Part shown: piece by piece, positions 1 through 64,000 of the stretch
Position numbering within the stretch: position 1 is the stretch's first letter
How the letters are laid out: every line of letters begins with the position of its first letter
Assembly (NCBI RefSeq): GCF_902498745.1
Contig: NZ_LR701479.1
Span: 810,292 to 874,291 of the forward strand
Source: Erythrobacter sp. EC-HK427
GTDB lineage: Bacteria > Pseudomonadota > Alphaproteobacteria > Sphingomonadales > Sphingomonadaceae
Direction of reading: 5' to 3'
Length of the DNA: 64,000 bases
Translations under genes and position numbers: made by a program
The notes under the pieces: model-generated
What the model was told of the DNA's origin: nothing
The model's input: only the letters and a program-made list of their open reading frames with translations
The model's database searches: none

Positions 1-1
1 G

Positions 2-23
2 CCCCTCCCGCAGGCGGGAGGGG
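2..23. repeat. short perfect inverted repeat at window edge
   Basis: A 10-bp perfect stem (CCCCTCCCGC / GCGGGAGGGG) with a 2-nt AG loop lies just before the first usable flgI start codon. It resembles the C/G-rich hairpin repeats at 5.5 kb and 25.9-26.1 kb of this window. It may be an intergenic repeat unit or part of an N-terminal coding extension, because the flgI frame stays open through it. Confidence 0.6.
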
Positions 24-38
24 AGTGTTTGGGCAGCA

Positions 39-1115
39 TTGCTTTGCGTGCTGATGATTGTTGTTGCCACCCCAGCCGAAGCGCAGCGGGTGCGCGACCT
101 GGGCACGTTTGACGGTGTGCGGCCCAACCAGCTCACCGGCTACGGTATCGTCGTCGGGCTGGACGGAACGGGTGATGACAATTTCGAATATGTGACCGAA
201 GCCATGCGCGGCACCGCCGGGCGTATGGGGCTGACTTTGCCGCCGGGTGTCTCGCCAGGCCTGCGCAATGCCGCCGCCGTCATCATTACCGCCGAACTGC
301 CCGCTTTTGCCAAGCCGGGGCAGACCATTGACGTGACCGTCTCCACCATCGGCCGTGCGCGCTCCTTGCGCGGCGGATCGCTGGTGCTTGCCCCGCTGAT
401 CGGCGCGGACGGGCAGATTTACGCGATGGCGCAGGGCAATCTGGCGGTCGGTGGGCTCGGCGTATCGGGCCGCGATGGCTCGCAACTTACCGTCAATGTG
501 CCCACCGTGGGCCGCATTGCCGATGGCGCGACGGTGGAGCGCGATGTTGCCACCGGCTTTACCGACAATGGCGAATTGCGCTTCAACCTGCACAATGCCG
601 ATTTCCAGACGGCGGCGCGGATGCGCGATGCGATCAATGTCCGCTTCCCCGGCGCGGCGCGGATTATCGACGGAGTGACGCTTTCCATCGTCATGCCCTT
701 CGGCAGCGATGTGCGCTCGGAAATGATCGCCGAGATCGAGATGATCGAAGTGACCCCTGCCGAAAGCCCCGCGCGGGTGATCGTCAACAGCCGCACCGGG
801 ACTGTGGTGATCAACTCGGCGGTGAGGCTCTATCCCGCAGCGATCAGCCATGGCCGCTTGATCGTGCGGATCAATGAAGACCCCGCGATCATCCAGCCCG
901 CACCCTTCTCCCGCGGCGTCACCGCGCAAGAGGAAGCGAGCGAAATCACGCTGGAGGAAGAAGGCAGCCGCGTCGCGTTGATGCAGGGCGGAGCGAACCT
1001 GTCCGAAGTGGTCGACGCGCTCAATATGCTGGGCGTGGGCGCTTCCGATCTGGTGGTCATTCTCGAAGCCTTGAAGCAGGCGGGCGCCTTGCAGGCGGAA
1101 ATGGTGGTGCTGTGA
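39..1115 (+). CDS. flgI: flagellar P-ring protein FlgI (5' end uncertain)
   Basis: FlgI forms the P ring around the flagellar rod in the peptidoglycan layer. The mature part opens with the family signature LTGYGIVVGLDGTGD (residues 32-46), and 358 aa is close to the usual length of about 365. The first start codon in frame is TTG, which leaves only a 15-residue hydrophobic leader ending AEA before QRV. The frame is open to the window edge and reads R-R-R-E ahead of the hydrophobic stretch, so the real start and the signal-peptide n-region may lie further left. The stop overlaps the GTG start of flgJ, which implies co-translation. Confidence 0.93.
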   Translation: MLCVLMIVVATPAEAQRVRDLGTFDGVRPNQLTGYGIVVGLDGTGDDNFEYVTEAMRGTAGRMGLTLPPGVSPGLRNAAAVIITAELPAFAKPGQTIDVTVSTIGRARSLRGGSLVLAPLIGADGQIYAMAQGNLAVGGLGVSGRDGSQLTVNVPTVGRIADGATVERDVATGFTDNGELRFNLHNADFQTAARMRDAINVRFPGAARIIDGVTLSIVMPFGSDVRSEMIAEIEMIEVTPAESPARVIVNSRTGTVVINSAVRLYPAAISHGRLIVRINEDPAIIQPAPFSRGVTAQEEASEITLEEEGSRVALMQGGANLSEVVDALNMLGVGASDLVVILEALKQAGALQAEMVVL

Positions 1116-1432
1116 CCCCGATTGCCGCCCCTACCCCGCTTGCGCCAAGCTCTGCCAGCGCCCAGCCCGCCAGCATCCAGACCGCCACCAGCGAGCTGCG
1201 CGAGGCGGCAGAGGCGTTTGAAGCGATCTTCATCCGCCAATTGCTTGCGAGCGCGCGGGCGGCCAATTTCGGCGGTGAGCCGCTGCTGGGCGGCCCCGGC
1301 CTCGAACAGTTTACCGCGATGCGCGACGAACACTTCGCCGACATCGCGTCGCAAGCGGGTGCCTTCCGCTTGGCCGACGCTATCGAACGGCAGCTTTCTG
1401 CCTTCGTCCATCACGGGGAGGCCGGGCCATGA
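1112..1432 (+). CDS. flgJ: FlgJ-type rod-binding protein, muramidase domain absent
   Basis: This 106-aa protein consists only of the rod-binding (rod-cap) domain at about residues 27-95, with the core EAAEAFEAIFIRQLLASA. The C-terminal peptidoglycan hydrolase of enterobacterial FlgJ (about 315 aa in total) is missing, as is common in alphaproteobacteria, where a separate lytic enzyme opens the wall. The GTG start overlaps the flgI stop as GTGA, and the stop is overlapped by flgK. Position between flgI and flgK supports the call. Confidence 0.85.
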   Translation: MTPIAAPTPLAPSSASAQPASIQTATSELREAAEAFEAIFIRQLLASARAANFGGEPLLGGPGLEQFTAMRDEHFADIASQAGAFRLADAIERQLSAFVHHGEAGP

Positions 1433-2757
1433 TGGCGATGCTCCAGATCGGCAAGTCCGGGGTGATGACCGCGCGCGCCGCGCTCGACACCACCGCTCAG
1501 AACATCGCCAATGCCGGGAACGAGGATTACGCCCGCCGTTCGGTGACGGTGGAGGAAGTCGCCACCAGCGGGCAGATTGGCCGCCAGGGCGGCTCTGCCC
1601 TTGCCGGGGTGCGCGTGGCCGAAATCAGCCGTTCGACTTCGATTTTCCTGCAAAGCGAAGCGCGCCGCAGCGCCGCCGATCTGGCGCGCGCCGATGCCGA
1701 ACTCGTGGGGCTGCGCAACGCCGAAACCGCGGTCGAGCAATCGGGGCTTTACGCCTCCATCGTCGACTTCGAAGCCGCACTGTCGCGCCTCGCCACCGAT
1801 CCGCTGGGCGGGGCCTTGCGCAATGCGGTGGTGGAGGAAGCGCGCCGCGTAGCACAGACCTTCCAAGTGGCAGACAACAGCCTCGGTATCGCAGAGGCGG
1901 AAATCCGCTTCGAAACCGAAGGCGCCGCTACCCTTGTCAATGTGCTCGCTGCCGATCTGGCGCGCACCAATACCGGCATTGCCCGCGCATTGCCGGGAAG
2001 TTCCAACATGGCCGTGCTGCTCGACCAGCGCGATGCTTTGCTGCAAGACCTGACCGGGCTGACCGGCGGCGCAAGCAGTTTCGACAGTCTTGGCCGCGCC
2101 ATTGTGCGGCTGGACGGGCGCGAGCTGGTGGCGGGCAGCCAGGCCTTCGCTTTCACCGCCACCGAGCAAGCCGATGGCAGCTTCGCCTTTGCGGTCGATG
2201 GAGCCGGCGTCGCGCTCGCATCGGGCACGCTGCTGGGCCGCTCGCAGGCTGGTGCAGCGGTCAACGCTGCGCGTGCCGGGCTCGATGCGCTCGCTAGCGG
2301 GTTCGCGACGCTCGCCAATGACGCGCAGGCCAGCGGCACCGCCAGGGATGGCAGCCCGGGTGCGCCGATGTTCAGCGGCAGCACGGCGGGCACGATCACC
2401 ATGGTGCTGGCAAATGGAGACGCGCTGGCGACCGCGCCTGCCGGTGCCGCAGCGGGCAGCCGCGATATCGGCAATCTGCAGGCTTTGCGCGATGCGCTTG
2501 CCAATGGCGGGCCTGCCGCGCAAACCGACGCGCTGCTCTACGGCCTGTCCAGCGCGATCAGTACCCGCAGCGCCACACGCGACGCGCTGCGCACCATTGC
2601 CGACACCGCGCAAACCGCGCTGAGCGCCGAAACCGGCGTCGACCTCGATCAGGAGGCGGCCAATCTCGTCCGCTTGCAGCAGGCGTTTGAAGCCAATGGC
2701 CGCGTGATCCAGGTCGCAGCGGATATTTTCGACACATTGCTGGGAATGGGCCGATGA
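1429..2757 (+). CDS. flgK: flagellar hook-associated protein 1 FlgK
   Basis: FlgK is the first hook-filament junction protein, secreted through the flagellar export apparatus. Residues 5-40 carry the N-terminal rod/hook family helix with TAQNIANAGNEDYARRSV, and the C-terminus ends in the matching helical segment (LVRLQQAFEANGRVIQVA). At 442 aa it is shorter than the 547-aa enterobacterial protein, the loss being in the variable middle. The start ATG overlaps the flgJ stop by 4 nt, and flgL starts inside its stop codon region. Confidence 0.93.
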   Translation: MMAMLQIGKSGVMTARAALDTTAQNIANAGNEDYARRSVTVEEVATSGQIGRQGGSALAGVRVAEISRSTSIFLQSEARRSAADLARADAELVGLRNAETAVEQSGLYASIVDFEAALSRLATDPLGGALRNAVVEEARRVAQTFQVADNSLGIAEAEIRFETEGAATLVNVLAADLARTNTGIARALPGSSNMAVLLDQRDALLQDLTGLTGGASSFDSLGRAIVRLDGRELVAGSQAFAFTATEQADGSFAFAVDGAGVALASGTLLGRSQAGAAVNAARAGLDALASGFATLANDAQASGTARDGSPGAPMFSGSTAGTITMVLANGDALATAPAGAAAGSRDIGNLQALRDALANGGPAAQTDALLYGLSSAISTRSATRDALRTIADTAQTALSAETGVDLDQEAANLVRLQQAFEANGRVIQVAADIFDTLLGMGR

Positions 2758-3668
2758 CCGCGATCACCAATTCGAGCCTCGCCTTTTACCGCCGCTCGCA
2801 GGCCCAGATGGGCGATCTGCGCGCGCAGGCCGAGAATTTGCAAGGCCAGCTGTCGAGTGGCGAGCGGTTGGCGCGTTCGTCGGACGATCCCGCCGCCGCC
2901 TCGCGCTTGCGGCTGCTCGGCCGGATGGAGCAGCTTGCCACTATCGATGCCGAGAATGCCCGGCGCACGGCGGAGGATCTGGATCTGGCAGGAAGCGCGC
3001 TCGAAAGCATCGGGGCCGACCTGATCCGCGCGCGCGAACTCGCCATCTGGGCAGGCAGCAACACGCTGGGCGACGAGCAGCGCCGCGCTATTGCCGATGA
3101 AATCGACCAATTGCGCCAGAACATCCTCGCGCTGGCCAATAGTCCGGGCAGCAGCGGCGATCCGCTGTTCGGCGGCCAGTCGGACAGCGCGCCTTACGTG
3201 ACCGACGCCAGCGGCGCGATCGTCTATACCGGCACCGCGCAGGCAGACGTGATCGACCTAGGGCCGGGGCAAAGCGTCGTGCGCGGGCTGACCGGGCCGG
3301 AATTCCTCGCCTTTACCGTGGGCGGCACGCCCACCGACGCCTTCGCTTATTTTGCCACGCTTGCCGAAACCATCCGCACCGCCGCCGATCCGGCCACTGC
3401 CGCGCGGGACGCGCTTGGCGGGCTCGACAGCGCGCTTGACACGCTGACCCGCGCGCAGACGATAGCGGGCGCACGCATTGCCTGGCTCGATGTGGTGCAG
3501 GAACGCCAGCTCGACCAGTCGCTCACCCGCAACCAGCAAATCGCCGATACGGGAGGAGTCGAGTTCGCCTCCACCATCGCCGAATTGCAGCAAATGCTAA
3601 CCGTGCTGGAAGCCAGCCAGGCCAGCTTTGCCCGCCTCTCCAATCTCAGCCTGTTCAACCAGATCTGA
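2754..3668 (+). CDS. flgL: flagellar hook-associated protein 3 FlgL
   Basis: FlgL is the second hook-filament junction protein. The N-terminal flagellin-like helix includes LQGQLSSGERLARSSDDPAA (about residues 30-49), and the C-terminus ends LSNLSLFNQI, the flagellin-type D0 helix. Length (304 aa) is typical. The start overlaps the flgK stop (ATGA). Together with flgK it closes the hook-to-filament set; motA follows after 30 nt. Confidence 0.92.
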   Translation: MTAITNSSLAFYRRSQAQMGDLRAQAENLQGQLSSGERLARSSDDPAAASRLRLLGRMEQLATIDAENARRTAEDLDLAGSALESIGADLIRARELAIWAGSNTLGDEQRRAIADEIDQLRQNILALANSPGSSGDPLFGGQSDSAPYVTDASGAIVYTGTAQADVIDLGPGQSVVRGLTGPEFLAFTVGGTPTDAFAYFATLAETIRTAADPATAARDALGGLDSALDTLTRAQTIAGARIAWLDVVQERQLDQSLTRNQQIADTGGVEFASTIAELQQMLTVLEASQASFARLSNLSLFNQI

Positions 3669-3698
3669 TTCTTTCAGCCAGTATAGGGACCTGCAACC

Positions 3699-4562
3699 AT
3701 GTTCGCCGCAATTGGCATAGTCATTCTGCTCGTAATGGTGTTCGGCGGCTTCTTGCTGGCGGGCGGTTCGCTTGGCCCGATCATGGCGGCGCTGCCGTTT
3801 GAAATGATCATCATTGGTGGCGCCGCCATCGGCGCGACGGTGATCGGCAATTCGATGCACGAGATCAAATTGCTCGGCGCCGGTGTGAAGGCGATTTTCA
3901 AAGGCCCGCGCTATTCCGACCAGGACCATATCGACGCCATCGCCCTGTCGAGCAAGCTGATGCGGATGCTCAAGACCGAAGGGCCGGTCGCGCTGGAGAG
4001 CCATGTCACCAACCCGCAAGAATCGACGATTTTCGCCGAATATCCCAATATCCTTGCCGACACAGCGCTGACCGGCCTGATCGCCGACACGCTGACGCTG
4101 ATCGTGGTGTCCTCCGGCTCGCTCGACACCCATGCGGTGGAAGATGTGATGGACAATGCCATCAAGACGCAGCTGCACGAGATGAACGAGCCTGCACACA
4201 CGCTGCAATCGCTGGCCGATGCTCTGCCTGCGCTGGGAATCGTTGCTGCCGTGCTGGGCGTTATCAAAACCATGGGTTCGATCAACGAACCGCCCGAAGT
4301 GCTGGGCAAGATGATCGGCGGGGCTTTGGTGGGCACCTTTCTCGGCGTTTTGCTGGCCTACGGTCTTGCCGCGCCAATGGCGTCGCGTCTGAAGCAAGTG
4401 ATCGCGCATGATGCGCAGATTTTCCATTCGGTGAAGCAGGTGATGATCGCCTCGCTCCACGGCTATCCGCAGGCGCTGGTGGTCGAAAGCGCGCGCTCGG
4501 GCCTGCCGCCGGCGCACCGCCCCAGCCTGACCGATCTGCTCGACGCACTGCGGGGCAAGTAA
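3699..4562 (+). CDS. motA: flagellar motor stator protein MotA
   Basis: MotA is the proton-channel stator subunit. It has the four-TM layout: TM1 and TM2 at about residues 5-50, and TM3-TM4 at about 170-230. The conserved proline-containing TM3 stretch ALPALGIVAAVLGVIKTM and the large cytoplasmic loop between TM2 and TM3 are present. At 287 aa it matches the family. The motB ATG begins directly after its TAA stop, with no spacer. A short 30-nt gap separates it from flgL, so it probably shares the flg transcript. Confidence 0.95.
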   Translation: MFAAIGIVILLVMVFGGFLLAGGSLGPIMAALPFEMIIIGGAAIGATVIGNSMHEIKLLGAGVKAIFKGPRYSDQDHIDAIALSSKLMRMLKTEGPVALESHVTNPQESTIFAEYPNILADTALTGLIADTLTLIVVSSGSLDTHAVEDVMDNAIKTQLHEMNEPAHTLQSLADALPALGIVAAVLGVIKTMGSINEPPEVLGKMIGGALVGTFLGVLLAYGLAAPMASRLKQVIAHDAQIFHSVKQVMIASLHGYPQALVVESARSGLPPAHRPSLTDLLDALRGK

Positions 4563-5432
4563 ATGGCGACGAACCCGGTTCCGATAGAAGCGCTGGAAGC
4601 GCCCGCGCCGCCCGCACCGATTGCTCCGATCATCGTCAAAAAGGTGATCGTCGAAGGCGGCGGGCACCATGGCGGCGCGTGGAAAGTGGCCTATGCCGAT
4701 TTCGTGACCGCGATGATGGCGTTTTTCCTGTTGCTCTGGCTGCTCGGTGCGACGACCGAAGACCAGCGCAAGGGGCTGGCCGACTATTTCACGCCCACGC
4801 TGGTGCAGTACCGGCAGGAAAGTGCCGGATCAGACGGGATGCTGGGCGGCTCCTCGCTGGTCGATCCCGACAATTACCCGCATGGCGCAACGCAAACAGG
4901 CACGCAGAGCATCACCATTCCGCGCGATACCGAAGGCGGCGCGCAGGAAGGCGGCGCGCCCGAGGCGGAACGACGGCGGCAGGCCATTACCGAGGCGATC
5001 CGCGAGCGCATGGAAGCGGCTGACCGGATGCGGCGGCTGGTGCGGCAAGTGCGGGTGATCCGCACGCCCGAAGGTATCCGCATCGATCTGGTCGATGATG
5101 CCGAGTTTTCGATGTTCCACCTCTCCTCCACCGTGCTGGTGCCCGAAGCGCGCGAGCTGCTGGGCATTGTCGCAGAGGCCGTGGGCGAACAGAGCGGCCA
5201 GCTGGTTGTGCGCGGGCATACCGACGCGCTGCCCTGGCGCGATGCGCGCAGCACCAACAATTGGACGCTCTCCACCGGCCGGGCCGAGGCGACACGGCAG
5301 GAAATGATCCTACAAGGCCTCCCCGCCGCCCGCTTCGACCGCATCGAAGGCGTCGCCGACCGCGAACTGCTGATCGCCGACGACCCGGTCGATCCCCGCA
5401 ACCGCCGGATTTCGATCCTGCTGCTGGATTGA
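4563..5432 (+). CDS. motB: flagellar motor stator protein MotB
   Basis: MotB pairs with MotA and anchors the stator to peptidoglycan. After a proline-rich cytoplasmic N-terminus comes the family signature GAWKVAYADFVTAMMAFFLL (residues 38-57), with D46 as the proton-carrying aspartate in the single TM. The C-terminal OmpA-like domain (about residues 170-289) contains VVRGHTDALPWRDA. Length 289 aa is typical. It ends the rightward flg-mot run; a repeat-bearing gap follows. Confidence 0.95.
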   Translation: MATNPVPIEALEAPAPPAPIAPIIVKKVIVEGGGHHGGAWKVAYADFVTAMMAFFLLLWLLGATTEDQRKGLADYFTPTLVQYRQESAGSDGMLGGSSLVDPDNYPHGATQTGTQSITIPRDTEGGAQEGGAPEAERRRQAITEAIRERMEAADRMRRLVRQVRVIRTPEGIRIDLVDDAEFSMFHLSSTVLVPEARELLGIVAEAVGEQSGQLVVRGHTDALPWRDARSTNNWTLSTGRAEATRQEMILQGLPAARFDRIEGVADRELLIADDPVDPRNRRISILLLD

Positions 5433-5810
5433 GTTGACCGGGTGAGGCCAAGGCCACGCCCTTCCGCATCATCGCGAACACGAAAAGGCATTCAGCGCGC
5501 AGTCGAGCTGATTAGCGCCCCTCCTCCCCTCCCCGTGGGGAGGCGCCGGGGTGGGGGTGCGGCCTCCGCACCGTCGCGCTCCGCTCGCATCGCCGTACCT
5601 CCATCCCAACCCTTCCCCAAGGGGGAAGGGCTAGCCTGCTTGCCAAAGAAAGCGCGGTCACTCGATCAATCGCGTTGGCAAGAGATCTGGCAGAGCCAAG
5701 CATCAAAGCAAAACAAGACACTTGCCGGGACGCACCCAGCGGTTTGCAATACGCCAGTAGCACCTTCACACCCCCCACCCCCACCCCCCATGCACACAGC
5801 ACACACCAAA
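5433..5810. repeat. non-coding gap between motB and fliC with C/G-rich hairpin repeats
   Basis: No credible gene is seen here. The gap holds at least two strong hairpins: CCTCCCC-gt-GGGGAGG at 5528-5543 and CCCTTCCCC-aag-GGGGAAGGG at 5610-5630, joined by C/G-rich sequence. They look like the dispersed palindromic intergenic repeats common in sphingomonads. A C-rich run (ACCCCCCACCCCC) lies at about 5769-5790. The strand composition differs from flanking genes. Function is unknown; they could act in transcript ends or simply be mobile repeat remnants. Confidence 0.6.
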
Positions 5811-5838
5811 GCGGCCCGGAACCGAAGTTCCGGGCCGC
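5811..5838 (-). terminator. intrinsic terminator of fliC
   Basis: A perfect 12-bp stem (GCGGCCCGGAAC / GTTCCGGGCCGC) with a 4-nt loop lies 49 bases beyond the fliC stop. Read on the minus strand it is followed by TTTGGTG, a short U-tract. Placement and strength fit a Rho-independent terminator for the highly expressed flagellin transcript. Confidence 0.8.
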
Positions 5839-5886
5839 CCAGGTTGCGACCGCGAGGGCACGCGGATCGCCTTGGGGGACGTGGTC

Positions 5887-6705
5887 TTACCGCAGCAGCG
5901 ACAGCACGTTTTGCTGGCTCTGGTTCGCCTGGGCGAGCATCGCGGTCGAAGCCTGGCTGAGGATCTGCGCCTTGGCGAGCGCGGTCGTTTCGGCCGTGTA
6001 GTCGGTGTCCATGATCCGCGAACGCGCGTCAGCAAGGTTCGTCGAGTTCGTGGTCAGGTTGTTGATCGCCGATTCCAGACGGTTCTGGCCGGCACCCAGC
6101 GTTGCGCGGGTGGCGCTGATATCATCGAGCGCATTGTCGACATTGGTGATCGTCGTCGCCGCAGCCGTGGTGCTCGTCACATCCAGCGCGGTGGCGGTCA
6201 GATTGGTGCCGTCAATGCCGACGCTGGTGAGATCGACCGTGTTGGTCGCGTCGGTGGCGATCGTCACCGTTACATCGGTGCCCGCCGTGGTGCTGAACAG
6301 CGTCACGCCGTTGAACTCGGTATTGGCGAGAATGTCGCTGATCTGCGCCTGCAGCTCGTCGACTTCGGCATCCATATAGGCACGGTCATTGGTGGAGTAG
6401 GTATCCGTCTTCGACTGCACCGCCAGTTCGCGCACACGCTGCAGCATGTTGCTGACTTCGTCGAGCGCGCCTTCAGCGGTCTGTGCGAGGGCAATGCCGT
6501 CATTGGCGTTGCGGATGCCCTGGCGCATGGCGCGGACATCGGCGGTCATGGTGGTGGCAATGGCGAGGCCGGCGGCATCGTCCGATGCGCCATTGATGCG
6601 CTTGCCGGTGGACAGACGCTCCATCGCGACCGACTGCATACGGTCGGCCATGGTGGAGGCGTTCGAGGCGCGCAGGGCGCTGATATTGGTGTTGATGACG
6701 GTCAT
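5887..6705 (-). CDS. fliC: flagellin FliC
   Basis: Flagellin, the filament subunit, is 272 aa from the ATG at 6705. The start is chosen because MTVINTNISALRASNAST is the canonical flagellin N-terminus and AGGAAA lies 6 nt upstream; a longer open frame upstream has no family match. N-terminal (residues 1-140) and C-terminal (about 190-272, ending SQQNVLSLLR) D0/D1 helices are complete. The hypervariable middle is only a short Thr/Ala/Val-rich stretch, typical of compact alphaproteobacterial flagellins. The gene is oriented against the surrounding cluster and is followed by its own terminator. No flaF or flbT is adjacent. Confidence 0.96.
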   Translation of the reverse strand: MTVINTNISALRASNASTMADRMQSVAMERLSTGKRINGASDDAAGLAIATTMTADVRAMRQGIRNANDGIALAQTAEGALDEVSNMLQRVRELAVQSKTDTYSTNDRAYMDAEVDELQAQISDILANTEFNGVTLFSTTAGTDVTVTIATDATNTVDLTSVGIDGTNLTATALDVTSTTAAATTITNVDNALDDISATRATLGAGQNRLESAINNLTTNSTNLADARSRIMDTDYTAETTALAKAQILSQASTAMLAQANQSQQNVLSLLR

Positions 6706-6936
6706 GGTGTTTCCTGATCCTCTGTAAAGGGTGACAACAAGTCTTCGATCAGCCGCCGCCGGAACCAAGCGGTTGCGGGCGGCTGCCACCAAGAAGAGCG
6801 GCGCCTCCCAGCGATCTTTAAGTGCCCGAAAAAGCGTCCCGGAGGCGGGCCTAGGTAGTTCTCCGGGGCCTTAAGTTTTCCCTTTCTTGGCCGTGGCGGG
6901 GGGAAAAGCCCTGCAACAGGTTAAAGCGAGGGCAAA
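6706..6936. promoter_or_regulatory. divergent control region between fliC and the sigma-54-type activator gene
   Basis: This 231-bp region must contain the leftward fliC promoter and the rightward promoter of the activator gene. Ribosome-binding sites are clear on both sides: AGGAAA before fliC and GCGAGGG before 6937. I found no perfect -24/-12 (GG-N10-GC) element. The best plus-strand candidate has GG at 6901 and GC at 6913 but a poor -24 hexamer, so promoter class is left open. Confidence 0.5.
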
Positions 6937-8220
6937 ATGACGGGTCTTGTGATCAGTGACACGGCGAAGAAAAACCATCCGGGCCTTACCGCCTATGCCG
7001 CCCGCGTGGCCGGATCGCTGCCCGGCGCGGCGGATATCCACATTGTCACACCGCAGGATGCGGTGCCGCCCGCGAAGGGCGCGCGGCGGCTTATCGAGCT
7101 GCATGATTGCGAACACGGCGCGATCCTGCCCATTGGCAAAGACAAGCTGCGCATCGCCACCTCGCCGCGCACCGAGCGCGCCGCGCACGCCGCGCTCATC
7201 GCCGCCTCGGTGCGGCCCGGCGATCCGGTGGCGGCCGACAGCGGCACCATCGCCATGCTGCATCTTGCCGACCGGGTCGCGCAGAGCGAAATCCCCGTGG
7301 TGATCGAAGGGCCGACCGGCACCGGCAAGGAAGTCATCGCCCGCTACATCCACAACCGCAGCAGCCGCGCCGATGGGCCGTTCATTGCGCTCAATTGCGC
7401 TGCCGTTCCCGAATCCATGCTGGAAGCGATGCTGTTCGGCCACCGCAAGGGCGCGTTCACCGGCGCGTCCGAGGCAGCCGAGGGCTTCTTTCGCGCCGCC
7501 GACAAAGGCACGCTGCTGCTCGACGAACTGGGCGAAATGCCGCTCGGCCTGCAAGCCAAGCTGCTGCGGGTGTTGCAGGAAGGCGAAGTCGTGCCTTTGG
7601 GCGCGACCAAGCCGATCCCTGTCGATGTCCGCATCATCGCCTGCACCAATCGCGATCTGCGGCGCGAGATCGAGGACGGCCGCTTCCGCGAAGACCTGTA
7701 TTTCCGCCTCAATGTCTTTTCGCTGCAACTGGAAGCGCTGCGGGTGCGCACCGACGATATCGCCCCCATCGCCTTTGCCATGCTGCTGCGCCACGCACCC
7801 GATCCCGCGCGCATTCCGTGGCTGCACAGCAGCGCGCTCGCCAAGCTGGAGCGGCATAGCTGGCCGGGCAATGTGCGCGAGATGGAGAATGTCATCCGCC
7901 GCGCGCTGGTAATGGCGGGGCCGGACGAGCAGATTACCGCGCAGCACATATTGTTCGACAATGCCGTGCGCGCGATCCCCGACGAACACACCCGCACAGA
8001 GGCGCTGGCAGCAGAAATCCGCCTCGGCAGGATCGGCAAGAGCCGTCTTACAGAAGTGGCGCGACAGTCCGAAGCCAAGGCCATTCTGCAGGCGCTGGCG
8101 GACAATGGCGGTAACCGGCAGTCGACCGCGCGCACTTTGGGCATTTCCGAACGCACTTTGCGCTACCGGCTGGCTGAAATGCGCGATGCCGGATTGGCGA
8201 TGGCCGGAGGCGCACGATGA
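6937..8220 (+). CDS. sigma-54-dependent flagellar transcriptional activator (FlbD/FleQ-like)
   Basis: This is a 427-aa enhancer-binding protein. The AAA+ domain has Walker A GPTGTGKE (125-132), the sigma-54 contact loop GAFTGA (172-177) and Walker B LLLDE (193-197). A Fis-type helix-turn-helix lies at the C-terminus (GNRQSTARTLGISERTLRYR). The first 115 residues are unlike a normal receiver: no acid-pocket and phospho-Asp pattern is visible, so activity may be phosphorylation-independent or controlled by a partner. Its location between fliC and fliE, with its stop overlapping fliE by 4 nt, indicates a class II flagellar regulator. FlbD is the nearest alphaproteobacterial analogue. Confidence 0.88.
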   Translation: MTGLVISDTAKKNHPGLTAYAARVAGSLPGAADIHIVTPQDAVPPAKGARRLIELHDCEHGAILPIGKDKLRIATSPRTERAAHAALIAASVRPGDPVAADSGTIAMLHLADRVAQSEIPVVIEGPTGTGKEVIARYIHNRSSRADGPFIALNCAAVPESMLEAMLFGHRKGAFTGASEAAEGFFRAADKGTLLLDELGEMPLGLQAKLLRVLQEGEVVPLGATKPIPVDVRIIACTNRDLRREIEDGRFREDLYFRLNVFSLQLEALRVRTDDIAPIAFAMLLRHAPDPARIPWLHSSALAKLERHSWPGNVREMENVIRRALVMAGPDEQITAQHILFDNAVRAIPDEHTRTEALAAEIRLGRIGKSRLTEVARQSEAKAILQALADNGGNRQSTARTLGISERTLRYRLAEMRDAGLAMAGGAR

Positions 8221-8585
8221 ACCCTGTTTCCGGCCATGGCGCGGGCGGATTGCAGCAAGTGCTTTCGCTGCGTCAGCAAGTGCTCGAACAATCCGCAGCC
8301 TTGCGCGAATTGCGCGAGGCCGGTGCGCCCGCCTCGGGTGTCGCCGCACCCGCGCAGCCTGCGGGCGGCGGCTTTGCGGCAACGCTGGAAAACGCGCTCG
8401 ATCAGGTGAATGCCTCACAAGCGCGCTCTTCCGAACTCTCCGCCGCCTATGAACGCGGCGAAGTGACCGACATCGCGCAAGTGATGATGGCGCGGCAGGA
8501 ATCAGGCGTGGCCTTCGAAGCAACGCTGCAAATGCGCAACAAACTGCTTTCCGCCTATCAAGAAATCATGCGGATGGGAGTGTAA
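8217..8585 (+). CDS. fliE: flagellar hook-basal body protein FliE
   Basis: FliE links the MS ring to the proximal rod. The C-terminal half carries the family core: ENALDQVNASQARSSELSAAY, then a gap, then VMMARQESGVAFEATLQMRN and a final AYQEIMRMGV. The 122-aa length is typical. The ATG overlaps the stop of the activator gene (ATGA), and fliF starts 3 nt after its stop, so it opens the basal-body operon. Confidence 0.93.
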   Translation: MNPVSGHGAGGLQQVLSLRQQVLEQSAALRELREAGAPASGVAAPAQPAGGGFAATLENALDQVNASQARSSELSAAYERGEVTDIAQVMMARQESGVAFEATLQMRNKLLSAYQEIMRMGV

Positions 8586-8588
8586 CCG

Positions 8589-10247
8589 ATGGCTGATGCA
8601 GTTCCCTCTGCTCCCCTCGCCAATCCGCAGGCGATCAGTGCACCCCTTGCCCCACAATGGTCTGCCATGGGGCCGAGAGTGGGCGCGTTGCTGGCGCAGC
8701 CCGGCATCCGCAAGGCTTTGCCAGCCATCGTCGCGGGCAGCGTGCTCGGCGCGGTCGGGCTGGGTTATCTGGCTTTCGCCGAAGGGCCGCAGCGCGTGCT
8801 CTATACCAGTCTCAGCGATGCCGAACGGGCCGAAGTAGTCGGCGCGCTGGAAACCGCTGCTATCACCTACAGCATCGATCCTGCGACCGGCGCGCTGAGC
8901 GTGGCGGAGGACGATCTGTACCGCGCGCGGATGCTGGTCGCGTCGGATACCGCGCTGGCCTCGCCTGACAATTCGATCGAAATCCTCGATTCCATGCCAC
9001 TCGGCACCAGCCGCACACTGGAAGGCGAGCGGCTGCGCACTGTGCGCGAGCGCGAGCTGGTGCGCACCATCGAAGAAATCAACGGCGTGGAAAGCGCCCG
9101 CGTCCACTTGGCCGCGCCCGAACGCTCGGTCTTCGTGCGGGAGAACAATCCGCCCAGCGCCTCGGTGATGCTGCGGCTGACGCGCGGGCGCTCGCTCTCG
9201 CCCGATCAGGTGCAGGCGATTGTGAACCTCGTCTCCGGCTCCGTCCCCGGTCTTTCGCCCGCCGATGTGCGCGTGGTCGACCAGCAGGGGCAGCTGCTGT
9301 CAGACACCAGCTCGGATGTCGGCGACGCGCTCGATTTGCAGCGCGAGCATGAGGAAAAGCTGCGCATCCAGATCGCGCAAGTGCTCACCCCGCTGATTGG
9401 CGAAGGCAATTTTTCGAGCGAGGTGCAGGTCGATGTCGATATGTCCGAAGTCACGCGCGCAGAGGAAAGCTATGACCGCGAAGGCGCGGTGCGCTCGATC
9501 AGCGAATCCGAAGCAACGCAGCGCGATGCGGCGGCTGCGGGCGGCGTTCCCGGCGCGCTGAGCAATACTCCGCCACCGCCCACCGGGCTGGAAGAAGGCC
9601 CGCCCGATGGCGAGGCTGCGCCGGCGGGCGAGGCGGGCGCAACCACCGGCCAGAGCAGTTCACAACGTATATACGAGCTGGGGCGCGAGGTTGCCGTCAC
9701 CAGTTCGCTTCCCGGCACCGTGCGGCGGCTCTCGGTCGGCATTGCGATCAGTTCCGAAGCCTTGGAAGCCATTGAACCTGCCACGGCAGACGATGTGCAG
9801 CAATTGGTCGCCGCCTCGGTTGGCGCCAATCTGGAGCGCGGCGATGTGGTGACGGTGATTACCGGCGGCTTCGATCCGGTGGAGGAGATCGCGGTTCCCT
9901 TTTACGAGGCACCATGGTTCGCGATGGCGCTGCGTTATGGCGCGGGTGCGCTGGTGCTGCTGCTGGCGCTGCTCTTCATCGTGCGCCCGATCACCCGCGC
10001 GCTGCCCGCTCCGGCGCAGCGGCAGGAGGACGCGCCCGGTGACGAGGATGAGAGCCTGACCGACGCCGAAACCGGCGAGCCGGTTGCCGGTGCCACCACG
10101 CTGCCGTCTGCCACCCTGGACGGCGCAAGCGAGGATGACGTGCAGGAGCAGGTGCGCCTCGCCCGCCAGTTCGCCGTCGAGCAACCCGAACGCGCGGTGA
10201 CCGCTTTGCGCCGGATGCTCGCTGCACCGGGCGGAGAGCGGGCATGA
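8589..10247 (+). CDS. fliF: flagellar MS-ring protein FliF
   Basis: FliF builds the inner-membrane MS ring. TM1 lies at about residues 44-63 and TM2 at about 445-466. Between them are the ring-building YscJ/FliF domains, including EEINGVESARVHLAAPERSV. A proline/acid-rich linker sits before TM2. The C-terminal cytoplasmic tail (about 470-552) ends with the FliG-binding helix region (QEQVRLARQFAVEQPERAV). Length 552 aa is standard. The fliG ATG overlaps the stop by 4 nt. Confidence 0.95.
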   Translation: MADAVPSAPLANPQAISAPLAPQWSAMGPRVGALLAQPGIRKALPAIVAGSVLGAVGLGYLAFAEGPQRVLYTSLSDAERAEVVGALETAAITYSIDPATGALSVAEDDLYRARMLVASDTALASPDNSIEILDSMPLGTSRTLEGERLRTVRERELVRTIEEINGVESARVHLAAPERSVFVRENNPPSASVMLRLTRGRSLSPDQVQAIVNLVSGSVPGLSPADVRVVDQQGQLLSDTSSDVGDALDLQREHEEKLRIQIAQVLTPLIGEGNFSSEVQVDVDMSEVTRAEESYDREGAVRSISESEATQRDAAAAGGVPGALSNTPPPPTGLEEGPPDGEAAPAGEAGATTGQSSSQRIYELGREVAVTSSLPGTVRRLSVGIAISSEALEAIEPATADDVQQLVAASVGANLERGDVVTVITGGFDPVEEIAVPFYEAPWFAMALRYGAGALVLLLALLFIVRPITRALPAPAQRQEDAPGDEDESLTDAETGEPVAGATTLPSATLDGASEDDVQEQVRLARQFAVEQPERAVTALRRMLAAPGGERA

Positions 10248-11251
10248 TCGGCGCGAGCGATAGCGTGTCGCCTGCCGAGCAGGCGGCGATCATCCTGATG
10301 CTGATGAATGACGAGGAAGCGGCCAGCCTGCTGGGCCAGCTTGATCCCGGCGAATTGCAATTGATCGGCCAGACCATGCTCGCCCTGCCCGATGTCGAGA
10401 GCCGCGTGATCACCGATGCGATTGGCGGATTCATCCGCGAAGCGCAGGGCACCTCGCTCGAAAGCCGTGACCGGCGCGGAAGCTATCGCAACCGCATGGT
10501 GCGTGCGCTGGGTGAAGTGAAGGCGGATTCGATCATGCAGAAAATCTGCCCCGAACAAACCGCCCCTTCGCTCGAACTGGCGCATTGGCTGGCCCCGCAA
10601 GTGCTCGCTTCGCTGGTGCAGGACGAACATCCGCAAGTGATCGCCGTGCTGCTGCTGGTGCTGGAAGCCGAGCAGGGCGCGGCGCTCCTTTCGCTGCTTC
10701 CGCCGGATATCCAGCCGGGCGTGGTCGAACGCATTGCGCGACTGCGGAAGGTTTCGACGCAGGCCTTTGCCATGCTCGATGAAATCCTCACCGCCAAGAT
10801 CAGCAAGCGTTTCGGCAGCGGTGCACTCGCCATGGGCGGTGCGCGCGATGCCGCCGATCTCATCAACCGCGCCGCTGGGCCGGTGGCCAAATCGGTGATC
10901 CCCGATATCGGCAAGCGCGATGCGGCGTTGGCGAAGGCGATCGAGGCCGAACTGTTCACTTTCGAAATGATCCTGGCGCTCAGCCCAATGGATATGGGCC
11001 GCCTGCTGCGCGAGGTCGAAAACGAAGTGCTGGTCGATGCGCTGAAAGGTCTGGAGGAGGACGAACGCACGCCGTTCTTCGCCGCCATGTCGAGCCGCGC
11101 GGCCGACGGGGTGAAGGACGAGATCGAGCTGCGCGGCAAGCTGAAGCGCGAGGATGTGCAGGCGGCGCAGAAGAGCATGGTCAATGTGCTGCGGCAATTG
11201 GCCGATGCAGGCGAAGTGAGCGTGGGTTCGGACGATGCCGAGTTCGTTTGA
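10244..11251 (+). CDS. fliG: flagellar motor switch protein FliG
   Basis: FliG is the rotor protein that couples stator force to the MS ring and binds FliM. The 335-aa sequence has the N-terminal FliF-binding domain (AEQAAIILMLMNDEEAASLL), the middle domain with EHPQVIAVLLLVLE, and the C-terminal torque domain (MDMGRLLREVENEVLVDALK). Start overlaps fliF; the fliH start lies 17 nt inside its 3' end. Confidence 0.95.
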   Translation: MIGASDSVSPAEQAAIILMLMNDEEAASLLGQLDPGELQLIGQTMLALPDVESRVITDAIGGFIREAQGTSLESRDRRGSYRNRMVRALGEVKADSIMQKICPEQTAPSLELAHWLAPQVLASLVQDEHPQVIAVLLLVLEAEQGAALLSLLPPDIQPGVVERIARLRKVSTQAFAMLDEILTAKISKRFGSGALAMGGARDAADLINRAAGPVAKSVIPDIGKRDAALAKAIEAELFTFEMILALSPMDMGRLLREVENEVLVDALKGLEEDERTPFFAAMSSRAADGVKDEIELRGKLKREDVQAAQKSMVNVLRQLADAGEVSVGSDDAEFV

Positions 11252-11888
11252 AGCCCTGTTTCCCGCCTTCGCGGATGAAACCGGACCCGCTGCCCCGTCG
11301 CCATCGGGCTTCGCCGCCGCGCCGTGGCAACAGCTTGCGGGCGAAACGCCAGCAGGCTTTGCGCCGCTTGACCGGTTTACCGCCGCCGGTGCCGATCCGG
11401 CGCAGCACGCCACTGCGGAACGCGCCCTCGACGCCGCTTTGAACCATGCGCGCGCAGAGGGCGAGGCTGCGGGCCGGGCGGCGGCGCTCGGCGAAATGGC
11501 GGCGCAGCAAGCCGAACGCGAAACGCTGGCACTCGCCGCGCTGCGCTTGCAGGACGAAGCGCGTCAGGCCTTCTCCGCCCGCCTCAACGAAGCGGTTGCC
11601 GCACTGTGCGAAACCGCCTTCGGCCCGCTCGCCAAAGACGCCAAGCGGCTGACCAAACGCTGCGATACCGTCGCCGCGATGATCGATGACGGATACCGCG
11701 ATGCCCGTTTCCGCCTGCATCCCGACGATCTGGCGCTGCTCGAAGGCAGCACGCTCGATCCCGCGCAATGCCGCGCGGATGCGGGCCTCGAACGCGGCAC
11801 CATCATTTGCGAAACGGCGGATGGCGAACTGCATGACGGGCCGGAAGAATGGCGCGCGCGCCTGCGCGAGGCATTGGGCCTGTGCTGA
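11235..11888 (+). CDS. fliH: flagellar assembly protein FliH (ATPase regulator)
   Basis: FliH is the negative regulator and tether of the FliI ATPase at the export gate. Identification rests on position (fliG-fliH-fliI), the 217-aa length, an Ala/Glu-rich coiled middle (about residues 60-125), and a C-terminal part with the FliH/YscL pattern (FRLHPDDLALLEGSTLDP). Sequence conservation is weak, as usual for this family. It overlaps fliG by 17 nt and fliI by 7 nt. Confidence 0.8.
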   Translation: MPSSFEALFPAFADETGPAAPSPSGFAAAPWQQLAGETPAGFAPLDRFTAAGADPAQHATAERALDAALNHARAEGEAAGRAAALGEMAAQQAERETLALAALRLQDEARQAFSARLNEAVAALCETAFGPLAKDAKRLTKRCDTVAAMIDDGYRDARFRLHPDDLALLEGSTLDPAQCRADAGLERGTIICETADGELHDGPEEWRARLREALGLC

Positions 11889-13240
11889 GCCAGCTCGCAA
11901 CCGAACTCGCCGCGCTTTCGCAAAGCCGCGCAGGCTTTGCCGGTATCGCCGCGCCGGTGCGGCTGGGGCGGATTGTCAGTTGTGACGGCCTACTGGTGGA
12001 GGCAACGGGTCTCGACGCGCCCATCGGCACCATCTGCCGCGCAGTGGGCAAAACCGGCGCGGATACGCCCGCCGCCGAAGTCATCGGCTTTCGCAGCGGC
12101 CACAGCCTGATGATGATGCTGGGCGATACGGTGCAATTGCAGCCCGGCACGCTGGTGCGGCCCGAAGGCCATCCCGGCATGGTGGCGGTGGGCGAAGCCT
12201 TTCTGGGGCGCGCGATAGACGGCGCGGGCCACGCCATCGATGGCGGCGGCGCGATCCGCAGCGGCACCTTCCGCCCGCTTGGCGGGAAGCGCGAAGCCGC
12301 GCTCGAACGCGGTTCGGTTGCCGAGCCTTTCGACACCGGCATTCGTGCGGTCAATGCCTGCCTCACCATGGGGCTGGGCCAGCGTATCGGGATTGTCGCC
12401 GGCTCGGGCGTGGGCAAATCCAAGCTCATCGATATGCTGATGCAGGGCAGCGATGCCGATATTCTGGTGATCGGCCTGATCGGCGAGCGGGGGCGCGAAG
12501 TTTCCGATTTCGTCGCGCGGCATTTGCACGATCCGGAGCGCCGCCAGCGCACCGCGATTGTCGCCGTGCCCGCCGATCATGCCGCCAATCTCCGCCTGCG
12601 CGGCGCGCAGCACGCCGTCGCACTTGCCGAGTATTTCCGCGCGCAAGGGAAGCGCGTGATGCTGGTGATCGACAGCTTGACCCGCGTCGCCCATGCGGCG
12701 CGCGAGATCGCCTTTGCGCTGGGCGATTGCGCGGCCCTGCGAGGCTATCCCGCCTCGGCCATGGGCGTCATCACCAAGCTGATCGAGCGGGCGGGCATTT
12801 CGTCAAGCAGCGGCGGCGCGATCACTGGCATTTATACCGTGCTGGCCGATGGCGACGATCACAACAATCCGGTGGTCGATACCGCGCGCGCCATTCTGGA
12901 CGGCCATATCGTGCTCTCGCGCGAGATTGCCCAGCGCGGACAGTTTCCCGCGATCGACATTCCCGCCTCGCTCTCGCGCGTGATGGACGATATCGCCGCG
13001 CCCGATCACCGCGCGTTCGCCCGCCAATTGCGCGCGCTGATTGCCGCGCATGATGCCAATCGCGATCTGCTGATAATGGGGGCCTACAGCCCCGGCAGCG
13101 ATGCGCAGCTTGACCGGGCGATTGCCATGCAGGGTGCGATCCGCGCTTTCCTGGCGCAGGATCTGCACGAAACGGTGAACATGGCAGAAAGCTGCGACGC
13201 GCTTGCCGTGCTGATGGCCGATGCAACCGCCGCAGCATAG
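11882..13240 (+). CDS. fliI: flagellum-specific ATP synthase FliI
   Basis: FliI is the F1-beta-like ATPase of the flagellar export apparatus. Walker A GSGVGKS is at about residue 174. The type III ATPase signature VIGLIGERGREV and the Walker B strand MLVIDSLTR (about residue 260) follow. I chose GTG 11882 (452 aa), whose product begins VLSQLATEL and which overlaps the fliH stop. An ATG at 11849 in the same frame would only add 11 residues inside fliH. FliJ begins 20 nt before its stop. Confidence 0.94.
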   Translation: MLSQLATELAALSQSRAGFAGIAAPVRLGRIVSCDGLLVEATGLDAPIGTICRAVGKTGADTPAAEVIGFRSGHSLMMMLGDTVQLQPGTLVRPEGHPGMVAVGEAFLGRAIDGAGHAIDGGGAIRSGTFRPLGGKREAALERGSVAEPFDTGIRAVNACLTMGLGQRIGIVAGSGVGKSKLIDMLMQGSDADILVIGLIGERGREVSDFVARHLHDPERRQRTAIVAVPADHAANLRLRGAQHAVALAEYFRAQGKRVMLVIDSLTRVAHAAREIAFALGDCAALRGYPASAMGVITKLIERAGISSSSGGAITGIYTVLADGDDHNNPVVDTARAILDGHIVLSREIAQRGQFPAIDIPASLSRVMDDIAAPDHRAFARQLRALIAAHDANRDLLIMGAYSPGSDAQLDRAIAMQGAIRAFLAQDLHETVNMAESCDALAVLMADATAAA

Positions 13241-13649
13241 GCTCCGCCTGCTCGCCCGACTGGCGCGGCTGCGCGAGGTCGAGGCGCACAAGGCTGCGCG
13301 GCATCTGGCGCAGACCGAGCTGACCCGCCAGCAATTGCAGGCCTTGCGCCAGCGTAGCGGAGATATCGCCGCGCTCTACCAACAGCGCCGCGATGCACAA
13401 ACGGGGGCCGATCTGCGGACGCAGAAGGCCTTTATCAGCGGGCTCAATCGCATTGCCGAGGAAACCGCAGGCCAGCACGCCAGCCTGCTGCCATTCCACC
13501 GGCAAGCGCAGCAGGCGCTTGGCGAAGCGCGCGCCAAGCATGAACGCGTCGCCGACAGGCTCGTCCAGCAGCAACTGCAAATTTCCGATGCGCAATTTGC
13601 TGCCGACGCGGCTCCCGCAGCGCGTTTGGCACGGAAATTGAAAAGCTGA
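13221..13649 (+). CDS. fliJ: flagellar export chaperone-like protein FliJ
   Basis: This 142-aa, Gln/Arg/Ala-rich protein is predicted to be almost entirely coiled coil (about residues 10-115), the fold of FliJ, the stalk that inserts in the FliI hexamer. Conservation is low, so the call relies on length, helical composition and location right after fliI, which it overlaps by 20 nt. The next gene, fliK, starts 31 nt downstream. Confidence 0.75.
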   Translation: MQPPQHRLRLLARLARLREVEAHKAARHLAQTELTRQQLQALRQRSGDIAALYQQRRDAQTGADLRTQKAFISGLNRIAEETAGQHASLLPFHRQAQQALGEARAKHERVADRLVQQQLQISDAQFAADAAPAARLARKLKS

Positions 13650-13680
13650 AGTCATGGTTAATTCGGATCGGACATAGACT

Positions 13681-14925
13681 GTGACGCCAGCACCCATTGC
13701 AACGCCGACGGCGGCCAAAGGCCTGTCCCCTGCCGCCGCCCCCGGCATTGCCCCTGCAGAGGATGCGGAGACGGGGAAACTGCCGGAAAATGGCGGATTT
13801 GCGCCACTTCTCGCGCTCCAGCCTCCGGTTGCCCCGCCAGTTATCGAAGCGATGACCACACCCGGCACAGCGCCGGCAGCGCCCGCAGGTGCGAGCGCCC
13901 CCGCGTCGCTCCCGGAACCTGCGCTCAACGCAACCGGCAAGCCTTTGCCGCCCGGCGGCAAGGAATTGCCGCTTGCCGTTTTGCCGGGAAGCTCCAAAAC
14001 CGTGGAGAGCGCGCCCACCAGTGACGCCGAACCGGCCAAGCCCGCGCCCGCACAATCTGGCGAGGCGCCGCCGAAGTCGCTGCCCGCTACCACGCCGTTG
14101 CCGGTGATCGTCGCGCTCGCGGCAGGCAACAAGGCCCAGCCCGCTGCGAAAACCGCAACCGAAGCGCCCGCTGCGCTTCCCTCAGTCGAAACCGAAGCGG
14201 AATTGGCCCCCGAAAAGCGCGCCGCTTTGCCGCTACCGGCTGCCCCCTCGACGCGCCGTGACACGGCGGAGCCACAGCCCGTACCTGCCGCCCTTGCCAA
14301 GCAGGATACGCAAACCGACACCGCCAAGCCCGCCCCTGCTTCGCCTGCGCAGCCCGCGCCTGCGCTCGCCAGCGCGGCACCGGCTACCGCATCCGAAGCG
14401 CCGCTGGCGAAGCCCGCCAGCCAGCCTACGCAGGTACAGGCACCGCATGATTTCGAAACGCTGGTGCAATCGCTCTCCGCCGCGCGCGAGGCAGCACAGC
14501 CCGGGCGCGCCGAGATGCAGCTGCTCCACCGCGAGTTCGGCCATGTGCAAATGCAGTTCGAGCTCGCCGGGCGCCAGCTCAAGGTTGCGCTGATGAATGG
14601 CGATGGCGATTTTGCCAGCGCAGTGCATTCGGCCCTGGGCGAACGCGCTGTCGAGCGCAGCGTCACCGCCGCCGATGCCAGCACGCAGACGCGCAGCGAT
14701 ACGCGCTCCGAAAGCCAGCAGCAGCACACTGCGAGCAACGCCTCCACGAACGGCCAGTCCGGCCCTTCCCCGCAGCGCCAGTCCACTGGCGAGAACGGCG
14801 CACAGCGAAGCAACGTGGCTGACAACGCGCACTCCAACACCGGCGACGCAGGCGAGGACGCGCCCGCATCGCGCCCCGCCGCAACCGCAACCGCAAACGC
14901 ACACCGCAACGGGCTGTACGCCTGA
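13681..14925 (+). CDS. fliK: flagellar hook-length control protein FliK
   Basis: FliK measures hook length and switches export specificity. The first 255 residues are an extended Ala/Pro/Glu-rich low-complexity ruler. The conserved Flg_hook C-terminal domain follows at about 265-330, with MQLLHREFGHVQMQFELAGR and LKVALMNGDGDFASAV. A Ser/Gln/Asn-rich tail ends the 414-aa protein. The start is GTG. Position between fliJ and fliL is canonical. Confidence 0.88.
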   Translation: MTPAPIATPTAAKGLSPAAAPGIAPAEDAETGKLPENGGFAPLLALQPPVAPPVIEAMTTPGTAPAAPAGASAPASLPEPALNATGKPLPPGGKELPLAVLPGSSKTVESAPTSDAEPAKPAPAQSGEAPPKSLPATTPLPVIVALAAGNKAQPAAKTATEAPAALPSVETEAELAPEKRAALPLPAAPSTRRDTAEPQPVPAALAKQDTQTDTAKPAPASPAQPAPALASAAPATASEAPLAKPASQPTQVQAPHDFETLVQSLSAAREAAQPGRAEMQLLHREFGHVQMQFELAGRQLKVALMNGDGDFASAVHSALGERAVERSVTAADASTQTRSDTRSESQQQHTASNASTNGQSGPSPQRQSTGENGAQRSNVADNAHSNTGDAGEDAPASRPAATATANAHRNGLYA

Positions 14926-14949
14926 CCCTGCGCTTTCAGGAGCTGAAAC

Positions 14950-15528
14950 GTGAGCAAGAAGAAACCCGCAGACACCGAAGATACGCCGAAGAAAGGCGGC
15001 AAGCTGAAACTCGTCATCCTCATGATCTTCGTCCTCGCGCTGGGCGCGGGCGGCGCTTACGGCGCGTTTGCGATGGGCCTGATCCATACCGGCGGCGAAA
15101 GCGAGCCGGATGTGCCGCGCCTGGTCGCCAAGGATGAAGAAGACCCCTTCGCGCCCGAAGGCGAAGCGAGCGAAACCGGCCCCGTCACCTATGGCGAAGG
15201 CGGCAATGAATATCGCGCCAGCTATTTCGAATTCGAAGAAGGCTTTACCTCCAACCTGAAGGATTCGCCCGGCCTGGTGCAGGTGACGCTGGCGGCGTCC
15301 ACCTATCATGACGGGCGGGTGATCCAGTGGCTCGAATTGCACGAGCTGGCGATCCGCTCGGCCATTCTGGTGGAGCTGGCCAATACGGTGGAAGACGATG
15401 TCTACACCGTCGAAGGCAAGGAACGCCTGCAGCAACGCCTCACCGCCGCTGTCAACCGCGTGCTGGAAGAGCATGAGGGTTTTGGCGGTGTCGAGACCAT
15501 CCACTTCCAGACTTTCCTCGTCCAGTGA
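14950..15528 (+). CDS. fliL: flagellar basal body-associated protein FliL
   Basis: FliL is an inner-membrane protein that surrounds the stator and raises torque. A Lys-rich cytoplasmic N-terminus precedes one TM (about residues 20-43), an acidic linker and a periplasmic stomatin-like domain (about 85-192, with FTSNLKDSPGLVQVTLAAST). Start is GTG with AGGAGC 10 nt upstream. The stop overlaps the fliM GTG start by 4 nt. At 192 aa it is slightly longer than average because of the linker. Confidence 0.9.
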   Translation: MSKKKPADTEDTPKKGGKLKLVILMIFVLALGAGGAYGAFAMGLIHTGGESEPDVPRLVAKDEEDPFAPEGEASETGPVTYGEGGNEYRASYFEFEEGFTSNLKDSPGLVQVTLAASTYHDGRVIQWLELHELAIRSAILVELANTVEDDVYTVEGKERLQQRLTAAVNRVLEEHEGFGGVETIHFQTFLVQ

Positions 15529-16442
15529 AGCAGGACGCTTTCCTTGTCGCGGAGCGCCCGCTCGCGTGCCATTCGGGCGCGCTGACCGGCGGTGCAACGC
15601 CCGATGCGCCCGATCCGGCGGCGGAGCTGGCGGAGGCGGCTGCACGGTTGCGGCTGGCGATTGCGGGAGAGATTGCGGCCTTGCTGGGCAGCACCGATCA
15701 TCAGGTGGCGCTATCCGCCGTCCAGACGATTTCGGCAGCCAGCCTGCACAAGAAGGTGGGCAAGGGGCACACCCATTGCCTGATCGGCGAAACCGGGCGG
15801 GGCCAATTCGTCGCTTCGATGCCGATGCTCCACGCCCTCGCGCTGACCGACCAGGCCTTTGGCGGCACAGGCGAGATCGACGGGCCGGCACCCGATACTC
15901 TGCCCGCCGCTGCCGCATTGACGCTGACCCGCCTCGCCGATGCGCTGGGCCGCGCCTTCACCGCGGTCTTCGCCTGCCAGCCGCAGGCGTTCACCCGGCG
16001 CGAGGATGTGCTGCGCAAGCTGGTTCCGGCGGGCGATGCGCAGCCGCTGCTAACGCTTTGTCTGACAGTCAGCGTTCCCGAAGGGGCAGACTGGGAATTG
16101 CTGCTGGCCTTGCGCGAAAGCGAGGCCGAAAGCCTGCTGCGCTTCGGCAAGGGCGGCGGGAACAAGGCGGTGGTGGCAGGCGACCGGCGGCATCCGGGCG
16201 CTGCGCCCTTTGCCGAAATCCCGCTCGAACTGCACGTGCCGCTGGCGGAAATTTCCATGCCCGTCTCACGCATCTCTACCTTGCAGCCGGGCGACCTCAT
16301 TCCGCTCCCGCGCCGTTCGCGCGCCACGCTCAAACTGGCGCATCGCAGCCTTGCCGAAGGCGAGATCGGCAGCGCCGATGGCGCGCTGGCTTTGCGGCTG
16401 ACCCAAATCAACTGGAACCGAAGGACTACCGATAATGGCTGA
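15525..16442 (+). CDS. fliM: flagellar motor switch protein FliM
   Basis: FliM is the middle C-ring component that binds FliG and FliN. The 305-aa product has a divergent N-terminal region and middle domain and a C-terminal SpoA-type domain (about residues 235-300, LQPGDLIPLPRRSRATLKL). The N-terminal CheY-P binding motif is not obvious, so response to CheY may differ from enterobacteria. GTG start overlaps fliL; the fliN start overlaps its stop by 8 nt. Confidence 0.85.
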   Translation: MKQDAFLVAERPLACHSGALTGGATPDAPDPAAELAEAAARLRLAIAGEIAALLGSTDHQVALSAVQTISAASLHKKVGKGHTHCLIGETGRGQFVASMPMLHALALTDQAFGGTGEIDGPAPDTLPAAAALTLTRLADALGRAFTAVFACQPQAFTRREDVLRKLVPAGDAQPLLTLCLTVSVPEGADWELLLALRESEAESLLRFGKGGGNKAVVAGDRRHPGAAPFAEIPLELHVPLAEISMPVSRISTLQPGDLIPLPRRSRATLKLAHRSLAEGEIGSADGALALRLTQINWNRRTTDNG

Positions 16443-16704
16443 CAATCTGCACGCGCTCGATCTCATCCGTGATGTCGAGGTCAAGGTGACGGTAGAACTG
16501 GGCCGCACCACCATGCAATTGCGTGATCTGTTGGCGATGGTGGAGGATTCCATCGTCCCGCTCGACCGGCAAGTGGATGAATTGCTGGATGTGATGGTCA
16601 ACGGCAAGCGCATCGCCAAGGGCGAAGTCGTGACCGAAGGCGGACGTTTCGCGCTGCGCATTGTCGCGCTCGAAGGCGAGCAGAAGCTGGCGAAGGCAGG
16701 CTGA
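16435..16704 (+). CDS. fliN: flagellar motor switch protein FliN
   Basis: FliN is the C-ring base protein. The 89 residues are essentially one SpoA domain, with LIRDVEVKVTVELGRTTMQL and the typical DVMVNGKRIAKGEVV strand pair. The N-terminal extension of longer FliN proteins is missing. It overlaps fliM by 8 nt and shares its last base with the start of fliO. Confidence 0.93.
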   Translation: MADNLHALDLIRDVEVKVTVELGRTTMQLRDLLAMVEDSIVPLDRQVDELLDVMVNGKRIAKGEVVTEGGRFALRIVALEGEQKLAKAG

Positions 16705-16991
16705 TGGTCTGGTACATTCTCAAGCTGTTGCTGCTGCTGCCGCTGCTGGCGGGCCTGATCTGGGGCAGCCTGTGGCTGGCGCGCAAAGTGCAAACGGGCG
16801 CGATGCCGCAAGGGCGCGCGCGCGCCGCACGGCTCGTTGAAACCACCATGATCGGGCCGGGAATGCGGCTGGCGGTGATCGAGTTTCGCGGGCGCGAAAT
16901 CCTCGTCGGTGCCAGCCGCAACGGGCTTGTGCGCCTGGCCGAGGCCGAAACGCCGCCGTCCGAGAAGTATCTGGAGGAGGTTGCGCCATGA
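16704..16991 (+). CDS. fliO: flagellar biosynthetic protein FliO
   Basis: FliO is a small membrane protein that helps FliP assemble into the export gate. The 95-aa product has one N-terminal TM (about residues 3-24, [16 protein letters not shown]) and a short cytoplasmic domain with the FliO pattern [21 protein letters not shown]. Weak conservation is normal; the place between fliN and fliP is decisive. The last codons overlap fliP (ATGA). Confidence 0.88.
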
Positions 16992-17776
16992 TTCGTGGTG
17001 TGTCCGGAGCGCTGATCGCGCTCGCGCTGCTGTGCCTGCCGATGGCGGCAATGGCAGCCGGCGTGCAGCCTGCGATGCCCGAACTGCCCGCCAGCGGCAT
17101 TGGCGGCGCCTTGGAACGCGCGCTGGACGGCGCGAATGGCGAGGAAGCGCCGCTCAGCTTCTCGCTGCAAATCCTGCTGTTGATGAGCCTGCTCACCATC
17201 CTGCCCGCGCTGGTGCTGATGATGACGAGTTTTACCCGCATTATCATTGTCTTGGCGATCCTTCGGCAGGCCTTGGGTCTCCAACAATCGCCACCCAACC
17301 AGGTGCTGATCGGCCTCTCGCTGTTCCTTTCGCTGTTCATCATGGCCCCTACGCTGGAGCAGGTGAACACGCAGGCGATCGAACCCTATGCCGCAGGCAC
17401 GATGGAGGCCGATGTGGCGATCGAAGCTGCGGGGGACGCGTTTCACAGCTTCATGATCCGCCAGACCCGCACCACAGATCTGGCGATGTTCGCCGACATG
17501 GCGGGGCAGAGCGAATTTGCCGATCCGGCGGGCGTGCCCTTTTCAATCCTGTTGCCCGCTTTCGTCACCAGCGAGCTGAAGACCGCCTTCCAGATCGGTT
17601 TCATGCTGTTTCTGCCCTTTCTGGTGATCGATCTGGTGGTGGCGAGCGTGCTCATGTCGCTGGGCATGATGATGCTTTCCCCCACGATTATTTCGCTGCC
17701 TTTCAAGCTGTTGCTTTTCGTCCTGATCGACGGCTGGGCGCTGCTGATGGGCTCGCTCGCCATGAGTTTCGCGTGA
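16988..17776 (+). CDS. fliP: flagellar export gate protein FliP
   Basis: FliP forms the core of the flagellar export gate with FliQ and FliR. It has a cleavable-type N-terminal signal (first ~22 residues), a periplasmic loop, then four TMs including [20 protein letters not shown] and the conserved C-terminal [18 protein letters not shown]. Length is 262 aa (E. coli 245). It overlaps fliO by 4 nt; fliQ follows after 13 nt. Confidence 0.96.
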
Positions 17777-17789
17777 GGAGACAGGGCTG

Positions 17790-18065
17790 ATGGACGATAG
17801 TGCTTCGCTGCTGGGCCTTGCCGACCGGATGCTGTGGACGACCGCTTTGGTCGCTGCGCCGCCTTTGCTGGCCGCGCTGGCCATCGGGCTGGTGGTCGGC
17901 GTGGTTCAAGCGGCAACTTCGGTCAACGAGCAGACCCTCACCTTCGTGCCCAAGCTGGCCGTGGTGGCGGTGGTGCTGGTGCTGATGGGATCGAGCATGA
18001 TGACCATCACAGGCGATTTTGCGGAGGAAATCTTCGCGCAGATTGCGGCGATGTCGCGGCTGTGA
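17790..18065 (+). CDS. fliQ: flagellar export gate protein FliQ
   Basis: FliQ is a two-TM gate protein. The 91 residues show two hydrophobic helices (about 18-40 and 53-75) around the family loop QAATSVNEQTLTFVPKLAVV. Length is typical (89-91 aa). A GAGGAGACAGGG ribosome-binding stretch precedes the ATG. The stop overlaps the GTG start of fliR. Confidence 0.95.
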   Translation: MDDSASLLGLADRMLWTTALVAAPPLLAALAIGLVVGVVQAATSVNEQTLTFVPKLAVVAVVLVLMGSSMMTITGDFAEEIFAQIAAMSRL

Positions 18066-18844
18066 GCTTTCCCGATCTCGGCATTGGCGTGATGGGAGAG
18101 CAACTTTGGGCGCTGCTTTTCGTGATGGTGCGCATTGGTGCCGCACTGCTCGCCGCGCCGCTGTTCGGCATCCGCGCGGTGCCGGTGCAGGTGCGCATCG
18201 TGCTGGCGGCGGCTTTGGGCGTCTATATGCTCAACTGGATGCCGGTGCGCGTGCCGGAGGATATGCTGGCGCTGCCCACGCTGGTGGCGCTGCTGGGCGA
18301 AGTGGTGATCGGGATGACCCTCGGCTTCGTGCTGCAACTCGCCTTTGCCGCGCCCTCGCTGGCGGGCGAGCAGATTGCAGGCAGCATGGGCATGGCCATC
18401 GCCACTGCGGTTGACCCTGCAAGCGGCAGCCAGTCGGGCGCCATCGGGCAGTTTCTCGGCATCATGCTGACGCTGGTCTTTCTGGCGATTGGCGGACATC
18501 TGATCTGGTTGCGGCTGGTGGTGGAAAGCTACACGCTGTTCCCGCCAGGCGCGGATTGGGATGTGGGCGAGCGCGGCTGGCTGGTGGCGAGCTTTGCCAG
18601 CCAGATCCTCGCCTCTGCCGCGATTATCGCGCTGCCCGTCACCCTGGTGCTGCTGCTGGTGCAAGTGGTGACCGGCGTCATCAGCCGCTCCGCGCCCGCG
18701 CTCAATCTCTTCGCGCTCGGCCTGCCTGCGGGCGTGCTCGCGGGGATCATCGCGCTGCTGCTGGCAACGCCCCTGTTAGCCGAGCAATTCGTGGCGCTCG
18801 CCGAACTGGCGCTTGATATGGTGGCAGAGGCGGTGCGACCATGA
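18062..18844 (+). CDS. fliR: flagellar export gate protein FliR
   Basis: FliR is the third export-gate subunit. The start GTG at 18062 overlaps the fliQ stop as GTGA and gives a 260-aa protein, the usual family size. The frame stays open 76 codons further upstream, but that part lies inside fliQ and has no family similarity. About six TMs are visible, with the conserved FliR stretch LAFAAPSLAGEQIAGSMGMA and a C-terminal helix pair. The stop is overlapped by flhB (ATGA). Confidence 0.94.
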   Translation: MSFPDLGIGVMGEQLWALLFVMVRIGAALLAAPLFGIRAVPVQVRIVLAAALGVYMLNWMPVRVPEDMLALPTLVALLGEVVIGMTLGFVLQLAFAAPSLAGEQIAGSMGMAIATAVDPASGSQSGAIGQFLGIMLTLVFLAIGGHLIWLRLVVESYTLFPPGADWDVGERGWLVASFASQILASAAIIALPVTLVLLLVQVVTGVISRSAPALNLFALGLPAGVLAGIIALLLATPLLAEQFVALAELALDMVAEAVRP

Positions 18845-19974
18845 GCGAGCAATCTGCGGGCGAAAAGTCATTTGCGCCAACCGAGAAGCGCAAACAGGAT
18901 GCGGCGAAGAAGGGTAATGTCCTGCGCTCGCGCGAAGTGGCGGCCGCCGTGGCGGTGCTGGCGGGCGCGGTGTGGCTGAAACTTGCGGGAATGTGGCTGC
19001 TCACAGCGATGCAGGAAGCAGGCATCCGCAGCCTGCGCTTTGATCGCACCGCCTTGGAGGATTTTCAGCCTTCGGCCATGCTGACCGGCCTTGTCGGCGA
19101 TCTGCTGCCGCTGGTGCTGACTCTCGGCCTGCTGACCGTCAGCATCACCATGGCGGCGCAATTGCTGCTGGGGGACGGGCGCTGGGTGATCGGCAATCTG
19201 GCACCCAAGGGCTCGCGCATCGATCCGCTGGCGGGGATGAAACGCATTCTCGGGCCGCAGGGGCTGGTGGAACTCGGCAAAAGCCTTGCCAAGTTGGGGC
19301 TTCTCGGCGGTATCGCCTATTATTGGGGCAGCGCCAATCTGCTGACGATCCTCTCGCTGGGGCGCGGCGAATTGACGGGGCAGCTTTCTGCCGCGTGGGA
19401 CGCGATTGTCACTCTGCTTTTCCTGCTGTCGGCAGGCCTTGTGGTGATCGCAGTGATCGACTGGCCGATCCAGTATGTGCTGCGCCTCTCCAAGCTCAAA
19501 ATGACCAATCAGGAATTGCGCGACGAACAGAAGCAGGCCGAAGGCGCGCCAGAAAAGAAGGCGGCGATCCGCCAGCGGCAGCGCGATATGGCGCGCGGCG
19601 GCGTGGCCAAGGCGGTGAGCGAAGCGCAGTTCATCCTGACCAATCCGACCCATTTTGCCGTCGCCATGCAATATGATCCCGCGCAGGCCGATGCGCCCTT
19701 TGTGCTCGCCAAAGGACGCGGCGAGAAGGCGCTGGCGATGCGCGAGCTGGCGGCGGAAAACCGTGTGCCGGTGCTGGAATACCCGACGCTGGCGAGGGCG
19801 GTCTATTTCACCACCCGCGAACACCAGGTGATCCGCGCCGAGCTGTATGTGGCGGTGGCCGCCGTGCTGTCTTTCGTCCTGTCGCTCAAGCGCGGCGAGC
19901 GGCCCGCGCGCCCGCGTGTGACCGTGCCGATAGAGCTGCATTTCGATGCCGAGGGGAAGCCCTTCCGGGCTTAA
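18841..19974 (+). CDS. flhB: flagellar export switch protein FlhB
   Basis: FlhB controls substrate specificity of flagellar export. A soluble N-terminus (EKSFAPTEKRKQDAAKKGNV) precedes four TMs (about residues 30-215). The cytoplasmic domain carries the autocleavage motif NPTH at about residues 268-271, the same place as in Salmonella. The linker KLKMTNQELRDEQKQAEG is canonical. Length is 377 aa. It closes the export run; flhA, the partner, is not in this window. Confidence 0.96.
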   Translation: MSEQSAGEKSFAPTEKRKQDAAKKGNVLRSREVAAAVAVLAGAVWLKLAGMWLLTAMQEAGIRSLRFDRTALEDFQPSAMLTGLVGDLLPLVLTLGLLTVSITMAAQLLLGDGRWVIGNLAPKGSRIDPLAGMKRILGPQGLVELGKSLAKLGLLGGIAYYWGSANLLTILSLGRGELTGQLSAAWDAIVTLLFLLSAGLVVIAVIDWPIQYVLRLSKLKMTNQELRDEQKQAEGAPEKKAAIRQRQRDMARGGVAKAVSEAQFILTNPTHFAVAMQYDPAQADAPFVLAKGRGEKALAMRELAAENRVPVLEYPTLARAVYFTTREHQVIRAELYVAVAAVLSFVLSLKRGERPARPRVTVPIELHFDAEGKPFRA

Positions 19975-20004
19975 ACCGCGCAAGCCCGCGCCGTTCTATG
20001 CGGC

Positions 20005-21447
20005 ATGGAAACAAGCACCACATCCTCGATCGTCAGCCGCCTTGGTGGCGGCAGCGGCATTGATATGACGCAGCTGGCGCGCGATCTGGCAGAGACCCGC
20101 TTTCTCGCGCAGATCGGCCAGCTGGAAAGCCGCAGCGAAGCCTTGCAGGCGCGGATTTCGGCAGCATCGACGCTGCGCAGCCAGATCACCCAGCTTGCGA
20201 GCGCGCTGGGAGACCGCATCCGCAATGGCGACCTTTCCCCCAGCGCATCGCTCGCCAATCCGGCCGTCGCGCGGGTGCAGGTCGCCAGCAGCAGCAGCGC
20301 GAGCGGTTCCTATGCGCTCGAAGTGCAGCAACTCGCCTCGGCGCAAATGCTCGCGGGCAATGCCTATGCCGGTTCGGGGGAACTGGTGGGCGAAGGCACT
20401 CTGACGATCCGCTTCGGCAACATTGCCGGCGGTAGCTTCACCGAAGACACGGGCCGCACGCCCGCCACAATCACCGTGGAAGCGACCGACACGCTGGCTG
20501 ATGTGGCGGGGAAGATCAACGCCTCCGCCAGCGGCCTGACCGCCTATGTCGCGCAGACCGCATCGGGCGCGCAATTGGTGGTGAAGGGCGAGACGGGCGA
20601 GGCCAATGGTTTCGTCATCGAAGCGAGCGGTGCCTCGGCCTCGGGCGGAACGCCTGTTGCGGGCAATATCGATTTCCTCGCCTGGAACCCCGCCGGCGAT
20701 AGCGGGCAATTGCGCGCCGCAGCGCAGGACGCGCAGTTCCTTTTCGATACCATCGCGATGAGCAGCGCGAGCAACAGCGTTACCGGCCTGCCCGAAGGCC
20801 TGAGCCTGACGCTGACGCAGACCAATGTGGGCGCGCCCACCCGCATCAGCTTTGACGACAAGAACAGCGCAATCACCGCGATGATGGGCGATTTCACCGC
20901 CGCGCTCAACGATCTGACCGGCGCTTTGGCCGAGCTCGCGTCTCCACTGAGCGGCGAATTGGGCAATGATCCGGGCGCGCGGGCGCTGAAGCGCGAGCTG
21001 GCTTCGCTTTCGACCGAGATCGTGATCCCCAATGCTGCGCCGGGCGAACCGGCAACGCTGGCCGATCTCGGCCTTGCCCGCACGCGCGAAGGCAATTTCC
21101 GGCTCGATGCCGACCGCTTGCGCGATACGCTGGCGAACAATCCGGCGGCGGCGGGCGCGATGTTCACCACCGGTCTATTCGGCGTGTTCGCCACCATCGA
21201 CAATCTGGCGCGCGAAGTCAGCCGCAGCACCGATCCCGGCTCGCTCGGCGGCTCCATCACCCGCTACACCGCGCAAGCAGGCACGATTGACGAGCGGCTG
21301 GAAAAGATTGCCGAGCAGCAGGAGGCTCTGCGCGAACGGCTGGTGCGGCAATTCGCCGCGACCGACCGCAATGTCACCGCCTCGCAATCGACTCTGAGCT
21401 TCCTGCAAAACCAGATCGCGGCGTGGAACGGCCGCAACGGCAATTGA
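20005..21447 (+). CDS. fliD: flagellar filament cap protein FliD
   Basis: FliD (HAP2) caps the growing filament and folds flagellin. The N-terminal domain starts SIVSRLGGGSGIDMTQLARD. The C-terminal FliD domain (about residues 225-470) ends in the flagellin-like helix, with TASQSTLSFLQNQIAAW. The 480-aa length is normal. Its ATG lies 30 nt after flhB and fliS begins 1 nt after its stop, so filament genes sit at the end of the basal-body run. Confidence 0.93.
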   Translation: METSTTSSIVSRLGGGSGIDMTQLARDLAETRFLAQIGQLESRSEALQARISAASTLRSQITQLASALGDRIRNGDLSPSASLANPAVARVQVASSSSASGSYALEVQQLASAQMLAGNAYAGSGELVGEGTLTIRFGNIAGGSFTEDTGRTPATITVEATDTLADVAGKINASASGLTAYVAQTASGAQLVVKGETGEANGFVIEASGASASGGTPVAGNIDFLAWNPAGDSGQLRAAAQDAQFLFDTIAMSSASNSVTGLPEGLSLTLTQTNVGAPTRISFDDKNSAITAMMGDFTAALNDLTGALAELASPLSGELGNDPGARALKRELASLSTEIVIPNAAPGEPATLADLGLARTREGNFRLDADRLRDTLANNPAAAGAMFTTGLFGVFATIDNLAREVSRSTDPGSLGGSITRYTAQAGTIDERLEKIAEQQEALRERLVRQFAATDRNVTASQSTLSFLQNQIAAWNGRNGN

Positions 21448-21448
21448 T

Positions 21449-21826
21449 ATGCTCGCCACGCGGGATCCCTTTTCGGCCTATCGCAGCGTCGCCTTCGAAG
21501 CGCAGGTCGCAGGCTCCCGCCCCGGCGAGCTGGTGCTGCTCTGCATTGAGGACGTGTCTGCCGCAATTTCGCGCGCGGTATGGGCGCAGGCGCGCGATCA
21601 GGCGGCGGTGCGCCGCTCCAGCTTGCAACGCGCCGCCAACGGGCTGGCCGCGCTGCAATTGGGCGTCGATCGCGATAGCCCGCTGGCGGACGGCTTGCTG
21701 ACGCTCTATTCCGCGATGGCGCGCTGCGTCACCGCATCGCTATCGCAGTTCGATACCGGCAGCCTTGCCCGCGTGGTGCAGGATCTGCACGATCTGGCGG
21801 AGCAGTTTCGCGCCAACCTCGCCTGA
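21449..21826 (+). CDS. fliS: flagellin export chaperone FliS
   Basis: FliS binds the flagellin C-terminus and prevents premature polymerisation. This 125-aa helical protein matches by size, by the N-terminal AYRSVAFEAQVAGSRPGELV (family pattern Y-x5-E-x-A-xP-xxLV), and by location directly after fliD. The ATG is 1 nt after the fliD stop, so translation is coupled. It is the last flagellar gene seen on this side. Confidence 0.9.
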   Translation: MLATRDPFSAYRSVAFEAQVAGSRPGELVLLCIEDVSAAISRAVWAQARDQAAVRRSSLQRAANGLAALQLGVDRDSPLADGLLTLYSAMARCVTASLSQFDTGSLARVVQDLHDLAEQFRANLA

Positions 21827-21930
21827 ACTTTGATGGATTGGTCGCAATCCGGTGGGTAATCCGCCCCGGCCTCTATCGCCGGGTAGCGGGTTTGCCGCAC
21901 ATTGGAGCCACCTTTGCAGGAGGCACGATC

Positions 21931-23013
21931 ATGGCCGATTCGCGGTCTGGCAATCCGGTGTACAGTACCGGATATTTCATCTTCCTTGCGTGCATCACGC
22001 TGGCCTTCGGCGTCATTGCCTGGCCGTTCGCCTCTCCGCTGCTTTGGGCGGCGCTGGCGGCGATCATGTTCCAGCCGATGTATCAATGGTTCCTCGCCCG
22101 CATGGGCGGGGAGAACCGCGCCGCGATTGCCACTCTGCTGGTCATCACCTTCGCGGTCATCATTCCCGCCCTGTTTATCGGCGGCGTGGTGGTGGAGCAG
22201 GCGACATCGGTCGTTTACGCCTTCCAGGAGGGGCGCATCGATCTGGTCGCCTGGTTCGATACGGTGTTCGCCGCGCTGCCCGATGCCATCCGTGAAAGGC
22301 TTCGCGATTCGGGCTTCGGCTCTGCCGCCATGGTGCAGCAACGGGCGCAGGATCTTGCGCTGGAAAGCTCGGGCATGATCGCCAGCCAGGCGGTGTCGAT
22401 CACGGGGAGCGCGCTGGGTTTCTTCCTGTCCTTTGGCCTCGGCCTTTATGTCGTCTACTTCCTCCTGCGCGACGGCCAGACTATCGGTCGGCAGGTGATT
22501 GAGCATCTGCCGCTGGCCCCCGCAATTGCCGAGCAACTGGCAAACCGCTTCCTCGCGATTGTCCGCGCGACGATCAAAGGCTCGATTGTGGTCGGGCTGG
22601 TGCAGGGATTGCTCGGCGGCATTACCTACTGGATTGCGGGCGTTCCCAGTGTCGTGTTGCTCGGCCTGCTGACGGCGCTGTTCTCGCTGCTGCCCGCGGT
22701 TGGCCCGGCCATCGTCTGGGGGCCGGTGTCGGCGTATCTGCTGGCGATGGGCTATGTCTGGCAGGGCATTGTGGTGCTGGTGTCGGGCGTGGCGGTGATC
22801 GGCATGGCGGACAATGTGCTGCGCCCGATCCTTGTGGGGCGCGATACCGGGATTCCGGACTGGATCATCCTGATTTCGACCCTGGGCGGCATCGCCGCGA
22901 TGGGGCTGGCAGGGATTGTTGTCGGGCCGATGGCGGCAGGGCTGTTCCTCGCCGGATGGTCTATCTTGCGGACCAACCGCGAGCAGGAGAGCGGCGTGAC
23001 GCCCGTCGCATGA
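21931..23013 (+). CDS. AI-2E family transporter (PerM/UPF0118-type membrane protein)
   Basis: This 360-aa polytopic membrane protein has the AI-2E exporter family layout: two TMs near the N-terminus, a soluble loop, then a C-terminal TM bundle with SVVLLGLLTALFSLLPAVGP and the closing VVGPMAAGLFLAGW segment. Substrate cannot be read from sequence; members are linked to autoinducer export or Na+/H+ antiport. Start at 21931 is chosen for its AGGAGG site 8 nt upstream; the 31 extra codons available upstream look non-coding. It is not part of the flagellar system. Confidence 0.85.
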   Translation: MADSRSGNPVYSTGYFIFLACITLAFGVIAWPFASPLLWAALAAIMFQPMYQWFLARMGGENRAAIATLLVITFAVIIPALFIGGVVVEQATSVVYAFQEGRIDLVAWFDTVFAALPDAIRERLRDSGFGSAAMVQQRAQDLALESSGMIASQAVSITGSALGFFLSFGLGLYVVYFLLRDGQTIGRQVIEHLPLAPAIAEQLANRFLAIVRATIKGSIVVGLVQGLLGGITYWIAGVPSVVLLGLLTALFSLLPAVGPAIVWGPVSAYLLAMGYVWQGIVVLVSGVAVIGMADNVLRPILVGRDTGIPDWIILISTLGGIAAMGLAGIVVGPMAAGLFLAGWSILRTNREQESGVTPVA

Positions 23014-23082
23014 CGCCTTCTACATGACGCCCGTCGATTGCGCTCTTGCGCTTTGCCCCCGCCCGCCCCGATATAGCGCGGT

Positions 23083-23808
23083 ATGACAGCCTATCGCGTG
23101 CGCCCGGGAAGCCAGGAAGAAAAAGTCGGCAGGCTGATTATCGCCGCCGTGCTGCTGGTGGTGCTGCCCGGCGTGCCGTTCGGCAATTTTCTGATCTACC
23201 CCTTCACAATTCTCACCACCTGGTTTCACGAGATGGGCCACGGGCTCACCGCGCTGCTGCTGGGCCACGGATTTGAACAGCTGGTGATTTACGCCGATGG
23301 ATCAGGCTATGCCGAGAGTGCCTTCTATAGTGCGCCCGGTGCGCTTCCCAGCGCGCTGATCGCGGCGGGCGGCCCTATCGGGCCGGTGATGGCCGGTTCC
23401 GCGCTAATCCTTGCCAGCGCGCGGGAGAAATACTGGCAACCCGCGCTGATGGTGCTGGCAGGCGTGATGGCGCTGTCGGTGCTCGTCTGGGTGCGCAGCG
23501 TGACCGGCTGGATCGTCCTCCCGCTGCTCGCCGGGGCGCTCGGCTATATCGCATGGCGCGGGTCGGATTGGCTTAAGCAGTTCAGCCTGCAATTTCTCGG
23601 CGTGGTGGGCGCGATGAGTATGTTCCGCGATTGGGATTATCTGTTCAGCGAAAGCGCCTTTGTCGGCGGCCGGATGATGCCATCGGACACTGGCGCGATC
23701 GAGGAGGCGCTGCTGCTGCCGCACTGGCTGTGGGCGGCGATGATCGTGGGGGTGTCAGGGCTGATGATCGGCGCGAGCCTCAAATACGCGCTGAACCGCG
23801 AGGGCTAA
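23083..23808 (+). CDS. M50-like membrane metallopeptidase
   Basis: This 241-aa multi-TM protein has a zinc-protease motif HEMGH (H49, E50, H53) in TTWFHEMGHGLTALLLGHG, the first signature of the M50B-like peptidase family. About six hydrophobic segments follow. The distal M50 metal-ligand aspartate motif is not obvious, so substrate and catalytic competence are uncertain. Its stop overlaps the stop of the convergent DUF1295 gene by 3 nt. Confidence 0.75.
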   Translation: MTAYRVRPGSQEEKVGRLIIAAVLLVVLPGVPFGNFLIYPFTILTTWFHEMGHGLTALLLGHGFEQLVIYADGSGYAESAFYSAPGALPSALIAAGGPIGPVMAGSALILASAREKYWQPALMVLAGVMALSVLVWVRSVTGWIVLPLLAGALGYIAWRGSDWLKQFSLQFLGVVGAMSMFRDWDYLFSESAFVGGRMMPSDTGAIEEALLLPHWLWAAMIVGVSGLMIGASLKYALNREG

Positions 23809-24599
23809 CCTGCCTTGGGCGGCATCGGAATGAAACTGCTCGTGCGCTCAACATAGCGGGCAAATTCCTCGCCATATTTCTCGCGCATCCCCTTCTCGGT
23901 CAGCGCCGCGCCCGACCATTTGACGAGCGTGAAGGTGAGGAAGACCGGCCCCGGCACTGTCCAGATGAGTGTGCCGGGCGCAATAGCCATCGCCGCCAGC
24001 CCAATCCCCCACCATACGCAGGCATCGCCGAAGTAATTGGGATGGCGGGTGTAGCGCCACAACCCGCTCGTCATCACCTTGCCCCGATTGGCAGGGTCAG
24101 CCTTGAAACGCGCGAGCTGCCAATCGCCGACGACCTCGAAGACCATTCCGACCGCCCACAGCGCAATTCCGGCATAAGCAAACGAAGGAAGCGCCTGCCC
24201 GCCTGCCGCCAGAATGCCCACTTGCGCCGGGCTGCTCACCGTGAACAGCAGCACCGATTGCAGCAGCCAGACCTTCCACAGCACAGTTATGCCCCAGCGC
24301 CCCTGCGCGCGCGCATCGCCGAGCATCCGTTCATAACGCTTGTCCTCGCCGTGCTTGAGGAAGCGCCGGAAGAGGTGCCAAAACAGCCGCACGCCCCATA
24401 GCCCCGCCATTAGCAGTAGCGTCCAAGCGGCAGCGCCGCGCTCGCCGAGCTGGAGAAAACTGGTGAGCGCCAGCGCGGCCATCGCCCCGCCCCAAATCGA
24501 ATCGACAAAGCTGACCTTGTTAATGGCGAGCGAGATCAGCCAGAAAATGATCGCCGCGCCCAGCAGCAGCGCCGCATTGGTCAGCAGCGCCTGCGTCAC
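23805..24599 (-). CDS. DUF1295 membrane protein, steroid 5-alpha-reductase-like
   Basis: This 264-aa protein has 6-7 TMs and the DUF1295 signature: NKVSFVDSIWG near residue 30 and, near the C-terminus, SGLWRYTRHPNYFGDACVWW, the NADPH/lipid-binding region shared with isoprenylcysteine methyltransferase and steroid reductases. GTG start overlaps the stop of the upstream acyltransferase gene by 4 nt, so the two form an operon. The substrate is unknown; a lipid or isoprenoid is likely. Confidence 0.85.
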   Translation of the reverse strand: MTQALLTNAALLLGAAIIFWLISLAINKVSFVDSIWGGAMAALALTSFLQLGERGAAAWTLLLMAGLWGVRLFWHLFRRFLKHGEDKRYERMLGDARAQGRWGITVLWKVWLLQSVLLFTVSSPAQVGILAAGGQALPSFAYAGIALWAVGMVFEVVGDWQLARFKADPANRGKVMTSGLWRYTRHPNYFGDACVWWGIGLAAMAIAPGTLIWTVPGPVFLTFTLVKWSGAALTEKGMREKYGEEFARYVERTSSFIPMPPKAG

Positions 24600-25234
24600 G
24601 CGCCCGGCTCTAGCGCAGGCTCCTCACGCCGCCCCAGCCCTTCGACCTCGCCCCGCGCTTGCTTCATCAGCATATCGAAGCGGTCGCAATCGGGCCGGTG
24701 CTCTTGATAGAAAGCCGCCAGCTTGGCCAGATCAGCGTGGAAGTCGCCGGTTGTATACAGCGGCTCGCCCAGCCCGCCGCGCTTGGTTGCGTGGTTCACC
24801 CAAGCAGGGACGATGGGAATGCCAGCGCCGTGGGCGATATGGTAAAACCCGCTGCGCCAGCGCCCGTCCGAGGTCCGGCTGCCCTCGGGCGCGACCACGA
24901 GCGCGATGTGCTCTTCCTCCCCGATGGCCGCGATCACGTTCTGGACGTAATTGCCCTTTTTCCGCCGGTCGACCGGGATGCCGCCCATGTCGAACATGAA
25001 GCGCGTCATCGGCCATTTGAACAGCGTGTGCTTGCCGACGAAATTGGGCTTGATGCCGAGCTCGCGCACCGCTCCGGCAAAGAAGATGAAATCCCAATTG
25101 GTGGTGTGCGGCGCGCCGAGCAGGATATATTTCGGAATATCGGGCGCACCCCCGCTCAGCTTGAAGCCCTTCCAGCGGTAGAGCCCGCGCAGGATGCGCC
25201 AAACGATGCGGGAAAGGAGTGTGGGCTTGCTCAT
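24596..25234 (-). CDS. 1-acyl-sn-glycerol-3-phosphate acyltransferase-like protein
   Basis: This 212-aa acyltransferase of the PlsC/LPLAT superfamily has the catalytic HxxxxD motif as HTTNWD (H43-D48) and the phosphate-binding block as PEGSRT (E117). It has the short length of single-domain LPLATs and a central GGIPVDR (about residues 84-90), the third LPLAT motif. It is coupled by 4-nt overlap to the DUF1295 gene, suggesting a shared lipid-modifying job. Whether it is the main PlsC cannot be told. Confidence 0.85.
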   Translation of the reverse strand: MSKPTLLSRIVWRILRGLYRWKGFKLSGGAPDIPKYILLGAPHTTNWDFIFFAGAVRELGIKPNFVGKHTLFKWPMTRFMFDMGGIPVDRRKKGNYVQNVIAAIGEEEHIALVVAPEGSRTSDGRWRSGFYHIAHGAGIPIVPAWVNHATKRGGLGEPLYTTGDFHADLAKLAAFYQEHRPDCDRFDMLMKQARGEVEGLGRREEPALEPGA

Positions 25235-25258
25235 GCGGGTTGTGCGCGACTGTCTGCC

Positions 25259-25561
25259 CTAAGATGAGCGGATTGGAAAGCCGTGCCGTTGGTGCAGGGC
25301 TTCGAGAAGTGCGTCCTGCGTGTTGACGAAGCCACCTTCGGCAAAAGCGAGCGCGGGGCAATTCTGATTGTCCTCACCCAGTGCCGCGACAACGGCGGCG
25401 CGCGGTTTGGCCCACGGGACGCGGACGATCTGGAGCTTGGCGGCGAGTTCGGGGAACATGGCGAGCAGCCCGTCAACTTCGATACAATCGCGGCAATACC
25501 GCTCGCGGCCCGCGTCATCGGTGTAGCTGCGGTCGAGGATGAAGAGTGTGTCTTTGGTCAT
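25259..25561 (-). CDS. DUF3088 family protein
   Basis: This 100-aa thioredoxin-fold-like protein matches the DUF3088 pattern: N-terminal DTLFILDRSYTDDAG, a Cys pair in YCRDC (C23 and C26 region), and a central ENQNCPALAF. The CxxC-like pair hints at redox or metal binding, but no function is established for the family. Its start overlaps the DUF559 stop by 4 nt (ATGA), so these two are co-translated. Confidence 0.75.
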   Translation of the reverse strand: MTKDTLFILDRSYTDDAGRERYCRDCIEVDGLLAMFPELAAKLQIVRVPWAKPRAAVVAALGEDNQNCPALAFAEGGFVNTQDALLEALHQRHGFPIRSS

Positions 25562-26004
25562 TGGTCAGAGACTTTTCGCAAGAGGCCTTCTGCAATTGCC
25601 GAGGGATCGGCTAGCACTTCGCTTGCTGGAATGCGCAGCACGCTCCATCCCTTTGCTTCGAGAAGCTGCTGGCGCGCAATGTCGCGCTGCGGATTGTCGC
25701 CCATGTCATGCGCTTTGCCATCGATCTCGACCAACAGGCGGGCGGCGGTGCAGGCGAAATCGACCACGTAGTCGCCGATGGGATATTGCTTGCGAAACTT
25801 TGGCTTCTTTCCTTTGATTTGCTGCCAGAGCAGCACTTCGGGCAAGGTCATGTTCTTTCGCATATAGCGAGCGCGCTTCACGGTAGGCGCCGGCGCTCCA
25901 ACCGTGCGATGCCTCAACCGCCCACGATCCTCCCCGGAACGGGGAGGGGGACCGCTCGAAGAGCGGTGGAGGGGTCGCGGCGTTTCGTTGTGATCGTCGT
26001 TCAC
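25558..26004 (-). CDS. DUF559 endonuclease-like protein
   Basis: DUF559 proteins have a very-short-patch-repair-like nuclease fold. Residues 44-145 hold the family core: MRKNMTLPEVLLWQQIKGKK, then GDYVVDFACTAARLLVEIDG (putative catalytic D and E residues). The first ~45 residues are encoded by a palindromic intergenic repeat and are Pro/Ser/Arg-rich, so the functional start may be ATG 25863 (M48). Members often travel with repeats and are scattered by horizontal transfer. DUF3088 is coupled downstream. Confidence 0.8.
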   Translation of the reverse strand: MNDDHNETPRPLHRSSSGPPPRSGEDRGRLRHRTVGAPAPTVKRARYMRKNMTLPEVLLWQQIKGKKPKFRKQYPIGDYVVDFACTAARLLVEIDGKAHDMGDNPQRDIARQQLLEAKGWSVLRIPASEVLADPSAIAEGLLRKVSDQ

Positions 26005-26068
26005 TGTGACTTCCCTTGCGGCCCCTCCGTCAGCCTGCGGCTGCCACCTCCCCGTTCCGGGGAGGATC
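25926..26068. repeat. inverted pair of palindromic repeats (REP/BIME-like)
   Basis: A 22-bp unit containing CCTCCCC-ggaac-GGGGAGG is found at 25926-25947 and, in inverse orientation, at 26047-26068. Each unit is followed inward by a second small hairpin (CCGCTC-gaa-GAGCGG at about 25952, CAGCC-tgc-GGCTG at about 26030). Similarity between the two ~50-bp copies extends past the core. This two-hairpin, head-to-head layout is that of bacterial interspersed mosaic elements. The left copy lies inside the annotated 5' end of the DUF559 gene. Confidence 0.8.
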
Positions 26069-26070
26069 CT

Positions 26071-27672
26071 TTACATCCGAAACACGCCGAACCGCGGCGT
26101 CTCCGGTATCGGAGCCTCCAAACAGGCAGCTAGCGAAAACCCCAGCACGTCGCGGGTCTGCACCGGATCGATCACCCCGTCATCCCACAATCGCGCGGTG
26201 GCGTAATAGGGGTTGCCTTCGTCCTCGTATTTCTGGCGGATCGGGGCCTTGAAGGCCTCGGCCTCCTCGGACGTCCAGTTATCAGCATCACGGTGCACCG
26301 TCGCCAAAACCGAAGCCGCCTGTTCGCCGCCCATCACGCTGATGCGCGCATTGGGCCATGTCCACAGGAAGCGTGGGGAATAGGCCCGCCCGCACATCCC
26401 GTAATTGCCCGCGCCGAAGCTGCCGCCGATCACCACGGTGAGTTTGGGCACTTGCGCCGTCGCCACCGCGGTCACCAGTTTCGCGCCGTGTTTGGCGATG
26501 CCTTCCGCCTCGTACTTGCCGCCGACCATAAAGCCGGAGATGTTCTGCAGGAACAGCAGCGGAATGCGCCGCTGGCAGGCGAGCTCGATAAAATGCGCGC
26601 CCTTCTGTGCGCTTTCGGAAAACAGCACGCCATTGTTCGCAAGGATCGCGACCGGCATCCCCCAGATATGCGCAAAGCCGCAGACCAGCGTGGCGCCGTA
26701 ATCGCGCTTGAACTCGTGGAATTCGGAGGCGTCGACCAGCCGCGCGATCACTTCGTGCACATCATAGGGCGCGCGCACATCATCGGGGATGATCGCATAG
26801 AGATCTTCGGCATCGAATTTGGGCGCGCGCGGCTCCTTCAATTCTGCTTGAGCTTTTGTGGATGGTCCGAGATGTGACACGATGTCGCGCACAATTGTCA
26901 GCGCGTGCTCGTCATTCTCCGCCAGGTGATCGACCACGCCAGACTTCTTCGCATGGAGCGCGCCGCCGCCCAGATCCTCGGCGCTGATCTCCTCGCCCGT
27001 CGCGGCTTTGACCAGCGGCGGGCCGGCAAGGAAGATCGTCCCCTGCTCGCGCACGATCACGCTCTCGTCCGACATCGCTGGCACATAGGCGCCGCCCGCG
27101 GTGCAGCTGCCCATCACGCAGGCGATCTGCGGAATCCCCAAGCTGCTCATCTGCGCCTGATTGTAGAAAATGCGTCCGAAATGGTCGCGGTCAGGGAAGA
27201 CTTCGGCCTGGAACGGCAGGTTCGCCCCGCCGCTGTCGACAAGGTAAATGCAGGGCAGCCGGTTCGCCTGCGCAATCTCCTGCGCGCGCAAATGCTTCTT
27301 CACCGTCATCGGGTAGTAGGAGCCGCCCTTCACCGTCGGATCATTGCAAGCAATCATCACCTGCCGACCGCTGACACTCCCGATACCGGCGATCATCGAG
27401 GCACCATTGACGTCGCCCGTATACATCCCGTTCGCCGCGAGCTGGCCGATTTCGAGGAATGGCGAGCCGGGATCGAGCAACCGCTCCACCCGCTCGCGCG
27501 GCAGGAGTTTTCCCCTGCTGACGTGCCGCTCCCGATGCTGCTCCGGCCCGCCCAGCGCCGCCTCGGCAACCTTGGCGCGAAGCGCCTCGGCGAGGGCCTT
27601 GTTGTGGGCAAAGCGGGCCTTGGCATCGGCGCTTTCGCGGTCGAGTTTGGTGGTGAGAACGGGTGCGCTCAT
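26071..27672 (-). CDS. mccB: methylcrotonoyl-CoA carboxylase beta subunit (carboxyltransferase)
   Basis: The 533-aa biotin-dependent carboxyltransferase transfers CO2 from carboxybiotin to 3-methylcrotonyl-CoA in leucine breakdown. It carries the MccB-specific sequence [27 protein letters not shown], the oxyanion region [13 protein letters not shown] in the N-half, and [20 protein letters not shown] in the C-half. Length equals MCC-beta (about 535 aa). Isovaleryl-CoA dehydrogenase lies upstream, supporting leucine catabolism. The biotin-carrying alpha subunit is not adjacent: downstream is a repeat pair and the DUF559 gene. Confidence 0.92.
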
Positions 27673-27689
27673 ATATTTGCCCTATCGTC

Positions 27690-27772
27690 ATGCTGAACGT
27701 GTTTCAGCATCCATCGCCGGATTTTTTCCTCATCGCGAATAACCCAAATCAACCCTGAAACAAGTTCAGGGT
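27690..27772. repeat. inverted pair of short palindromic repeats between mccB and the PhnA-like gene
   Basis: Two hairpins, ATGCTGAA..TTCAGCAT (27690-27710) and ACCCTGAA..TTCAGGGT (27752-27772), share the dispersed-repeat core CTGAAC-TGTTTCAG and are in opposite orientation. A 41-bp spacer with a T-rich stretch separates them. This is the common palindromic unit seen in many sphingomonad intergenic regions. Confidence 0.75.
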
Positions 27773-27800
27773 GACGGGATGGCGACGACGCGCCCCACCC

Positions 27801-28106
27801 TCACCGCTTCCGCACAAACTCGGCGCGCAGCACCAGGCCTTTGATGCCGGGATATTTGCAATCGATCTCCTGCGCGTCGCCGGTCAGGCGGATCGATTTG
27901 ATCAGCGTGCCTTGCTTCAGCGTCTGGCCTGCGCCCTTGACCTCTAGGTCCTTGATCAAAGTCACCGCATCGCCATCGGCGAGCACATTGCCCACCGCAT
28001 CGCGCACCTCCACCCGCTCGGCATCGGCCTGCTTGGCGGCGAGTTCGGACGCGGGGAGCCATTCGCCGCTGTCTTCGTCATACACGTAGTCTTCGTCAGT
28101 GCTCAC
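27801..28106 (-). CDS. PhnA-like domain protein (zinc-ribbon part absent)
   Basis: This 101-aa protein matches the C-terminal PhnA domain: [20 protein letters not shown], then LKVKG-type [22 protein letters not shown], and a final [20 protein letters not shown]. The N-terminal Cys-rich zinc ribbon of full-length PhnA is replaced by [15 protein letters not shown]. The historical phosphonate role of PhnA is not supported; function is unknown. Its GTG start overlaps the stop of the dehydrogenase gene, so it is co-translated with it. Confidence 0.8.
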
Positions 28107-29269
28107 CCCGTCGCCCCGATCAATTCCCGCCCGATCAGCATCCGCCGGATCTCGTTCGTCCCCGCGCCGATATCGAGCAGCTTCGCATCGCGCAAATAGC
28201 GCTCCACCGGCCAGTCGGTCGTGTAGCCCGCGCCCCCCAGCGCCTGGATTGCCTCGCCCGCCACGCGGAAGGCGTTTTCCGATGCCAGCAGGATTGTGCC
28301 TGCCGCATCAAAGCGTGTCGTCTGGCCCTTGTCGCAGGCCTTTGCCACCGCATAGGTGTAAGCGCGCGCCGATTGCAGTGCGACATACATATCGGCGACC
28401 TTGGCCTGGATCAGCTGGAAGCTGCCGATGGCGCGGCCAAACTGGCTGCGCTCGCGCACATAGGGGATCACGCAATCGAGACACGCCTGCATAATGCCGA
28501 GCTGCACGCCCGAGAGCACGACCCGCTCGTAATCGAGCCCGCTCATCAGCACGGCGGCACCCTTGCCCACTTCGCCGAGCACGTTTGCTTGCGGAACATG
28601 GCAATCCTCGAACACCAGCTCGCTGGTGGGGCTGCCTTTCATGCCCAATTTTTCGATCTTCTGCCCGCAGGAAAAGCCCGGCATATCCTTTTCGATCAGG
28701 AAGGCGGTGATGCCCTTGGAGCCGCCCGCCGGATCGGTTTTGGCGTAGACCACCAGAGTCTCCGCATAATGGCCGTTGGTGATCCAGAACTTGGTGCCGT
28801 TGAGGAGGTATCCGCCCTGCACCGCGTCCGCCTTCAGCTTCATGCTGACGACATCGCTGCCCGCGTCCGGCTCGCTCATGGCCAAGCTGCCCACGTGCTC
28901 GCCCGAAATCAGGCCGGGGAGGTATTTCGCTTTCTGCTCCGCATTGCCCCAGCGCGCAATCTGGTTGACGCAAAGGTTGGAATGCGCGCCGTAGGAAAGG
29001 CCGACCGAGGCGCTCGCGCGGCTCACTTCCTCGATGGCGATGGTGTGTTCGAGATAGCCGAGGCCGGTGCCGCCGTCCTCCTCGCTTACCGTCATGCCGT
29101 GCAAGCCCAACTCGCCCATTTCGGGCCAGAGTTCGATGGGGAAGCGGTCTTCCGCATCGATGGCGGCGGCCAGCGGCGCGATGCGTTCATCGGCGAAGCG
29201 GGCAACGCTGTCGCGGATCATCTGGGCTTCTTCGGTCAGGCCGAAATCGAAATCGGGTGTGGCGCGCAT
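28103..29269 (-). CDS. ivd: isovaleryl-CoA dehydrogenase
   Basis: This FAD enzyme oxidises isovaleryl-CoA to 3-methylcrotonyl-CoA, the substrate of the mccB product. The 388-aa protein shows acyl-CoA dehydrogenase motifs [10 protein letters not shown] (131-140) and [10 protein letters not shown]. Its Glu lies in the IVD-specific position, [10 protein letters not shown] (E248), rather than at the site used by medium- and short-chain enzymes. Start is the ATG at 29269 with AAGGAT 6 nt upstream; a longer open frame upstream is not conserved-looking. Residue numbering and the neighbouring mccB make this call firm. Confidence 0.93.
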
Positions 29270-29358
29270 TCTGGTATCCTTTGCCGTTGCGCGGGCACAT
29301 AGCAAGCGGCAGGGCAAAGGGAAACTGGTTGCAGATGTTACCTTTGGCTTGCGGAGAG

Positions 29359-30441
29359 CTACTCCCGGGCAAAACCCGGGCCATCGGGCCAGCCGGGCGC
29401 GACGAGGCCCAACACCTTGAAAAGCTCGCCCATCTGGTCGGGCGCGGTCAGCCGTTCCTTCGCCCGCATCAGCGCCTCGCGGTGCTGCGGCGCGAATTCG
29501 GCGAGCGCGTCGGCGCGCTGCGCGATGCCCAAAGCGCCCAGCCATTGCCCCTGTGTCACCGTGCCCAGCACCCGCGCACCGCGCGACAGGGCAATCTGCT
29601 CCATCTGCGCAAAATCGACATGGGCGGAGAGGTCAACCTCGCCCGGCGCATCGAAAATGCCGACTTTCTTGTGCCCGCTCACCGCCTGGATGGTGGAACC
29701 CGACCGTCCGTCGGCATAGCCGTAATCGATAAACAGCGCCGCGCCGTCCTGCTCCTTCAGCCGCCCGGCGACTTCGAACATGATCGTGGCGGAGGCAGGA
29801 CTTGTTTCGATCACCGTGCCCGGCGGCGCATCGCGGCGGGCTTCGGGAACGGCGGAATCCATATGCTGGCGCCCCGGCACCTCGACAAACGCGCCCGAGG
29901 GATCGACATCGACCATCACTTCGCGCCAGCCCTCCTCGGTCATGACCAATTGCCGCACCGGCAGCGCGTCGAGAAATTCGTTCGCCACCAGCAGGATCGG
30001 CCCGGCGGTGGGAATGCGCGAGAGATCGTGATGGTACACCGCTTCGGGCACCGCTTTGATCTGCGCATCGCGCATCCGGCGCGAGGTTTCTACCAGATGC
30101 ACTTTGGGCACGAGGCCATAGCGCTTCATCGCCCGCAGTGCGTCACCCGCCAGCGTGCCTTTGCCGGGGCCAAGCTCGACATAATGGACAGGCTCTGTGC
30201 GCCCTGCGCGGATCCACATATCCGCCATCCACAGGCCGATCAGCTCGCCGAACATCTGGCTGACTTCGGGCGCGGTAATGAAATCGCCGCCCTGCCCGCC
30301 AATCGGGCGCTTGTCAGCGTAATAGCGCTGGTTGGATTCACCCATGAAATGCGCCAGGCTGATTGGCCCGGTCGACGCGATCAGGCGGCGAAACGTGTCG
30401 CCCAGATCGCGCTTGGCAAGTTCATCCCGAAAATCGTTCAA
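29359..30441 (-). CDS. MidA/NDUFAF7-family SAM-dependent methyltransferase
   Basis: This 360-aa class I methyltransferase of the DUF185 family has the SAM-binding motif [18 protein letters not shown] (about residues 85-105), preceded by the family N-terminus [16 protein letters not shown] and [18 protein letters not shown]. The eukaryotic homologue NDUFAF7 methylates an arginine of complex I subunit NDUFS2; a similar role in bacteria is inference. The start is TTG overlapping the lgt stop (TTGA), so it is coupled to lgt. Confidence 0.88.
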
Positions 30442-31370
30442 GCGGCCCCCGCTTCGCTCGCCTCGCCACTATTGGCACCGGCTTTCGCAGCGGTCTTGCC
30501 AGAGCCAAGTGGAGGCCGGGTTAACGACCAGACGATCATTCCGATGCCGAGCAGCACCAGCGGCATACTCAGCCATTGGCCCATCGAAAATCCGGTGCGT
30601 TCGGCAAATTCGGTGAGCTGTACATCGGGCTGGCGGAAGAATTCATTGGTGATGCGCGCCGCGCCCATCAACACCGCGAACGTGCCAAAAAGGAGGCCGG
30701 TGCGGAAACGCGCGCGGGTGAACCAGAACAGGCTCAACATCACCACGAGCACAACCAAGCCCTCGCCAAACGCCTGATACAGCTGGCTGGGATGGCGGGC
30801 GAGGCCAGCGGGATCGCTGGGGAAAATCATCCGGATCGGCGCATCGGGACCAGCCTCGCGCCCCCACAGCTCGCCATTGACGAAATTCGCCAGCCGCCCG
30901 AGCAGCATCCCGACGCCGACATTGACGCTGATATAGTCGCACACGCGGATCAGCGGCAGCTTGCCGCGCCACGCCACCCACGCAACCGCCAGCCCCACGC
31001 CGAGCAGCCCGCCGTGGAAGCTCATCCCCCCGTCCCACAGGCGCAGCACGCGCCAGCTGACAAAGGCATCCTCTTCAAACGTCGTCCAAAGCGATGGATC
31101 GTAAAAGGTCGCGTAGCCCAGCCGCCCGCCAAGGATGACGCCCAGCGTGCAATAGAAAAACAGGTCGTCCACGTGCACCTGCCCCATCGGCGCGCCGGGA
31201 TAGGTAATCATGCGCGAAAGGTGCCAATAGGCGAACAGCAGCCCGATCAGATAAGCGAGCGAATAGTATTTGAGCTGGAAGAAACCCAGATCGATATGCG
31301 GGCTGAGGCCGAGATCCTCGAAACGGATAATGTCCGCAGACGCGGCGGCGAGAATGTCCAGCATTGTCAA
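30438..31370 (-). CDS. lgt: prolipoprotein diacylglyceryl transferase Lgt
   Basis: Lgt adds diacylglycerol to the lipobox cysteine of prolipoproteins, in the inner membrane. The 310-aa polytopic protein carries the Lgt signature GRLANFVNGELWGR, the essential HGGLLG histidine region and the N-terminal YYSLAYLIGLLFAYW. Length is slightly above the 291 aa of E. coli because of a basic C-terminal tail. Several lipoproteins in this window are substrates by prediction. It is divergent from glnD across 130 bp. Confidence 0.95.
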   Translation of the reverse strand: MTMLDILAAASADIIRFEDLGLSPHIDLGFFQLKYYSLAYLIGLLFAYWHLSRMITYPGAPMGQVHVDDLFFYCTLGVILGGRLGYATFYDPSLWTTFEEDAFVSWRVLRLWDGGMSFHGGLLGVGLAVAWVAWRGKLPLIRVCDYISVNVGVGMLLGRLANFVNGELWGREAGPDAPIRMIFPSDPAGLARHPSQLYQAFGEGLVVLVVMLSLFWFTRARFRTGLLFGTFAVLMGAARITNEFFRQPDVQLTEFAERTGFSMGQWLSMPLVLLGIGMIVWSLTRPPLGSGKTAAKAGANSGEASEAGAA

Positions 31371-31500
31371 ATCAGCCCTATGGCGTTGCGACCGTGAGCG
31401 GCCCGTTCACCGGCCTGCTTTGGCATAGAGCAGCGCAAGGTTAAAGCCTCGCGTCACTGGCCAGCGGCAGCTTGCGACCCGGAAGAGGCCCAGAAGAGCT

Positions 31501-34305
31501 TTGCATCACGCGCCCCGCCCGCTTATTCGCTTGCCTGTGACTTTGCCCCGCATCCCCAAGCAGCGAAAAATTATCGACCGGCGCGCGCTGGCCGCCCGCA
31601 TTGCCGCCATTGTCGAGGCCGAAGGCGCCCCGTCGGGTCGCCGCGCTATCGTGGCGGCGCTGAAAGAGGCACTGGAACAGGGGCGAGACGTGCTGCGCCA
31701 ACGGCTCGCCGACCGTCCGGGTGCTGGGCACGAACACGCGCATGGCCACGCCTTTTTGATCGACCAGTTGATCCGCGTGATCCACGATCACGTGATCGAC
31801 GATGTCTATCCGGTCGGCAACCGGTCGAGCGGGGAACGCATCGCGCTGCTTGCCGTGGGCGGCTACGGGCGCGGGGAAATGGCGCCGTTCTCCGATGTCG
31901 ATCTGGCGTTCATCACCCCCGACAAGCCAACCAGCTGGTGCGAACAGGTGATCGAGGCGATCCTATATTATCTGTGGGATCTGAATTTGCAGGTGGGCCA
32001 TTCGACCCGCTCGCTGGCCGAGTCCGCGCGCATGGCGAAGGCCGATCTGACGATCCGCACCGCGCTGCTCGAAGCGCGGTTTCTGTGGGGCGATCAGGCG
32101 GTGTACGATGCGGCCAGCGCGCAATTCTGGAACGAGGTCGTCCCCGGCTCGCAGCGCAGCTTCGTCGAGGAGAAGCTGGAAGAACGCAATGCCCGCCACC
32201 AGCGGATGGGCGATTCGCGCTACGTGGTCGAACCCAATATCAAGGAAGGCAAAGGCGGCCTGCGCGATCTGCAAACGCTCTACTGGATGGGCAAATATGT
32301 CTACCACGTCTCCAGCGCGGCGGAGCTGGTGGAAAAGGGGCTGTTCAGCGAGAAAGAATACCGCACTTTCCGCCGCGCGGAGACCTTCTTCCTCGCGGTG
32401 CGCGCGCATTTGCACACCATTGCCCGCCGCGCCGAAGACCGGCTGACCTTCGATCTGCAACGCGAAGTCGCCGCGCGGATGAACTATGCCGACCGGCCGG
32501 GCAAAAGCGCGGTTGAACGCTTCATGCAGATGTATTTCCTGCAAGCGAAACAGGTCGGCCACCTCACGGGCGTGTTCCTCGCCCAGTTGGAAGAACAGAC
32601 GGCGGAAAAGAACCGCGTAACCGAATTCTTCTCCGCCATGCGCAAGGGCCGGGCGCGCAAGATTGGCGGCTATACGGTCGATAGCGGCAAAATCGCCGTG
32701 CCTGCCGACGACTGGTTCCGCACGGATCCGGTACGGCTGGTGGAAGTGTTCGCGATTGCCGAGCGCGAGGGGCTGGAAGTGCATCCCGGCACCATCCGCA
32801 TGGCGCGCCGCGATGGGGCGCTGATTACACCCGCTATCCGCCGCGATGCACGTGCCAATGCGCTGTTCCTCGATGTGCTGGCAGGCCGCCGCGATCCCGA
32901 AACCGTGCTGCGCTGGATGAACGAGGCGGGCGTGTTCGGCCGTTTCGTGCCCGATTTCGGCAAGGTCAACGCGCAGATGCAGTATGATATGTATCACCAC
33001 TATACGGTGGACGAACATACGATCCGCGCTATCGGCTTGCTGAGCGGCATCGAGCGCGGGGAGCTGGCCGAGGATCACCCGCTTGCCAGCGCCATCCTGC
33101 CGCAACTCGCCAATCGCGGTGTGCTCTATGTCGCGGTGCTGCTGCACGATATCGCCAAGGGGCGCGGCGGCGACCATTCGGTGCTGGGCGCAGACGTGGC
33201 ACGCAAGCTGTGCCCGCGGCTGGGGCTGGACGAGAAGGAAACCGAACTGGTCGCCTGGCTGGTGCGCTATCACCTGCTGATGAGCGCCACCGCGTTCAAG
33301 CGCGACCTGGCCGATCCAAAAACGATCATCGATTTCGTCGGCGAAGTGCAGAGCCTTGAACGGCTGCGGCTGCTGACCGTGCTCACCATTGTCGATATCC
33401 GCGCCGTCGGGCCGGGCATCTGGAACAGCTGGAAGCGGCAATTGCTCGCCGATTTGTTCGAAGCGGCGCAGGAACGGCTGCGGCTGGGCCACAAATCGCA
33501 TGGCCGCGCCGAGCGGGTGGCGGTCAAGAAGGAACGCGTGGCAGATTTGCTCGGCGGAAAAGCCGGTCTGGTGGAGGATTTCGCGGAAGTTTTCGGCGAC
33601 ACCTACTGGATTGCCGAACCCGAAGACGTGATCGCGATCAACCTGCCGCATTATGCCGCGGCGGTCGCTGCCAAGCACTCGCTGTCGATCCACACAGAAT
33701 ACTACCGCGAATTCGGCGCGACGCTGGTCACCGTCATCAGCGACGATCACCCCGGCCTGTTTTACCGCATTGCCGGGGCCATCCATCTGGCAGGCGGCAA
33801 TATCATCGACGCGCGCATCCACACCAACCGCGTGGGCAAGGCGCTCGACAATTTCCTGGTGCAAGACCCGCTCGGCCGCCCGTTCAGCGAACCCGCGCAG
33901 CTTCTGCGCCTCAAGAAAGCCATCGAGGACGGGCTTGCCGGAAAGATCGACATGGTACCCAGTCTCGCCAAGCGGCCCCTGAAGCAGATGCGGGCGGAAA
34001 GTTTCAGCGTGGCCGCCGAAGTGTCCTTCGACAATCAGGCTTCCAACCGCTTCACCGTGATCGAAGTCAATGCAACCGACCGCCCGGCCTTGCTCAACCG
34101 CCTGACGCGGGCCATGTTCGAGGAAAGCCTGCTGATCAATTCGGCGCATATCACCCATTATGGCGAGCGCGCGGTCGATACGTTCTACGTGACCGATCTG
34201 CTGGGCATGAAGCTGACGTCGCCGGAACGGCTAGAGCGGGTGGAGCAGGCGCTGCTATCCGCCATCGCCGCGGGCGAGCGCGAACTGGCCGAAGCGGCGG
34301 CCTAA
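31501..34305 (+). CDS. glnD: [protein-PII] uridylyltransferase GlnD
   Basis: GlnD senses glutamine and uridylylates or deuridylylates PII. The 934-aa protein has the nucleotidyltransferase motif GGYGRGEMAPFSDVDL (about residues 120-135), the HD hydrolase domain with VLLHDIAKGRGGDHS (about 550), and two C-terminal ACT domains (about 735-815 and 845-925). Start is uncertain: TTG 31501 has a weak AGAAGAG site, whereas GTG 31537 (giving MTLPRIPKQ) starts nearer the conserved part. The gene is monocistronic in appearance; PilZ is convergent 10 nt after its end. Confidence 0.94.
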   Translation: MHHAPRPLIRLPVTLPRIPKQRKIIDRRALAARIAAIVEAEGAPSGRRAIVAALKEALEQGRDVLRQRLADRPGAGHEHAHGHAFLIDQLIRVIHDHVIDDVYPVGNRSSGERIALLAVGGYGRGEMAPFSDVDLAFITPDKPTSWCEQVIEAILYYLWDLNLQVGHSTRSLAESARMAKADLTIRTALLEARFLWGDQAVYDAASAQFWNEVVPGSQRSFVEEKLEERNARHQRMGDSRYVVEPNIKEGKGGLRDLQTLYWMGKYVYHVSSAAELVEKGLFSEKEYRTFRRAETFFLAVRAHLHTIARRAEDRLTFDLQREVAARMNYADRPGKSAVERFMQMYFLQAKQVGHLTGVFLAQLEEQTAEKNRVTEFFSAMRKGRARKIGGYTVDSGKIAVPADDWFRTDPVRLVEVFAIAEREGLEVHPGTIRMARRDGALITPAIRRDARANALFLDVLAGRRDPETVLRWMNEAGVFGRFVPDFGKVNAQMQYDMYHHYTVDEHTIRAIGLLSGIERGELAEDHPLASAILPQLANRGVLYVAVLLHDIAKGRGGDHSVLGADVARKLCPRLGLDEKETELVAWLVRYHLLMSATAFKRDLADPKTIIDFVGEVQSLERLRLLTVLTIVDIRAVGPGIWNSWKRQLLADLFEAAQERLRLGHKSHGRAERVAVKKERVADLLGGKAGLVEDFAEVFGDTYWIAEPEDVIAINLPHYAAAVAAKHSLSIHTEYYREFGATLVTVISDDHPGLFYRIAGAIHLAGGNIIDARIHTNRVGKALDNFLVQDPLGRPFSEPAQLLRLKKAIEDGLAGKIDMVPSLAKRPLKQMRAESFSVAAEVSFDNQASNRFTVIEVNATDRPALLNRLTRAMFEESLLINSAHITHYGERAVDTFYVTDLLGMKLTSPERLERVEQALLSAIAAGERELAEAAA

Positions 34306-34315
34306 GCGTCGTGGT

Positions 34316-34645
34316 TTAGCGGGCTGTAGCGATGATGTGATCGAAGACGTATTGGCTGATCGGCACCACGAAGCGGCACCCGGCTGTGTCGGCGCGGGCC
34401 CAGCACACTTCGGCATTGAGCATCTGGATACCGGCAAACCGCAAGAACAGCGTAGTGCCGCGCGGCGGCATATCGAAAATCCGCACCTGGAAACCTTCGG
34501 GCGTCAGATCGGCAATCTGCGCCTTGCGCCAGGCCTTTGTGCCGACGCGGATTTCGCAATTTATTTCAACTCGTTCGCGCTCATGACGCCGATCGGCGCT
34601 TGCGCGTTCCGAAATTTCGCCTGACTGCCGTGCGGGAAACATCAC
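34316..34645 (-). CDS. PilZ domain protein
   Basis: This 109-aa protein consists of a single PilZ domain, the c-di-GMP-binding fold. It has the Arg-rich switch RRHERERV (residues 19-26) and a DLTPEGFQV block in place of the usual D/NxSxxG. Ligand contacts therefore look mostly conserved. It may relay c-di-GMP made by enzymes such as the diguanylate cyclase at 39.4 kb, possibly to motility. The start ATG pair (MM) is 112 nt from the next gene. Confidence 0.85.
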   Translation of the reverse strand: MMFPARQSGEISERASADRRHERERVEINCEIRVGTKAWRKAQIADLTPEGFQVRIFDMPPRGTTLFLRFAGIQMLNAEVCWARADTAGCRFVVPISQYVFDHIIATAR

Positions 34646-34757
34646 ACCACCTGTTAACTATGCAAAGACACCAAAAGCATGGTTGCAGGAGCGTTTTACA
34701 ACTGCGCGGGTTAAGGAAAGGTTTTACAAACCGCAATATTTCCCCCGCGCGATCCGC

Positions 34758-35234
34758 CTAACGCATCCGCGCGACGCGCAGATAGCCCGAGCGGCCTTCG
34801 AAGCGGATTTCATAGGCGCCGCTCCAATGGCGGGTGATCGTCCCGGTCCAGCCTTCGCGCACCCGGTTGCGCAGCGTCCCTCCGTCGATTTCGCGCCAGA
34901 GCTGGCCATTATCCATCAGCAGCACCTGCGAACGGCGGTTGCCTTGCAGAATTTCCTGCACGGTGACGGTCAGAACCGCCACTTCCGGCTGGCGCTCGAT
35001 CACATCGTCCTGCTCGCGGAAGCCGAACACTTCCTCGCGCTGTGCCGCCACAGCCTCCTCGCGCTCGGCAATCACCACGGTCTGCTCGGCATAGGTGGCA
35101 TCGAAACACGCGAGCCGCTGCGCATTATCGGTGATCGCAGCGCAGGCGGCGTAGGGATTGGCGCTATCCTGCGCGGCGGCGGGGGTGGCGAAAATGGCGA
35201 GGGCGGGAGCCAGCAAGAGGAGGGCGAAGCGCAT
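34758..35234 (-). CDS. small secreted protein of unknown function
   Basis: This 158-aa protein has a clear Sec signal peptide (MRFALLLLAPALAIFATPAAA, cleavage before QDS). After it comes YAACAAITDNAQRLACFDAT, a Cys pair in a C-x-x-I-x-D-x2-R-L-x-C-x-D pattern often found at the start of secreted proteobacterial proteins. A beta-rich C-terminal half with several Trp/Arg residues follows. I do not recognise a defined family. Start 35234 has AAAGG upstream; ATG 35252 is an alternative. Confidence 0.7.
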   Translation of the reverse strand: MRFALLLLAPALAIFATPAAAQDSANPYAACAAITDNAQRLACFDATYAEQTVVIAEREEAVAAQREEVFGFREQDDVIERQPEVAVLTVTVQEILQGNRRSQVLLMDNGQLWREIDGGTLRNRVREGWTGTITRHWSGAYEIRFEGRSGYLRVARMR

Positions 35235-35289
35235 GGGAATTGCCTTTATCATAGAGTTGCGCGCAAATTGCGGCGCGCCGCTGCTGCCG

Positions 35290-35955
35290 TCAACCGCTGC
35301 GTTCGCCGAACAAGGCGGTGCCGACGCGGATATGCGTTGCGCCGAGCATGATCGCGGTCGCAAAATCGCCGCTCATTCCCATGCTGCGCCCGGCCAGCCC
35401 GTGATCGTCCGCCAGTTTCGCCATCAGCGCGAAATAGGGTGCGGATTCAAGGCCATAGGGTGGAACGCACATCAGCCCGGCGAGCGGCATCCCGGCCTCG
35501 CGCGCCTTGGCAAGCAGGTCGGGCAAGGCGGCAATCGGGCAGCCGCCCTTCTGCTCCTCTGCGCCGATATTGACCTGCACGAAGCACGGCACCTGGCGGC
35601 CCGCTTTGTCGAAGGCTTTGGCCAGCGCCGTCACCAGCGAGGGCCGGTCGAGCGAGTGGATGCAATCGAACAATGCGACGGCTTCATCTGCCTTGTTCGA
35701 TTGCAGCTGGCCGACGAGATGCAGTTCCAGATCGGGCGTTTTCTCGCGCAATTCGGGCCATTTGTCCTGCGCTTCCTGCACGCGGTTTTCGCCGAACACG
35801 CGCTGCCCGGCGGCGATCAGCGGGGCGATGTCCGCTGCCGAATGCGTCTTGCTCACCGCAATCAGCGTAACCTCCTCCGGCTTGCGGCGGGCGATGGTGC
35901 ACGCTTTGGCGATTTCGGCTTGGAGGTCGGAAAGGCGAGTGGCGCTGTCGGTCAT
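35290..35955 (-). CDS. YggS/PROSC-family PLP homeostasis protein
   Basis: This 221-aa protein has the alanine-racemase-like barrel of the YggS (PLPBP) family, which manages free pyridoxal phosphate and has no known catalysis. The PLP lysine is K36 in LIAVSKTHSA; FGENRVQEAQDKW and HLVGQLQSNK follow, and near the C-terminus MGMSGDFATAIMLGATHIRVG, the phosphate loop. Start is ATG 35955. It is divergent from the overlapping start of the ThiE-like gene. Confidence 0.92.
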   Translation of the reverse strand: MTDSATRLSDLQAEIAKACTIARRKPEEVTLIAVSKTHSAADIAPLIAAGQRVFGENRVQEAQDKWPELREKTPDLELHLVGQLQSNKADEAVALFDCIHSLDRPSLVTALAKAFDKAGRQVPCFVQVNIGAEEQKGGCPIAALPDLLAKAREAGMPLAGLMCVPPYGLESAPYFALMAKLADDHGLAGRSMGMSGDFATAIMLGATHIRVGTALFGERSG

Positions 35956-35975
35956 GCGCGCGCTATAGCCTGCCC

Positions 35976-36527
35976 ATGGCCGCAATCCAGCCCCGCATTC
36001 CGAACGTCTGGCTTTTGACCGACGAACGCAACGACAAAGCTCTCGAGACAGTTCTCGGATTTTTGCCGGACACGCGCCATGGCGGTTCGGCGGTGGTTTT
36101 CCGCCACTACCACTTGCCGCCGGTCGAGCGATATGCGCGGTTCCGGGCGCTGGCGCGGATCGCGCGGGCGCAAGGACATCTGGTGATCCTTTCGGACAGC
36201 GCGCTCACCGCGCGCGAATGGGGAGCGGACGGGATCTATGGCGCGCCGCTTTCGCTCACCCCGCGCCGCCGCGATCTGCTGCATATCGCCACCGCGCACA
36301 ATCTGCGCGAGATCGCGCAGGCGAACCGCATTGGAGCGGACGCGGTCATGCTATCCCCCGTCTTCCCGACCCGCTCGCATCCGGGGGCCAAGACACTGGG
36401 CGCGCAGCGGTTCCTGCATCTGGCGCGGCATTCGCAAGCGCCGGTGATTGCGCTGGGCGGGATGGACAGCCACCGCGCCCGGCGTCTCCAATGGCCACGC
36501 TGGGCAGGTATTGGTTTTGTTTCGTGA
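35976..36527 (+). CDS. thiamine phosphate synthase/TenI-like protein, divergent
   Basis: This 183-aa TMP-TENI fold protein has the barrel pattern GADGIYGAP, ANRIGADAVMLSPVFPTRSHPG and the phosphate-loop VIALGGMDSHRARRL. It is about 25 residues shorter than ThiE, and the N-terminal substrate-binding Q-x-R-x-K block is not evident (LLTDERNDK replaces it), so it may be a TenI-like paralogue rather than the working ThiE. It starts 20 nt from the divergent YggS start. Confidence 0.75.
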   Translation: MAAIQPRIPNVWLLTDERNDKALETVLGFLPDTRHGGSAVVFRHYHLPPVERYARFRALARIARAQGHLVILSDSALTAREWGADGIYGAPLSLTPRRRDLLHIATAHNLREIAQANRIGADAVMLSPVFPTRSHPGAKTLGAQRFLHLARHSQAPVIALGGMDSHRARRLQWPRWAGIGFVS

Positions 36528-36775
36528 ACCCGCACGCGCGGGTTCGTCCTCGGTGCTATTCGCTTCGCTTCGCTGCGCGGCACCTGCGGTCGCCCGTTCG
36601 GGCTCGGTCGTGCGCTGGGCGCGCACGAAACCAGTCCGAGTTGGATGCGGTGTCGAGGAGCTCGCTCGGCTGCAAGCCGAGGGCAAGGGCGACTGCCCGC
36701 CCGCAGCGGGCGCGTAGCGGAGCGAAGCGCGTCTAGCGAGGACGAAGCCGCGGATGCGGCTTCGAAAAACAAACA
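36526..36775. repeat. hairpin-bounded non-coding element before the FtsK-like gene
   Basis: The gap between 36528 and 36840 has no convincing gene. It is bounded by two hairpins, GAACCCGC-acgc-GCGGGTTC (36526-36545) and CGAAGCCGC-ggat-GCGGCTTCG (36743-36764). Just inside them is an inverted pair CGTCCTCG (36545) / CGAGGACG (36737) flanked by related TTCGCTTCGC / GCGAAGCG sequence. The interior is rich in GCTTCG and CGAGG words. The left hairpin could also end the ThiE-like transcript. It looks like a complete dispersed intergenic repeat. Confidence 0.55.
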
Positions 36776-36777
36776 AT

Positions 36778-36806
36778 TTGACCCCCGAGTCCCACTGTGG
36801 GATTCT
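36778..36806 (+). promoter_or_regulatory. candidate sigma-70-type promoter of the FtsK-like gene
   Basis: TTGACC at 36778, a 17-nt spacer, and GATTCT at 36801 give a good -35 and a moderate -10, about 35 bp before the ATG at 36841. The spacer contains a small palindrome TCCCA-ctg-TGGGA. Confidence 0.4.
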
Positions 36807-36840
36807 CGCCAAAGGGACGTAAAGACAAAAGGTATCCATC

Positions 36841-37626
36841 ATGGCCAGCAGAGCCGTTCAGACCGGCGCGGACTGGAAAGCCGCTTTCCGCCATTCGCTT
36901 GCCCGCAGCGCGCAGCTGACGGGGGCCGTGATCCTTTACGCCTTCACCATTTTCCTCGCCATCGCGCTGATGAGCTACAGCCAGACCGATCCCTCGCTCT
37001 CCACTGCCGCCGGCGATGTGGTGGACAACTGGATGGGCAAGCCCGGCGCATTTGCCGCCGATCTGGCGCTGACCGGATTTGGCCTCGTCGCCGTGCTGTT
37101 CCTGCCGCTGACGTACGTGTTCGCGCGCAAGCTGTGGCGCGATGCCGACGAGGAGGAGGATTGGGGCGGTTCGTGGTGGCGCACCGTGGCGTTCATGCTG
37201 CTGGCAATGGCGCTGCTCTCCACCGTTCTCTCGCTCGTCACCGATACGCGCGAAGGTGCGGGCTGGGGCGGCGCGTTTCCCGCGGGGCTGGGCGGACTGG
37301 CAGGCCTGCTCGGCGAAGGGAGCATCCGCGCGGTTGCGGGTCTACTGCCCGATGCGGCGCAATTCTGGACGATCCTTGCCGGCGGGGTGCTGGCTTTGGT
37401 GGGCGGCGCTTTCCTTGCGGGGCGGATTTTCGCGCTCGACTGGTCGCGCTTCCTCACGCTTCCCGAATGGGCGGGCAAGCGGCCCAAGCTCGGCGGCCCC
37501 AGCAATCCGTTCAAGCCGGAAAAGCCCAAGAAGGACCGCCCCGCGCCCGAACCGATCAATGATCCGGAGGATGCGGAGGGCGACGCCCTGCCCCCGCGCC
37601 GCCCTCCGCATCCTCCGGATCATTGA
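36841..37626 (+). CDS. FtsK-type 4-TM N-terminal domain protein, motor domain missing
   Basis: The 261-aa product matches the membrane domain of DNA translocase FtsK: four TMs (about residues 24-44, 68-92, 117-137, 175-198) and the FtsK-like YSQTDPSLSTAAGDVVDNWMG after TM1 (split here by one residue). A Lys/Pro-rich linker begins at about 215, but the frame stops at residue 261, inside a perfect 41-bp inverted repeat. The Walker A motor and gamma domain of a normal 750-800 aa FtsK occur nowhere in this window. It is either a truncated gene, a real stand-alone membrane domain, or an assembly misjoin. RBS AAAGG lies before the ATG. Confidence 0.8.
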   Translation: MASRAVQTGADWKAAFRHSLARSAQLTGAVILYAFTIFLAIALMSYSQTDPSLSTAAGDVVDNWMGKPGAFAADLALTGFGLVAVLFLPLTYVFARKLWRDADEEEDWGGSWWRTVAFMLLAMALLSTVLSLVTDTREGAGWGGAFPAGLGGLAGLLGEGSIRAVAGLLPDAAQFWTILAGGVLALVGGAFLAGRIFALDWSRFLTLPEWAGKRPKLGGPSNPFKPEKPKKDRPAPEPINDPEDAEGDALPPRRPPHPPDH

Positions 37627-37640
37627 TCGGTTCGGGCGCG
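37542..37640. repeat. perfect 41-bp inverted repeat with 17-nt spacer
   Basis: The arms 37542-37582 and 37600-37640 are exact reverse complements (41 of 41). The left arm encodes the end of the FtsK-like frame (APEPINDPEDAEG) and the right arm encodes the same peptide on the minus strand. The FtsK-like stop codon and the start of the next ORF lie inside the right arm. Such length and perfection within coding sequence suggests a fold-back duplication, biological or technical. Confidence 0.95.
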
Positions 37641-38198
37641 CCGCCACCCCCTCCCCCGCGCCCCGCGCCCGATGCCAGCGCGCTGGTGGAAGCGATTGCG
37701 GCGAAGGCGGAAGCAGCCGAACCAACACCGCAGCGCATCGAAACCGGATCGGTCGATGATGTGCTGGCGGAAATGGCGGCCGAAGAGGGCGCAACCTTTC
37801 GCCCCGCCGCCACGCTGTTCCGCGATTTCGCCACGCGCTGCCGCCAGCGCGGCATTGCCTCGGCGCATGTCGATATGCCCGCCTTCCGCCGCCTGTTCGC
37901 TTTCGCCAGCGCGGGGTTCGACCGGCTTGACGCACCGCTGCGTTCGCGGGTGGAGGCGATGGCCGCCAATGTCGATGACGATGTGCTTGCAGCCTATCTC
38001 GCCATTTGCGTCGCCGCCGCGCAGGGCCGCAAGGCGCCTGACGAGGACGAACTCGCGCGCGCTTACGGCACCGCATCCCCCGGCCGCATCCGCCGCCTGC
38101 TCGATCATCTGGAGAAGACCGGGCTCATCGCCGTGCACGAGGATTTCGGCGGCGCGCGCACGATCACCGTGCCGGGGCTGGAGCATCTCGCGGTTTAG
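37623..38198 (+). CDS. unrecognised protein with possible C-terminal winged helix
   Basis: The open frame gives a 191-aa protein from a TTG that overlaps the FtsK-like stop (TTGA); no better start or RBS is visible, so the 5' end is uncertain and may be missing. A Pro-rich N-terminus is followed by a helical domain (about residues 45-125). A C-terminal segment (about 135-190, PSPGRIRRLLDHLEKTGLIAV-like) resembles a winged helix. It is not the FtsK gamma domain, whose NR-A-x-x-x-E pattern is absent. Codon use fits a real gene. Function unknown. Confidence 0.55.
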   Translation: MIGSGAPPPPPPRPAPDASALVEAIAAKAEAAEPTPQRIETGSVDDVLAEMAAEEGATFRPAATLFRDFATRCRQRGIASAHVDMPAFRRLFAFASAGFDRLDAPLRSRVEAMAANVDDDVLAAYLAICVAAAQGRKAPDEDELARAYGTASPGRIRRLLDHLEKTGLIAVHEDFGGARTITVPGLEHLAV

Positions 38199-38265
38199 GA
38201 GAGCGGCTCTACTTGCGCGAATCCGGTTTCAAAAGTAACGGAATTGGCGAGAAGGAGACTCCCCC

Positions 38266-39381
38266 ATGCGCATCGGCTGCCCCAAGGAAATCAAGAACCG
38301 CGAATACCGTGTCGGCCTGACGCCGGAAAGCGCGGGCGAGCTGGTCGCCAATGGCCACGAAGTGTGGGTCGAAAGCGGCGCGGGCGCGGGGATCGGCGCC
38401 TTCGATTCCCATTACGAGGAACGCGGCGCGAAAGTGATCGCCACCGCTGCCGAGATTTTCGCCGAATGCGAAATGATCGTGAAGGTGAAGGAACCGCAGG
38501 CCGAGGAAATCGCCCGTTTGCGTGAGGGCCAGGTGCTCTACACCTATCTCCACCTTGCACCCGATCCGGCGCAGACCGAGGGCCTGGTGAAATCGGGTTG
38601 CACCGCGATTGCCTATGAAACCGTCACCAGCCCGCATGGCGGCTTGCCGCTGCTGAAGCCGATGAGCCAGGTCGCGGGCCGGATGAGCATCCAGGCGGGC
38701 GCCAGCGCGCTCGAAAAGGCGCATGGCGGGCGGGGCGTGCTGCTGGGCGGCGTGCCGGGCGTGATGCCGGGCAAGGTTGTGATTATCGGTGGCGGTGTGG
38801 TCGGCTTTAACGCGGCGCAAATGTCTGCCGGGCTGGGTGCGGATACCGTCATCATGGATTTGAACCCCGAAGTGCTGGAAAAGGTCGGCACCCATTTCGA
38901 AGCGCGCGCCAGCACCCGCTTCGCCAGCCGCGCCAATATCGAGGAAGCCGTGGCCGAGGCAGATATGGTTGTCGGCGCGGTGCTGGTTCCGGGCGCCGCC
39001 GCGCCCAAGCTGGTGAGCCGCGCGATGCTCAAGACGATGAAGCCCGGCGCGGTGCTGGTTGATGTCGCTATCGACCAGGGTGGCTGCTTTGAAACCAGCC
39101 ACGCCACCACGCATGACGATCCCACCTATGTGGTTGACGACATTGTGCATTATTGTGTTGCCAATATGCCCGGCGCGGTCAGCCGCACGAGCACCTATGC
39201 GCTCAACAATGTCACGCTGCCGCACGCTCTGCGCATCGCCAATAAGGGCTGGAAGGAAGCCATGCGCGCCGACCCGCATCTGGCGCAGGGTCTCAATGTC
39301 CATGCGGGCAAGGTGACCTATCCGGCAGTCGCGAGCGAGCTGGGCTATGATCTGCTGCCCATCGAAGAGGCCATTGCCTGA
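38266..39381 (+). CDS. ald: alanine dehydrogenase
   Basis: This NAD-dependent enzyme interconverts L-alanine and pyruvate plus ammonia. The 371-aa sequence starts MRIGCPKEIKNREYRVGLTP, has the substrate region EPQAEEIARLREGQVLYTYL and the nucleotide-binding GKVVIIGGGVVGFNAAQMSA. The family block DVAIDQGGCFETSHATTHDD with its active-site Asp/His is complete. A GAAGGAGA site lies 9 nt before the ATG. It appears monocistronic. Confidence 0.96.
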   Translation: MRIGCPKEIKNREYRVGLTPESAGELVANGHEVWVESGAGAGIGAFDSHYEERGAKVIATAAEIFAECEMIVKVKEPQAEEIARLREGQVLYTYLHLAPDPAQTEGLVKSGCTAIAYETVTSPHGGLPLLKPMSQVAGRMSIQAGASALEKAHGGRGVLLGGVPGVMPGKVVIIGGGVVGFNAAQMSAGLGADTVIMDLNPEVLEKVGTHFEARASTRFASRANIEEAVAEADMVVGAVLVPGAAAPKLVSRAMLKTMKPGAVLVDVAIDQGGCFETSHATTHDDPTYVVDDIVHYCVANMPGAVSRTSTYALNNVTLPHALRIANKGWKEAMRADPHLAQGLNVHAGKVTYPAVASELGYDLLPIEEAIA

Positions 39382-39447
39382 GCAATCACCCGATTGCGCA
39401 GCCAAGCGTTAACGCCTCCCTTACGCATCCTGCCCTAGAGTTGCGCC

Positions 39448-41223
39448 ATGATCGGTGGTGCGACCCGTTGGCTCGCCCGGCTGTATGTCGGGGCGCTGGC
39501 AGTGCTGTTTGCGCTGATGCCCGCGCACGCCTTGGCGCAAGACCCCAATAGCGGCCTGACCTACCCTTCAGAGCTGCCCTGCCACACCATCGTCGATCCG
39601 GCAGAGACAATGGCGGCGATTGCCCGCGATCCCGCTCGCTGGTCATGCGGAACGCTGGAGGAATTGCCTGCGGGCACGCAGCAGATTGCCGTGCGCTTTG
39701 GCCTTGGTGACAGCGCTATCGCGCAGCCCGGCCTGCTCGTTAATTCGCACACCTACCGCGAGTTCGACACGTTCGAGCGGTTCGCAATCGTCACGGTTGG
39801 CGAGCGGGAAATTGCCAGCTCGGGCTGGCTGACAGTGGAGCAGTTGCTGCCCACCTCGCCGGTCTGGAAGACCCGCGTCGAAGCACCATCCATCGCTGGC
39901 GAAGCGCAGGCCGTCATCGTGCGGATCGATGCGCCCGAGCGGGCGGGCGTGATCGACCGCTTCGAGCTGGTGGACACCGCGCCCGACGCACTGCTCGCCA
40001 ATGCGGATCAGCTGATTGCCGCAACGCTGTGCGGATTGCTCCTGCTGCCCGTTTTGATCGGGCTCGGCCATTTCCGTGTGCTGCGTTCGCGATACGCCGC
40101 GTACCATTTCGCCTATTGCGTGCTCGCCATGGTGCAGATCGCCGCGCTCGGCGGGCTGTTGCCGCTGCTGTTCGATATACCGCGCACCGCGCAGTTCATG
40201 ATCCTGCATCTGAGCTTCGATCTGATCACCGCAACCAGCGTCATTTTCGCGGTCAATTTTATCGAGCCGGACAGGCTGAGCGCAACATCGCGGCGGTTGC
40301 TTTATGCCATTGGCGCTTTGGCGCTTGTGCTCGGCACGATGCGGGTGACGCTCGGCCAGACTATCGGTGATGCCATCGCCTTTGTCTATTACGGCGGATA
40401 TGTCCTGTTTCTGGTCGGGCTCGGCTATGCTTTGGCGCAGTCGCTGCTGAGCGGCAGCCGGGCGAGCCGCTTTATTCTGGCTGGCTTTTTGCCGCTGGTG
40501 GTGATCGGCACGCTGCGGGTGGTGCTGGCGCTCGCCACCAATTTCGAAATCCGTTTCCACGCCGTGCTGTGGCAGCATCTCGCGCTCAGCTGGCAGGCGG
40601 TGGTGACGGCCATAGCCGTGGCCGACCGCTTCCTGATCCTGCGGCAGGAGCGTGACCACGCCCGCGACACCGCACGGCTGCTCGAACGCGTGTCAGAGCG
40701 CGATTCGCTGACCGATCTCTACAATCGCCGGATCATTACCGAACGCTATGCCCAGCTTCATGCCGACGGCTTTACCTCGCTCGCCGTGCTCGATCTCGAC
40801 CATTTCAAGGCGATCAACGATACCTTCGGGCACGCAGCGGGTGACGACGTGTTGTGCGCGGTTGCGGACGCGCTGGGGCCCGATGAGGATACCATCGTCG
40901 TGCGCATGGGCGGCGAGGAATTCGTCCTGCTCTTGCGCGGGGACGGGGTTTTCGAACGCGCGGAAAGACGGCGTATTGCGGTGGGCCTAGCGGGCAGAGC
41001 GGCGCTCGGCGATGCGCACCGGGTTACAGCCAGCATGGGCCTCATCGAGCTGAGCCCGGAAACCGCGCCGGACATGGATTTCTACGGCTTGTACGAACGC
41101 GCGGACCGGCTGCTGTATGAAGCAAAGAATGCGGGCCGCGACCGTACCGTGAGCGAACGGCTCAAAGTCTTCCGCCCGCGCCGCCGCGACCGGCGCAGTG
41201 CCGACCGGCGACACGCTGCGTAA
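39448..41223 (+). CDS. 7TM-DISM membrane diguanylate cyclase (GGDEF)
   Basis: The 591-aa protein has a signal peptide (first ~30 residues, ending AHALAQ), a periplasmic beta-rich sensory domain (about 30-180), seven TMs (about 190-400) and a cytoplasmic GGDEF domain. The catalytic loop is GGEEF (489-493), with DSLTDLYNRR and DHFKAINDTFGHAAGDD intact, so c-di-GMP synthesis is expected. The RxxD inhibitory site is not seen in its usual place. The layout is that of a 7TMR-DISM sensor. A C-terminal RRRDRRSADRR tail is very basic. Confidence 0.92.
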   Translation: MIGGATRWLARLYVGALAVLFALMPAHALAQDPNSGLTYPSELPCHTIVDPAETMAAIARDPARWSCGTLEELPAGTQQIAVRFGLGDSAIAQPGLLVNSHTYREFDTFERFAIVTVGEREIASSGWLTVEQLLPTSPVWKTRVEAPSIAGEAQAVIVRIDAPERAGVIDRFELVDTAPDALLANADQLIAATLCGLLLLPVLIGLGHFRVLRSRYAAYHFAYCVLAMVQIAALGGLLPLLFDIPRTAQFMILHLSFDLITATSVIFAVNFIEPDRLSATSRRLLYAIGALALVLGTMRVTLGQTIGDAIAFVYYGGYVLFLVGLGYALAQSLLSGSRASRFILAGFLPLVVIGTLRVVLALATNFEIRFHAVLWQHLALSWQAVVTAIAVADRFLILRQERDHARDTARLLERVSERDSLTDLYNRRIITERYAQLHADGFTSLAVLDLDHFKAINDTFGHAAGDDVLCAVADALGPDEDTIVVRMGGEEFVLLLRGDGVFERAERRRIAVGLAGRAALGDAHRVTASMGLIELSPETAPDMDFYGLYERADRLLYEAKNAGRDRTVSERLKVFRPRRRDRRSADRRHAA

Positions 41224-41225
41224 CC

Positions 41226-41636
41226 TCAACCCCACCCGCCCGCAGGCATAAACGGCGCGGCGACTTCGCCCGGCACGCGCATCAGCTTGCCTGTCGCCCG
41301 GTCAATCATCGCCCAAGTCGTCTTGGCGCGGACGAGCTCTTTGCCTTCGCTATCGGTGAAGCGGTAATGCCGGTTGAAGCGCGGGCCCTTGGGGCCTTCG
41401 AGGATTTCGGTGGTGCCCGTCACCACCGCGCCCACCCCCACATTGCCGCGATAATCGATCTCGTGCCGCAGCACGAACCATGCATAGATGTCGCGGTCTT
41501 CCGCGCGCGCTTGGCGCTCCCAATGCTCGCCCGACAAATCCTCCATCCAGCGCAACCAGACGGTGTTGTTGACGTGGCCGTTCACGTCGATGTGTTCGGG
41601 CAGCGCGGTGAACTGGCGGGAGTATGTGTTGCTCAC
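41226..41636 (-). CDS. hotdog-fold acyl-CoA thioesterase (4HBT family)
   Basis: The 136-aa hotdog protein has the 4-hydroxybenzoyl-CoA thioesterase motif HIDVNGHVNNTVWLRWME (catalytic Asp at about residue 15). RHEIDYRGNVGVGAVV and KTTWAMIDRATGKLMRVP complete the fold. Start is GTG 41636, overlapping the stop of the upstream S9 peptidase by 4 nt; longer starts run into that gene. It ends 2 nt from the convergent cyclase gene. The acyl substrate is unknown. Confidence 0.9.
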   Translation of the reverse strand: MSNTYSRQFTALPEHIDVNGHVNNTVWLRWMEDLSGEHWERQARAEDRDIYAWFVLRHEIDYRGNVGVGAVVTGTTEILEGPKGPRFNRHYRFTDSEGKELVRAKTTWAMIDRATGKLMRVPGEVAAPFMPAGGWG

Positions 41637-43687
41637 CCCTCCACCCCCAACTGCCAAAGGACGAATGCCACTTCCTCCGCCGTTTCGCGCAGGCCTTCGA
41701 AGCGGCCCGACTTGCCGCCATGGCCCGCGCCCATATTGGTTTTCAGCAGCAGCACATTGTCGTCGGTCTTGAGTTCGCGCAGCTTGGCGACCCATTTGGC
41801 GGGCTCCCAATAGGTGACGCGCGGATCGTTGAGCCCTGCGGTCACCAGCATCGGCGGATAGGCCTGCGCGCGCACCTGATCGTAAGGCGAGTAGCTACGG
41901 ATCAGCTCGAACATCTCCCGGCTCTCGATGGGATTGCCCCATTCGGGCCATTCGCCAGGGGTGAGCGGCAGGCTCTCGTCGAGCATGGTGTTGAGCACAT
42001 CGACGAAGGGCACGTGCGCGACGATTGCGCCCCACAATTCGGGCGCCTGGTTGATCACCGCGCCCATCAGCTCGCCGCCTGCCGAGCCGCCGCTTGCGCT
42101 GATCTTGCCAGCTGCGGTGTAGCCCATGGCGACTAGGCCGCGCGCCACATCGACAAAGTCGTTGAAGGTGTTGGTGCGCGCCTGCATCTTGCCAGCCAAA
42201 TACCATTCGCGCCCCAGATCATCGCCGCCGCGAATATGCGCGATAGCATAGGCGACCCCGCGATCCACCAGGCTCAGCCGCGTCACCGAGAATCCGGGCG
42301 GCACGGCATAGCCATAGGCACCATAGGCATAGAGATGCAGCGGGCCACCTGCGGGCCTGTCCTTGCGATACATCACGCTGACCGGCACTTCGGCCCCGTC
42401 GCGCGCGGTGATGTGCAGCCGCTCCACCGTGTAGAGATCGGGATCGAACCCGCTCGGCACTTCCTGCACTTTGAGCACCTCCAGCGCGCGGCTGGCGACG
42501 TCGTAATCATACACCGTGTCGGGCGTGATCGGGCTCTGGTAATGCAGCCGCAGCTTCTCCATCGCCCATTCGGGATTGTTGCCGAGCCCAGCGGTGAAGG
42601 TGTCCTGCGGAAAGTCGATGCTCTCTACGCGCGCCGGATCGTCGTAATAACGGATCTGGATCTGGTCGAGCCCGGCCAGCCGCCCCTCTACGGTGTAGAA
42701 GTCGCGGAACAGATCAAAGCCGGTGATGTAGAATTCGTCCGAACCTTCGATCAGCGGCGTCCACTCGGCAGGCGCGGACAGCGGCGCGGTGGCGAGGCGG
42801 AAGTTGACGTGGGTGTCATTGGTGAGAACGAAGAGCGTATCGTCCCTCACATCGACATCATATTCCACGCCCGTCTGCCGCGCTTTCACCAGCAGCGGCG
42901 TGGCGAAGGGATCGCTGGCGGGCAGCAGCCAGACTTCGGAGGTCTCGTTGTCGCCCGCGCCGATCATCAGCCATTCGCGGTTGGACGACAGGCCCGGCGA
43001 GGCGGTGAAGCCGAGCTGCGCCTCGTGATACAGCTCAATATCCTCGCTCATCTCGCCTACGCGGTGCGCGAAAATGCGGTCGACGCGCCATTGTTCGTTC
43101 GCGCGGCCATAGACGATCACGCTGTCACCTGCCGCCCACACAAGATCGGTGTTCACGTTCTCGATGCGGTCGGGCAGCAGCGCGCCGCTCTCCAGATCCT
43201 TGATGAAGCCGGTGAAAAACTCGCCGCCGGTCGTGTCGGTCGAGTAAGCGAGATAGCGCCCGTCCTCGCTTACCGAGAGCGCGCCGAGTTTGAAATATTC
43301 GAGGCCTTCCGCGAGGGCAGGACAGTCAAGGATCAGGTGCTTCTCATCCGTGCCCGCGGGGCGACGATAGAATTTGCGATACTGCCCGCCTTCCTCGAAT
43401 TCGGACCAGTATTCGAAATCACCATCCTTCTGCGGAACGGTGGCATCGTCCTCCTTGATGCGCGCGCGCATTTCCTTGAACAGCGCATCGACTCTGGCCT
43501 GATGCGGGGCCATCTGCGCCTCGAAATACGCATTCTCCGCCTCGACATGGGCAAGGATTTCCGCGTCCGTCACCTCGGGATAGCCGGGATCGCGCAGCCA
43601 GGCGTAATCGTCGGTCAGCGTGATGCCGTGATAGGTGGAAGAGACGGGGCGTTTGGCCGCAATCGGCGGACGGGTGGAATCGCTCAT
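41633..43687 (-). CDS. S9 family oligopeptidase B-like serine peptidase
   Basis: The 684-aa prolyl-oligopeptidase-family enzyme has an N-terminal beta-propeller (about residues 70-400) and a C-terminal alpha/beta hydrolase. The nucleophile Ser is in ASGGSAGGELMGAVI, the Asp is expected in VTAGLNDPRVTYWEP and the His in NMGAGHGGKSGRF. The sequence HIRGGDDLGREWYLAGK is typical of PtrB, which cuts after Lys or Arg in small peptides. No signal peptide, so cytoplasmic. It is coupled to the thioesterase gene and divergent from aminopeptidase P. Confidence 0.93.
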   Translation of the reverse strand: MSDSTRPPIAAKRPVSSTYHGITLTDDYAWLRDPGYPEVTDAEILAHVEAENAYFEAQMAPHQARVDALFKEMRARIKEDDATVPQKDGDFEYWSEFEEGGQYRKFYRRPAGTDEKHLILDCPALAEGLEYFKLGALSVSEDGRYLAYSTDTTGGEFFTGFIKDLESGALLPDRIENVNTDLVWAAGDSVIVYGRANEQWRVDRIFAHRVGEMSEDIELYHEAQLGFTASPGLSSNREWLMIGAGDNETSEVWLLPASDPFATPLLVKARQTGVEYDVDVRDDTLFVLTNDTHVNFRLATAPLSAPAEWTPLIEGSDEFYITGFDLFRDFYTVEGRLAGLDQIQIRYYDDPARVESIDFPQDTFTAGLGNNPEWAMEKLRLHYQSPITPDTVYDYDVASRALEVLKVQEVPSGFDPDLYTVERLHITARDGAEVPVSVMYRKDRPAGGPLHLYAYGAYGYAVPPGFSVTRLSLVDRGVAYAIAHIRGGDDLGREWYLAGKMQARTNTFNDFVDVARGLVAMGYTAAGKISASGGSAGGELMGAVINQAPELWGAIVAHVPFVDVLNTMLDESLPLTPGEWPEWGNPIESREMFELIRSYSPYDQVRAQAYPPMLVTAGLNDPRVTYWEPAKWVAKLRELKTDDNVLLLKTNMGAGHGGKSGRFEGLRETAEEVAFVLWQLGVEG

Positions 43688-43727
43688 AGAACCGGCCTAT
43701 GTAGGCGCAAAGAAAGGACTGCAAGCC

Positions 43728-45539
43728 ATGTTGATGCAAACCCACGAAGCCCGCCTCTCCGCCCTCCGCGAGGAACTCGCCCGGCGCGAGCTCGCTGGAT
43801 TTGTCGTGCCGATCAGTGACGAGCATCTGTCCGAATATGTCGGCGCCTATGCGCAGCGCCTTGCGTGGCTCACCGGCTTTGGCGGCAGCGCGGGCAGCGC
43901 GGTGGTGCTGAAGGATCACGCGGCGATGTTTGTCGACGGCCGCTACACCATCCAAGTGCGCGACCAGGTCGATGGAAAGCTGTTCGACTATATGTCGGTG
44001 CCCAAAGACCAGCCGGGCGACTGGATCGCCGCGCACGCCCAGGAAGGCGCGCGCATCGGCTTTGATCCGTGGCTGCACACGCGCGGCTGGGCGAAAGCGA
44101 TGGCGGCGCGGCTGGCCAAGGCGGGCATGGAATTGGACCCCGTAGACAGCAACCCGATCGACGCGGTGTGGGCCGACCAGCCCGAACCGAGCATGGCCCC
44201 CGCCTTCGTGCAGGACGATGCGCTGGCGGGCCGCTCCAGCGCCGACAAGCGCGGGGCCATCGCCGATTGGTTGCAAGCCGAGAAGCTCGACGCGGTGGTC
44301 ATCAGCGCCTTGGACAGCGTCGCATGGACGCTCAATGTGCGCGGCGCCGATGTCGATCACACGCCGGTCGCGCTCAGCTATCTGATGGTGCAGGCCGATG
44401 GCACGGCGGACTGGTTCATCGCGCCCGAAAAGGTGCCGCACGAGGTTGCCGAGAAGCTGGGCAATGCCGTGCGCATCCGCGCACGCGACGAGTTCTCCGC
44501 CGCCTTCGCCGAGCTTGCGGGCAAGCGCGTGGCGGTCGATCCCGAACGCAGCGTCTATGCGATTTTCGACCGGCTGGAAGAGGTTGGCGCGCAGGCCGTC
44601 CTCGAAACCGATCCCGCCGTGTTGCCCAAGGCGATCAAGAACCCCGCCGAACAGCAGGGCCACCGCAATGCGCAGGCGCGCGACGGGGCTGCGGTGACGC
44701 GTTTTCTCCAATGGCTGGAGGGCGAAGGGCCCAAGGGCACGGTGGACGAACTGTCTACCGCCGCCAAGCTGCACGATTTCCGCAAGACCAATCCCGAACT
44801 GCTCGATCTGAGCTTCGACACGATTTCGGGTGCGGGCTCCAACGGCGCGCTGTGCCATTACCGCGTGAGCGAGGAAACCTGCCTGCCGCTGGTGCCCAAC
44901 AGCGTCTATCTGTTCGATAGCGGCGGGCAATATGCCGACGGCACAACGGACATCACCCGCACCGTCTGGATAGGCCCTGATGCGCCGCCTGCCGAAGTGA
45001 AAGACCGCTTCACCCGCGTGCTTAAGGGCCACATCGCGCTCGACATGGCGGTCTTCCCCACCGGCACGCCGGGCAGCGCATTGGATGTGCTGGCGCGGCA
45101 ATTCCTGTGGCAGGCGGGCGTCGATTACGCCCACGGCACCGGCCACGGGGTCGGCGCGTTCCTCGCCGTGCACGAAGGGCCGCAGCGCATCGCCAAGGGG
45201 CGCGGCGGACAGGCGGGCACCGATCAGGAACTGCTCGCGGGGATGATCCTTTCGAACGAGCCGGGCTACTACAAGGACAATGCCTACGGCATCCGCATCG
45301 AGAATCTGGTGCTGGTGGAAGAGCGGCAGATCGAGGGGCAGGAAGGCGACTGGCTCGGCTTCGAAACGCTCACCTTCGTGCCGATTGACCGGACGCTGGT
45401 GGATGTCGATCTGCTCAGCGATGCCGAAATCGGCTGGTGGAACAGCTACCACGCGAAAGTGCGCGACGTGCTCGCCCCGCAGTTGGAAGGCGAAGCACTG
45501 GCATGGATGGAAGCCGCCTGCGCGCCGATCAGTCGCTGA
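43728..45539 (+). CDS. Xaa-Pro aminopeptidase (M24 family, long form)
   Basis: The 603-aa aminopeptidase P removes N-terminal residues before proline. It has the two creatinase-like N-terminal domains and the pita-bread domain with metal ligands in DSGGQYADGTTDITRTVW (both Asp), HGTGHGVGAFLAVHEGPQ (His), SNEPGYYKDNAYGIRIEN and FETLTFVPIDRTLVD (Glu). Start is ATG 43728 with AGAAAGGA 9 nt upstream; the upstream open frame lies in the divergent gene. A partner peptidase gene diverges 40 bp away. The cupin gene starts 1 nt after the stop. Confidence 0.93.
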   Translation: MLMQTHEARLSALREELARRELAGFVVPISDEHLSEYVGAYAQRLAWLTGFGGSAGSAVVLKDHAAMFVDGRYTIQVRDQVDGKLFDYMSVPKDQPGDWIAAHAQEGARIGFDPWLHTRGWAKAMAARLAKAGMELDPVDSNPIDAVWADQPEPSMAPAFVQDDALAGRSSADKRGAIADWLQAEKLDAVVISALDSVAWTLNVRGADVDHTPVALSYLMVQADGTADWFIAPEKVPHEVAEKLGNAVRIRARDEFSAAFAELAGKRVAVDPERSVYAIFDRLEEVGAQAVLETDPAVLPKAIKNPAEQQGHRNAQARDGAAVTRFLQWLEGEGPKGTVDELSTAAKLHDFRKTNPELLDLSFDTISGAGSNGALCHYRVSEETCLPLVPNSVYLFDSGGQYADGTTDITRTVWIGPDAPPAEVKDRFTRVLKGHIALDMAVFPTGTPGSALDVLARQFLWQAGVDYAHGTGHGVGAFLAVHEGPQRIAKGRGGQAGTDQELLAGMILSNEPGYYKDNAYGIRIENLVLVEERQIEGQEGDWLGFETLTFVPIDRTLVDVDLLSDAEIGWWNSYHAKVRDVLAPQLEGEALAWMEAACAPISR

Positions 45540-45540
45540 C

Positions 45541-45936
45541 ATGACCGCCCGCAAACTCTCGGAGGAATGGATCCATCTCGGCCTTGGCGCGAGCGCTGAA
45601 CCGTTGGAGCCGTTTGACGGGATGGAGTGGTATGCCCGTTATGGTGCGCGTCACGCGGCGGACGGAGCGGAAGGGCGGCTCGTCTCGCGTTATCGCTTCA
45701 CCGAAAGCTGGGCGGTGTGGGAAATGCACCCGCATGGCGCGGAAGTGGTTGTCGTCACCGATGGCGCTATGACCCTGATTCAGGAAGTGGGCGGCGAGGA
45801 AGTGCGCACAACGCTCCGGCGCGGCGAATATGCCATCAATCCGCCCGGCATTTGGCATTCTGCCGATGTGGACGGGGAATGCGAAGCGCTGTTCATCACG
45901 GCAGGCATGGGCACAGAGCATCGTCCCCGAAGCTGA
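45541..45936 (+). CDS. cupin-domain protein
   Basis: This 131-aa single cupin barrel has the two cupin motifs in degenerate form: HPHGAEVVVVTDGAMTLI (first His pair region) and GEYAINPPGIWHSADV (second His). The metal site may be intact (H-x-H in motif 1, H in motif 2). The ATG follows the aminopeptidase stop by 1 nt, so it is co-transcribed. Substrate unknown; similar proteins are often annotated as cupins without function. Confidence 0.8.
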   Translation: MTARKLSEEWIHLGLGASAEPLEPFDGMEWYARYGARHAADGAEGRLVSRYRFTESWAVWEMHPHGAEVVVVTDGAMTLIQEVGGEEVRTTLRRGEYAINPPGIWHSADVDGECEALFITAGMGTEHRPRS

Positions 45937-45977
45937 ACCGCGTGCGGATAAAGCGCGGCTGAACAGCTGCATCCACC

Positions 45978-46026
45978 TGCGACACTTTGCGACACTTCTC
46001 CGGTTTTCCGGCAAAGCTCTGCGACA
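45978..46026. promoter_or_regulatory. tandem 10-bp direct repeats upstream of the EF-hand/two-component operon
   Basis: TGCGACACTT occurs twice in perfect tandem (45978-45987, 45988-45997), and the TGCGACA core recurs at 46020-46026. One-helical-turn spacing of 7-bp half-sites is the layout bound by OmpR/PhoB-family dimers. They lie 110-160 bp before the first ATG of an operon that encodes an OmpR-family regulator, so autoregulation is likely. Confidence 0.55.
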
Positions 46027-46137
46027 TGGGCGCCCTAAAACGGCAAACATAGAGCAGCGGGGCGCCGGAAACCTCCCATCCCCCTTCAAGATGGCGCCGC
46101 GTTGCTCTACCCTGTTTCTTGGAGTGGAGTAGACGAA

Positions 46138-46698
46138 ATGAAAAAGACCCTATTGATTGCCGCAGCCGCCGCTGGTCTCACCGTGGGCAGCGCCGCCGTG
46201 GCGCAGGAGCAAATGCGCGGCCCGATGGGCGGTGATGTCACTCGTGCCGATGTCGAGTCCCGCATTGCCGAACGCTTTGCCCGCATGGATGCGAACGGCG
46301 ATGGCCTGCTCAATCAGGCCGACCGCGAAGCCCGCGCCCGCGAACGTTTCGCGGCGATGGACGCAAACGGTAATGGCCAGTTGAGCTTCGACGAAATGCA
46401 GGCTGCGCGTGAGGAACAGCGGGCAAACCGTGAGGAACGGCGCGCCGAACGTGGTGACCGTCGCGGTGGTCAGCGCATGGCGCGTCGTGGCGGACGCGGC
46501 GGCGGTGAAGGCCGCGGCATGATGGAACGCGCCGATACCAATGGCGATGCGGCGATCTCGCTCGAAGAGATGACCACAGCCGCGCTCGCCCGCTTCGATG
46601 CGGCCGATGCCAATGGCGACGGCACGCTGACCGCCGAGGAACGCCGCGCCCAGCGTGGTGAACGTCGCGGGCGGCGCGGTGGCGGTCGCCAAGAATGA
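46138..46698 (+). CDS. periplasmic EF-hand calcium-binding protein
   Basis: The 186-aa secreted protein has a signal peptide (first ~22 residues, to AAVAQ) and four EF-hand loops: DANGDGLLNQAD, DANGNGQLSFDE, DTNGDAAISLEE and DANGDGTLTAEE. An Arg/Gly-rich linker (about residues 95-130, RRGGQRMARRGGRGGGEGRG) separates the two pairs. Start is ATG 46138 with GGAGTGGAGT upstream. Its stop overlaps the response-regulator start by 4 nt, so it is made stoichiometrically with the two-component system, which suggests a calcium or metal sensing accessory role. Confidence 0.88.
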   Translation: MKKTLLIAAAAAGLTVGSAAVAQEQMRGPMGGDVTRADVESRIAERFARMDANGDGLLNQADREARARERFAAMDANGNGQLSFDEMQAAREEQRANREERRAERGDRRGGQRMARRGGRGGGEGRGMMERADTNGDAAISLEEMTTAALARFDAADANGDGTLTAEERRAQRGERRGRRGGGRQE

Positions 46699-47432
46699 AT
46701 GAAGCGCAGGTAACCCTGCTGCTGGTGGATGACGAAGCCAGCCTGCGTGAACCCCTGGCGGAGTATCTTGTCCGCCAGGGGTTTGCCGTTCTCACGGCGG
46801 CAGACGCGGCCAAGGCGCGCAGCGTGCTGCTGGACAAGCGGCCCGATCTGGTGCTGCTCGATATCATGATGCCGGGCGAAGACGGGCTGTCGCTGTGCCG
46901 CCATCTGTCCGAGACGAAGGATCTGCCCGTCATCCTGCTCACCGCCAAGGGCGAGGCGACCGACCGGATTGTCGGGCTGGAAATCGGCGCGGACGATTAT
47001 GTGACCAAGCCTTTCGAACCGCGCGAGCTGGTGGCGCGCATCCGCTCGGTACTGCGCCGTGTGCACAAGAATGGCGGGGCCGTTTTGGCCGAGACCGAGG
47101 CGCATTACGCCTTCGATGGCTGGCAGCTCGATCCGTTGAAGCGCCGCCTGACCGATCCCGAAGGCACACTTGTGCCGATTTCCACTGCCGAGTTCCGTCT
47201 GCTCGTCGCGCTGCTCGATCATCCGGGGCAGGTGATGCATCGCGACCGGCTGCTCGACATGGTGCAGGGGCGCGAGGCGCATTTGTTCGACCGCGCGGTC
47301 GATAACCAGGTGAGCCGCCTGCGCCGCAAGATCGAAACCGACAGCCGCGATCCCAAACTGATCCAGACGGTGTGGGGCGGCGGCTACCGCCTCGCTTGCG
47401 ACGTGCGGCGTTTCCTGCCCGATTCCGCCTGA
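46695..47432 (+). CDS. OmpR-family response regulator
   Basis: The 245-aa regulator has a receiver domain (residues 6-120) with the acid pair DD (12-13), phospho-acceptor D56 in LLDIMMPGEDG and K in DDYVTKPFEPREL. The OmpR/PhoB winged helix (about 145-240) shows LIQTVWGGGYRLA. ATG overlaps the EF-hand gene stop; the histidine kinase ATG overlaps its own stop (TGATG). Expected to bind the TGCGACA direct repeats upstream of the operon. Confidence 0.95.
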   Translation: MNEAQVTLLLVDDEASLREPLAEYLVRQGFAVLTAADAAKARSVLLDKRPDLVLLDIMMPGEDGLSLCRHLSETKDLPVILLTAKGEATDRIVGLEIGADDYVTKPFEPRELVARIRSVLRRVHKNGGAVLAETEAHYAFDGWQLDPLKRRLTDPEGTLVPISTAEFRLLVALLDHPGQVMHRDRLLDMVQGREAHLFDRAVDNQVSRLRRKIETDSRDPKLIQTVWGGGYRLACDVRRFLPDSA

Positions 47433-48814
47433 TGCCCCGCTTGCTTCCGAAGAGCCTGCTGGGCCAGATGCTGCTGGCCGTGGCGCTGGCGCTGCTGGTG
47501 GCGCAGGCGCTGTCTGCCGTGCTGCTCTATCGGGCGCAGGCGCAGCGGGCCGAGAACGAGATCGTCAATGGCCTAGCCTTCCAATTGGTCGTGGAAACGC
47601 GGGCCGACCGCCCCGGTCGCCTGCGCGGAGACCGCATCCGTGAACGGGTGACAGCGGCACTGCAAGCGCCCGACATCCGCCGCCAATTCCGCGATCCCGC
47701 GCGCGAGGCTGCCTTGCGCGAAGTGCTCTCCGCGCAAGGTGTGCCGGTTGCCGAGCTGGTCGTGCTCCACCGCCCCGCCAACGTCGAATGGCCGCTGGCC
47801 AGTGTGCCCCCACGCGAGCGGCTGCGCGTGCCGCAGGAGCGCGATACGGGCGCGGTATTTGCCGGGCTGCGGCGCAATGCGGGCGAGGACTGGCGCATCG
47901 CCCGTGTGGCGGGGCCGCGCGGCACGGGAAGGCCGCTGGCGGGAATTATCCTCCAGACGCTGATCCTCTATGCGGTACTGGTGGGCGGGCTCGCGCTGCT
48001 GCTCAAACGGCTGACCCGGCCTCTGGCGGCGCTGACCGCCCGCGTCGAAGCCTTTACGGGTTCGCCCCAAACGGCGGGCCAGCCGCTCGAACCCAGCGGG
48101 CCGGAGGATGCCCGCCGCCTGATCGCTGCGCATAATGCCATGGAAGCGCGCATCACCGCGCTGCTCGACGAAAAGAACGTGATGCTGGGGGCCATCGGGC
48201 ACGATCTCAAGACCCCGCTCGCCGCGCTGCGGGTGCGCATCGAAAGCGTCGAGGACGAAGCCGAGCGCGCGCGCATGGCAGCGACGATCGAGGACATTAC
48301 GACCACGCTCGACGATATTCTTTCGCTCGCCCGGGTGGGCCGCCCGAGCGATCCGCTCGAACGCACCGATCTGGCCGCGCTGGTCGCCAGCGTGGTCGAG
48401 GAATACGAGGATATGGGCGAGGATGTGGAGCTGGTCGACAGCACCCGCATCGCCATGCCGCTGCGCGCCACCTGGCTGCGGCGCGCAATGCGCAATCTCG
48501 TCTCCAACGCGCTGCGCTATGGCGAACAGGCACGGGTGCGCTTGCTGCGCGAAGGCGACACCGCGATCATCCGCATTGCCGACACAGGCCCCGGCATTCC
48601 GGACGCAGAGCTGGCGCAAATGCTCGAACCCTTCGCGCGCGGCGAGGCATCGCGCAACCGCGCCACGGGCGGCGCAGGCCTTGGTCTGACGCTCGCCCGT
48701 GCGATTGCCGAACAGCATGGCGGCACGCTGGTGCTCGCCAACCGGATGGATCAGACTGGCGCGGTGGGCGGGCTGGTCGCGGAAATTAGGCTGCCTGTTG
48801 CGCAATCGGCCTGA
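47432..48814 (+). CDS. sensor histidine kinase (EnvZ/HAMP type)
   Basis: The 460-aa kinase has TM1 (about residues 8-30), a short basic periplasmic domain of about 140 residues, TM2 (about 175-193), and a HAMP region (LKRLTRPLAALTARVEAF). The phospho-His H257 is in IGHDLKTPLAAL. The HATPase domain has N (RNLVSNALRYG), DTGPGIPDAEL and GGAGLGLTLARAIA. Start ATG overlaps the regulator stop. The 60 upstream codons in frame belong to the regulator gene. It completes the EF-hand/regulator/kinase operon. Confidence 0.94.
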   Translation: MPRLLPKSLLGQMLLAVALALLVAQALSAVLLYRAQAQRAENEIVNGLAFQLVVETRADRPGRLRGDRIRERVTAALQAPDIRRQFRDPAREAALREVLSAQGVPVAELVVLHRPANVEWPLASVPPRERLRVPQERDTGAVFAGLRRNAGEDWRIARVAGPRGTGRPLAGIILQTLILYAVLVGGLALLLKRLTRPLAALTARVEAFTGSPQTAGQPLEPSGPEDARRLIAAHNAMEARITALLDEKNVMLGAIGHDLKTPLAALRVRIESVEDEAERARMAATIEDITTTLDDILSLARVGRPSDPLERTDLAALVASVVEEYEDMGEDVELVDSTRIAMPLRATWLRRAMRNLVSNALRYGEQARVRLLREGDTAIIRIADTGPGIPDAELAQMLEPFARGEASRNRATGGAGLGLTLARAIAEQHGGTLVLANRMDQTGAVGGLVAEIRLPVAQSA

Positions 48815-48817
48815 TTA

Positions 48818-49186
48818 TCAGTAGCCGGTACCGCGCCCGCCGACTGTCAACACCTGTTGCCGGCCACCACCCACTTGCACATTGCTGAATGTCGCACTGT
48901 CATAGCCGGTACCGAACCCGTGGCCGACCATCACATCCCAGCACCCGGCATCAACCCGGAAGCGCAATCCGCGCCCCGGCTGTACCGGATTGCTTATCCG
49001 GTTGAGCCCGTGACTCATCGCGCTGCACCGCGAAATTGTAATCGCGTTGAGCGGGACATTGGTGTTGTTCTGGACGACAATCTCGCCGACCGGCGCATTG
49101 CCGCTGACCAGCTCGCCGCCCGTAAAAGTTGCGCAACCGCTGACTGCTAGCGCGGCAACAAGGGCTGCTATTGCTTGAAATTTCAT
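48818..49186 (-). CDS. small lipoprotein of unknown function
   Basis: This 122-aa lipoprotein has a signal peptide and lipobox AVSGC (Cys at residue 20). The mature part is Gly/Asn/Val-rich with repeated short beta strands (EIVVQNNTNVPLNAITIS) and two further Cys. A transthyretin- or immunoglobulin-like fold is possible, but no family is recognised. Start ATG 49186 follows AAAGGGGG. The gene lies 3 nt past the kinase, convergent. Confidence 0.75.
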   Translation of the reverse strand: MKFQAIAALVAALAVSGCATFTGGELVSGNAPVGEIVVQNNTNVPLNAITISRCSAMSHGLNRISNPVQPGRGLRFRVDAGCWDVMVGHGFGTGYDSATFSNVQVGGGRQQVLTVGGRGTGY

Positions 49187-49256
49187 GTCGTCCCCCTTTA
49201 GCTGATGCGCCAATTTTTATCGCAGAGCCGCTAGGTTAGCCAAGTGACAAGCCCTG

Positions 49257-49664
49257 TTAGAGTTCTGACGTTTGCCAATAGGCGAAGGCCTTTGCCTGTA
49301 AGGCCTCGACAAAGCGCAGCGCTTCCGCCCCCGTCCACTCGCCCGCGTAATCGCGTCGTCCCGTCCACCAGCCCTGCCCCGGCAAGCGGTCGCTTTCGCG
49401 CACGACCAGCACAGCAAGTTCTGGCTCGCCCGCCGCGCGGCCATCGGCGTCGATCGCATCCAGCGTGCGGCACAGGTTGCGCATTTTGGGGCGGGTGAAG
49501 CGGAAGCCCAATTGCCCCAGCATTTCCGAATAGCTGACCGCCCGCCCCGCGCGCGCCGCCGCGATCAGGAGCGCGCGGATGCGCGGCTTGTCACACAATG
49601 CGCTGGTATCACCGGGCGCGGATAGCCCGCTTTCGTCGAGAAAGTCGGCGAGCGATTTGTCCAT
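49257..49664 (-). CDS. conserved protein of unknown function beside the HerA-like ATPase gene
   Basis: This 135-aa soluble protein has an N-terminal helical part and a middle AGRAVSYSEMLGQLGFRFTR that looks like a small helix-turn-helix. LAVLVVRESDRLPGQGWWTG then gives an OB- or nuclease-like beta stretch. Sphingomonad homologues seem common, but I cannot assign a function. Its ATG is 4 nt after the stop of the DUF853 gene, so the two are co-transcribed. Confidence 0.65.
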   Translation of the reverse strand: MDKSLADFLDESGLSAPGDTSALCDKPRIRALLIAAARAGRAVSYSEMLGQLGFRFTRPKMRNLCRTLDAIDADGRAAGEPELAVLVVRESDRLPGQGWWTGRRDYAGEWTGAEALRFVEALQAKAFAYWQTSEL

Positions 49665-49668
49665 CGCC

Positions 49669-51195
49669 CTACCGCATCAGCCCGCCGATGATATTGCGCA
49701 CAAAGGCGGTCGCGCCGGTGCGCAGCGGGTTGGCGCTGGAGCGGCGACCCGTCACGCTCGCCACCGCGATAGAGGTCAGCGAGCCTGCCGCTGCGCCCAT
49801 CGCCGCCTTGCCGGCGCGTTCCCACATACTGGGCGTTTTGCGTTCGCGCTTGGCGACTTCTTCCTCGCCCTGTTCTTCAACCTCTTTCGCGGTTTCGGCG
49901 GCATCGGCGGCCTTTTGCGCCAGCACTTCCTCGGCGCTTTCGCGGTTGACCGCTTCGTCATACTTGCCTTCGAACGGGCTGACCGACTGGATGATCGCGC
50001 GTTCCTTCGGCGTCAGCGGGCCAAGGCGGCTGCGCGGCGGCTTGATGAGCGTGCGCTGCACGATTGTCGGCGCGCCTTCATCGTCGAGCGTGCTGACCAG
50101 CGCCTCGCCGACTTTGAGTTCGGTAATCGCTTCGGCGACATCGAGATCGGGGTTGATACGGAAGGTTTCCGCCGCTGCCTTGATCGCGCGCTGGTCTTTG
50201 GGGGTGAAGGCGCGCAGCGCGTGCTGCACGCGGTTGCCCAATTGCCCGGCAATTTCCTCCGGAATATCGATGGGATTTTGCGTCACGAAATAGACGCCGA
50301 CGCCCTTGGAGCGGATGAGGCGCACAACCCGCTCGATCGTGTCGTGCAGCGCCTTGGGCGCATCGTCGAACAGCAGATGCGCCTCGTCAAAGAAGAAGAC
50401 GAGCTTGGGCTTTTCCGGATCGCCCACTTCGGGCAGCGTTTCGAACAGCTCGGCGAGCAGCCAGAGCAGGAAGGTAGCGTAGAGCTTCGGGCTGCGCATC
50501 AGCTGGTCGGCGGCGAGCACGTTGACCATGCCGCGCCCCTGATCGTCCAGCGTGATGAAGTCGTTGATCTCCAGCGCAGGCTCGCCGAAAAACTTGTCCG
50601 CGCCCTGGCTTTCGAAGCTCAGCAATTGCCGCTGGATCGCGCCTACCGACTGTTTGGACACATTGCCGTACGTGCCCGAAAGCTCGGCCGCATTGTCATG
50701 CGCCCAAGCGAGCATCGCGCGCAAATCCTCGAAATCGAGCAGCAGCAGCGCGTTTTCGTCGGCATAGCGGAAGACGATGTTGAGCACGCCTTCCTGCGTC
50801 TCGTTCAGATCGAGCAGACGGGCGAGCAGCAGCGGCCCCATTTCGGACACCGTGGTGCGGATCGGGTGGCCCTGTTCGCCGAACAGATCCCAGAACACCA
50901 CCGGATTATCCGAATAGGCATAATCGTCCATGCCCAGTTCCTTGGCGCGGGATTCCAGCTTGTCGGCGTGCTTGAACCTGGGCGAGCCCGGCATAGCGAT
51001 GCCCGACAGATCGCCTTTCACATCGGCCACGAAAACCGGGACACCGGCGGCAGAGAAACTCTCCGCCATGCCCTGCAAGGTCACCGTCTTGCCCGTTCCG
51101 GTCGCCCCCGCGACAAGGCCGTGGCGGTTGGCGCGCCCCAGATCGAGCGCCTGCCGGTTGCCGCCCAGATCGTTACCCAGAAAGATGTCGGCCAT
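49669..51195 (-). CDS. DUF853/HerA-like ATPase
   Basis: The 508-aa P-loop ATPase belongs to the HerA-FtsK helicase superfamily (DUF853). Walker A is GATGTGKT (residues 30-37), Walker B is [16 protein letters not shown] (about 265), and the arginine-finger region [18 protein letters not shown] follows. The C-terminal ~90 residues are Glu/Lys-rich coiled coil plus a hydrophobic-basic end. The closest described relatives are YjgR-like proteins of unknown role. It is not the DNA translocase lost at 36.8 kb, because it lacks TMs and the gamma domain. Divergent from pabBC. Confidence 0.9.
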
Positions 51196-51252
51196 TTTCG
51201 CCCCTTATTTCTCATGTTGCCCGATTCTCGCGGTGACCCTAGAGCGGGGCGG

Positions 51253-53049
51253 ATGGATGGCAAGTCCCCCTTCGTTCTGCTTGACGATGCGCGCGTGGAA
51301 AATGCGAGTGACGCACATTTCTTCGCCGCGCCCGAGGAGGTGTTTGTCGCCCGTACGCCCGCCGAGGTGGCACCAGTGCTGGCGGCAGCCGAAGCGGCAC
51401 GTGTAAAATCTGGCAAACATCTGGCGGGCTATATCGCCTATGAGGCAGGTCTGGCGCTGGAAGGGCGGCTGGAGGCGCTGGCAGCGGCGCGCAGCGGGGC
51501 GGACGGGCCGCTCGTCTGGCTCGGCCTGTTTGCCGATGCGGAGAGTATCCCTGCCGCCGATATGCCCCGATGGCTCGCCGCAAGGGCACAGGGCGAGGCG
51601 AGCATCGGCCCGCTCGATCCGCAAATCACGCCGGGCGAATATTGCGCGCGGTTCGAGGCGCTGCAGGAAGCGATCCGGGCGGGCGACATTTATCAGGCGA
51701 ACCTGACCTTCCCGCTCGCCGGTGCGGCGAAAGGCGATCCGCTGGCGCTCTACGCTGCGATCCGGCCGACGGCGGCGGCGGGCTATGGCGGGATGGTGTT
51801 CGACGGTTCGCATTACCTGCTCAGTTTCTCGCCCGAGCTGTTCTTCTCGCTCCGCGGGCGCGAGGCCAAGGTGAAGCCGATGAAGGGCACCCGCCCGCGC
51901 CTTGCCGATCCCGTGGCGGACGATGCGGTGCGCGATGAGCTGGCGAGATCGGTGAAGGACAAGGCCGAAAACCTGATGATCGTCGATCTGCTGCGCAATG
52001 ATCTCAGCCGCGTCGCCGAAGCGGGCAGCGTGCGGGTGGAAGCACCGTTCGCGGTCGAAAGTTATCCCACGGTCCACCAGATGGTGAGCACGGTCTATGC
52101 GCGGCTGGAAGAAAGCAAGAGCGCGGTCGATATGCTCGCCGCGCTGTTCCCCTGCGGATCGATTACCGGCGCGCCGAAAATCCGCGCAATGGAACTGATC
52201 GACGCGGTGGAGCGCGATGCGCGCGGCCCCTATTGCGGGGCGATCGGGCGGATTGATAGCAGCGGAGACGCGGCATTCAACGTCGCCATCCGCACCATCC
52301 GGCTGACGCCCGGCGAGAATGCCAAGCACAAGGCGGTGCTCGGCGTGGGCGGGGCGATTGTCGCCGATAGCGAACCGATGGGCGAGTGGCGCGAATGTCT
52401 GGTCAAAGGCGCGTTTGCGCGCGGCCCGGCGGGTGGGCATGACCTTATCGAGACGATGCGCTTTGACGCGCAAGGCGGCATTGCTCTCTTGGAACTCCAC
52501 CTCGAACGGATGAAGGCGAGCGCAGCGGAACTGGGCTTCGCTTTCGACCGGCACGAAGCGCGCAACCGCATCCAGGCGCTGTGTTTCGAACTGGAAGCGG
52601 ATGCAAAAGTGCGGCTTGTCCTCTCGCGCAGCGGGGCGACAACGCTGGAGACAGCGGCGCTGCCCGATGCGCTACCCGATCCCGCGCCGTGCATCGCCTT
52701 GCCGCATCCCACCGTGCCCGGCGACTGGCGATTGCGGCACAAGACCACTGACCGCAGCTTCTACGAAATGGCGCATGACGCCGCGAAGCACGCAGGCGCG
52801 GTCGAGGCGTTGCTGGTGCGCGCCGATGGTTTGGTCACCGAGGGGAGCTGGACGAGTATTTTCGTCGCGGGCGAGGACGGCGTGCTGCTGACGCCTCCTG
52901 CGGCGCTGGGCCTGCTGCCGGGGGTTTTGCGGCGCTCTTTGCTGGAACAAGGCAAGGCGCGCGAGGCGGAGTTGACCATGGATGATCTGGCTGGCGGGTT
53001 CCTGATCGGCAATGCGCTTAGGGGCTTGGTGCGGGCACACCTCACCTAA
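51253..53049 (+). CDS. pabB: fused aminodeoxychorismate synthase component I / aminodeoxychorismate lyase
   Basis: The 598-aa fusion makes p-aminobenzoate for folate. Residues ~1-365 are a chorismate-binding PabB domain with GDIYQANLTFPL, GTRPRLADP and GSITGAPKIRAMELID. Residues ~370-598 are a PLP class IV lyase (PabC) with IETMRFDAQGG at its start and a C-terminal DDLAGGFLIGNALRGLVRA. The start at ATG 51253 is the first one clear of the divergent ATPase gene. PabA is not in this window. Confidence 0.92.
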   Translation: MDGKSPFVLLDDARVENASDAHFFAAPEEVFVARTPAEVAPVLAAAEAARVKSGKHLAGYIAYEAGLALEGRLEALAAARSGADGPLVWLGLFADAESIPAADMPRWLAARAQGEASIGPLDPQITPGEYCARFEALQEAIRAGDIYQANLTFPLAGAAKGDPLALYAAIRPTAAAGYGGMVFDGSHYLLSFSPELFFSLRGREAKVKPMKGTRPRLADPVADDAVRDELARSVKDKAENLMIVDLLRNDLSRVAEAGSVRVEAPFAVESYPTVHQMVSTVYARLEESKSAVDMLAALFPCGSITGAPKIRAMELIDAVERDARGPYCGAIGRIDSSGDAAFNVAIRTIRLTPGENAKHKAVLGVGGAIVADSEPMGEWRECLVKGAFARGPAGGHDLIETMRFDAQGGIALLELHLERMKASAAELGFAFDRHEARNRIQALCFELEADAKVRLVLSRSGATTLETAALPDALPDPAPCIALPHPTVPGDWRLRHKTTDRSFYEMAHDAAKHAGAVEALLVRADGLVTEGSWTSIFVAGEDGVLLTPPAALGLLPGVLRRSLLEQGKAREAELTMDDLAGGFLIGNALRGLVRAHLT

Positions 53050-53056
53050 TCCGACT

Positions 53057-53083
53057 GTCCTTAGCTTGTCGAAGGACTGTTTT
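53057..53083 (+). terminator. intrinsic terminator of pabBC made from a dispersed repeat
   Basis: GTCCTT..AAGGAC with AGCTTGTCG as loop, followed by TGTTTTT, lies just after the pabBC stop. The hairpin is the common GCTTGTCGAAGG palindromic repeat; the U-tract makes it a plausible terminator. Confidence 0.6.
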
Positions 53084-53121
53084 TCCTTTCTAGCTTTGTG
53101 CGAAATCAAACAGAAAGTGCA

Positions 53122-53142
53122 GCCCTTCGACAAGCTCAGGGC
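53122..53142. repeat. second copy of the CTTCGACAAGCTC repeat, inverted
   Basis: GCCCT-tcgacaagctc-AGGGC is the inverse of the repeat that forms the pabBC terminator 40 bp upstream. It lies 12 bp before the RluA start codon, close enough to overlap its leader. Confidence 0.7.
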
Positions 53143-53153
53143 AAACGGAAATT

Positions 53154-53807
53154 ATGAACATAGAAATCCTCTACGAAGACGGCGAAGCGCTGGTCATTAA
53201 CAAGCCTGCGGGCCTACCTATCGAGCGGCCGCGCAAGGGCGGAGCTTCGCTTGAAGACCATCTCGAAGCGCTGAAGCTCGGCTTCCAGCGCGCGCCGCAA
53301 GCCGTCCACCGGCTCGATACCGATACCAGCGGCTGCCTTCTCCTCGCGCGCAATCCCAAGTCGCTGAAGCGCTTCAACGCCGCGTTCGAGGCGAAACTGG
53401 TCAGCAAGACCTATCTGGGCATTGTCGCCGGGGTGGTGAGCGAGGAGGGAGGCACCATCGACCTCGCGCTGTCCAAAATCAGCAGCGAGGCCAAGGGCTG
53501 GCGGATGATCGTCGCCAAAAAGGGCAAGCCCTCGGTCACCCACTGGACGAAGCGCAAGGAGCTGGAGGGCGGGCTGACGCTCGTCGAATTCCGCCCCGAA
53601 ACCGGCCGCACCCACCAGATCCGCGTCCATGCCGAACACGCTTTCGGGCGCAGCCTGCTGGGCGATCCGGTTTATGGCCACAAGGATGCGCGGGTGAGCC
53701 GCACGATGCTCCATGCCTCCGCCATCACCGTGCCGCGCGAAGGCAAACCGGCTATCATCGCAGAAGCGCCGCTTCCCGCCGACTTTCTGGCGCTGGGAGC
53801 GGGATAG
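53154..53807 (+). CDS. RluA-family pseudouridine synthase
   Basis: This 217-aa enzyme isomerises uridine in rRNA or tRNA. It has the RluA motif HRLDTDTSGCLLLAR with catalytic Asp, the N-terminal VINKPAGLPIERPRKG and the C-terminal GRTHQIRVHAEHAFGRSLLG. The S4 RNA-binding domain of RluC/RluD is absent, so it is a short, RluA/RluE/TruC-like form. Target not known. The stop overlaps the GTG of arfB by 1 nt. Confidence 0.92.
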   Translation: MNIEILYEDGEALVINKPAGLPIERPRKGGASLEDHLEALKLGFQRAPQAVHRLDTDTSGCLLLARNPKSLKRFNAAFEAKLVSKTYLGIVAGVVSEEGGTIDLALSKISSEAKGWRMIVAKKGKPSVTHWTKRKELEGGLTLVEFRPETGRTHQIRVHAEHAFGRSLLGDPVYGHKDARVSRTMLHASAITVPREGKPAIIAEAPLPADFLALGAG

Positions 53808-54223
53808 TGTCCGGCATCCTCGACGATCTGCTGTCGCGTGCGAATGCGATTGCCGAGGAAAGCTTTATCGCCGCCTCCGGCCCCGGCGGGCAGAACGTCA
53901 ACAAGGTGGCGACAGCGGTGCAATTGCGGGTGAACATCTACGCGCTCGGCCTCGCTCCGCGCGTGTTCCACCGGCTGCAAGATCTGGCGGGCAACCGGCT
54001 CAACCAGGCGGGCGAGATCGTGATCGACGCGCGCAACCACCGCACGCAGGAAGCGAATCGGCGCGAGGCGCGCGAGCGGCTGGGCGAGATGCTGGCCAAG
54101 GCCCTGATCGAGCCCAAGGCCCGCGCCAAGACCCGGGTGAACCGCGTCGGCAAGACCAAACGCCTTGCCAGCAAGAAGGCGCAGGGCGAGAAAAAGGCGC
54201 TGCGGGGGAAGGTTGATCTCTAG
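53807..54223 (+). CDS. arfB: alternative ribosome-rescue factor ArfB (YaeJ)
   Basis: The 138-aa protein hydrolyses peptidyl-tRNA on ribosomes stalled without a stop codon. The catalytic GGQ is at residues 27-29 in ASGPGGQNVNKVATAV. The C-terminus is a long Lys/Arg-rich tail that inserts in the mRNA channel (KRLASKKAQGEKKAL). RF-1/2 recognition domains are absent, which distinguishes it from release factors. GTG start shares a base with the RluA stop. Confidence 0.93.
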   Translation: MSGILDDLLSRANAIAEESFIAASGPGGQNVNKVATAVQLRVNIYALGLAPRVFHRLQDLAGNRLNQAGEIVIDARNHRTQEANRREARERLGEMLAKALIEPKARAKTRVNRVGKTKRLASKKAQGEKKALRGKVDL

Positions 54224-54244
54224 GCGGACGCACGCGCTCGCCGC

Positions 54245-54273
54245 TTGACTTTTCCCCGATTCTCCATCATTGG
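54245..54273 (+). promoter_or_regulatory. candidate promoter of rpmG
   Basis: A near-consensus -35, TTGACT, at 54245 is followed 17 nt later by CATTGG, a poor -10. The gene start lies 85 nt further on. The sequence CATTGGCGC here is also present before the candidate sRNA (55394). The -10 assignment is uncertain. Confidence 0.3.
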
Positions 54274-54357
54274 CGCTGCGATTGAGGGCGGCGCGCTGCG
54301 TCGCCTGTTGTTTTTTCGGACCGCTGTGGTCCTCCAAACATATTCGAAGGCAAGACC

Positions 54358-54525
54358 ATGGCGAAGCCCGCAACCATCAAGATCCGCCTCAATTCGACGG
54401 CAGACACCGGCCACTTCTACGTGACCAAGAAAAACCCGCGCAATCACACCGAGAAGTTCACCTTCCGCAAGTATGATCCGATCGCGAAGAAGCACGTCGA
54501 ATATAAGGAAGGCAAGATCAAGTAA
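54358..54525 (+). CDS. rpmG: 50S ribosomal protein L33
   Basis: The 55-aa protein starts [20 protein letters not shown] and ends [12 protein letters not shown], the classic bacterial L33. It has no Cys, so it is the zinc-free C-minus type usual in proteobacteria. GAAGG lies 9 nt before the ATG. It stands alone between arfB and lolA. Confidence 0.95.
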
Positions 54526-54630
54526 GGCGGCGCCCCGCGCTCTCTTTCAGAAAACTTGCCAGAAACCTGAACAGCGCCACCCCGCGAAGTTCAGTGACAG
54601 TTCAACGCTCCGCCATTAGGAACCGAGGCA

Positions 54631-54651
54631 CGCTCCCAAAAGTCGGGAGCG
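54631..54651 (+). other. hairpin in the lolA leader
   Basis: CGCTCCC-aaaagtc-GGGAGCG lies 20 nt before the lolA start and no T-run follows, so it is not a terminator. Just upstream are three related words, CTGAAC, GTTCAG and AGTTCAAC, at about 54575-54605. Both could be regulatory, but no known element is recognised. Confidence 0.35.
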
Positions 54652-54671
54652 GCACTCGCAAGGATGGAATG

Positions 54672-55343
54672 ATGAACACGATTGCCCGCCTGATCGCCAA
54701 GCCCCTCGCCGCCACCATGGTTGGTGCGCTGGCGCTGTCCGCGCCTCTGGCCGTGACCGCCGCCGAGGCGCCCGCCGCGCGCGCCTCCAGCCAGACCGAC
54801 GATCTTGACCGCGCGGTGGCCGCCTTGCGCGCCATCACCACGCTGCGCGCCGATTTCACCCAGACCGACCGTGCGGGTAACAGCGTTTCGGGCACGCTCA
54901 CCATGCGCAATCCCGGCCGTATCCGCTTCGAATATGGCCGCGACACCAATATGCTCGTCGTGTCGGACGGGCGCGCGCTGACGCTGGTCGATTACGATGT
55001 GAACCAGGTCGAACGCTGGCCGATCCGCAATTCGCCATTGGGCGCGCTGCTCGATCCGCAGAACAATATGCGCGGCTATGGGCGGTTGGTGCCCACCAGT
55101 TCGAGCAATGTCATCAGCATCGAAGTGCGGGATTCTTCGCGTCCCGAATTCGGCGTCATCACGATGATCTTCGTCGAGGATTCGGGCGCGCCGGGCGGGC
55201 TGGAGCTCGCCAGCTGGGTGGCGCTCGATGCGCAGAACACCCGCACCACGGTGCGGCTGCGCAACCATCGCTACGGCGTGTCGGTGCCTGACAGCGCGTT
55301 CACCTATCGCGATCCGCGCCGCTCGACCCGTCGCCCGGGGTAG
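54672..55343 (+). CDS. lolA: LolA-like outer-membrane lipoprotein carrier
   Basis: The 223-aa periplasmic protein has a signal peptide (to AEA, about residue 33) and the LolA domain: LRADFTQTDRAGNSVSGTLT, PGRIRFEYGRDTNMLVVSDGR and YDVNQVERWPI. LolA ferries lipoproteins from the Lol release complex to the outer membrane. Start is set to ATG 54672, 7 nt from AAGGA; an adjacent ATG (54669) is equally open. A terminator-ended RNA follows about 80 nt after the stop. Confidence 0.9.
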   Translation: MNTIARLIAKPLAATMVGALALSAPLAVTAAEAPAARASSQTDDLDRAVAALRAITTLRADFTQTDRAGNSVSGTLTMRNPGRIRFEYGRDTNMLVVSDGRALTLVDYDVNQVERWPIRNSPLGALLDPQNNMRGYGRLVPTSSSNVISIEVRDSSRPEFGVITMIFVEDSGAPGGLELASWVALDAQNTRTTVRLRNHRYGVSVPDSAFTYRDPRRSTRRPG

Positions 55344-55424
55344 TCACTCGCCGCCGAACGGTTGTAAATTTGCGACAAGCAACGGCGAAAATTCATTGGC
55401 GCGACAGGCTCCGCACCCTAAATT

Positions 55425-55553
55425 ACAACTTCAAGACGCCCGGGGCGGGTTTCCCCCCTGTTGCCCTGCTCCACCAAAGGGCGTTCTTGAAAAGCGTGAC
55501 GAACGCTGAAAATGGAACCCCCGTCGCAATGCCCCCGCGGCGGGGGTTTTTTT
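55425..55553 (+). ncRNA. candidate structured small RNA downstream of lolA
   Basis: Three ordered stem-loops end in an intrinsic terminator. SL1 pairs TTCAAGACGCCC (55430) with GGGCGTTCTTGAA (55479) and encloses a C-rich loop (TTTCCCCCC, CTGCTCCACC). SL2 is AGCGT-gacga-ACGCT (55493-55507). SL3 is AACCCCCG/CGGGGGTT with seven T's. No coding frame fits. The 5' end is estimated. C-rich single-stranded loops could pair with ribosome-binding sites, but targets are unknown. It could instead be the structured 3' UTR of lolA. Confidence 0.5.
55516..55553 (+). terminator. intrinsic terminator of the candidate sRNA or lolA transcript
   Basis: AACCCCCG (55516) pairs with CGGGGGTT (55541) and a run of seven T's (55547-55553) follows. 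An inner CCCCC-gcggc-GGGGG stem is an alternative fold. A weaker backup hairpin TCCC-gcttt-GGGA with seven T's lies at 55555-55577. Confidence 0.8.
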
Positions 55554-55583
55554 ATCCCGCTTTGGGAGATTTTTTTGGGTGCG

Positions 55584-55709
55584 CTGACACATCCGTGTCA
55601 GCTCGGTGCCAGCCCGACTCCCCCACCCAGCCACCCGATAACGTATCGGACAATTATCGGGTGGCTGGGTGGGGGAGTCGGGCTGGGGCCGCGCAAGCTG
55701 GCAGCTTGC
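55584..55709. repeat. hairpin cluster with a perfect 33-bp inverted repeat and G-quadruplex motif
   Basis: The central arms 55609-55641 and 55654-55686 are exact complements (33 of 33) around a 12-nt spacer. Smaller hairpins flank it: CTGACAC-atcc-GTGTCAG (55584-55601) and GCAAGCT..AGCTTGC (about 55693-55709). The right arm has GGG tracts at 55659, 55667, 55671, 55680 and 55685, a potential plus-strand quadruplex, and the left arm is the mirror on the minus strand. No coding function is visible. Confidence 0.9.
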
Positions 55710-55740
55710 TGACAGCGGTCCATGCACCTAAAGCAGCTCG

Positions 55741-56535
55741 ATGATCTCGATCGCCACATGGAACATCAATTCCGTCCGCCTGCGCCTGCCCATTGTCGAA
55801 CGGTTCCTTAAAGAGGAAGCGCCCGATGTGCTGTGCTTGCAGGAAATCAAATGCCAGGCGGAACAGTTTCCGGCCAAGGCGCTGGCCGAGCTTGGCTATG
55901 TCCACCAAGCGGTGCACGGGCAGAAAGGCTATCACGGTGTTGCCACGGTCAGCCGCGTGCCGATCACCCAAATCGCCCGTCACGACTGGCAAGCCAATGG
56001 CGAGGCGCGCCATGTCGGGGTGGAAATCGGCGGGCCGGGCAAGGGCATGATCCTCGAGAATGTCTATGTCCCCGCTGGCGGCGACGAGCCCGACCGGACG
56101 GTGAACCCCAAATTCGGGCAGAAGCTCGATTTCCTCGAACGGATGACGCGCTGGGCGGATGCGGTAGACCGGCCCACGCTGATCGTCGGCGATTTCAACA
56201 TCGCTCCGCTCGAAAGCGATGTGTGGAGCCACAAGCAGCTTGTGAAAGTCGTCAGCCACACGCCCATCGAATGCGAGGCGCTGCAACGCTTCAAGGACGC
56301 GCATGGCTGGGCGGATATCGGGCGCGAGCACATCCGCGATCCGCAACGCTATTACAGCTGGTGGAGCTACCGCGCGAAGGATTGGCAGGCGAATGATCGC
56401 GGGCGGCGGCTTGATCATATGTGGGCCAGCGCCGATCTCGCCGCGCAATCGACCCGCCACTGGCTGCGCGAGGATGCGCGCGGGTGGGAAAAGCCTTCGG
56501 ACCATATTCCGCTCATCACCGCGTTCGATCTCTGA
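55741..56535 (+). CDS. xth: exodeoxyribonuclease III
   Basis: This 264-aa AP endonuclease/3'-5' exonuclease for base-excision repair has the catalytic Glu E35 in DVLCLQEIKCQ, the DNase I-like core FNIAPLESDVWSH, RLDHMWASADL and the final SDHIPLITAFDL with the active His. It starts MISIATWNINSVRLRL, the canonical N-terminus. The gene begins 31 nt after the hairpin cluster; ribA follows after 2 nt. Confidence 0.95.
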   Translation: MISIATWNINSVRLRLPIVERFLKEEAPDVLCLQEIKCQAEQFPAKALAELGYVHQAVHGQKGYHGVATVSRVPITQIARHDWQANGEARHVGVEIGGPGKGMILENVYVPAGGDEPDRTVNPKFGQKLDFLERMTRWADAVDRPTLIVGDFNIAPLESDVWSHKQLVKVVSHTPIECEALQRFKDAHGWADIGREHIRDPQRYYSWWSYRAKDWQANDRGRRLDHMWASADLAAQSTRHWLREDARGWEKPSDHIPLITAFDL

Positions 56536-56537
56536 GC

Positions 56538-57602
56538 ATGGACGGGCGCTCCCCTGCACGGCGCGTGGCGCAAGCGGTGGACGCGCTGCGCCATGGCTGG
56601 CCGCTGCGTATCGGGAATGCGCCTCCGCTGCTGCCGATCGAGACATCGCCCGATAGCGCGCCGCAATCGGCACAGCTGCTGATCTCGGCGGCGCGGGCGG
56701 AAACGCTCAAGCTCGGCAACCAGCGCGCTGCGGCGGGCGGGCACACACCGGTGCTGGTGCACGCGGCAGAGGCGCTCGACACGCGCAGCGCCTTGCCTGT
56801 GGCCGACCCCGCGCTCGACGCGGCGAACCCGCTCAAAGGGCCGTTCAAGGCAGAGCCGCTTGGCTGGGCGGAGGAAGCGGCGGCAGCGATGGAGCTGGCG
56901 CGGATCGCGGGGATCCTGCCCGCCTTCCTCGTCGATCCGCAGCCTGCGGGCGAGGCGGTGGCGCTGGAGGCTAGCGATCTGGCGGCATGGGCCGCGCCCG
57001 ACAATCTCGCCATCGCCACCCGCGCGCGCCTGCCCATCGCGCAGGAGGAACACGCCGAGATCGTCGCCTTCCGCTCAGCCAACGATCCGCGCGAACACGT
57101 CGCCATCGTGCTGGGCGAGTCCTCGTCAGACCGCGCCCCGCTTGTCCGCCTGCATTCCGAATGCCTGACGGGCGACATTTTCGGCAGCCTCAAATGCGAT
57201 TGCGGCCCGCAATTGGACGGCGCGCTCGCCGCGATGTCGACCGAAGCGACGCAGGGCGGCTGGGGCGTGCTGCTGTATATGCGGCAGGAAGGGCGTGGGA
57301 TTGGCCTCATCAACAAGCTGCGCGCCTATCGCCTGCAAGACGAGGGTCACGACACGCTGGAGGCCAATCGCCGCTTGGGCCTGCCCGAGGAAGCGCGCGA
57401 TTTCCCGCTGGCGGCGCGGATGCTCGATTTGCTGGGCGTGGGCGCGGTGCGGTTGATGACCAACAATCCGGAGAAGGTCGCGGCTTTGGAATCTGCCGGA
57501 GTGACGGTCAAAGAGCGGGTGCCGCACCAGCGCCCCGCCAACCCGCACAATGCCCGATACCTCGCCACCAAGCGCGACCGGGCGGGGCATTTGCTTACAT
57601 AG
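56538..57602 (+). CDS. ribA: GTP cyclohydrolase II
   Basis: RibA opens GTP in the first committed step of riboflavin synthesis. The catalytic domain (about residues 170-354) has zinc ligands C209, C220 and C222 in HSECLTGDIFGSLKCDCG and the RQEGRGIGLINKLRAY loop. The first ~165 residues are an extra domain without DHBP synthase motifs, as in other sphingomonad RibA proteins, so ribB must be elsewhere. ATG 56538 follows the xth stop by 2 nt. Confidence 0.93.
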   Translation: MDGRSPARRVAQAVDALRHGWPLRIGNAPPLLPIETSPDSAPQSAQLLISAARAETLKLGNQRAAAGGHTPVLVHAAEALDTRSALPVADPALDAANPLKGPFKAEPLGWAEEAAAAMELARIAGILPAFLVDPQPAGEAVALEASDLAAWAAPDNLAIATRARLPIAQEEHAEIVAFRSANDPREHVAIVLGESSSDRAPLVRLHSECLTGDIFGSLKCDCGPQLDGALAAMSTEATQGGWGVLLYMRQEGRGIGLINKLRAYRLQDEGHDTLEANRRLGLPEEARDFPLAARMLDLLGVGAVRLMTNNPEKVAALESAGVTVKERVPHQRPANPHNARYLATKRDRAGHLLT

Positions 57603-57607
57603 AACGC

Positions 57608-58606
57608 TTAGCGCACTTCGTAACGGGTCAGGCCGCGGCCCAGCGTGTTCTCGCCGATGCCGCCCATATCGCCCGACCAGTCAGCCACGAACACCGTGTT
57701 GCGATCAACGCCCGGTGCCAGCCGTGCGTCATTGCCGACCACGACCAGCCCGCTGGAGCTGCGCTGGCGGCCCTCGGCGGCCACCGCGATGAAGGCGGAG
57801 TAGTTTTCCTTGTCCGCGCCTTGCACGAACCAGTTATTGCTGATCTGTCCGGCGGAACCGCCCGGCAGGTCGATCATGTAATTGGTCGCGCGCCCTGCGG
57901 CATCGTCAAAGCTGCACGAGGCGATATCGACGCGGGCCGCACGCGATTTGACGTAATGCCCGCCGCGTCCCTGCTCGAACCGGCTGCGGGTGATGCGGAC
58001 ATGGGCGAGATCGCCGGTATAGACCGAATGCGCACAGCCGCCCGCGCCTTCGCAGGTGCCGAGGCGGGTAAAGGTCGAACGGTCGATGACGAGGCGCGAA
58101 TTGGTGTCGCTCGCGGTCAGGATGCCCTGCTGGCTATCGCGGAACCAGCTTTCGGCGACGGTCAGATTGCCCGCTTCAAAGCGGATGCCTGCCCCGTTGT
58201 AATCGGGCACGCGCATGTTTTCGAAGATGATGCCCGCGACTTCGGCATTGCGCCCGCGCAGCACCAGCGCCGCCTTGCCTTCGCAGGTCACGCCGTCGAA
58301 GATCACCGAACCCGGCTCGGCGGCGAGATAGGACACTTCGCCCGCGCTTTGCACCGCGCATTGTTCATGGCGGCCCGGTGCAATCGCAATGGTGCCGCGC
58401 CCATCGCCAATCGCGTTCACCGCATCCTGCAAACGGGTAAAGCCCTGTCCGGTCTCCACCACCGTATACGGCGCATCGGAGGCCTGCGCGAACAGCGCGC
58501 TGGCGGGAATGGCAGCAATGGCGAGCGCGGCCACACCAAGCGCAAACTTGGCGGTGAGGCGCGATGCTGGAGAGCGGGCGGGCGAGCAGGGGACGGCGTG
58601 TGTCAT
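57608..58606 (-). CDS. secreted right-handed beta-helix protein
   Basis: The 332-aa protein has a signal peptide (hydrophobic segment at residues 20-40, to FAQA), then GFTRLQDAVNAIGDGRGTIA-type sequence that opens many parallel beta-helix proteins. Repeated coils follow with N/D/G-rich turns (VTCEGKAALVLRGRNAEVAG and similar). No catalytic triad of pectate lyase is visible. It probably binds or modifies a polysaccharide outside the cell. Convergent with ribA. Confidence 0.8.
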   Translation of the reverse strand: MTHAVPCSPARSPASRLTAKFALGVAALAIAAIPASALFAQASDAPYTVVETGQGFTRLQDAVNAIGDGRGTIAIAPGRHEQCAVQSAGEVSYLAAEPGSVIFDGVTCEGKAALVLRGRNAEVAGIIFENMRVPDYNGAGIRFEAGNLTVAESWFRDSQQGILTASDTNSRLVIDRSTFTRLGTCEGAGGCAHSVYTGDLAHVRITRSRFEQGRGGHYVKSRAARVDIASCSFDDAAGRATNYMIDLPGGSAGQISNNWFVQGADKENYSAFIAVAAEGRQRSSSGLVVVGNDARLAPGVDRNTVFVADWSGDMGGIGENTLGRGLTRYEVR

Positions 58607-58658
58607 GCCCGCAGGCGTAGCGCAAAAGGGTTAAAGGGCGGCTAAGTCTGCCCTGCGC

Positions 58659-58907
58659 TCAGCCCCGCCAGCGCCACCCACCGCGCGTATGCCGCTTGGC
58701 GAGCCAGAGGAAGGGCATCGTGATTGCGGTTAGGGCGAGAATGAACAGCGGAAGGCCAAGCCATGCGACGGACAAGGCAAGCCCGATCGCGACCCCGATA
58801 TAGCCGAGGAGCAAAACCCACCCCTGCCAGGCACAGGGCAAACCCGCACCGTAGCCGAAGGATTTGGGTTCGAACCAGGGTTCGGTTCCAAGTAAGCCGC
58901 GCAGCAT
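58659..58907 (-). CDS. small membrane protein of the SPFH operon (distal)
   Basis: This 82-aa protein has two TM helices (about residues 29-50 and 53-72), an aromatic N-terminus with GTEPWFEPKSFGYGAG and a basic C-terminus. The ATG at 58907 is 1 nt after the stop of the preceding small membrane protein gene; the upstream part of the open frame lies inside that gene. No family recognised. Fourth and last gene of the SPFH/ribbon-helix-helix operon. Confidence 0.7.
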   Translation of the reverse strand: MLRGLLGTEPWFEPKSFGYGAGLPCAWQGWVLLLGYIGVAIGLALSVAWLGLPLFILALTAITMPFLWLAKRHTRGGWRWRG

Positions 58908-58908
58908 T

Positions 58909-59205
58909 CTACTTCCCCTTGGTCTTCGGGCCATCCGGCTGGTTGAGGTCGATGATGTCGGCGCGGGCAATTTGCCAGCGGAACATCAGCACACACCAGA
59001 TCGCGGTTGCCACCAGAAACAGGACAGTCGCCGTGGCCTTGCCCCAGACCCCGGCGAGAGTCGGCATAAACAGCGAATAGAGCAGGGCTAGGATCGCGAA
59101 GGGGATGAACCACACACCGGTGGCAATCCACCCGGCGCGGCCCTTGGCCACGATCCTCCGGTTCCAGCCGCGCTTGTAGTAATAGAAGATCTTCTCCTCG
59201 GCCAT
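58909..59205 (-). CDS. small membrane protein of the SPFH operon (proximal)
   Basis: This 98-aa protein has two TMs (about residues 28-50 and 54-74) between a Tyr/Lys/Arg-rich N-terminus (EEKIFYYYKRGWNRR) and an acidic-then-basic tail. No family recognised. It starts 3 nt after the ribbon-helix-helix gene and is probably translated together with it. Confidence 0.7.
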   Translation of the reverse strand: MAEEKIFYYYKRGWNRRIVAKGRAGWIATGVWFIPFAILALLYSLFMPTLAGVWGKATATVLFLVATAIWCVLMFRWQIARADIIDLNQPDGPKTKGK

Positions 59206-59208
59206 CGG

Positions 59209-59403
59209 TCATTCCTCCTTGGGCGGCCTGCCCCGTGGCGGGCGTTGGCTTATTGGGACCGCAAGACCGCGCCCCTTCAACGCCTCGCGCAGCAGCACTT
59301 CGATTTCGGCATTCACCGAGCGCAGCTCGCCCGCCGCCAGACGCTCCACCGCAGTGTGGAGCGCCGGGTCGAGCCGCAGGGCAAAGGCCTTTTTCTGCGC
59401 CAT
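59209..59403 (-). CDS. ribbon-helix-helix (Arc/CopG-like) DNA-binding protein
   Basis: The 64-aa protein fits an RHH repressor: beta-strand KAFALRLDPALHTAVERLA (residues 5-23) followed by a second helix RSVNAEIEVLLREALKGR (28-45). The C-terminal tail is Pro/Arg-rich. Such proteins bind palindromes as dimers. No toxin gene is adjacent, so it is not an obvious antitoxin. It is 6 nt downstream of the SPFH gene and is a candidate to bind the palindrome at 60330. Confidence 0.8.
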   Translation of the reverse strand: MAQKKAFALRLDPALHTAVERLAAGELRSVNAEIEVLLREALKGRGLAVPISQRPPRGRPPKEE

Positions 59404-59409
59404 AGTCTC

Positions 59410-60315
59410 TTAGTAAAGCGAGCCTGCATTGACGACCGGGTTCACTTCCCGCTCGCCGCACAGCACCACCATGAGGTTGGACACCATCGCGGCGCGGCGT
59501 TCGTCATCCAGTTCGACAATCCCGTCCGCGCTGAGCTTTTCCAGCGCCATTTGCACCATGCTGACCGCACCCGCCACCAGCTTGGCGCGCGCCGCGATCA
59601 CCGCTTCGGCCTGCTGGCGGCGCAGCATCGCTCCGGCGATTTCGCTGGCATAGGCCAAGTGGGTGAGGCTCGCCTCGTCCACCACCACGCCCGCGACCGA
59701 CAGACGTTCGTTGAACTCGGTTTGCAGCTCGGAATTGACCACTTCGGGATGACCGCGCAGCGTCGTCTCGTTCTCCTCGAAATCGTCATAGGGATGGCGC
59801 GCGCCGACGGTGCGCAGCCCCGCCTCGATCTGGATGTTCACGAATTCCTTGTAATCGTCGACATCGAACACCGCCTGCGCGGTATCGCGCACGCGCCAGA
59901 CGACGTTGCACGCGATATCAACGGGATTGCCGCGCTTGTCGTTGATCTTGATGCGTTCGGAATGGACATTGTGCGCGCGCACATTGACCTTTTTCTTGCC
60001 CATCCATGGCCACACCCAGCGCAGGCCCTCGGTGCGGTCGGTGCCGCGATATTCGCCGAACAGCGTGATCACGACGCCCTGGTTGGGTTGGAGCATATAG
60101 AACCCCGCCCAGGCGAACAGCGCCAGCACCATGCCGAGGATGGAAGCGAGGATCATCATCGCCCCGCCGCCCGCTTCAGCCGCCCAGATGCCGTTGGGAA
60201 TACCCCAGCCCGATACCACCGTCAGCGCTAGCGTGACGGCCAGCATGAGAAATCCGTTGTAGCCGCTGGCGGGGACTTCCCGGCTGCGGGCCATGTGCGT
60301 GTGCTCTTGATCCAT
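59410..60315 (-). CDS. SPFH/Band 7 domain membrane protein
   Basis: The 301-aa protein has two TMs (about residues 21-42 and 50-72) and a cytoplasmic-facing SPFH domain (about 75-250: [60 protein letters not shown]). A helical, Ala-rich C-terminus follows. It resembles stomatin/flotillin-type scaffolds. A strong AGGAGGG site precedes the ATG. First gene of an operon with an RHH protein and two small membrane proteins. Confidence 0.9.
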
Positions 60316-60329
60316 ATGAAATGCCCTCC

Positions 60330-60359
60330 TGATATAAATATGATATCGTATTTATATCA
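60330..60359. promoter_or_regulatory. 30-bp AT-rich palindrome (operator) upstream of the SPFH operon
   Basis: TGATATAAATA (60330-60340) and TATTTATATCA (60349-60359) are perfect reverse complements. The 8-nt centre contains GATATC exactly at the dyad, so only one base pair of 15 is mismatched. The whole sequence is AT-rich in a GC-rich chromosome and ends 15 nt before the SPFH start codon, overlapping the expected -10 region. This fits a repressor operator. Confidence 0.75.
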
Positions 60360-60393
60360 AACGAGACCGATTGCAACCGGAATCGGCGAGGGA

Positions 60394-62196
60394 TCAATTC
60401 TCGCGGATAGCCTTCAGGAACGCCGCGCCGAAAGCATCCAGCTTCTTCTCTCCGACGCCGGGGATCGCGGCCAATGCCGCCAGCGATGCGGGGCGCTCCG
60501 CCGCCATCGCGCGCAGCACGGCGTCGTGGAAGATAACGTAGGGCGGCACCCCCGCATCGGCAGCGAGATCGCGGCGCAGGGCGCGCAGGGCATCGAACAG
60601 CGGATCGCCCACCGGATTGGGTGTGCTGTCCCCGCCGCGCCCGCGCCGCGCGCGCCGCTCGCGCGGGGGTGGCAGGACGATTTCGACCGCTCGCTCGCCC
60701 TTGAGGATAGCCCGCGCGTCTCCCCCCAGTTCCAGCCCGCCATGGGCATTGGCCACCAACACACCTTGCGCCTGCAAGGCGCGCACCAGCGGTTTGAGTA
60801 GCGGGGCGTCCTCGGCAGGCACGATGCCGAAGACGCTCAGCGCATCATGCCCGCGCTGGCGCACCCGCTCATCCGCCTCGCCGGTCAGCACTTTGGCGAG
60901 ATGCGTCAGGCCATAGCTTTGGCCCGTGCGATAAGCGGCCGAAAGCAGCTTTTGCGCTAGCTCGCTGGCATCGGCGGTTTTGGGAGGGGACAGGCAATTG
61001 TCGCAATTGCCGCAGGTCGCCGGAGGCTCCTCGCCAAAATGGCGCAGCAGCACCGCGCGGCGACAGCCCGGCGCCTCGACCAATCCCGCGAGCGCATCGA
61101 GCCGCGCGCGCTCGCCCGCCTGCCGTGCCGGATCAAGCTCGGCGAGCCGCTGGCGCGCGGTCGCAAAATCGCCCGCGCCCCAGAACATCACCGCCTGCGC
61201 CGGATCGCCATCGCGGCCCGCGCGGCCGGTTTCCTGATAATAGCCCTCGATTGATTTGGGGATGCCCGCATGGGCGACAAAGCGCACATCGGGCTTGTCG
61301 ATCCCCATGCCGAAGGCGACCGTGGCGACGATCACCATATCCTCGCTGGCGACAAAGGCAGACTGGTTATCGCCCCGCGTCTGCGGATCAAGCCCCGCAT
61401 GGTAAGGCAGCACGCGGCGGCCCGTCGTCGCGGCGAGGGTTTCGGCCAGCTGCTCCACCTTCTTGCGGGTGGGCGCGTAGACGATCCCCGGCCCCGGCAC
61501 CTCTGCCAGCAGGTCGGCCAATTGCTTGGGCCCGTGCTGGCGCGGGCGAATGGCATAGCGGATATTGGGCCGGTCAAAGCCCGCCAGCACCATCCCGTCT
61601 GCCGGAATGCCCAGCTGGGTCAGGATATCTTGCCGCGTATGCTCGTCCGCCGTCGCCGTCAGCGCGAGGCGCGGGACTTGCGGGAAAGCATCCATAAGCG
61701 GGCGCAGCTGGCGATAGTCTGGGCGGAAGTCATGCCCCCATTCGGACACACAATGCGCTTCATCCACCGCGAACAGGCTCAGCGCGGCGCGGCCCAGAAG
61801 ATCGCGGAACCCGGGCTGGCTGGCGCGTTCGGGAGCGACATAGAGCAGATCAAGCGCGCCTTCCTCGAACGCGCGCATCGTCTCGCGCCAGTCGGCATCG
61901 ACGGAGGTGAGCGTGGCGGCGCGAATGCCGTTTGCCCGCGCACTGCGCAACTGGTCATGCATCAGCGCGATCAGCGGCGAGATCACCACGCAGCAGCCAG
62001 CGAGCATGGTTGCAGGGAGTTGGTAGGTGAGCGATTTGCCCGCGCCCGTCGGCATCACCGCCAGCGTCGATTGACCACCCAGCACGCGCGCCACCACATC
62101 GGCCTGCACGCCGCGAAAATCGGCAAAGCCGAACAGGCGGCGCAGTTCCGCGCGCGCTGCAGCGAGCGGTTCGGGAGCAAGGGCGGTGGAAGTCAT
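60394..62196 (-). CDS. recQ: ATP-dependent DNA helicase RecQ
   Basis: The 600-aa helicase has Walker A MPTGAGKS (48-55), DEAH (145-148) with AVDEAHCVSEWGHDFRPDY, and motifs V/VI in VATVAFGMGIDKPDVRFVAH and QETGRAGRDG. A zinc-binding RQC region (Cys in GCRRAVLLRHFGE and CGNCDNC) and a C-terminal HRDC domain (about 520-598) follow. Start is ATG 62196, which gives the family length; the long upstream extension is antisense to the lipoprotein gene. Confidence 0.95.
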   Translation of the reverse strand: MTSTALAPEPLAAARAELRRLFGFADFRGVQADVVARVLGGQSTLAVMPTGAGKSLTYQLPATMLAGCCVVISPLIALMHDQLRSARANGIRAATLTSVDADWRETMRAFEEGALDLLYVAPERASQPGFRDLLGRAALSLFAVDEAHCVSEWGHDFRPDYRQLRPLMDAFPQVPRLALTATADEHTRQDILTQLGIPADGMVLAGFDRPNIRYAIRPRQHGPKQLADLLAEVPGPGIVYAPTRKKVEQLAETLAATTGRRVLPYHAGLDPQTRGDNQSAFVASEDMVIVATVAFGMGIDKPDVRFVAHAGIPKSIEGYYQETGRAGRDGDPAQAVMFWGAGDFATARQRLAELDPARQAGERARLDALAGLVEAPGCRRAVLLRHFGEEPPATCGNCDNCLSPPKTADASELAQKLLSAAYRTGQSYGLTHLAKVLTGEADERVRQRGHDALSVFGIVPAEDAPLLKPLVRALQAQGVLVANAHGGLELGGDARAILKGERAVEIVLPPPRERRARRGRGGDSTPNPVGDPLFDALRALRRDLAADAGVPPYVIFHDAVLRAMAAERPASLAALAAIPGVGEKKLDAFGAAFLKAIREN

Positions 62197-62314
62197 CGCC
62201 CCGCTTGTGGCAGAAGCGCCGCGCTGCGAACAGAGTTGCATCGGGGCATTTCCACGCGCGCGCGCCTGCGCTATCTTGTGCTTCCTGTTTTTGCATCCTC
62301 GAAGGGGAAGACTC

Positions 62315-62626
62315 ATGAAGAAACTTGCATTTGCCGCCACCGCTGCGGCCTTCGCTCTGGCCGCTTGCGGCGAGACCACCGACGCTTCGGAAGAAGCGCA
62401 GGCCGATACGGTCGAAGTCGCTGCCGACGAAGCGATGGAAGGCGTGCCCGAGCCGGTGGAAGACGAAGCCGCGACCGAAGAAGTGACCGAGGAAGAGGCC
62501 GAGACGCAGATGAATGTGACCGAGGAAACCGCCAATACTGCGGCAGACAATGCCGAAGCCGCGGTTGACGATGCACTCGCTGCTGCCGAAGCCGCTTCGG
62601 CCGAGCTGGAAGACGCCGCCGAATAG
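62315..62626 (+). CDS. small acidic lipoprotein
   Basis: This 103-aa protein has a lipoprotein signal (lipobox ALAAC, Cys at residue 19) and a mature part made almost only of Ala, Glu, Asp, Thr and Val, probably helical and strongly negative. GAAGGGGAAG precedes the ATG. A strong terminator follows the stop, so it is monocistronic. A similar acidic composition recurs in the partial gene at the window's right edge. No family function known. Confidence 0.75.
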   Translation: MKKLAFAATAAAFALAACGETTDASEEAQADTVEVAADEAMEGVPEPVEDEAATEEVTEEEAETQMNVTEETANTAADNAEAAVDDALAAAEAASAELEDAAE

Positions 62627-62648
62627 GCGCCTCGTTCAGACTTTGCAG

Positions 62649-62680
62649 CGCGCCCGGTGCCCCTGTGCACCGGGCGCGTT
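62649..62680 (+). terminator. intrinsic terminator of the acidic lipoprotein gene
   Basis: CGCGCCCGGTGC (62649) pairs perfectly with GCACCGGGCGCG (62667) around a 6-nt loop, followed by TTGTTG. Stem strength and place, 22 bp past the stop, fit a Rho-independent terminator although the T-run is weak. Confidence 0.7.
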
Positions 62681-62749
62681 GTTGCATGTGGCAGAGATAG
62701 TATCGCTTGAAACTGGAATGCTGCGCGTGGCCGTGGTATTTTGCCCCGC

Positions 62750-63697
62750 ATGACCATTCAGGCCAACCTGCCCGCCGAGTCGGTGGATTATTCCGCCCTC
62801 CCCGATGTCTCCAGCGACGTGTTCACCGCGCCGCTACAGCGCCCGGCCCATATCGGCGCGGATTGGCTGGAGCCTGCACAGACGCAATATTCCTCCGCCG
62901 AGGACGCCATTTGGGACGATCTCTTTGCCCGGCAAATGGAGATCCTGCCCGGCCGCGCCTGTTCGGCGATGCTCAAGGGGCTCGACACGCTTGATCTGGG
63001 CAAAGGCGGCGTGCCCGATTTCGGCGCGCTAAGCGAGGAGCTGGGCGCGCTGACCGGGTGGAGCGTGGTGCCCGTCCCCATGTTGATCCCCGATCATGTG
63101 TTCTTCTGGCATCTGGCCAACCGCCGCTTCCCTGCAGGCAATTTCATCCGCACCCGCGAGACGTTCGATTATATCCAGGAGCCCGACGTTTTTCACGACG
63201 TGTTCGGCCATGTCCCGCTGCTGACCGACCCGATCTTTGCCGATTATATGCAGGAATATGGCCGCGCCGGGTGGAAGGCGATGCGCTACAACAAGCTGAA
63301 GGCGCTGGGCGCGCTTTACTGGTATACGGTGGAATTCGGCCTGATTATGGAGGAAGGCGAGCCGCGCATTTTTGGTGCAGGAATCCTCTCCGGCCCGCAG
63401 GAAGCGGTTTTCGCACTGGACGGGCAATCGCCCAACCGCATCATGCTGAATGTCGACCGGGTAATGCGCACCGACTATGTGATCAGCGATCTGCAGCCGA
63501 CCTATTTCGTGATCGAGAGCTTTGACGACCTCTATCACCAGACGGTCGAGCGCGATTTTGACCGTCTTTACCGCAGCCTTGGCCCCGGTTTCACCTATGC
63601 CAATTCGGCAGTGATCGATGTGGATGATGTGCTGCATCGCGGCACGCAGGAATATTTCCTGCGCGGCGGGCGCGGGTCAAACGCTGTCCCGGTGTAG
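62750..63697 (+). CDS. phhA: phenylalanine 4-monooxygenase
   Basis: The 315-aa iron- and pterin-dependent hydroxylase makes tyrosine from phenylalanine. The iron ligands are H149, H154 and E195 in EPDVFHDVFGHVPLL and WYTVEFGLI. It lacks the N-terminal ACT domain of animal enzymes, as bacterial PhhA does. A TTG 9 nt upstream is a less likely start than ATG 62750. The pterin recycling enzyme PhhB is not adjacent. Confidence 0.95.
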   Translation: MTIQANLPAESVDYSALPDVSSDVFTAPLQRPAHIGADWLEPAQTQYSSAEDAIWDDLFARQMEILPGRACSAMLKGLDTLDLGKGGVPDFGALSEELGALTGWSVVPVPMLIPDHVFFWHLANRRFPAGNFIRTRETFDYIQEPDVFHDVFGHVPLLTDPIFADYMQEYGRAGWKAMRYNKLKALGALYWYTVEFGLIMEEGEPRIFGAGILSGPQEAVFALDGQSPNRIMLNVDRVMRTDYVISDLQPTYFVIESFDDLYHQTVERDFDRLYRSLGPGFTYANSAVIDVDDVLHRGTQEYFLRGGRGSNAVPV

Positions 63698-63716
63698 GGA
63701 GCGTGGGCTACCCAGC

Positions 63717-63752
63717 AAAAGGGCCAGCCCCGCAATGCGGAACCGGCCCTCT
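63717..63752 (-). terminator. terminator of the right-edge acidic gene
   Basis: Read on the minus strand, AGGGCCGG pairs with CTGGCCCT (one bulge) and is followed by TTTT. It lies between the convergent phhA and the partial gene, so it may also help end phhA. A direct repeat TGCAGCGCGC (63752 and 63765) lies next to it. Confidence 0.6.
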
Positions 63753-63787
63753 GCAGCGCGCATTGCAGCGCGCAAAAAGCGAAGAGC

Positions 63788-64000
63788 TTACTCGGCCTTG
63801 GCGCCGCCTTCTTCCGCGACTTCGACCGTGTCTCCGGCAGGCTTTGCACCATCGTCAGCGGTCGCCTCTTCAGCCATCGCTTCGCCTTCCATGGCCTCGC
63901 CTTCCATCGCGCCGTCTTCCGCTGTTTCTTCGGTCGCGGTTTCTTCAGCAGCAGCGTCTTCGGTAGCGGTTTCTTCTTCGGCGGTGTCTTCCGCCGCTTC
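63788..64000 (-). CDS. 3' end of an acidic Ala/Glu/Thr-rich protein (truncated by window edge)
   Basis: The last 70 residues and the TAA stop of a minus-strand gene are visible; the frame is open to the window edge. The sequence is repetitive: AAEDTAEEETATEDAAAEET, then three MEGEA/MAEEA units, ending EVAEEGGAKAE. Composition is very close to the acidic lipoprotein at 62.3 kb, and VEV-A-E is shared, which suggests paralogues, but low complexity makes homology unprovable here. N-terminus unknown. Confidence 0.6.
   Translation of the reverse strand, partial: EAAEDTAEEETATEDAAAEETATEETAEDGAMEGEAMEGEAMAEEATADDGAKPAGDTVEVAEEGGAKAE

Follow-up and report, generated by a model that had tools for sequence, protein, structure and literature searches.

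The stretch of DNA analysed here, called the window, spans 64,000 nt (positions 810292-874291 of contig C2) of Erythrobacter sp. EC-HK427 and carries a ftsK gene that stops after its membrane domain, within a long perfect palindrome. Is this a bacterium that has separated the FtsK membrane domain from its motor, or is the gene interrupted in the assembly only? FtsK is essential in Caulobacter. Its essentiality in Corynebacterium is addressed in PMC11898615.

Frame 36841-37626 (+) has 261 codons and its 261-aa product matches FtsK_4TM in a profile search (PF13491, E 2.1e-17), the N-terminal domain of a full-length FtsK, in agreement with the preliminary description of a four-TM N-terminus of 261 residues. 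This part shares 60-76% identity with the 24 genomes of the same genus that were compared. The segment 36841-37604 (+), coding for the four-TM domain and the start of the linker, is genuine ftsK sequence according to the PF13491 match and the identity to congeners. Judging from the frame, native ftsK sequence would end at about 37602-37608, upstream of the false stop TGA (37624-37626), which lies inside the right arm of the inverted repeat. No FtsK motor is found within the 64-kb window: the sole FtsK_SpoIIIE match there is a P-loop of 44 positions (26.7 bits) in another ATPase, so that the motor and gamma domains are missing from the window as had been stated. The other ATPase, 508 aa long and encoded at 49669-51195 (-), has this weak P-loop match without being an FtsK motor, and presumably resembles HerA/DUF853-type ATPases. 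Profile searches of all contigs of the genome, extending the check to a second 4TM domain and a motor elsewhere, yielded one FtsK_4TM match, that of the window, and four FtsK_SpoIIIE matches. A single one of these covers the motor at full length and it lies on contig C3; the partial ones are in the 508-aa ATPase, at C2:321459-321563 and in the ATPase at the end of C3. One 4TM domain and one full motor read as the halves of one gene on two contigs, which speaks against the natural stand-alone FtsK membrane domain previously envisaged.

The genome consists of three contigs, C1 (3,027 bp), C2 (3,123,037 bp) and C3 (11,580 bp), with an estimated completeness of 99.99%. Base 1 of C3 falls within the FtsK linker and opens a frame running to base 1590 (529 aa), which gives hits in the family search to FtsK_alpha (2.6e-28), FtsK_SpoIIIE (1.3e-69) and FtsK_gamma (2.5e-21), the motor being placed by profile search at C3:415-1071. 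The alpha, motor and gamma domains of a full-length FtsK are thus present on C3 and absent from the window. The linker of the window reads ...INDPEDAEGDALPPRR and C3 starts with PEIVDPAAPPPRARP, while relatives have ...AKRRPTEISDPAAPPRRAKP, ...FADRKPPEIIDPAAPARRAKP and similar sequences; the own linker '...GDALPPRR' followed by 'PEIVDPAAP' of C3 resembles the linkers of relatives, e.g. '...KRRPTEISDPAAP'. The reading frame suggests that at most about a codon is missing or overlapped at this left border, where 0-2 bases are possibly absent and were not recovered. At the other end of C3, a 295-aa frame corresponds to the N-terminal half of a HerA/DUF87-like ATPase (DUF87, E 5.1e-10). The last 15 nt of C3 (L006:11566-11580) are identical to 37637-37651 (+) of the window and in the same reading frame, so that the window continues C3 from there: the 3' part of the ATPase is at 37637-38198 (+), as supported by the frame, the comparison with congeners and the gene order. 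Since C3 begins in the FtsK linker and ends in the ATPase resumed at 37637, its place is between the left and right sides of the junction. The true order would be the ftsK 4TM part on the left side of the window, then C3 with the rest of ftsK, RimK-like and other genes, a TonB receptor and the first half of the HerA-like ATPase, and then the second half of that ATPase on the right side of the window. We consider it nearly certain that the motor-less FtsK is an assembly misjoin; ftsK would then be intact in the true chromosome, for which the frames and linkers of relatives give indirect support.

Other origins of C3 were considered. Against an excised circle, the first and last 100 nt have no common same-strand 10-mer, which makes a closed circular contig less likely without being a strict test; the stronger counter-argument is that both ends fit the window. 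A mobile element is set aside as well: among eight queries with its other genes, 5, 6, 6, 4 and 4 were matched in the related loci L056, L057, L058, L059 and L060, respectively, in conserved order, a weak RimK cross-match in L059 being the one exception, and the matches of the protease query in L056, L057 and L058 count little, this query being partly out of frame (2 stops). The first 200 nt of C3 match nothing but themselves in the genome (40 of 85 candidates scored). The last 200 nt match, besides the 15-nt overlap, themselves and one 42-nt stretch of 83% identity elsewhere (40 of 123 candidates scored). Directly behind ftsK, C3 also codes for an orphan Phage_Mu_F-like protein (L006:1642-2379; PF04233, E 1.2e-10) that has no match in the same five related loci.

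The comparison with relatives had been named beforehand as a test able to refute a natural truncation, and the refuting result was obtained. Forty genomes were searched, 24 of the same genus and 16 more distant. In all 24 congeners the 4TM match lies within an uninterrupted ftsK frame of 785-887 aa that continues past this point, so no conserved gene end follows the 4TM domain as it would for a stand-alone protein. Weak 4TM matches were obtained in 14/16 distant genomes, with frames of 792-897 aa in 12 cases. In the other two outgroups the 4TM frame is short (G032, 245 aa; G036, 202 aa), which made stand-alone domains elsewhere conceivable; locus L039 of G032 stops before the usual flank, so that its short frame sits at a contig end. 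The right half of the window ATPase was found in 20/24 congeners and in 0/16 of the others. The best match in each of the 20 falls in a frame of 487-547 aa, and a further, weak one of G006 in a frame of 224 aa. The ATPase half shares contig and strand with ftsK in 19 of the 20, 3.9-18.7 kb downstream, and in the twentieth, G001, ftsK and the ATPase half are on separate contigs. The ftsK-to-ATPase distance is 0.8 kb here as assembled and, by arithmetic only, about 12.3 kb with C3 counted. The five related loci named above include those of Aurantiacibacter sediminis, A. marinus and Aurantiacibacter sp. D1-12; in all five the C3 motor part has a counterpart of 83-91% identity directly behind the 4TM part. 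L060 carries on one strand and in order thiE, ftsK, four further C3 genes, the ATPase with both halves and ald. A linker comparison on both strands of 29 loci provided the linker for 25 of them, and a Walker A pattern was found in 23. Of the six loci without this pattern, L012, L013, L026, L056, L057 and L059, the last three match the C3 motor by tblastn. The 29 loci are not independent because linkers are identical in the pairs L012/L056, L015/L060, L017/L058 and L026/L059, which are probably the same genomes.

A ftsK gene naturally split into a stand-alone membrane domain and a separately encoded motor would agree with the location of the 4TM and motor parts on different contigs as assembled. 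It was rejected, and we give it hardly any credit, on three grounds: the motor frame is open from the first base of C3 and starts in the middle of the linker, ftsK is unsplit in 24/24 congeners searched, and at the other end of C3 the ATPase gene is broken at the corresponding point.

The inverted repeat at the junction has arms of 45 nt (37542-37586 / 37596-37640), 98% complementary and separated by 9 nt. The single mismatch between the arms, A37583/C37599, leaves 37542-37582 / 37600-37640 as an exact 41-bp inverted repeat, as first described, and its coordinates and the TGA at 37624-37626 in its right arm were confirmed by re-reading. The palindrome of 99 bp in total is thus laid out as 41 exact pairs, one mismatch, three further pairs and a 9-nt loop. 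Of the three inverted pairs that a search of the window gave (at least 24 nt, 14-nt seed, distance of at most 300 nt), this one is the longest, and 41 exact pairs are far beyond chance by a simple expectation rather than a shuffle test. A sequence search of 39 other congeners found no counterpart of the 99-bp palindrome; partial matches of 25-40 nt occur in 2/39 and in one other place of the own genome.

The anatomy of this repeat has two distinct parts. The left arm (37542-37586, +) is native ftsK linker, as seen from the arm alignment and the linker comparison, and would be the template of a copied arm. Within it, GGGCGACGC (37578-37586) pairs at 8/9 positions with GCGCCGCCC (37596-37604) across the 9-nt loop (37587-37595), building a putative snap-back hairpin at 37578-37604 (+) that includes the A37583/C37599 mismatch. 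Folding of 37542-37604 with DNA parameters gave the expected hairpin; with the shorter piece 37570-37604 a different structure was preferred. The bases from about 37605 to 37640 reproduce 37542-37577 exactly in reverse complement, and this stretch (37605-37640, -), which holds the false stop, is most simply read as an artefactual copy, with an uncertainty of a few bases on the border between native and copied sequence near 37605. The lone mismatch indicates that the stem is native, not copied, and divides it from the copied arm. An imperfect native stem-loop followed by a perfect copied arm would be expected of a snap-back chimera and is what is found here. The first four nucleotides (CGCG) of 37637-37651 are common to the copied arm, a microhomology.

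This junction bears on two further readings. Were the C3 segment inverted, the right arm would be inverted ftsK linker facing the right flank, and the junction at 37637-37640, taken alone, does have the shape of an inversion border. Inversion was rejected and has next to no probability in our view, as the sequence left of 37637-37640 refolds after 9 nt into the left flank instead of running through an inverted C3, and the gene order of relatives matches C3 in forward orientation. The other reading is a real deletion allele present in part of the culture: template switching in replication, by snap-back and a microhomology jump, would have removed 11.6 kb, and the assembler would have placed the deletion allele in the main contig while both alleles coexist. 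The mismatched stem, the copied arm and the 4-nt microhomology are the anatomy of template switching in vivo and in vitro alike. Such an allele would however be deprived of the FtsK motor and of several genes that are conserved among relatives, and its junction is found in 0/39 other congeners. C3 is also without 127-nt forks with C2, unlike C1, a point that is not decisive because GC-rich read loss could hide the forks. We hold a deletion allele to be very improbable, and the same slight chance is given to a genuine snap-back loss of the motor persisting as a minor allele tolerated through a free FtsK membrane domain.

The assembly and the sequence character of the breaks fit the misjoin. C1 overlaps both ends of C2 by exactly 127 nt; we take such exact overlaps to be graph neighbours left by k-mer assemblers with k=127, a sign of short-read assembly. 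C3 has no 127-nt partner at its ends and therefore terminates in dead ends. The first 60 nt of C3 have 80% GC and the right junction (37637-37696) 82%. A motif search found four canonical G-quadruplex motifs in the window, one of them at the right break (37647-37670, -), and a single one in C3, at its start (C3:16-45, minus strand). Of the other three in the window, two sit in a single hairpin at 55.6 kb and one at 26.4 kb; there is none in 45,028 nt from five other stretches of this genome. GC content and quadruplex motifs at both C3 borders make the loss of short reads likely there. C1 (L007:1-3027) has methylase and terminase-like frames, named by reading alone, and a single N at C2:1695662 (L067:7436-7790 = C2:1695435-1695789) is likewise flanked by its ends. 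C1 resembles the collapsed central part of a phage-like module present in two copies, and since it bridges both C2 ends and flanks the N, C2 is probably a closed circle with two copies of that module.

We privilege the following course of events for the misjoin. Both borders of C3 are in very C-rich coding linkers, prone to G-quadruplexes or hairpins, where short-read coverage probably failed, and we infer that the edges of coverage on either side were joined by a chimeric molecule. A strand with its 3' end in the ftsK linker (...GCGCCGCCC), at about 37604, would have folded back on GGGCGACGC and been extended by about 36 nt along itself; the copied strand would then have used the 4-nt CGCG to reach the far side, in the right half of the ATPase. 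The assembler would have followed this bridge, leaving C3 as a separate contig. What was observed is which genes and reading frames C3 holds, that its two ends fit and have no long second copy in the assembly, the gene order of relatives and the anatomy of the repeat; the gap in coverage, the chimeric read and the stage at which it formed are deduced. A plain coverage gap does not require that C3 ends within about 15 bases of the two junctions, as it does. With a k of 127, the 99-bp palindrome would have had to be spanned by 127-mers, and chimeric molecules must then not have been negligible. Among the three options offered in the preliminary description, the joining of two loci is the one supported, and the repeat itself looks like a fold-back product.

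Two other repeats of the window deserve mention. The intergenic segment 36510-36780, just upstream of ftsK, belongs to a family of interspersed repeats with inverted arms that may be REP- or MITE-like. With 40 of 106 candidates scored, it has at least 40 matches in this genome, including itself and both-strand matches of one place. The 10-mer CGAGGACGAA occurs six times in the window for 0.16 expected. A second near-perfect inverted repeat (55601-55694; 41 nt, 93%, 12-nt loop) has a G-quadruplex motif in both arms; it is intergenic, upstream of a frame that looks exonuclease III-like on reading alone. It is matched in 4/24 other genomes, in three on both strands and hairpin-like and in one by 27 nt only, and is therefore probably a natural element, unlike the ftsK palindrome.

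The misjoin removes a false 'motor-less FtsK' from consideration and reveals that a near-complete assembly can carry a clean-looking false deletion whose sole mark is a short perfect palindrome. Where such a palindrome beside a G-rich linker is accompanied by an orphan contig fitting the gap, it may serve as a sign of misjoins in GC-rich genomes.

Library preparation is known to yield chimeric inverted-repeat reads, for which PMC10908179 gives the PDSM model and self-pairing of single strands. There, as proposed here, short inverted repeats pair, the 3' end is extended and the read becomes its own reverse complement, and mismatches within the repeat have an influence in that setting as well. 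The cases differ in that the paper deals with soft-clipped reads of human targeted libraries, whereas survival into a bacterial assembly is proposed here, together with a jump to a second locus about 11.6 kb away, distant partners being a matter of speculation in the paper. Compared to the FtsK/SpoIIIE DNA translocases, the protein has the 4TM domain in the window and alpha, motor and gamma on C3, the only difference being the cut made by the assembly in the linker of the gene. The HerA/DUF87-like ATPase likewise has its 5' half on C3 and its 3' half in the window, in line with the undivided frames of the 20 congeners, and differs from them in being cut by the same misjoin as ftsK.
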